Below are positions 1 through 20,920 of a DNA stretch of 20,920 bases, one piece after another. The stretch comes from a virus. Every line of letters begins with the position of its first letter. Position 1 is the stretch's first letter. The DNA is taken from positions 1 through 20,920 of the IMG/VR virus record IMGVR_UViG_3300042906_000464; one strand, written 5' to 3'. The notes below the pieces were generated by a model. The model was not told the origin of the DNA. It was given only the letters and a program-made list of their open reading frames with translations, and ran no database searches. Made by a program: the position numbers and the translations under genes.

Positions 1-63
1 GCTATGACTGCGGTTGCAGCGTTCACCATGGTTATCCCGGTTCCGTCTAACGCGACCCCGTAA
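1..63 (+). CDS. C-terminal end of an upstream phage protein (partial)
   Basis: The frame starting at base 1 is open and ends with TAA at 61-63. It gives the last 20 residues of a protein, ending in VIPVPSNATP, whose body lies outside the window. The stop is only two bases before the next ATG at 66, the same tight packing seen through the rest of the virion block, so this is probably the end of a co-transcribed gene rather than chance. Too little is present to name a family. Confidence 0.5.
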   Translation, partial: AMTAVAAFTMVIPVPSNATP

Positions 64-65
64 CC

Positions 66-839
66 ATGCAAAAACTGGAACTCACGGTGCAGGCGGCTGG
101 CAAACCGGAGGAACTCTGTTCCAACATTCGCTCGTCGCTTGCCCGTGGGTTGCCAGAGTTGGCCCCCGCTCTCTGCACCCACGATGGAACATTCGTGTGT
201 GTAGCGAGTGGGTGGTCAATGCCTAGTTTCGTTGAGGACATCCGGGCGCATCAGAAGGCCGGTCGTCCCATCGTCGCTGTAAAGGCCGCACACGACTTCC
301 TGTGCGAGAACGGCATCGAGCCTGACCTGTGGGTCAACCTTGACCCCCGTGACCGCACAAGCGGTATACAGCGCCATAACGCGCACACCACCTACCTCGT
401 TGCCTCCCGCTGCCCCCCGGTCACCTTCGACACGCTGAAAGAGCGCAAGGTTGTCCTGTGGCACTCATGGGCTGAAGGGCCGGAGATGAAGGCGCTGGGC
501 GCTGGCAAGTTAGCGGTCGGCGGCGGCACCACCTCGGGGATGCGTGCCATCAACATCGGGTACCTGCTTGGCTTTCGCAACTTTGTGTTGTACGGGTACG
601 ACAGTTGCAATCGGGCTGACGGCATCAAGCGGTTTACCGGCGAGATGACCGGCCCGACGATGGATGTCTATGTGGGCGCAGAAAAGCGCAAGTTCACCTG
701 CAATGCTGCGATGGCGCAGCAGGCAAACGAGTTCCAGATGATTTACTCCGTGATGCCAGAAATCACGGTTGAGGCCAAGGGGCCGGGGTTGATTGCCGCC
801 ATCATCGAAGAGCGCCGCAAGATGGCGTTGGCTGCTTGA
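66..839 (+). CDS. DUF115 / MptE-like protein
   Basis: A 257-residue protein that resembles the DUF115 (6-hydroxymethylpterin pyrophosphokinase MptE-like) family, which is common in phage genomes and also includes bacterial flagellin-glycosylation Maf-type proteins. The sequence shows a nucleotide-binding-like N-terminal strand-loop at about residues 44-55 (VCVASGWSMPSF, in place of the usual G-P-S-L), the family-like stretch PDLWVNLDPRD at about 86-96, and a C-terminal strand FVLYGYDSC before a helical tail. The start is the only ATG after the upstream stop. No good ribosome binding site precedes it, so translation is probably coupled to the upstream gene. Its role in phages is not established; a sugar- or nucleotide-transferring role is an inference from the family. 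It lies inside the virion block, next to a C1q-like structural gene. Confidence 0.6.
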   Translation: MQKLELTVQAAGKPEELCSNIRSSLARGLPELAPALCTHDGTFVCVASGWSMPSFVEDIRAHQKAGRPIVAVKAAHDFLCENGIEPDLWVNLDPRDRTSGIQRHNAHTTYLVASRCPPVTFDTLKERKVVLWHSWAEGPEMKALGAGKLAVGGGTTSGMRAINIGYLLGFRNFVLYGYDSCNRADGIKRFTGEMTGPTMDVYVGAEKRKFTCNAAMAQQANEFQMIYSVMPEITVEAKGPGLIAAIIEERRKMALAA

Positions 840-840
840 G

Positions 841-1668
841 ATGGCGATACCCTCACGGGTGCTGGGCGCAGGCGTAGACAGCCTCAAGACCGTTTCCATC
901 TGCGGCGACGGCACCAGCACAGCGACCGCTGCCGGAACCTCGGCAGGCAATGCGCTGCAATTGACCTATGTTTACACCAATGTAAACAGCGCGGCGGTTG
1001 GCACGGGCGTAAGACTGCCCCCGACGGAGATGGGCGAAACCGTCATCGTTAAGAACAGCACCGCCAACCCAATCACGGTGTACCCGTATGACGCGGGTAG
1101 CAGCATCAACAATGTGGGCTTTGGCACGATTAACCCTGACTGCTCGGCTATGTTCTTTGCCGTCAGCAACACGCTCTGGGAAGAGTTGCAGGGCTTCGGG
1201 CGGTCGGTTCCTATCCTGCACTACGGTTCGTTTTCCGACACCACCACGCAGGTTGCTGCGTCGATTGATGTTGCCTACGGCATGGTGTTTAACACCACCG
1301 ACAGCAGCAACGGGGTGTCTATCGGGTCGCCTACCTCGCGGCTCGTTGCAGACTTCCAAGGTGTCTACAATGTGCAATTCTCGGCGCAATTGGATAAGAC
1401 CTCTGGCGGTGCTGGCAACATCTACATTTGGCTTCGCAAGAACGGAACCAATGTCCCAAACACAGCAACTACAATTGCTATTCAAGGCACCGCAGCCAGA
1501 ACGGTAGCGGCGTGGAACTTCATAATTCAATTGGAACCCACGCACTATGTAGAATTGATGTGGGCAACAGACGATACCAGCGTTAGAATCCTCGCAGCCA
1601 GCGCCACAAGTGTCTGGCCTGCGATTCCTTCGGTCATTGCGACCTTAACACAGGTCAACAACCTGTGA
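841..1668 (+). CDS. Virion-associated protein with C-terminal C1q/TNF-like jelly-roll
   Basis: A 275-residue protein. Residues 1-120 are Gly/Ser/Thr/Asn-rich and look like beta structure. Residues 126-275 resemble the C1q-like jelly-roll found in phage decoration and receptor-binding proteins: an FQGVYNVQFSAQL strand, then IYIWLRKNGTNVPNT, then a VELMWATDDTSVRIL strand near the end. The frame is open further upstream, but the ATG at 841 is preferred because it follows the DUF115 stop (TGA at 837-839) by one base, which suggests translational coupling. C1q-like phage proteins are usually trimers on capsid or tail surfaces, so this may be a head decoration or host-contact protein. That role is inferred and the family assignment is by sequence pattern only. 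Confidence 0.55.
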   Translation: MAIPSRVLGAGVDSLKTVSICGDGTSTATAAGTSAGNALQLTYVYTNVNSAAVGTGVRLPPTEMGETVIVKNSTANPITVYPYDAGSSINNVGFGTINPDCSAMFFAVSNTLWEELQGFGRSVPILHYGSFSDTTTQVAASIDVAYGMVFNTTDSSNGVSIGSPTSRLVADFQGVYNVQFSAQLDKTSGGAGNIYIWLRKNGTNVPNTATTIAIQGTAARTVAAWNFIIQLEPTHYVELMWATDDTSVRILAASATSVWPAIPSVIATLTQVNNL

Positions 1669-1703
1669 TTTCTTCCCTCACCTCCCCACAGGAGTAAACG
1701 ACG

Positions 1704-2252
1704 ATGCCTCTAGATAGCGACATTTTCAACGCGGACGAGCAACTTCAAGTCGAGTTCTACATCGCAAAGGATGTAGACCCGAAGTGGGACGGCAAGCCGT
1801 TTGTGCGTATCAACATTCCCGGCGATAAGACGACCATCATCGAACAGCCGATGAATGAAGACCACAAGAAGCGGTTCCCGCGTCAGTATCTCTATTTCCA
1901 GATGAAGCAAAACGAGCAGGATGCCCCCGCAATCGGCACCTCGCTTGATGTCTGGTTTACCGATGGCAACGGCGACATTACCCGTGGACACATTGAGGAA
2001 CTTCGCATCTTGAAGTTCCAGACCGTAGAGCAGATTGCCAACGCATCCGATTCGCAGTTGCAGCGCATTGGCATGGGTGGCCCCGGTTTGCGTGAGAAGG
2101 CAAAGGCGTTTCTTGCAAAGCGGAATCGCTCGGAAACCGAAAACCAATTGGACGACACCAAAAAACAACTGGCAGAACTTCAGGCGCAGATGGCAGCGTT
2201 GATGACGCGCAAGGCTGGTCGCCCGAAGAAGGAAGCCGTTGCGGAGAGTTAA
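1704..2252 (+). CDS. Small protein with helix-hairpin-helix-like motif, coiled coil and AT-hook-like tail
   Basis: A 182-residue protein of unknown function with a clear modular build. Residues 1-100 are a mixed beta domain of virion-protein style. Residues 105-138 (from FQTVEQIANASD, then IGMGGPGLREKAKAFL) have the look of a helix-hairpin-helix. Residues 143-167 form a heptad-like Gln/Leu coiled coil. Residues 169-176 are RKAGRPKK, close to an AT-hook (GRP core with basic flanks). A good ribosome binding site (CAGGAG, 1689-1694) precedes the ATG after a 35-base gap, the longest gap in the virion block. The location between the jelly-roll protein and the head-tail adaptor suggests a head or scaffold-related protein that touches DNA, but no family is recognised. 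Confidence 0.6.
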   Translation: MPLDSDIFNADEQLQVEFYIAKDVDPKWDGKPFVRINIPGDKTTIIEQPMNEDHKKRFPRQYLYFQMKQNEQDAPAIGTSLDVWFTDGNGDITRGHIEELRILKFQTVEQIANASDSQLQRIGMGGPGLREKAKAFLAKRNRSETENQLDDTKKQLAELQAQMAALMTRKAGRPKKEAVAES

Positions 2253-2255
2253 CGA

Positions 2256-3170
2256 ATGAGCACCACAACCATGTTGGCGTTGGTTCAGCAGGTCACCGCT
2301 GAACTGGGTTTACCGATACCGTCTACGGTGGCGGGTAACCCCAATCAGGATGTGGTGCAGATTCTTGCCCTGATGAACGCCTCGGGGTACGAGTTGATGC
2401 GGCGTGCTGACTGGCGCGAATTGACCAAGCAGCACACCTTCTACACCGAGGCCATTAGCACCACGGGTACATGGACAACCTCGGCTTATGCCATTACCGG
2501 CATTCCCGATACCTCGTCCATCGACACAACCTATCAGGTGCAGGGCGTTGGTATCCCCAATGCCACCTATGTGACGGGCGTGCTGTCTCCCTCGGCTGTC
2601 TCTATCAACTACGAGCCGACAGAGGCGCAGGTCGGTGGCGGTCTGGTGTTCCAAAAGGTCAAGTACGGCCTGCCCTCGGATTACTACAGCAGCGTCAACC
2701 GCACGCATTGGGATAAGAGCAAGCGTTGGGAGATGCTCGGCCCAGAGTCGCCGCAACAATGGGAGTGGCTGCTCTCGGGCTACATCTCGACCGGCCCCCG
2801 TATCCGTTACCGCCTGCTCGGCAAATACTTCCAGATTTGGCCCGGAATGAACGCTGGCGAGTTGCTCGGCTTTGAGTACCGCAGCAACGCATGGGCAGAA
2901 AGCGTTGCGGGTGCCGCCAAGACTTCGATGACGGCAGACAACGACACCTGCATCTATCCCGACCGTGTGATGGTGCTGTCTACCAAACTTAAGTATTTCG
3001 AGGCAAAGGGCTTCGATACAACCGCTATCTTTCGCGACTACCTTGCTGAACTTGAGACGGCTATCGCACAGGATACGGGCGCTGCCAACCTCTCGTTTGC
3101 CCCGCGTCCGGGCACGGTGCTTATCGGCTACGACAACATCCCTGACAGCAATTACGGGTACGAGAACTGA
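2256..3170 (+). CDS. Head-tail adaptor / tail tubular protein A-like
   Basis: A 304-residue protein that resembles phage adaptor (T7 gp11-type tail tubular A, P22 gp4-type) proteins. Its helical N-terminus (LVQQVTAELGLP, then DVVQILALMNASGYELMRRADW) is typical of gp11-like adaptors, followed by a central beta domain and a C-terminal helix (IFRDYLAELETAIAQDTGA) near residues 260-285. These proteins form a ring between the portal and the tail nozzle. The ATG follows the previous TAA by three bases, and a GGAGAG ribosome binding site is embedded in the end of the upstream gene. Its TGA overlaps the next start (TGATG), the usual coupling between adaptor and nozzle genes. The assignment rests on sequence pattern and gene order. 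Confidence 0.65.
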   Translation: MSTTTMLALVQQVTAELGLPIPSTVAGNPNQDVVQILALMNASGYELMRRADWRELTKQHTFYTEAISTTGTWTTSAYAITGIPDTSSIDTTYQVQGVGIPNATYVTGVLSPSAVSINYEPTEAQVGGGLVFQKVKYGLPSDYYSSVNRTHWDKSKRWEMLGPESPQQWEWLLSGYISTGPRIRYRLLGKYFQIWPGMNAGELLGFEYRSNAWAESVAGAAKTSMTADNDTCIYPDRVMVLSTKLKYFEAKGFDTTAIFRDYLAELETAIAQDTGAANLSFAPRPGTVLIGYDNIPDSNYGYEN

Positions 3171-4732
3171 TGGCTGTTTCTCGTCGCCTCGTTCAACGCG
3201 CTGCGGCAAATGTCGCAAGCCTGCCGTCGCCCGTGGGCGGTTGGAACGCTCGGGATTCTCTCGCCAACATGGCACCCACGGATGCCGTGCAGTTGGACAA
3301 CTACTTCCCCGGCGTATCCAATGTTGTCTTGCGCGGCGGCTATGTGAAGCACGCCACGGGGTTTCCCGACGATGTAGAAACCCTGATGACCTACAGCGGC
3401 GGCACCTCTGACCAGTTGTGGGCGGTGTCAGATGGCAAGTTCTACAACGCTACATCTGCGGGTGCTATTGGCGCGGCGGCGGTCAGCGGACTGACCAACT
3501 CCAAGTGGGAATACACCAATGTCACGACCGCAGGTGGCAACTACCTGTATGCCGCTAACGGTGTCAACACGCCGTATCTTTACAACGGCTCAAGTTGGAC
3601 AAGCATCACGGGTTCATCCTCGCCTGCCATTACGGGCGTTACGACCACTACGCTCAACTCTCCGACGCTTTTCAAGAACCGTGTATGGTTCATCCAGAAG
3701 GACACGCTGAAGGCGTGGTACCTGCCGACCTCTAGCGTTGGCGGCGCGGCGCAGGTTCTTGACCTGTCATCCATTGCGCGTCTGGGCGGCGTGTTGGTGT
3801 CGATGGCCTCGTGGACAATTGACGCTGGCTACGGCGTGGATGACAACCTTGTATTTGTCACCGACAAGGGCGAGGTAATCGTCTATCGCGGTACAGACCC
3901 CTCATCTGCCTCCACATGGGCGCTTATTGGCGTGTGGATTGTGGGTGCGCCTATCGGCACCCGCTCCCTGATGAAGTACGGCGGCGACCTTTTGGTGCTG
4001 ACGCTTGACGGGCTGATTCCCATGGCCTCGGCGCTTCAATCCTCGCGGCTCGACCCCAACATCGCGCTATCGGACAAGATACAGGGTGCGTTTGCGGCGG
4101 CTGCTGCGGCGTATAGGGACAACTTCGGGTGGTGTATGTTGTACAACCCGAAGAACAACGCCCTAATCGTCAATGTCCCGGTGCGTGAAGGCGCACAAGA
4201 GCAGTTTGTGATGAACAACATCACGAAGGCGTGGTGCAGGTTTACAAACTGGAACGCTTTTCACTTTGGGTTGCTTGACGATACGCCGTACTTTGGTGCG
4301 GCAACTTTCGTGGCAAAGGCTTGGACAACGGGTAGCACCGGCTACATTGATGACACAAGCAACATCAACGGCAAGATTCTTCAAGCCTTTAACTACTTCG
4401 AGACTCGCGGCGTAAAGAAGATTTTTACACGCGCACGGCCTAGCATTTTCAGCAACGGCACCCCGTCTGTGCGGGTTGGCATCAATGTCGATTTCAACAT
4501 TTCAGACAATGTTGCCCCGATATCGTTTTCTACTCCGCTGACTGCCCTTTGGGACAGCGCGTTGTGGGATACGGCTGTGTGGGGTTCCGACCTTGAGATT
4601 CAGAACAACTGGCAGGGCGTTACCGGCGTTGGCTACTGCGGGTCAGTACAGTTTCAGAGCAGCAGCAACAAGTTAGCGATTCAATGGGCCTCAACTGATG
4701 TGGTGTATCAACTCGGATGGGCTGGCATATAA
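3170..4732 (+). CDS. Tail hub/nozzle or DNA-stabilisation protein (P22 gp10 / T7 gp12-like)
   Basis: A 520-residue protein that starts on the overlapping TGATG of the adaptor gene. The N-terminal motif SPVGGWNARDSLANMAPTDA and the run of short beta-strands with Gly, Asn, Trp and Tyr turns (for example GNYLYAANGVNTPYLYNGSSW near residues 123-143) are typical of tail nozzle or DNA-stabilisation proteins that form a hexameric beta-propeller-like tube below the adaptor. Near the C-terminus a WDSALWDTAVWGSD stretch repeats a WD.A-like unit. The gene order adaptor then nozzle supports a short-tailed phage, and no tape-measure or sheath genes follow. The exact homologue (gp10-like or gp12-like) cannot be decided without structure prediction. 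Confidence 0.65.
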   Translation: MAVSRRLVQRAAANVASLPSPVGGWNARDSLANMAPTDAVQLDNYFPGVSNVVLRGGYVKHATGFPDDVETLMTYSGGTSDQLWAVSDGKFYNATSAGAIGAAAVSGLTNSKWEYTNVTTAGGNYLYAANGVNTPYLYNGSSWTSITGSSSPAITGVTTTTLNSPTLFKNRVWFIQKDTLKAWYLPTSSVGGAAQVLDLSSIARLGGVLVSMASWTIDAGYGVDDNLVFVTDKGEVIVYRGTDPSSASTWALIGVWIVGAPIGTRSLMKYGGDLLVLTLDGLIPMASALQSSRLDPNIALSDKIQGAFAAAAAAYRDNFGWCMLYNPKNNALIVNVPVREGAQEQFVMNNITKAWCRFTNWNAFHFGLLDDTPYFGAATFVAKAWTTGSTGYIDDTSNINGKILQAFNYFETRGVKKIFTRARPSIFSNGTPSVRVGINVDFNISDNVAPISFSTPLTALWDSALWDTAVWGSDLEIQNNWQGVTGVGYCGSVQFQSSSNKLAIQWASTDVVYQLGWAGI

Positions 4733-5160
4733 CAAGCGGCCCCGAGGTGGGCGAATGGGTCTGTGGGCATACGGGCGGCGGGTATCACGCTGAACGCTCT
4801 AACGCCATCGGATTGCGTAAGGGAGAGAACATTGTCGGCGGCGTGGTTTACGAGAACTGGAACGGGCGCAGCGTGGTTTGCCACATCGCCATCTCTGACC
4901 GCTTAACCCCCGCTTACATTGCAGCCATGTTTGACTATCCTTTCAATGTCTGCGGGGTTGACAAAATCATCGCCCCCGTGGGCAGTAAAAACGCGAAAGC
5001 CATCAGGCTTGTGCGTAAAATGGGTTTCACCGAGGAAGCGCGTCTGAAGGATGCCGACACCGACGGTGATATTGTTTTCCTGACCATGACACGCGAGGCG
5101 TGTCGTTATTTAGGACACCGTTATGGGAAAAAAATCACCGGCACCGCCGCCAGCGCCTGA
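4717..5160 (+). CDS. GNAT-family N-acetyltransferase (phage type)
   Basis: A 147-residue protein that overlaps the nozzle gene by 16 bases. The central part has the GNAT layout: a VVCHIAISDRLTPAYIAAMFDY strand and helix, then the acetyl-CoA-region-like APVGSKNAKAIRLVRKMGFTEEARL segment (about residues 90-115), which matches the common GNAT pattern of N..A..L..K.GF.E. A final beta-strand (DGDIVFLTMTRE) follows. GNAT genes of this size are often found beside tail genes in podovirus-like phages, but their targets are unknown. Acetylation of a host or virion protein is inferred. The last 38 bases overlap the start of the large repeat protein in another frame. Confidence 0.7.
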   Translation: MGWHITSGPEVGEWVCGHTGGGYHAERSNAIGLRKGENIVGGVVYENWNGRSVVCHIAISDRLTPAYIAAMFDYPFNVCGVDKIIAPVGSKNAKAIRLVRKMGFTEEARLKDADTDGDIVFLTMTREACRYLGHRYGKKITGTAASA

Positions 5161-7948
5161 TTACGCAGGTGCGGCGCAACAGCAGGGCATCGCCAACCTA
5201 GAGGCGGCGCGTCTTACTGCGCGGCTTTCTAACCCCAATATCATTACCCCGCTTGGTGGTCAGCGTGTGACCTACGGGCGACCGCAATTCAACCGCGCTG
5301 CGTATGACGCGGCGATGGCTAACTATCGTGCGCGTAACCCGCAGGCACCGGCTACCGGCGCACCGCAGGGCGCACCCTCAACCGTTGGCGTTGGTGGCGG
5401 TGCTGCCATGCCCACGACGGGCGGTGGTGGCGTGCAGATGGGCGGTGGCGGTATGTATGGCGGCGGCGTTGACCTCGGCGTTACGCCGGAGCCTATGGCA
5501 TCAAAGGCTGACGGTATGCCTGCTGCGCGGCGCGAGGCTCTGGGAATAGGCGATGACTTCGCATACACGCAGGGCGGTCGAGCCAACTTCACTACGCTGC
5601 CTACCGGAGCGCAGGTGCCAACCGCAATGCTTATCGGCGGCGGTCGCTTTGATGCGTCCGGCATGGGGCCGGGACAAATGCAACGGTTTAATCAGGGCTA
5701 CGGCGGCGGGGAGTACATGGGCGATGTGATGCCCACCCGCGAGATGTTCACCGAGATGGTGGACTTGGACACCCCGACGATTGAGCAGTACCTGACCCCC
5801 GAGGCACAGGCGACCCTAGAGGCGCAGCAGCGGGTGGAGCGTGCGTTGTCCGGCCTTGGCGAACAGGCCATCGGGCGCGTGCAAAATGTCTACGGCACGG
5901 ATTTCACCCCGCAGGGGCTTCCGGCACAGCAGTTCCAATTTGGCGGTTATGGCAACTTGCCGACCCTTCCCGAGTTGCAGGGTCGCGCACGCTCTGATGT
6001 GTCGGCGCTGCCGGTTAACTTCGGCCCCACGGCAGGGCAGTACGGAATGGCTGGAGGTGGCCCCGCTAGCGTGCAATTCGGCGGTTTGGACACTTCCGGC
6101 CTTGCCCCCGTGCAAACGGGCGTGGGTCAGTTTGGCACCGCGCAGGGTGGGCCTGCGGCTGGAACGCTGCAAGGATTGAATTTGTCTGGCGTTGGCGGGG
6201 CGCAAGTCAATGTTACGCCGGGGCAGTTCGGGATGGCGCAAGGTGGGCCTGCTGGCATTGGCGCATCTTCGTTTGACGCTTCTGGGTTGGGCATGGCAGC
6301 AGGTGGGCCAAGCGGGGGCGCGTTTGGTGCAGCGCAGGGCGGCGTGGGCGCTCCGTCGCTTCGTGGTCAGTATGACCTGACGGGCGTGGGCGATGTTGCC
6401 CGAGCGCCGGGGGCTGCTGCGATGGCGCAGGGTGGGCCTATGGCACCGGGGCTGCAAGGGCAGTTGGATACCTCGCAACTTGCCGCGATGCCGGTAAACG
6501 CCGGTATGACGGCGCAGCAGGCCATTATGTCGCGCCTCGACCCGCAGTTGCAGCGCCAACGGTCGCAACTTGAGACACAGTTGGCGAATCAGGGCTTGGT
6601 GCGTGGCGGCGAAGCGTATGGCGCTGCCATCACCGAGCAACAACAGCAAGAAAACGACCTGCGAACACAGGCCGCGCTACAGGGCATTAGCCTTGATATG
6701 GCGGCTCGTCAACAGGGGCTAGGCGAGGCACAGGCTCTGGGCGGTTTTGCCAACCAAGCGGCTCTGGCGGGGTTTGGCGCGGGTCAACAGGCTACCGCAG
6801 CGCAAAACGCAGCAGCGCAACAAAATTTCCAGAACGAATTGGCTAGGCAGGCTGCTGCAAACCAAGCGCAACAGCAAGCGTTTGGGCAACGGGCGCAGGC
6901 CGGTCAGTTCGGCAACGAAGCGCAGTTGGCGGCATTCCAAGCGGCGATGCAGAATCAGGCGGCGGGTAATCAGGCCATCGGGCAAAACTTCGGTCAGGCG
7001 CAAGCCGCGCAAGCGATGGCAAATCAAGCGCAGCAGCAGAACTTCCAGCAGCGCATGGCGGCGGGTGAGTTTGGGCGGCAGGGTCAGTTGATGGCCTTCC
7101 AGACCGCGCAGCAGGCGCAGCAAGCGCAGAACGCAGCGATGGCGCAGAACTTTGGGCAGGCGATGGCGGTTGACGAGGCGGCGCGGGTTGCACAAGCGCA
7201 ACGGTTTGGTCAGGCTGTGACAGGGACGCAAGTCGGCGCTGCGTTGGCGGGACAGCAGTTTGAGATGGGACAGCAGGCGCAGCAGGCGCAGAACGCCGCT
7301 ATTGCTCAAAACGCGCAGATTGCGCTCCAGTCTGGGCAGTTCGCCAACGCCGCGCAGGCGCAACAGTTCGCGCAGCGGCTTGCGGCGGGTGAGTTTGGTC
7401 GAGACGCGCAGATGGCTTCATTCCAAACGGGACAGGCGGCGCAGGAAGCCGTTAACCGTGCCATCGCGCAGAACTTCCAACAGGGCTTGGGCGCGGCGGG
7501 TGCGTACAACGCTGCTGCCGGTCAGCAGTTTGGGCAGGAAATGGACATTGCTGGGCTGTATAACGCCTCGCTTGCCCAGAACCAACAGGCGGCATTGCAG
7601 CAGGCGCAGGCTCAAGCGGCGCTCCAAGCACAGGGCTTCAACCAAGCGCAAGCGGCGGCAAACTTCCAGAACGCCCAGCGTCAGGCAGCGTTGCAAGAGC
7701 AGTTGGCGCTTCGGGCGCTCCCGCTTAACGAGGTCGCAGCCATCATGGGCGGCGCACAGGTGCAGATGCCGCAATTCCAGTCCTACCAAGGCGCGGAAGT
7801 TGGTGCGGCTCCCATCTTTGGAGCGCAACAAGCGGCGGGTAACTTTGCGCAGCAAAACTACGCTAACCAGACGGCAGCGTATAACGCCAAGATGGGTCTT
7901 TATGGACAGTTGGGCGGGGCTGTTGGCAGTTACTTTGGGGGAAGATAA
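5123..7948 (+). CDS. Large Gln/Ala/Gly-rich repeat virion protein
   Basis: A 941-residue low-complexity protein with a lysine/proline-rich start (MGKKSPAPPPAPDYAGAAQQ), a head common in phage structural proteins encoded after the nozzle gene. Residues about 215-250 (LDTPTIEQYLTPEAQATLEA) form a short helical unit. About residues 300-450 hold Gly-rich repeats around A(Q/G)GGP. Residues near 469-505 (MSRLDPQLQRQRSQLETQL) look like a helical tail-protein domain, and about 550-870 are long Gln/Ala helical repeats containing NFGQ, GEFGR and QQAQQAQNAA. The ATG has an AGGA ribosome binding site within the acetyltransferase gene. An internal virion, ejection or tail structural role is inferred from position, size and composition. 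The base run A7 right after the start is noted but not used to call a frameshift. Confidence 0.6.
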   Translation: MGKKSPAPPPAPDYAGAAQQQGIANLEAARLTARLSNPNIITPLGGQRVTYGRPQFNRAAYDAAMANYRARNPQAPATGAPQGAPSTVGVGGGAAMPTTGGGGVQMGGGGMYGGGVDLGVTPEPMASKADGMPAARREALGIGDDFAYTQGGRANFTTLPTGAQVPTAMLIGGGRFDASGMGPGQMQRFNQGYGGGEYMGDVMPTREMFTEMVDLDTPTIEQYLTPEAQATLEAQQRVERALSGLGEQAIGRVQNVYGTDFTPQGLPAQQFQFGGYGNLPTLPELQGRARSDVSALPVNFGPTAGQYGMAGGGPASVQFGGLDTSGLAPVQTGVGQFGTAQGGPAAGTLQGLNLSGVGGAQVNVTPGQFGMAQGGPAGIGASSFDASGLGMAAGGPSGGAFGAAQGGVGAPSLRGQYDLTGVGDVARAPGAAAMAQGGPMAPGLQGQLDTSQLAAMPVNAGMTAQQAIMSRLDPQLQRQRSQLETQLANQGLVRGGEAYGAAITEQQQQENDLRTQAALQGISLDMAARQQGLGEAQALGGFANQAALAGFGAGQQATAAQNAAAQQNFQNELARQAAANQAQQQAFGQRAQAGQFGNEAQLAAFQAAMQNQAAGNQAIGQNFGQAQAAQAMANQAQQQNFQQRMAAGEFGRQGQLMAFQTAQQAQQAQNAAMAQNFGQAMAVDEAARVAQAQRFGQAVTGTQVGAALAGQQFEMGQQAQQAQNAAIAQNAQIALQSGQFANAAQAQQFAQRLAAGEFGRDAQMASFQTGQAAQEAVNRAIAQNFQQGLGAAGAYNAAAGQQFGQEMDIAGLYNASLAQNQQAALQQAQAQAALQAQGFNQAQAAANFQNAQRQAALQEQLALRALPLNEVAAIMGGAQVQMPQFQSYQGAEVGAAPIFGAQQAAGNFAQQNYANQTAAYNAKMGLYGQLGGAVGSYFGGR
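6023..6470 (+). repeat. Degenerate AQGGP-type repeats in the large virion gene
   Basis: Within the 941-residue protein, short units of the type F/YG(M/T/A)AQGGP followed by a 15-30 residue spacer with a DTSGL, NLSGV or DASGL element recur about six times (GMAGGGP, GTAQGGP, GMAQGGP, GMAAGGP, GAAQGG, AMAQGGP). At DNA level the core resembles gcgcagggtgggcct. This is protein-level repetition that probably arose by slippage or recombination, not a mobile element. Confidence 0.6.
6780..7710 (+). repeat. Gln/Ala-rich helical repeats in the large virion gene
   Basis: A second repeat zone in the same gene. Units of roughly 30-60 residues carry recurring blocks such as QNFGQA, AGEFGR, QFGNEAQLAAFQ, GQLMAFQ and QAQQAQNAA. 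Aligning the blocks by eye gives A-Q-N-A-A followed by F-(Q/G)-Q, then an A-G-(E/Q)-F-G element, then a (L/M)AxFQ element. The codons use both CAG and CAA for glutamine. A long alpha-helical or coiled-coil fold is expected. Confidence 0.6.
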
Positions 7949-8224
7949 ATGAGAACTCCATACCAGACCTTTAACGCTCCCCCCATGATGAACGGCGGTC
8001 GCGGTCAGCGCATGGCGCGTATGCTCCAGATGCAGGGCCAAAGCCAGCAGGTGAGCAACAACGCAGGGGCGCAGACCGATATGCAGTATTCGCCCCCGCA
8101 GAACGCTGCCGACATCAACCGTGCGCCGCGTCAGTTCCTGCGGCAGTACCCGAAGATGCCGAAGTCGCCGGGGATGACCAACCCGCAGGGTGGCCCTGAC
8201 CGGGGAGGATTTGAAAATGGCTGA
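7949..8224 (+). CDS. Hypothetical 91-residue phage protein
   Basis: A 91-residue basic, Met/Gln/Pro-rich protein whose ATG follows the TAA of the large repeat gene with no gap, and whose end overlaps the next start by eight bases (ATGGCTGA). It has no transmembrane segment and no recognised domain. Residues 1-45 look disordered (MMNGGRGQRMARMLQMQGQ); the C-terminal half is Pro/Gly/Gln-rich. Its place between the large virion protein and the probable ejection proteins suggests a small internal or accessory virion protein. I do not recognise a family. Confidence 0.55.
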   Translation: MRTPYQTFNAPPMMNGGRGQRMARMLQMQGQSQQVSNNAGAQTDMQYSPPQNAADINRAPRQFLRQYPKMPKSPGMTNPQGGPDRGGFENG

Positions 8225-9425
8225 CGGACGCTACAAAACAGTCTCAACCTTTGCGCTCCCAGACGAGTACCAGCGGCAAGCCTCCGAGGCACGCCGTCGT
8301 CGCCGTATGGCAGAGATGTTGGCGCAGCAGGCGTACCAGCCGGGGGACATCCAGAACGCCCCTATTCCTCGCGGAGCGCCTCTGGTGCAGGGTCTGCAAG
8401 CGTTCCTCGCCGCCCGTGCTGCCCGTAAGGCAGATGAAGCAGAGGAAGGCGCTGCAAGGGTAAAAGCACAGATTGAAGCCGATGCAGAGCAGCGTGTAGC
8501 CGCAACTGGCGGTCAGATTGCCGGTCGATTGATGGGTGGCGCTCCCTTGCGTGATGTTGCCCCTGCCGATGAAACCGGACTTGGCGAAGTTGCAATTGAA
8601 AGTCGTTATCGCCAAGACCCGCAGGATGCAATGCGCTTTGCGATGACCAAGCAGGGCGGCGAGGCGGTAAGAGGCAATCCGATGCTTGCGGCGGCTCTTG
8701 CGCGGACGATGGAACCGCCTCAATTAAGCGCCGCCCCTAAAACCGCCGCGCAAGACACAATGCAATGGAATTCAAAAACGCAACAATGGGAAGATATACC
8801 CGGAGCAGTTTCTCGCATAAGGGACATTGCTGCGGCAAAGCGTCCTGATGTAGTTGTTACAGGTAGGGGCGAACGCGAAAGGTTAGTGCCTGTGATTGGC
8901 CCTGACAACAAGCCTAAACTGGTTCGAGAGTCCGAAGCCGAAGGCATGATGCCGTACACCTCTCGCACAGCGGCACAAGAAGTTGCCGATGTTGAACGCG
9001 AACGCGCACTTAACCAACGCACCATTGACACGCAAAACACTCTCGACAGCATTGGTCAGTTGCTTGTGCATCCCGGTCGCAAAGCAGGGACTGGCGCATC
9101 GTCGTTTCTTGGAAATGTTCCCGGCACCGATGCTCGTGGATTCCAAGCGCAATTGGAAACTTTTAAGGCTCAAACCTTTATTCCAATGGTTTCTGCGCTT
9201 AAAGGCATGGGTGCATTGTCGGATGCTGAAGGTAAAAAACTTGCTGCTGCGGTTGGCGCTCTTGACCCGTCAATGAAAGAAGCGGAGTTTGAAAAAGAAC
9301 TTAAGCGGGTTGCAAAGTTCCTTTATGACAAGGCCCGTGCTGCTGGTTTGAATGTTGCTATGCCAGAATTGCCGGGGGCTGCTCCCTCTGTCAATCAAGG
9401 CGGCACTAGCAGGAGTAACTGGTAA
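8217..9425 (+). CDS. Probable internal virion / DNA ejection protein
   Basis: A 402-residue, mostly helical protein with an N-terminal stretch rich in Arg, Lys, Ala and Glu (SEARRRRRMAEMLAQQAY). The C-terminal part (about residues 285-375: LDSIGQLLVHP, FLGNVPGTDARGFQAQLE, PMVSALKGMGALSDAEGKKL) is a pattern often seen in phage internal virion proteins. The frame is open back to a GTG at 8190. The ATG at 8217 is chosen because a strong GGGGAGG ribosome binding site lies eight bases upstream and the small overlap with the preceding TGA is typical here. It overlaps the next gene by one base (TAATG). An ejection-protein role is inferred from position and composition. Confidence 0.55.
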   Translation: MADGRYKTVSTFALPDEYQRQASEARRRRRMAEMLAQQAYQPGDIQNAPIPRGAPLVQGLQAFLAARAARKADEAEEGAARVKAQIEADAEQRVAATGGQIAGRLMGGAPLRDVAPADETGLGEVAIESRYRQDPQDAMRFAMTKQGGEAVRGNPMLAAALARTMEPPQLSAAPKTAAQDTMQWNSKTQQWEDIPGAVSRIRDIAAAKRPDVVVTGRGERERLVPVIGPDNKPKLVRESEAEGMMPYTSRTAAQEVADVERERALNQRTIDTQNTLDSIGQLLVHPGRKAGTGASSFLGNVPGTDARGFQAQLETFKAQTFIPMVSALKGMGALSDAEGKKLAAAVGALDPSMKEAEFEKELKRVAKFLYDKARAAGLNVAMPELPGAAPSVNQGGTSRSNW

Positions 9426-11215
9426 TGCCAAAATCAATTACGGTCACGCTTCCCGGCGGTGGCACACATACTTACGACAATGTGCCTGACAGCGTAACGC
9501 AAGAGCAGGCACAGGCTCGGGCGATGCAAGAATTTGGCTCTAGAGCAATTCAACCCGGAAGCCCTGCTGCTGCTGCAATGACGCACACGGTGTCATCGCA
9601 GCCCTCTGCGGCGCGTGGCCCAACCCCGTTTACGGTTGATAAGGATACCGGCGCAATGCGCCAGTTGACGGGAATGGAGAAGTTTGGTTACGGCTTTGGT
9701 CTTGGCGCACGCAACATCGGTTTAAACCTTGCCGAAATGGCGGGATTGACCTCTCCCGAGCGCGTCCGCGAGGCGCAAGCAGAAGGTGCTCCAATTACCG
9801 AACGGTTTCCCGGCAACATTGGTGCTTTTGCTGGAGAGACTGGAATGCTGCTGCCTGTTGGTATGGGCGTTGGCGGCATGGCTACGCGCATGGGCATGGT
9901 GCCGCGTGGCGTGTTTGCTGGCCTTACCGAAGGCGGCGTGCAGGGCGCTGTGGCTGCTGGCCCCGATGACCGGCTAGAAGGTTTGGGGATGGGCGTGCTT
10001 ACGGGCCTCGCGCTGCCCTCTGCAAAGCGCATGGCGCAGGTGTTGGCGAGTGGGCGCGATATGACCCGCTCTGCGCGTAAGTTGACCAGTCGCGGCGTTG
10101 ACCTTACGCCGGGACAAATGCAGCCAGAAAGCACCTACGGGCAGATTGAGGAGGCCATGATGGCCGTCCCAAAAATCGGCCCACGCATCAAAGCCTCGCG
10201 TGAACGCGGGTGGACGCAGACGCAGAACCTGATTGCACAGGAAGCCGCTCCTCCCGGTTTTACTACGCAACCCCGTCAAGACCCGCAGGCCATGTTCCGT
10301 GACCTGATTGACGCTTATGACAAGGCTTATGAGGTTGGCAAAGGTTACCCCATGCTTCCTGTCATTCGTCCTGACAAGGGGCCAGATGTGCCGTTGACCA
10401 AAGCGTTGCAAATTCCTCGCAACGCAGTAGGTACAGACGAAAGCCGCGCTTATGCTTCATCATTTATAAATAATGAATTAAGCGGGCTAACAAAACTTGT
10501 TGCAGAACGACGAAGACTTGGCAAAGATTTGTTAAGCGATGATTTGTTTGATTTGCGGTCGCGTATCCGTGCAAAAGTGCGCGACCTTCGCAAAAACAAA
10601 AACGCGCCTTTTGAGGCTGCGGATATGCTTGAAAATGTTGAGAGCCGCATTACCGAGGCATTAGATTCGCAATTGCCGTCAAATGTGATGCCAAAAATTC
10701 GTGCTATTGATAGCAAATACGGCAACTTTAAAATTCTTGAAGGCGCGCTGTACCGTGCTGGTGACAGAGAGGGAGGATTTACCCCCGCGCAGTTCTCGCA
10801 GGAAGTGCGGCAAGGGTCACAATCGCGCATGGGTTATGCCGCAGGCGGTGGTCGGATGCGTGACATTGCCGCATCTGGTCGGGAAGTGTTCGAGAACCGC
10901 CAGCCGCAGACGGGTCGCATGGCGTTGACTGTTGCGCCTGTTCTTGGCGCAGGCGGTGCTGCCGCTTTAGGTGGGCTTCCCGGTGCGCTTGGCGCGGCTG
11001 CGTTTACGGGTGCGGCTGTGCTGCCCTACCTGCGGAATGCAGCAGGCGATGTAGCGCGAGATGTTCTTATTGGTCGCACCACGCCGCAGGTTGCGATGCG
11101 AAATGTTCAGCGCAAGGTACGCCGAAAATTTACGCCGCAAGAGCGTGAGACGGTGGCGCGTTTGTTGGCAACACAAGGTATCGTTCTTGGCGCAACGCCG
11201 GAAGAACAGGAGTAA
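9425..11215 (+). CDS. Probable internal virion / DNA transfer protein with glycine-rich hydrophobic segments
   Basis: A 596-residue protein starting on the TAATG overlap. The N-terminus (ITVTLPGGGTHTYDNVPDSV, then TQEQAQARAMQEFG) is a small module repeatedly found at the head of phage internal proteins. Residues about 95-200 and 495-545 are Gly/Ala-rich and hydrophobic (for example LPVGMGVGGMATRMGM and VLGAGGAAALGGLPGALGAA), suited to membrane insertion during DNA ejection. Between them lies a charged helical stretch (residues about 330-430). The bases from about 10440 to 10740 are visibly more AT-rich than the rest of the gene, suggesting patchwork origin. A role as an ejection-channel protein is inferred, not shown. 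Confidence 0.55.
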   Translation: MPKSITVTLPGGGTHTYDNVPDSVTQEQAQARAMQEFGSRAIQPGSPAAAAMTHTVSSQPSAARGPTPFTVDKDTGAMRQLTGMEKFGYGFGLGARNIGLNLAEMAGLTSPERVREAQAEGAPITERFPGNIGAFAGETGMLLPVGMGVGGMATRMGMVPRGVFAGLTEGGVQGAVAAGPDDRLEGLGMGVLTGLALPSAKRMAQVLASGRDMTRSARKLTSRGVDLTPGQMQPESTYGQIEEAMMAVPKIGPRIKASRERGWTQTQNLIAQEAAPPGFTTQPRQDPQAMFRDLIDAYDKAYEVGKGYPMLPVIRPDKGPDVPLTKALQIPRNAVGTDESRAYASSFINNELSGLTKLVAERRRLGKDLLSDDLFDLRSRIRAKVRDLRKNKNAPFEAADMLENVESRITEALDSQLPSNVMPKIRAIDSKYGNFKILEGALYRAGDREGGFTPAQFSQEVRQGSQSRMGYAAGGGRMRDIAASGREVFENRQPQTGRMALTVAPVLGAGGAAALGGLPGALGAAAFTGAAVLPYLRNAAGDVARDVLIGRTTPQVAMRNVQRKVRRKFTPQERETVARLLATQGIVLGATPEEQE

Positions 11216-11221
11216 TCACAG

Positions 11222-13225
11222 ATGTCTTTCAATGGCTCGGGTACATTCCTTATCAACACGGCAGGCCAGCCTGTAGTCGCTGGCACCGTCATCTCGTCCA
11301 CGGCGTTTAACGCCCTGACGGCTGACCTTGCTACCGGCCTCTCGACCGTCATCACGAAGGACGGTCAGACGACGGTCACCGCCAACATCCCGATGTCCAC
11401 CTACAAGTTCACGGGGCTTGGGGTAGGCTCTGCCGCCACGGACTCTGCGAACTTGTCGCAGGTGCAGTCTACGGTCACCAAACTGCTTACAAGCGTCTCT
11501 GGGACGGACACCATCACGGCTGTGGGTGCGCCTGTGGTTGCCGCCTACGCTGCCGGACAGATGTTCTACTTCGTCGCTACGGGCGATAACACGGGCGCGG
11601 TGACGCTCAACATCGACTCGCTGGGTGCAAAGGCTGTGACCCGTGACGGGTCTGTGGCTCTTGCTGCGGGTGACATCAAGAGCGGTGAGGTGGTGGTAGT
11701 CGTCTATGACGGCACGCGCTTCCAAGTCGTCTCGCAGTTGAACAGCGCGGGTGATGCGCGGTTTGCCAATGTGTCGATTGCATCGTCGTTGTATGTCGGC
11801 GGTGTTTCGACCTTTGTCGGCAACGCTGGCTTTAGTGCCAATGTCTCCATTGCCTCTGCGCTGTCTGTAGGCGGTGTAGCGGCTATCACGGGCGCAACCA
11901 CGATAGGCGGCAACCTCACGCTCAACGGCGGCACCGCCAACGGCGTGTTGTACTTGAACGGCAGCAAGGTGGCGACGAGTGGGGCGGTGCTGGTGTTCGA
12001 CGGCACAAATCTAGGACTTGGTGCCGGGTCGTCTGCTTCTAAAGTCACAGGCGTATCAGGTTCTGGTACTGGGCTTACAGTTTCGGGCGGTGTCCCAACA
12101 CTTGCAGTTTGGGACACATCTAACGCTTCTAATTATTTCAACCTTTCTCAAGTTGGCGTCAACTCTTACTTGTGGGGAATTCCAGCCGGAGCGTTGATTT
12201 TTGGCACAGACAACACCGAGCGTATGCGCCTCAATTCGACGGGCCTCGGCATCGGGACGACTTCGCCTGCGTATAAGTTGACCGTGCAGAGTGCGATTGA
12301 CACCTACGCCTTTAACATCCGCGACACCATCGGCAACGAGCGTGTGTTGATTGGTTCTCGCTCAACAGCCCCGATTGACAACATCACGCCTGTGCAGATG
12401 GGTAACGACAACACGGGCAACCTGTTTCTGTCGTCCCGCACAAACTCGGCTTCTGGCATTAACTTCTACACCAACGCCGGAACAGCAGCATCGCTTCGAG
12501 CAACGCTCGACTCCTCCGGCAACCTCGGCATCGGGACGACGACTATTGGAAGCCGCGTCACGATTGGAGACCCCGGAACGGGTTTGGCTTTTTCAAACGC
12601 TGCGTCTGGCAACTTCAACATTGGCCTGCTTGCTGGCACCGGCTCTGCGCTGGCGTATGTTTACCAACGCGCTAATTCTGACTTGCTGTTTGGCACCAAC
12701 AACACCGAACGCGCCCGCATCACGAGCGGGGGGGATTTGCTGGTTGGAACGACAGCAACCACTATTGCAACCATTACTCAAAATGCTCTTGTAGCCAAAG
12801 CGTCTAACGGTTCTTTACTGATACACCACGAAGTTGGTAATACAGGAAGTGATTTTGCTGCCTTTGGGTATAACGGCGCAGTGATTGGGTCAATATATCC
12901 AAACAGTGCAAGCACAGTCGCATACGCCACATCCTCCGACTACCGCTTAAAGAACACCGTTGCACCAATGACAGGTGCGTTGGCAAAAGTAGCGTTGCTC
13001 AAGCCTTGCACATACAAGTGGAACGCTGATGGCTCTGATGGACAGGGCTTCATCGCTCATGAACTTGCGGAAGTTGTGCCTGATTGCGTGGTTGGCGAGA
13101 AGGACGCTGTGGACGCTGAAGGCAAGCCACGGTACCAAGGTGTTGATACCTCATTCTTGGTCGCTACGCTGACCGCTGCTATTCAAGAACTTACTGCGCG
13201 TGTCGCACAACTGGAGAGCAAATAA
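11222..13225 (+). CDS. Tail fibre/spike with C-terminal S74 autoproteolytic chaperone
   Basis: A 667-residue fibre-type protein. The N-terminus (MSFNGSGTFLINTAGQP, about residues 1-90) fits an attachment domain. The middle consists of beta-repeats with recurring V.IA(S/A).L.VGG and LGIGTT(S/T) units; the DNA block cctcggcatcgggacgac occurs twice (about 12244 and 12524). The last 99 residues are a peptidase S74 intramolecular chaperone: Ser572-Asp-Tyr-Arg-Leu-Lys577 matches the Ser/Lys dyad spacing, so self-cleavage just before Ser572 would release a 96-residue C-terminal domain. That domain includes GFIAHELAEVVPDCV and a final coiled-coil (LTAAIQELTARVAQLE). S74 domains assemble trimeric fibres before cleavage. 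The receptor is unknown. Confidence 0.85.
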   Translation: MSFNGSGTFLINTAGQPVVAGTVISSTAFNALTADLATGLSTVITKDGQTTVTANIPMSTYKFTGLGVGSAATDSANLSQVQSTVTKLLTSVSGTDTITAVGAPVVAAYAAGQMFYFVATGDNTGAVTLNIDSLGAKAVTRDGSVALAAGDIKSGEVVVVVYDGTRFQVVSQLNSAGDARFANVSIASSLYVGGVSTFVGNAGFSANVSIASALSVGGVAAITGATTIGGNLTLNGGTANGVLYLNGSKVATSGAVLVFDGTNLGLGAGSSASKVTGVSGSGTGLTVSGGVPTLAVWDTSNASNYFNLSQVGVNSYLWGIPAGALIFGTDNTERMRLNSTGLGIGTTSPAYKLTVQSAIDTYAFNIRDTIGNERVLIGSRSTAPIDNITPVQMGNDNTGNLFLSSRTNSASGINFYTNAGTAASLRATLDSSGNLGIGTTTIGSRVTIGDPGTGLAFSNAASGNFNIGLLAGTGSALAYVYQRANSDLLFGTNNTERARITSGGDLLVGTTATTIATITQNALVAKASNGSLLIHHEVGNTGSDFAAFGYNGAVIGSIYPNSASTVAYATSSDYRLKNTVAPMTGALAKVALLKPCTYKWNADGSDGQGFIAHELAEVVPDCVVGEKDAVDAEGKPRYQGVDTSFLVATLTAAIQELTARVAQLESK

Positions 13226-13546
13226 ATGACCACTATCACTTGGAACATCTCTCAACTCGACTGCCTCCCGCAGGAGGACGGCGATACCGATGTCGTTTTC
13301 ATCGTTCATTGGTCTTGCAACGGCGTGGACGGAGACTACAACGGAAGCGTCTACTCAACCTGCTCCGTGCCGTTTCAGAAGGACAAGTCCTTCACCCCCT
13401 ATGCTGACCTCACGCTCGACCAAGTGCTCGGCTGGGTCTGGGCCAACGGCGTGGATAAGGCCGCGACCGAGGCTGCGGTGGAGGGCCAGATTGAGGCCCA
13501 GAAGAACCCGCCGGTCGTCTCGCCGCCGCTGCCGTGGAGCGTCTGA
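13226..13546 (+). CDS. DUF7936-like small phage protein
   Basis: A 106-residue protein beginning directly after the fibre stop. The motifs ITWNISQLDCLPQ, DVVFIVHWSCNGVDGDYNG, FTPYADLTLDQVLGWVWANGV and the end NPPVVSPPLPW are those of a small protein commonly encoded just after tail fibres in short-tailed and other phages, now grouped under DUF7936 (name given from memory). It has no signal peptide or membrane segment. Two cysteines (in LDC and WSC) recur in the motif. Function is unknown; a virion or fibre-accessory role is plausible from position. Confidence 0.65.
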   Translation: MTTITWNISQLDCLPQEDGDTDVVFIVHWSCNGVDGDYNGSVYSTCSVPFQKDKSFTPYADLTLDQVLGWVWANGVDKAATEAAVEGQIEAQKNPPVVSPPLPWSV

Positions 13547-13695
13547 TGGAAGCCAAACTTGAAGTGACTTTGGAAGAAGCCGTCGCCATCGTGAACCTGC
13601 TGGGTTCGCTCCCGACGAGCCAAGGCGGTTATCCGCTCTGGGCGAAGTTAAAAGCGCAGGTAGAGGCGCAGGTGCCGAAGGACGGGGAGCCGTGA
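13546..13695 (+). CDS. Small 49-residue phage protein
   Basis: A short ORF starting on the TGATG overlap with the DUF7936-like gene and ending with TGA at 13693-13695, where the next gene starts with GTG at 13692 (GTGA). It encodes 49 residues with an acidic N-terminal helix (MEAKLEVTLEEAVAIVNLLG), then LPTSQGGYPLWAKLKAQV. This general pattern (LG.LPT...G.(Y/W)PL..K.K.QV) is seen in small proteins next to phage lysis genes. The two-sided overlaps support translation. No function is known. Confidence 0.6.
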   Translation: MEAKLEVTLEEAVAIVNLLGSLPTSQGGYPLWAKLKAQVEAQVPKDGEP

Positions 13696-13883
13696 CCACG
13701 GTACAAGACCTTGAGGTGACCGTGACGAGTCACATTGATACCTGCGCGGTGCGCTACGAAGCCATCCATGCGCGGCTAAAGCGTCTGGAGAGCCTGCTTA
13801 TGCAGGTTGGCGGGGCGATTATCGTCATCCTGCTTACCGCGTTTGGCACGGTGACGATGATGTGGCTGGAGTCCATCAAATGA
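13692..13883 (+). CDS. Single-pass membrane protein, holin-accessory or XhlA-like
   Basis: A 63-residue protein with a GTG start in a GTGA overlap and a TGA that overlaps the next ATG (ATGA at 13880-13883). Residues 1-35 are a charged amphipathic helix (YEAIHARLKRLESLL), followed by one transmembrane helix at about 39-58 (VGGAIIVILLTAFGTVTMMW). This helix-then-TM design is typical of haemolysin XhlA-like phage proteins that assist holins. Its position two genes before the holin candidate and three before the endolysin fits. No spanin-like lipobox is visible. Confidence 0.55.
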   Translation: MTTVQDLEVTVTSHIDTCAVRYEAIHARLKRLESLLMQVGGAIIVILLTAFGTVTMMWLESIK

Positions 13884-14287
13884 GTGAAGATATTGACTTG
13901 CTGAAGGTTCAAATCGAAGCCGAGATGAGACGGCTTGAGGCTAACAGCACCGCAAAGGATGTGGCAGGCAAGGCCATCGGCAAGGATGGCCTCAAGTACA
14001 TTACGGTCATCGTCATCATCGGCGTACTGTCCAGCCTTGCGCTGGATGCCGACAAGATTGCTGCGGTGATGGGCCTGCTGGGTGCCTCGCTGACCGCGCT
14101 CATCTCCATGCTCAACGGCATCGCCGGTGCTACGGTCAAGGAAGAGAAGCCGGAGTTTGCGGTCATCAAGGAACTCATCGGCAAGTTGGACAAACTCGAC
14201 CGTAAGGAACAGCCCATGCGGGTTGATGTCGAGGGCGACCATGTGACCGTGACCAAGGGTGAAGATGTTGTGAGGGCTTCCAAATGA
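13880..14287 (+). CDS. Small membrane protein, putative holin or holin partner
   Basis: A 135-residue protein. The frame is open to a GTG at 13862, but the ATG at 13880 is chosen because it forms an ATGA overlap with the preceding stop. Residues 1-36 are charged and helical; 40-55 (YITVIVIIGVLSSLAL) and 60-83 (IAAVMGLLGASLTALISMLNGIAG) are hydrophobic and likely form a membrane hairpin; the tail is charged (KLDKLDRKE). It overlaps the next gene by ATGA. A lysis role is inferred from topology and from the endolysin downstream. Confidence 0.5.
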   Translation: MSEDIDLLKVQIEAEMRRLEANSTAKDVAGKAIGKDGLKYITVIVIIGVLSSLALDADKIAAVMGLLGASLTALISMLNGIAGATVKEEKPEFAVIKELIGKLDKLDRKEQPMRVDVEGDHVTVTKGEDVVRASK

Positions 14288-14826
14288 TACCTGCCGCGCT
14301 ACAAGCCATCCTAACGCCGCTTCTTGGCAACGGGCTTAACCTCGTCGCCAACGCTGTGTTGGCCAAGGGCAAGAAGGTTGTTGAGGAGAAGTTGGGCGTT
14401 GAACTTAAGCCCGATATGTCGCCCGAGGACTTGGCGCGGGTGCAGATTGCCCAGATGGAGCATGAGGAAGAACTGCTGAAGTTGCGGCTGGAGGAAGACA
14501 AACTTGACCTCGCAGAACTGCAAGCGCGGCTGAAGGATACGAACGATGCTCGGGAGCGTGAGGTGCAGATTGCAAACTCCGACAAGGCACCGCTCATCAA
14601 CAAGATTGTTACCCCCGTTCTCGCGCTGTCTATCCTGCTGCTGACCTTTATCCTCTTTGGCGTGGTCATGTTTGACGGTAGCCCTGTGGAGGCAAGCCGC
14701 AAGGACATCCTCATCTATGTTCTTGGCGTGCTGTCTGCCATTGCCAGTCAAATCGTCAGTTACTACTTTGGTTCCAGCCAAAGCAGCAAAGACAAGACCG
14801 ACGCACTCAAGGAGGCCATCAAGTGA
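14284..14826 (+). CDS. Putative holin with N-terminal coiled coil and two C-terminal membrane helices
   Basis: A 180-residue protein. Residues 1-27 are moderately hydrophobic, 55-95 are a heptad-like charged coiled coil (EHEEELLKLRLEEDKLDLAE), and two clear transmembrane helices lie at about 108-130 (IVTPVLALSILLLTFILFG) and 142-162 (ILIYVLGVLSAIASQIVSYY), followed by the FGSSQSSKDK tail that recurs in phage holins of the GTA_holin-like group. Its TGA overlaps the GTG of the endolysin. Holin is the best reading because it directly precedes the endolysin. Which of the three membrane proteins forms the lesion cannot be decided from sequence. Confidence 0.6.
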   Translation: MIPAALQAILTPLLGNGLNLVANAVLAKGKKVVEEKLGVELKPDMSPEDLARVQIAQMEHEEELLKLRLEEDKLDLAELQARLKDTNDAREREVQIANSDKAPLINKIVTPVLALSILLLTFILFGVVMFDGSPVEASRKDILIYVLGVLSAIASQIVSYYFGSSQSSKDKTDALKEAIK

Positions 14827-15161
14827 GTCTCGTAGCAGAACAGGCGGCGTTCCTGCTGGATGTCGCCAAACTCGTTAACAAAGCGACTGAACTGGGCTTC
14901 GTCGTGACGGGCGGCGAACTTGCCCGTACCCCGGAACAGCAGGCCATCTATGTGAAGACTGGGCGTAGCAAGACGATGAACAGCATTCACCTCAAGCGGT
15001 GTGCCATTGACTTGAATTTCTTCCGCGACGGCAAGTTGACCTACGACATCCCTGCTCTTACGCCGGTCGGTGAGTATTGGCAGAGCCTTAACCCCAAGAA
15101 CCAATGGGGCGGGTTCTGGAAATCGTTTAAGGATGTGCCGCACTTCGAGCGTAGGGTGTGA
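14823..15161 (+). CDS. M15-family endolysin (L-Ala-D-Glu / D-Ala-type peptidase)
   Basis: A 112-residue single-domain peptidase with a GTG start in a GTGA overlap. It shows the M15 zinc-site pattern: H56 and D63 in SIHLKRCAIDLNFF, and D104-x-x-H107 in KDVPHFER. H56, D63 and H107 are expected zinc ligands and D104 (with its neighbours) the catalytic region. M15 endolysins cut peptide bonds in peptidoglycan stem peptides. The protein is short because it lacks a binding domain and a signal peptide, so release would depend on a holin. It ends the plus-strand operon; its TGA (15159-15161) touches the minus-strand tRNA fragment. Confidence 0.85.
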   Translation: MSLVAEQAAFLLDVAKLVNKATELGFVVTGGELARTPEQQAIYVKTGRSKTMNSIHLKRCAIDLNFFRDGKLTYDIPALTPVGEYWQSLNPKNQWGGFWKSFKDVPHFERRV

Positions 15162-15201
15162 TGGCGAGGAAGGAATCGAACCTTCATTCACGGAGTCAAA
15201 G
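15161..15201 (-). pseudogene. 3' half of a tRNA-Gln(UUG) (split or remnant)
   Basis: Read on the minus strand, this stretch is the 3' half of a tRNA-Gln: anticodon loop CTTTGAC (anticodon UUG), anticodon-stem 3' strand TCCGT, variable region GAAT, T-arm GAAGG-TTCGATT-CCTTC, acceptor 3' strand CTCGCCA and discriminator T. The expected 5' strand of the anticodon stem (ACGGA) is missing. Directly 5' of the loop is instead the TAA stop of the HNH gene (15202-15204). CCA is not encoded. The pattern indicates a tRNA interrupted at the anticodon loop. Whether it is a remnant or one part of a split gene is unknown. Confidence 0.65.
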
Positions 15202-15765
15202 TTACTTTTTAGAGCGATTTCTGCCCCGCCATGTATTTGTGATGCAATGACAATTAGGGCAAAGCACTCTTAAATTGGAGCGCAAATTGTTTTTAGGGTT
15301 TCCATCAATATGGTCTAACTCTAACGACAATTTCTTCCCGCGCCATTCTTCCAATCCGCATTCTGTACAAGCATATTTTCCGTTTTCTTTTGCTATATGG
15401 CGACGCAACAACTTTTTTCTATACGGGTTTATTTTTTGACCGTTAAAACTTTCAATCAAAACATTAAATGAAAGTTCTGAAAATTTACTTCGTCGAGTTA
15501 TTTTCCCCTTTGTTATAGATTTAGACCAAGTGGCTTTTGCAAAGCCATATTTTTTTAGAATCTCTCCCATCGACATCCCGGCGTCGATATCTTGTTGAAC
15601 TAACTTCCAATCGTATGTTGGGCGGGGCGTCTTTTGCAGCCCAAGCCGCCTTGCGTGATAACTAACGGTAGCAGCAGAACACTCAAATTTTTTTCTTATT
15701 TCTCGATTTGATGCGCCTTGCTGCAACAAGGTTTTTATTTGTTTGCCAATTAAACGCGGTTGCAT
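15202..15765 (-). CDS. HNH homing-type endonuclease
   Basis: A 187-residue protein with two helix-turn-helix-like repeats at about residues 6-45 (SNREIRKKFECSAATVSYHA) and 55-85 (MSMGEILKKYGFAKATWSKS), and a C-terminal zinc HNH nuclease. The nuclease shows C133-x-x-C136, the ELDHIDGNPKNN core with D151-H152 and N159/N160, and C169-x-x-C172-H173. Such proteins make site-specific DNA breaks and spread their own gene. The gene is much richer in A/T than its neighbours, a sign of separate origin. The ATG (15763-15765) shares its A with the CCA end of the adjacent tRNA-Gln, so its ribosome binding site (the AGGCAGG run) lies inside the tRNA sequence. The stop directly precedes the tRNA half at 15201. 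Confidence 0.85.
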   Translation of the reverse strand: MQPRLIGKQIKTLLQQGASNREIRKKFECSAATVSYHARRLGLQKTPRPTYDWKLVQQDIDAGMSMGEILKKYGFAKATWSKSITKGKITRRSKFSELSFNVLIESFNGQKINPYRKKLLRRHIAKENGKYACTECGLEEWRGKKLSLELDHIDGNPKNNLRSNLRVLCPNCHCITNTWRGRNRSKK

Positions 15766-15839
15766 GGATTACCTGCCTCGGTTCGAACGAGGATTGCCGG
15801 GGTCAAAACCCGGAGTTTTGCCAGTTAAACTACAGGTAA
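15765..15839 (-). tRNA. tRNA-Gln (anticodon UUG), CCA encoded
   Basis: A complete cloverleaf of 75 bases on the minus strand: acceptor TTACCTG/CAGGTAA; D-arm GTTT-AACTGGCA-AAAC; anticodon arm CCGGG-TTTTGAC-CCCGG with anticodon UUG; variable CAAT; T-arm CCTCG-TTCGAAC-CGAGG; discriminator T; then CCA. The first pair is the weak U-A expected for Gln. Discriminator U73 is unusual, as many tRNA-Gln have G73. It would read CAA, and CAG by wobble. The CCA abuts the HNH start, so tRNA processing and HNH translation share the transcript. Confidence 0.92.
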
Positions 15840-15844
15840 GTATA

Positions 15845-15873
15845 CCAAAGTCCTACCGCTAGACGACTCTCCA
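15845..15873 (-). pseudogene. 5' half of a second tRNA (Gln-like)
   Basis: On the minus strand, TGGAGAG followed by TC, GTCT-AGCGGTA-GGAC and TTTGG looks like a tRNA 5' half: acceptor strand, the two-base linker and a complete D-arm. No matching anticodon stem or 3' half follows before the intact tRNA-Gln starts. The acceptor strand TGGAGAG would pair with the 3' half at 15161-15201 (CTCGCCA) at six of seven positions, so the two could be parts of one ancestral tRNA-Gln. This is inference from pairing. Confidence 0.55.
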
Positions 15874-15924
15874 ACAGATTACCAAGTATCCCGATAGCCT
15901 CGGCTGCACGCCCAGTTAGGCTTT

Positions 15925-15957
15925 GGCACGCGGCTCCATTCGTGGTGTCTGCGTGCC
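15925..15957. other. GC-rich hairpin after the 193-residue gene
   Basis: GGCACGC at 15925-15931 pairs with GCGTGCC at 15951-15957, with an inner CCA-TTCG-TGG hairpin in the loop. On the minus strand it begins right after the TAA of the 193-residue gene. There is no U-tract on that strand, so it is not a typical intrinsic terminator. It could stabilise the 3' end or set off the tRNA processing region. On the plus strand it is followed by TTTAGG only. Confidence 0.4.
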
Positions 15958-15958
15958 T

Positions 15959-16540
15959 TTAGGTTGCGGAACCAGTTGACGAACCATCTGACCATAGTGC
16001 CTCCACGCTGTAGGATTGTGACGGTGATTTCCAATCTCGCGGCGGGTCGCCCGACAAATGGCTCGGGTCAACCCAATGCAATTTGTTGTTCGGGTAGGCG
16101 ATGAGCGGCCCAGCCTCCAGCCGGATAATGTGGTGGTCTTTGCTCTGGTCGCTGACCTCCGACCATCCACCGTTGTGCCAGAAAATGCTGAACAGGTAGA
16201 CCCCCGGCCTCCACACTCCGTCCCTGCCTCTGGCGCGGACACGGTGACCCCGCAGGAACTCCATCTCCCGCACCTCGGCGTGGCGGCTAAACGAGTCCCA
16301 CCAGCAGGCGAGTTCTAAAGCCATTGGAGGGCATGGCTTGCTGACAAGGGCATGGATAGGCACCCTCGCCCATTGCGCCCCACAGGCCGCCATAACGCTA
16401 AACATGGGTACCCGTGCAGGTTCGGCCCGGAACCCGAAGATGGTGCAGGGGGTAAACTCCCCGCTGCCCGTCTGGTGGTCATATAGGAATTCGTTGCGGA
16501 TGTACGCCGGGGTGTACGGCGTGTCTACCATGAAGGTCAC
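15959..16540 (-). CDS. Hypothetical 193-residue protein
   Basis: A 193-residue protein with a GTG start in a GTGA overlap with the YbcO-like gene; a GAGGGA ribosome binding site lies upstream. An in-frame ATG follows at codon 4. The N-terminal part contains SGEFTPCTIFGFRAEPARVPMF, then a cysteine-tryptophan stretch (ALELACWWDSFSRHA). The middle has beta-strand runs (GVYLFSIFWHNGG) and HHIIRLEAGPLIA. No membrane segment, nuclease or kinase motif is clear. It is the last protein gene of the minus recombination operon, so a DNA-metabolism or host-takeover role is possible, but I do not recognise the family. Confidence 0.6.
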   Translation of the reverse strand: MTFMVDTPYTPAYIRNEFLYDHQTGSGEFTPCTIFGFRAEPARVPMFSVMAACGAQWARVPIHALVSKPCPPMALELACWWDSFSRHAEVREMEFLRGHRVRARGRDGVWRPGVYLFSIFWHNGGWSEVSDQSKDHHIIRLEAGPLIAYPNNKLHWVDPSHLSGDPPRDWKSPSQSYSVEALWSDGSSTGSAT

Positions 16541-16821
16541 AGTAGTCCCTCTCGGTTGAGTTGTGCGAGGGTTCGCGCCATGCCTTCGAGATGCAGCAGG
16601 CGCACATAGTCGCGGTCAAGGTCGGTATGCGCTCGACGGTCGATAGCATCGTGGCACGCGCTACAGGCCCATGCGCCAAGGATGTCGGGCGACTTCATGC
16701 CAATCCCAGATACCCCGGCAAGCCGGTAGTGCGCCAGCACAGTTGTCTCGCTGTTGTGGTTGCACACCTCTGGGATACGCACCATGCAGCCTCGCCCTCG
16801 GGCTTCCTTACGCAGTTTCAT
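16537..16821 (-). CDS. ybcO: YbcO-like putative nuclease (DUF1364)
   Basis: A 94-residue zinc-motif protein that matches the YbcO / DUF1364 pattern: LRKEARGRGCMVRIPEVCNH (C12, C20), ETTVLAHYRLAGVSGIGMKS, then ACSACHDAIDRRAH (C53, C56, H57) and LEGMART near the C-terminus. YbcO, known from the Escherichia coli DLP12 prophage, is a putative structure-specific or single-strand nuclease of an HNH-like fold. Here the four cysteines and H31/H57 are conserved. It overlaps the NinB-like gene by 14 bases and the next gene by GTGA, with a GGAG site before the ATG at 16821. Confidence 0.8.
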   Translation of the reverse strand: MKLRKEARGRGCMVRIPEVCNHNSETTVLAHYRLAGVSGIGMKSPDILGAWACSACHDAIDRRAHTDLDRDYVRLLHLEGMARTLAQLNREGLL

Positions 16822-17218
16822 ACGACGGCTCCGGTATCACGATGCCCATATCAAGGCACTTTGTTTCGAGGAACAGCAAGTAATCGCTGAACTCTTGTTT
16901 GTCGAGCGCAGAGGAACGCTTGAGCGGTCGCAGGCGCTTCCTGCCAAACCCTTCCAGCGTCTCCCATCCAAAACACTCGCCCAGAAAGTAATCGTGCAGG
17001 TCATCGCGTGTCCATCCGCGCAACGCCTCGCCACCGCCGTCGATGATGGCGGGATACACCACGCCCCACAGGAACTTGTTCTGTTGGTTGGTGCGCGGCT
17101 TCTTCCACTCCGTAACCTCGACCGCCCATGTCTTGAGCGGGTCAAGGTTGGACACCATCCGCGCCACGACAGATGCCATAGCGTCGGGTCTGGTGCCTCG
17201 CGGGAAGATTCGTTTCAT
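16808..17218 (-). CDS. NinB/Orf-like recombination accessory protein
   Basis: A 136-residue protein that fits NinB (lambda Orf)-type recombination proteins: a first beta domain, then TNQQNKFLWGVVYPAI (a common NinB signature with two Gln and a Trp), WTRDDLHDYFLGECFGW, GFGRKRLRPLKRSSALD, and a C-terminal helix FSDYLLFLETKCLDMG that ends in VIPEP. The frame extends to 17257, but the ATG at 17216-17218 forms an ATGA overlap with the glycosyltransferase stop and is preferred. Lambda Orf binds single-stranded DNA and supports Red recombination. Co-location with annealing, exonuclease and YbcO genes supports that. Family assignment is moderate. Confidence 0.55.
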   Translation of the reverse strand: MKRIFPRGTRPDAMASVVARMVSNLDPLKTWAVEVTEWKKPRTNQQNKFLWGVVYPAIIDGGGEALRGWTRDDLHDYFLGECFGWETLEGFGRKRLRPLKRSSALDKQEFSDYLLFLETKCLDMGIVIPEPSYETA

Positions 17219-17892
17219 CGCTCGGATGCCCTCACCCGTCCAGCCCATTGCTTCCATTCGTAAGCGTATTCAACATTCTGGTACTCATCGAACCACGGGC
17301 CACCCTCGGTGAAATGCACGCAAGTCGGGTCAGGAACCTGCGCCCGTGTGTGCCAGCCCTCAAGGTAATTAAAAGTCGGCGGCAACGCACCAATGTGCCG
17401 GTCGTTTACCCACATAAATCTGTGCAGATACATCCCGGTTTCGCTGTTCACGATTTCGGGTGTCAACCCACCCATTGACGGATGGCTGCAATTGAACCAC
17501 ATAAACGACGACCAGTTTTTGCGCGGGTATTGGCGCTGTACCTGCCCGTCCATCTTTGTCAGGGATGTGGGTTTGTAGTCGTGCTGCACGCACCACACGG
17601 CAACATCAGGATTGTTGAAGTCGAACAACGGCTTCAGACTGTGCCGTACCAGAAAGTCACAGTCCATGAACAAAGCATTGCCCCTAAAGTTGCAGAGCGC
17701 AGGCACGAGGAACCGGCTGAAACTAAACTCCGTGGATGAGAACGGGTCTGGTTCGCGCCAGTACATCCCCATTTCACGGAGGTCATCTAGTCGAAGCGCG
17801 ACAACCTCTGCCTCCATGTGTTCCAGAATGGACGCACGAGCCACCTCGTAGGCGATGTCCTCGCGGCTATCGTATCCGATGAAGATTTTCAA
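17215..17892 (-). CDS. GT-A-fold glycosyltransferase (GT8-like)
   Basis: A 225-residue protein. The N-terminus MKIFIGYDSREDIAYEVARASI is the nucleotide-sugar entry strand of GT-A-fold phage transferases. FMDCDFLVR at about residues 75-83 holds the D77-C-D79 (DxD-type) motif that binds a metal and UDP-sugar. Later PPTFNYLEGWH and VPDPTCVHFTEGGPW form the acceptor part. The start is TTG (17892), overlapping the SSB-like stop as TTGA. The sugar donor and the target are unknown; modification of host surface or phage DNA/protein is inferred. It is inserted between ssDNA-binding and NinB-like genes, a typical place for an accessory gene in a recombination operon. Confidence 0.75.
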   Translation of the reverse strand: MKIFIGYDSREDIAYEVARASILEHMEAEVVALRLDDLREMGMYWREPDPFSSTEFSFSRFLVPALCNFRGNALFMDCDFLVRHSLKPLFDFNNPDVAVWCVQHDYKPTSLTKMDGQVQRQYPRKNWSSFMWFNCSHPSMGGLTPEIVNSETGMYLHRFMWVNDRHIGALPPTFNYLEGWHTRAQVPDPTCVHFTEGGPWFDEYQNVEYAYEWKQWAGRVRASER

Positions 17893-18149
17893 AACGGCAA
17901 ATCCTCATCGTCGTTGAACTTCTCGGGGTTTTGCTCTGCCATTGTCTTGGGACGCGCAGCCTGCTTCGGCTCGAACTTGAGGGACATGAAGGCATCGCCG
18001 GTCTTACTGCTGCGCTTAATCCACGCGCTGATGTTGAGGTCGATGTTGTCAATGACGGCAGAGCCACGGTAGTTAGGCGCTTTTTCGTTTCCCTTCTGGT
18101 CGTTCTTGAACAAAACGCCACGGTTGTTGTTGTCATACTGCTTGTTCAC
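17889..18149 (-). CDS. Small ssDNA-binding-like protein with SSB-type acidic tail
   Basis: An 86-residue protein with a GTG start inside a GTGA overlap. The core (NYRGSAVIDNIDLNISAWIKR, then DAFMSLKFEPKQ) resembles a short OB-like beta barrel also found in phage DUF736-like small proteins, while the end DDEDLPF closely resembles the SSB C-terminal tip (DDDIPF) that recruits repair proteins. It sits directly after the exonuclease and annealing protein, where a ssDNA-binding protein would be useful. Family assignment is by tail and context; no direct motif for a full SSB fold can be seen. Confidence 0.5.
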   Translation of the reverse strand: MNKQYDNNNRGVLFKNDQKGNEKAPNYRGSAVIDNIDLNISAWIKRSSKTGDAFMSLKFEPKQAARPKTMAEQNPEKFNDDEDLPF

Positions 18150-18754
18150 AGGGTCACCTTTTCTAGTTTGTTAAGTTTGTCGTCCAACTCTTGCAGGAAA
18201 GTAGTTACCTCCTGCTCAAGTATCTTGATGTAGTCGTCATCACGCGGGACGCGCACGACTAACAGTTGCAGCCGCTCGGGCAAACGCGGGTCGTAGGACA
18301 CGAAATCGCACCACGGTCTGCCCGTGCAAGCCATCTGCCATTGCATCTGCGTGAAGTATTTAAGGGGGGGAAGTTCTGCCAACACATACTCAAGGTGAGT
18401 AGCGGTGTTAGGGCATTTGACCTCTATCAAACCATCCTCGGCAAACCCGTCGGGGGAGGCACCAGACATTGCAACAGTCGGATGGTCTATAAAGCCGACA
18501 TCCTCAACCAGTATCCCGGTCTTTGCGGCGTAGGCTGCTTTGGCTTGCGGCTCGGTTTGGGTACCCCATTCCATCGCTGCATTGCTGAACGAAGATGCCT
18601 TCTGACCCGTCAGCCGCTCAACCACAAGGTCAGCCATGTAGTTAGCGCGACCTGCGCCATAGCCGGTCTTGGTCTTGGCGATGACATCCGCAACGCGGGA
18701 GGCTGTGACCTTGCCAAGCCTTGCCGCAAACCAGTCGTCTGTACGCTGTTCCAT
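18146..18754 (-). CDS. YqaJ/lambda-Exo-type viral recombinase exonuclease
   Basis: A 202-residue nuclease of the YqaJ / lambda exonuclease fold. The N-terminus (RTDDWFAARLGKVTAS) matches family helix alpha-1; MEWGTQTEPQAKAAY holds the E-then-G-x-x-x-E region; GASPDGFAEDGLIEVKCPN supplies the PD-(D/E)XK residues D102, E111 and K113; and FTQMQWQMACTG supplies the conserved Gln helix. The enzyme digests one strand at double-stranded ends to feed the annealing protein encoded upstream. It overlaps that gene by one base (TAATG). A C7 run in the gene is not associated with a frameshift. Confidence 0.85.
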   Translation of the reverse strand: MEQRTDDWFAARLGKVTASRVADVIAKTKTGYGAGRANYMADLVVERLTGQKASSFSNAAMEWGTQTEPQAKAAYAAKTGILVEDVGFIDHPTVAMSGASPDGFAEDGLIEVKCPNTATHLEYVLAELPPLKYFTQMQWQMACTGRPWCDFVSYDPRLPERLQLLVVRVPRDDDYIKILEQEVTTFLQELDDKLNKLEKVTL

Positions 18755-19272
18755 TAGGCTAGTTCCTTCTTGCGTGCGCTGAACGCATCCATGTGCGCTG
18801 CGCGGATGGCGGGGTCAAGTGATTTGAACAAGGTAACAAGCGCAGCCGCGTCAGTCACAGACGCAATCTGCGCCAGCACTTCGGGGTTAGGCTCGACCTT
18901 CTCCGACTCTGGCAAGTCCTCGCCTGCGTAGATGTAAAGGCCGAGGCCGTGCATTGCGATGGCCTTTGTAAGACAACGCATGATGGCGCTATTCACGGCA
19001 AACGCATCGGGGTTGACGATTGCTCGGTTCCGGTTGTCCATCACCGGCAGGACGCAAGTCTTGGTGTTACCCTTCACCTCGACCGACACCTTGACCATAG
19101 CGGTGCCGTCCGGCAGGAACATCGCAGGGCGGTCGGCCCATTCGTGCGCGTTCCACCACGCGCCGGGGTCGAGTTTCAGCACCTCGGCCCACGCCCATGC
19201 CCATGACAAATAGGTGAGGTTGCCTTTCTTTTCAACATGGTCGTTAACATTGATTTTTAGAAGGTCTGACAT
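18754..19272 (-). CDS. DUF1071 (Sak-type) single-strand annealing protein
   Basis: A 172-residue protein with the DUF1071/Sak-family pattern: GNLTYLSWAWAWAEVLKLDPG near residues 17-37, then PDGTAMVKVSVEVKGNTKTCVLPVMD, and SAIMRCLTKAIAMHGLGLYIYAGEDLP (about residues 95-120). Such proteins anneal complementary single strands (Rad52-like). The C-terminal 40 residues are helical and Ala-rich. The ATG at 19272 lies 16 bases inside the preceding 52-residue gene. It forms a two-component recombination system with the YqaJ exonuclease and the SSB-like protein. Confidence 0.85.
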   Translation of the reverse strand: MSDLLKINVNDHVEKKGNLTYLSWAWAWAEVLKLDPGAWWNAHEWADRPAMFLPDGTAMVKVSVEVKGNTKTCVLPVMDNRNRAIVNPDAFAVNSAIMRCLTKAIAMHGLGLYIYAGEDLPESEKVEPNPEVLAQIASVTDAAALVTLFKSLDPAIRAAHMDAFSARKKELA

Positions 19273-19415
19273 TTCTTGCTCTCCTCAATCATTTGTTTAA
19301 GTTCGCGCCGCAGTTCGTTGTGGCGGTCGATATCGGCTTGCGTCCAAGTAAAGATGACCGGCTCGGTGTAATACCGGCGTTCCTCACACTCGCGTTGCTG
19401 TTGCCAGTCGTCCAT
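19257..19415 (-). CDS. Hypothetical 52-residue acidic/basic helical protein
   Basis: A small helical protein rich in Glu, Arg, Gln and Lys (MDDWQQQRECEERRYYTEP and DIDRHNELRRELKQMIEESK). The frame begins upstream at a GTG (19439), but the ATG at 19415 is chosen because it overlaps the stop of the 25-residue microprotein (TGATG) and is preceded by GAGG at a good distance. It overlaps the annealing-protein start by 16 bases. No domain is recognised; the mixed charge and amphipathic pattern suggests a helical protein or a DNA or partner binder. Confidence 0.5.
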   Translation of the reverse strand: MDDWQQQRECEERRYYTEPVIFTWTQADIDRHNELRRELKQMIEESKKCQTF

Positions 19416-19492
19416 CAGAAAGTCCTCACAGCAAGCCACGCGAGGGCGGCAAACATGGCAAACGAGAACAGGTACAGGCCAGCGGTTTTCAT
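19415..19492 (-). CDS. 25-residue single-TM membrane microprotein
   Basis: A 26-codon ORF, ATG at 19492 to TGA at 19415-19417. It encodes 25 residues: a Lys near the start (MKTAGLY), a hydrophobic helix (LFSFAMFAALAWLAV) and a short basic end (RTF). The ATG overlaps the preceding stop (ATGA at 19489-19492), and the stop overlaps the next ATG (TGATG). The chained overlaps on both sides favour translation. Small single-pass phage membrane proteins often regulate lysis, exclusion or host enzymes; no specific role can be assigned. Confidence 0.5.
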   Translation of the reverse strand: MKTAGLYLFSFAMFAALAWLAVRTF

Positions 19493-19683
19493 ATCGATGT
19501 CCTCGCCATGTGCAGGGCTTGAAACATCAGCCGTTGGTTGGTTCTAGCGCAGGTAACAAACGCTGCACGGATGTCTGCGTGCGCTCTTGCGTGCTTCATC
19601 GCAAGGTCACGGGCTGCTCGGGATTCACCTGCTACGATTGCCCAGCGGATTGATGCGGGCAGGTGTTTTGGGATGGGTCGCAT
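19489..19683 (-). CDS. Hypothetical 64-residue basic protein, first gene of the minus operon
   Basis: A 64-residue Ala/Arg-rich protein (IRWAIVAGESRAARDLAMKH, ARAHADIRAAF). It is the first gene after the promoter at 19731-19759 and has an AGGAG ribosome binding site eight bases before the ATG. It lies just ahead of the microprotein with an ATGA overlap. The amphipathic helices and basic charge could suit DNA binding, but no motif is recognised. Its first position in the recombination operon suggests an early accessory protein. Confidence 0.55.
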   Translation of the reverse strand: MRPIPKHLPASIRWAIVAGESRAARDLAMKHARAHADIRAAFVTCARTNQRLMFQALHMARTSI

Positions 19684-19705
19684 ATCTATTGCTCCTATCT
19701 GTGGA
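19684..19705 (-). promoter_or_regulatory. Repeated 5' leader with AGGAGCAA ribosome binding site (copy 1)
   Basis: Immediately upstream of the 64-residue gene, the leader reads TCCACAGATAGGAGCAAT. Nearly the same block (TCCACAGACAGGAGCAAC) precedes the 67-residue gene at 20350-20370, and the shorter AGGAGCAACAGAT precedes the 102-residue gene at 20115-20132. The AGGAGC core is an SD match. The extended identity beyond the SD points to a duplicated leader that could give co-ordinated translation of the early genes. Confidence 0.55.
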
Positions 19706-19706
19706 A

Positions 19707-19726
19707 CCAGTCGTTAGTGACTGTGG
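19707..19726. promoter_or_regulatory. Inverted repeat downstream of the operon promoter (possible operator)
   Basis: CAGTC at 19708-19712 and GACTG at 19719-19723 form an inverted repeat (gap six bases), flanked by ACC and GGT. It lies just downstream of the -10 hexamer of the minus-strand promoter at 19731-19759, in the 5' leader. This position fits an operator for a repressor or a leader hairpin. No protein partner is identified. Confidence 0.35.
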
Positions 19727-19730
19727 TGGA

Positions 19731-19759
19731 AGTATGGACTATTAATTAACCGGGGTCAA
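19731..19759 (-). promoter_or_regulatory. Sigma70-type promoter of the minus recombination operon
   Basis: On the minus strand, TTGACC (19754-19759) and CATACT (19731-19736) are 17 bases apart, a strong -35 and a reasonable -10 match. The spacer holds a TTAATTAA palindrome. The predicted start of transcription lies about 40 bases upstream of the first gene at 19683, so this promoter would drive the run of genes down to about 15959 and perhaps the tRNA/HNH locus. This is a sequence-pattern prediction. Confidence 0.65.
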
Positions 19760-19770
19760 CACTTATTTTG

Positions 19771-19796
19771 AAAAGGCGGGGTGGCAGTCCCCCGCC
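19771..19796 (-). terminator. Intrinsic terminator after the 102-residue gene
   Basis: On the minus strand GGCGGGG pairs with CCCCGCC (19775-19781 and 19790-19796, loop eight bases), followed by TTTTC. It lies just downstream of the stop of the 102-residue gene and just before the promoter at 19731-19759. It would isolate the two small early genes from the recombination operon. Confidence 0.75.
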
Positions 19797-19805
19797 GGGA
19801 GTGGG

Positions 19806-20114
19806 TTAGGCTTGCAATTCCTTGTGGAACCGAGCCGGGACTTTGACGGCAACGCGACCGTAGGCATCTTCAAAGAAGGCGGGCAACTTGCCGTCCGCGA
19901 TGTACGACCAAGCGGTGCTAATCAAATCGCCGTCAGCGTTATACATCCGGCGCTCCACGCCAATGTCGATGTAATGGCTGTAAGGAACGGTGAGCGAGTC
20001 AGCGTAACGCTTGGCATCGGCGTAGGTGTCGAAGTGGTTGCTGTCAACGATGTCGTTGCAGCCGTCGCGGTAGTCCTCGATAAGTTCTACCGTCCATTCG
20101 TAGTAAGCGGGCAT
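19806..20114 (-). CDS. Hypothetical 102-residue acidic protein
   Basis: A 102-residue acidic protein with several aromatic residues: MPAYYEWTVELIEDYRDG, DSNHFDTYADAKRYADSLT and PYSHYIDIGVERRMYNADGD. The pattern of a short beta-hairpin followed by the D-x-x-x-A-x-x-x-A-D helix is typical of small phage proteins, but no named domain is recognised. An AGGAGCAA ribosome binding site lies just upstream. It is the second gene of a two-gene minus-strand unit read from 20414 and ended by the terminator at 19771-19796. Its possible job is an early host-takeover or anti-defence function, inferred only from position. Confidence 0.6.
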   Translation of the reverse strand: MPAYYEWTVELIEDYRDGCNDIVDSNHFDTYADAKRYADSLTVPYSHYIDIGVERRMYNADGDLISTAWSYIADGKLPAFFEDAYGRVAVKVPARFHKELQA

Positions 20115-20145
20115 ATCTGTTGCTCCTAGAAGTGATGCTGTTGAA

Positions 20146-20349
20146 TTAAACAGCGTTCATCGCGGCAATGAAACGCGGGTTTTGCTCGGCCCAGCGGCAA
20201 AAGTGAAACTGTTCGTTTTCATCATGCGAAACTGAATACGAAGCACGCGTCAAAGCGGTGTGAATGCTTTCACCGCACCACAAGAAAAACAGAGCGTAGT
20301 TGAGGCCAATTTCCAACTGCTGCTCGGTAAATATAGGTTGCTTGGTCAT
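20146..20349 (-). CDS. Hypothetical 67-residue early protein
   Basis: A 67-residue protein; the frame continues upstream to 20613, but the ATG at 20349 is chosen because an AGGAGC site lies nine bases upstream and a promoter lies beyond it. The sequence holds an N-terminal helix (EQQLEIGLNYALFFLWCGES), a SYSVSHDENEQFHF stretch, and a C-terminal WAEQNPRF. It has no transmembrane segment clear enough to call. It is the first gene of the minus unit next to the divergent regulator, so it probably belongs to the earliest transcript. Confidence 0.6.
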   Translation of the reverse strand: MTKQPIFTEQQLEIGLNYALFFLWCGESIHTALTRASYSVSHDENEQFHFCRWAEQNPRFIAAMNAV

Positions 20350-20370
20350 GTCGTTGCTCCTGTCTGTGGA
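20350..20370 (-). promoter_or_regulatory. Repeated 5' leader with AGGAGCAA ribosome binding site (copy 2)
   Basis: Second copy of the conserved leader TCCACAGACAGGAGCAAC described at 19684-19705, with the SD core AGGAGC upstream of the ATG at 20349. The match is 16 of 18 bases with copy 1. Confidence 0.55.
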
Positions 20371-20386
20371 TTGATTCGACAGGGAT

Positions 20387-20414
20387 AGGTTAACACAGGT
20401 TACGGGTATGTCAA
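20387..20414 (-). promoter_or_regulatory. Sigma70-type promoter for the 67/102-residue genes
   Basis: On the minus strand, a perfect -35 TTGACA (20409-20414) and TAACCT (20387-20392) with a 16-base spacer. The -10 is a partial match. A GTTAAC palindrome (20389-20394) overlaps the -10, a good place for an operator. It is back to back with the plus-strand promoter for the Cro-like gene. Confidence 0.55.
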
Positions 20415-20423
20415 CACCCCCCC

Positions 20424-20451
20424 TTGAAATATTTTTCACGCCCGTTAACTT
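20424..20451 (+). promoter_or_regulatory. Candidate promoter for the Cro-like gene (possibly leaderless)
   Basis: TTGAAA (20424-20429) and TAACTT (20446-20451) with a 16-base spacer. A start of transcription about seven bases after the -10 would fall at or right before the ATG at 20459, giving a leaderless mRNA, as known for lambda cI from PRM. The GTTAAC palindrome (20444-20449) overlaps the -10. The -10 match is weak. Confidence 0.35.
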
Positions 20452-20458
20452 ACCGCCT

Positions 20459-20650
20459 ATGGACATCCAAGCCGCCCTAGCCGTTGCCGGTAGCAAAGCC
20501 GCCCTCGCCCGTAAACTTGGGGTGTCCCGCCCTGCCGTCAGCAGGTGGGTCAAGGCAGGGAAACTACCTGCCATGCGCGTATGGCAATGGAAGGCGCTAG
20601 AAGCCGTCACCACGCCCGTTACAGCCGATTCTACGCCTACCCCCGGCTGA
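20459..20650 (+). CDS. Cro/YdaS-like helix-turn-helix regulator
   Basis: A 63-residue DNA-binding protein whose HTH region is GSKAALARKLGVSRPAVSRW (about residues 11-30), followed by VKAGKLPAMRVWQWKALEAV. This is the short Cro/YdaS-type fold of phage regulators. The frame is open to an ATG at 20408 with no good SD; the ATG at 20459 is preferred because it starts the conserved fold (MDIQAALAVAG) and suits the promoter upstream. It is divergent from the minus early genes, as in a phage switch. The C-terminal tail (TTPVTADSTPTPG) is low complexity. Confidence 0.65.
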   Translation: MDIQAALAVAGSKAALARKLGVSRPAVSRWVKAGKLPAMRVWQWKALEAVTTPVTADSTPTPG

Positions 20651-20699
20651 CCCCTACCCCTGCTGTAAAGCCGCTATAAGCGATTCTGCGACCCCCAGA

Positions 20700-20727
20700 A
20701 ACGACAAACCCCCGCACATGGCGGGGG
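20700..20727 (-). terminator. Intrinsic-type terminator hairpin
   Basis: CCCCCGC (20709-20715) pairs with GCGGGGG (20721-20727), loop of five bases. On the minus strand the stem is followed by TTTGTCG, a short U-tract. On the plus strand only CTTGACG follows, so the minus direction is preferred. It would stop leftward transcription before the Cro-like gene. Confidence 0.6.
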
Positions 20728-20778
20728 CTTGACGGGGCGGGGGGAATGCCCTTACGCTTGAGATGCTGTTCTCGCGTG
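20700..20778 (-). ncRNA. Candidate small RNA of about 75-80 nt (leftward)
   Basis: A minus-strand promoter at 20785-20813 and the terminator at 20700-20727 enclose a short transcript of about 75-80 bases ending in the GC-rich hairpin. No long ORF with a ribosome binding site is convincing inside it. The transcript would lie next to, and read towards, the Cro-like gene on the opposite strand. It could be a small regulatory RNA or a terminated leader. This is a sequence-pattern prediction. Confidence 0.3.
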
Positions 20779-20920
20779 ATGGTTAATTTACACGGCTGTT
20801 CTAGTCGTGTCAAACACCCCACCACGCGACCCCTTGATACGGGCATCTGTCACCGGCGGGGTGGGTGCAATCCCCACATGATGTTCAATCATCGACCAGA
20901 CACCGGAAACCACGGTCTGG
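20746..20920 (+). CDS. Possible partial ORF running off the window
   Basis: A frame with ATG at 20746 (a further ATG at 20779) stays open to the window end, 58 codons, with a GGGGGG run before the ATG. The translation is Cys/His/Arg-rich (for example DTGICHRRGGCNPHMMFNH), which could form a zinc-type fold. But it overlaps a minus-strand promoter and a set of hairpins, so it may be chance in GC-rich DNA. The stop is outside the window. Confidence 0.2.
   Translation, partial: MPLRLRCCSRVMVNLHGCSSRVKHPTTRPLDTGICHRRGGCNPHMMFNHRPDTGNHGL
20785..20813 (-). promoter_or_regulatory. Sigma70-type promoter for the candidate small RNA
   Basis: On the minus strand, TTGACA (20808-20813) and TAAATT (20785-20790) are 17 bases apart, a perfect -35 and a fair -10. 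GGTTAA overlaps the -10 region (20781-20786), a motif also seen near the promoter at 20387-20414 and, as its complement, near the one at 19731-19759. Transcription would run leftward from about 20778. Confidence 0.5.
20861..20920. other. Three tandem hairpins at the window edge
   Basis: GTGGG/CCCAC (20861-20865 with 20873-20877), ATGAT/ATCAT (20878-20882 with 20888-20892), and CCAGAC/GTCTGG (20896-20901 with 20915-20920) form three consecutive hairpins of five, five and six base pairs. A CACCGG element occurs at about 20851 and 20902. This could be part of a structured RNA or a protein-binding region; the end lies outside the window. Confidence 0.35.

Follow-up and report, generated by a model that had tools for sequence, protein, structure and literature searches.

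A putative homing cassette that interrupts a phage tRNA-Gln gene and carries its own tRNA-Gln and HNH endonuclease gene

According to the available part of one account, the ribosome site of I-TevI of phage T4 is hidden in the structure of a long transcript, and an internal late promoter is placed so that it gives a short RNA without the 5' side of the hiding structure; segB and mobE of Aeh1 have similar expression arrangements (PMC2988022). In the excerpts available, SegB of T4 is described as cutting in tRNA genes and as often associated with tRNAs (PMC13096335), and as the product of a free-standing nuclease gene that lies among tRNA genes and favors inheritance of the tRNA region (PMC2988022, PMC13096335). 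No report of SegB splitting a tRNA and carrying a replacement with the same anticodon was found in the accessible portions of the sources. Phage homing genes have also been treated at recombination boundaries, as far as the available text of a further source goes (PMC10448857).

The window analyzed here, the whole stretch of 20,920 nt, comes from a phage group known solely from environmental DNA. On its minus strand, where all features of the locus lie, a resident (type-1) tRNA-Gln gene is broken in two. Its 5' half (acceptor 5' strand and D-arm, 15850..15873) and its 3' half (anticodon loop onward, T-arm and acceptor 3' strand, 15162..15202) were recognized by their match to intact type-1 genes of relatives, found at the same locus; this second, broken tRNA-Gln was absent from an earlier note on the same DNA. 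Between the halves lie an extended -10 promoter-like box (TGGTATACT, 15839..15847), the final T of which is base 1 of a replacement (type-2) tRNA-Gln with anticodon TTG (15765..15839; ARAGORN, Rfam RF00005 at 56.7 bits, covariation), and the gene of a 187-aa HNH endonuclease (15202..15765), which starts with ATG and whose TAA stop overlaps the type-1 3' half. The HNH gene has a GC content of 0.40 versus 0.57 for the window. A 661-nt block (15191..15851) shows zero differences from a second contig (L001), with diverged flanks. We consider it almost certain that the tRNA and the HNH gene form one mobile cassette, sitting in the anticodon arm of the broken resident gene.

As in the available description of I-TevI (PMC2988022), the ribosome site of the cassette appears hidden in the long transcript, here in computed folds only. 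Unlike in I-TevI, the covering structure is the acceptor stem of a tRNA and the cassette promoter is a sequence match only; I-TevI is, moreover, an intron-encoded GIY-YIG enzyme. The HNH gene resembles segB, so far as the sources describe it, in being a free-standing nuclease gene beside tRNA genes, but SegB is a GIY-YIG enzyme. In its insertion place and its nuclease gene the cassette is similar to group I introns in tRNA anticodon arms, from which it differs in having no intron RNA recognizable by Rfam and in the loss of exon sequence. By analogy, the cassette may work like I-TevI, segB and mobE, but it consists of an HNH gene and its own replacement tRNA, and such a cassette was not found described in the titles and abstract starts of open-licence PMC text.

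The corresponding locus was extracted from relatives by anchoring on a 193-aa gene upstream and the endolysin gene downstream, giving 103 rows that include twice-fetched contigs as duplicates (L002 is the window itself). An intact type-1 tRNA-Gln, the empty site, was found in 79 rows, a type-2 tRNA-Gln alone in 20, the cassette in three (window, L002 and L001) and another tRNA-Gln variant in one (L073); the insertion interrupts a site that is intact in relatives. ARAGORN was applied to 25 of these loci and reported a single tRNA per locus, Gln(TTG) throughout. The lone type-2 tRNA-Gln occupies the place of type-1 in L010, L012, L029, L042, L044, L047, L131, L142 and others, loci that have no type-1 remnants and perhaps represent the state after HNH loss. 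A 1.6-kb insert with other genes directly follows an intact type-1 tRNA-Gln in L025, L027, L028, L048, L051, L128 and others.

Scanning viral contigs for the HNH gene gave one locus with the first query, two with a two-sequence query and 16 with a three-sequence alignment; nine of the 16 were full-length cassettes and were used, and seven weaker, partial HNH matches (L299-L305) were left out. Duplicate loci were L298 (of L162), L290 (of L001) and L291 (of L163). The cassette was found in ten loci of four lineages: A (window, L001), B (L163), C (L162, L292, L297) and D (L293-L296). Each of the ten loci has the type-1 5' half, a TATA(C/A)T box, the type-2 tRNA-Gln and the HNH gene, and each lacks about seven type-1 nucleotides at the left junction. 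The type-1 3' half is present in nine and missing in B, and the HNH stop codon overlaps it or lies within it in A, C and D. An assembly error is unlikely, given that junctions of this kind recur in ten IMG/VR records. In L163, the HNH gene is followed by a 354-aa gene that looks metallophosphoesterase-like by eye. Among bacterial genome contigs, the patterns used gave no HNH relative (18 stretches matched, none confirmed) and the type-2 tRNA 5' pattern was not found, while the only DNA similarity of the locus to named phages was one match in the endolysin and short ones in HNH.

Between loci within lineages A and C, cassette identity is 97-100%, with flanks down to 68-90% or lower. For the window and L001, the nearest differences outside the 661 identical nucleotides are at 15852 and 15190, and the 100-nt flank bins are 76-98% identical, the eight nearest 76-97%. 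In lineage C, L162 and L292 have a cassette identity of 97% with flanks at 73-75%; L292 and L297 have 98%, against 68% in the upstream flank, their downstream flanks showing no clear similarity; and L162 and L297 have 97% with 94% upstream and an unrelated downstream region. A filled and an empty site, L162 and L159, have 747 of 800 upstream bases in common, and in the downstream alignment, which has 98 gap columns, 461 of 551 aligned bases are identical. The contrast between cassette and flanks was not seen in lineage D (flanks 94-100%). Judged by these alignments, in lineages A and C the cassette is transferred from genome to genome as one unit, and it is probable that this homing is driven by the HNH protein. 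The window and L001 have other near-identical blocks in common, so the two recombine elsewhere too: positions 10837-11992 of the window are 99.6% identical to L001 over 1,156 nt, with neighboring stretches far more diverged, which we read as the trace of a recent exchange outside the cassette region.

Substitution patterns indicate that selection acts on both the tRNA and the HNH gene. All 21 pairs of the type-2 tRNA are kept in eight distinct sequences, four of them changed on both sides, and the covariation score was reached by none of 500 shuffles; for HNH, the five comparisons with finite dS gave dN/dS values of 0.12-0.21, the three comparisons with lineage A being saturated. We consider the type-2 tRNA-Gln(UUG) very likely a functional replacement. 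In lineage B, the cassette tRNA (L163, 6715-6740) carries the 15-nt anticodon arm of type-1, CGGACTTTGACTCCG, unlike A, C and D; because it holds this core of type-1 genes, it is doubtful whether the replacement tRNA is itself immune in this lineage.

The HNH protein combines an N-terminal helix-turn-helix region with a C-terminal HNH core, in which Cys, His and Asn are invariant in seven sequences. It matched HNH families of PHROG (best E 2.6e-25) and Pfam HNH_3 at 19.4 bits, below the cut-off of 24.8; the named nuclease matches in Pfam and PHROG were HNH only, with no GIY-YIG nuclease among them. Confidence in the structure model is modest (pLDDT 71.8, pTM 0.38), and solved relatives were found neither by sequence nor by fold at E<=0.001. 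Among the matches listed, T5-like, Pakpunavirus, Eneladusvirus and T4-like phages have a related HNH core near tRNA genes (27-43% identity), with tRNA-to-start gaps of about 4-92 nt, unlike the cassette. In Edwardsiella phage PEi26 (L166, 2989-3459), an unannotated HNH ORF begins ~5 nt after the CCA of a tRNA-Leu and overlaps the 5' end of a tRNA-Met, a second HNH packed tightly between tRNAs.

The earlier note had started from the overlap of the tRNA and the HNH gene, and position 15765 is indeed both the last base of the encoded CCA (15767-15765) and the first of the HNH ATG. The sole SD-like run near this start, AGGCAGG (15778-15772), likewise lies where it had been placed, in the T-stem and acceptor 3' strands of the type-2 tRNA, with 6 nt between AGG and ATG. 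In the window, an in-frame TAA two codons upstream of the ATG excludes an earlier start; in lineages B and D, as in A, the start is likewise defined by an in-frame stop close before it, while in C the frame is open upstream, with an in-frame GTG within the acceptor. M1 of HNH is aligned in all four lineages, the gene adjoins the same tRNA in 10/10 loci, and its ATG lies 2-4 nt past the discriminator base in every lineage. Exact A-sharing occurs in lineages A and B only (3/10 loci); the junction is CCAAATG in C, and in D there is no encoded CCA and the sequence is TCTAAATG. As the junctions read, the HNH ribosome site must sit inside the tRNA in all four lineages, so that A-sharing, found in two of them, is a detail and the embedding is the constant. 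The SD-like run is also present in 11/11 solo-tRNA haplotypes without HNH, and we therefore reject its evolution for HNH and regard it as co-opted, not built as a switch. Its duplex energy with the anti-SD sequence, which we take to be E. coli-type and which may not be that of the host, ranks fifth among 26 window genes.

Each of the ten cassettes has a TATA(C/A)T box whose final base is tRNA base 1, an arrangement absent from the lone tRNAs examined; counted by haplotype, TATAMT is at this place in 8/8 with HNH versus 0/11 solo. A scan of viral contigs for the box joined to a tRNA start returned nine contigs, every one an HNH cassette. TGNTATAMT occurs only once in the window (shuffles had a mean of 0.31, and 28 of 100 gave at least one), and the box of lineage D has no preceding TG. 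None of the four TATA columns varies between lineages, compared with invariance at 3 of 27 fourfold sites, the columns having been picked after the fact, and the association of box and HNH is partly explained by common descent alone. A sigma-70 two-hexamer scan gave nothing on this strand at the locus, and no -35 match. Transcription usually starts 6-8 nt downstream of a -10 box; an RNA starting near tRNA base 8 would be without the acceptor 5' strand and could not be a tRNA. We put an internal promoter at the tRNA 5' end at even odds.

In computed folds of full-length RNAs, pre-tRNA included, AGG is nearly always paired within the tRNA, its unpaired probability being at most 0.08 in A, B and C and at most 0.19 in D, which supports the claim that folding hides the ribosome site. 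In RNAs starting at base 8 (37 C), AGG becomes partly accessible, with corresponding values of 0.24 in A, 0.53 in C and 0.46 in D; in lineage B, AGG is not clearly freed (0.15). With truncation, the cost of opening the SD-to-AUG stretch is lower in A and C and unchanged in B, and in D it is lower only against an RNA starting at base 1. The AUG itself is paired more often in the short RNA of lineage A.

Our main reading, to which we assign a probability of about 0.6, is that of a homing cassette composed of the -10 box, tRNA-Gln(UUG) and HNH, with the following expression logic. The cassette, the broken halves, the empty sites, the movement between alleles and the selection on tRNA and HNH are apparent from the sequences themselves. 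The HNH protein would cut intact type-1 tRNA-Gln genes of co-infecting phages, repair of the cut would copy the cassette into the type-1 gene, and the bundled type-2 tRNA would replace the one destroyed by insertion. Read-through RNA from upstream genes would fold into the tRNA and hide the HNH ribosome site, which tRNA maturation would then cut off. A promoter with its -10 box ending at tRNA base 1 would start RNA near base 8, and this RNA, unable to form the acceptor stem, would be translatable into HNH. We hold it somewhat less likely than not that this is a selfish element that destroys the phage tRNA-Gln gene, supplies a replacement, and keeps its endonuclease switched off by means of the acceptor stem of that replacement, a block lifted by a promoter from which transcription starts within the tRNA. 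By analogy, the arrangement resembles the T4 I-TevI/segB scheme more closely than pure competition with tRNA maturation.

Such competition, an either/or between making a tRNA and making the endonuclease, was what the earlier note had proposed. In its plain form, a single transcript without a separate promoter, each molecule of which becomes tRNA or HNH mRNA by folding or maturation, we find it unlikely. Part of it stands: the ribosome site is buried in the tRNA in 4/4 lineages and takes part in pairing in full-length RNAs, and AGGCAGG is lost from every RNA that is cut at the 3' end of the tRNA, as had been argued. Against it, the SD-like run is ordinary tRNA sequence, A-sharing and the CCA are not conserved, and a TATA box accompanies HNH at the tRNA 5' end and suggests a separate, truncated transcript, close to what the note itself had named as refuting its proposal.

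It is also unlikely that the locus reflects plain gene packing, in which a homing gene landed beside a tRNA and the overlap has no control role. A viral scan for tRNAs ending at CCATG gave at least 128 matches in at least 120 loci. Among the matches listed, at least 101 viral tRNAs have the A of CCATG as their exact last base, and an ORF of >=60 aa opens there in 15/101 and of >=100 aa in 11/101, so the overlap alone recurs in phages, with unrelated genes, and is not unique; exact A-sharing in 2/4 lineages fits packing as well. Several of these ORFs resemble real genes by eye. In L187, L225, L240, L256, L267 and L279, the A of the CCA is that of the ATG of long ORFs, some of them resembling ThyX or sugar-nucleotide dehydratase by eye. 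Packing is opposed by the abutment being kept in 4/4 lineages despite nearly randomized fourfold sites; the persistence of the HNH-tRNA abutment in ten loci of four lineages is beyond chance.

We give still less credence to maturation making the HNH message, a cut after the discriminator leaving a near-leaderless RNA (CCAUG, CCAAAUG, CUAAAUG) for SD-less translation. The short distance of 2-4 nt from discriminator to ATG, common to the four lineages, would suit it, as would other phage CCATG tRNAs that open ORFs without an evident SD (L225, L279), but in many bacteria an encoded CCA should prevent the RNase from cutting at this place. An intron of the type-1 tRNA that is spliced out would explain the position in the anticodon arm and the acceptor, D and T stems that still pair in C_L292 and D_L293, but we reject it as highly improbable, given seven type-1 nucleotides gone at every left junction, mismatched stems in the window (acceptor), L001 (D and T) and L162 (D), and no intron family found by Rfam.

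Read as a homing cassette, the locus offers a mechanism for swapping phage tRNA genes with the same anticodon, and it is a compact case in which one RNA segment would serve as tRNA, ribosome-site cover and leader. The natural pairs of empty and filled sites allow direct testing of homing into a tRNA gene. If the proposal is true, supplying a replacement tRNA would make the selfish element hard to lose.
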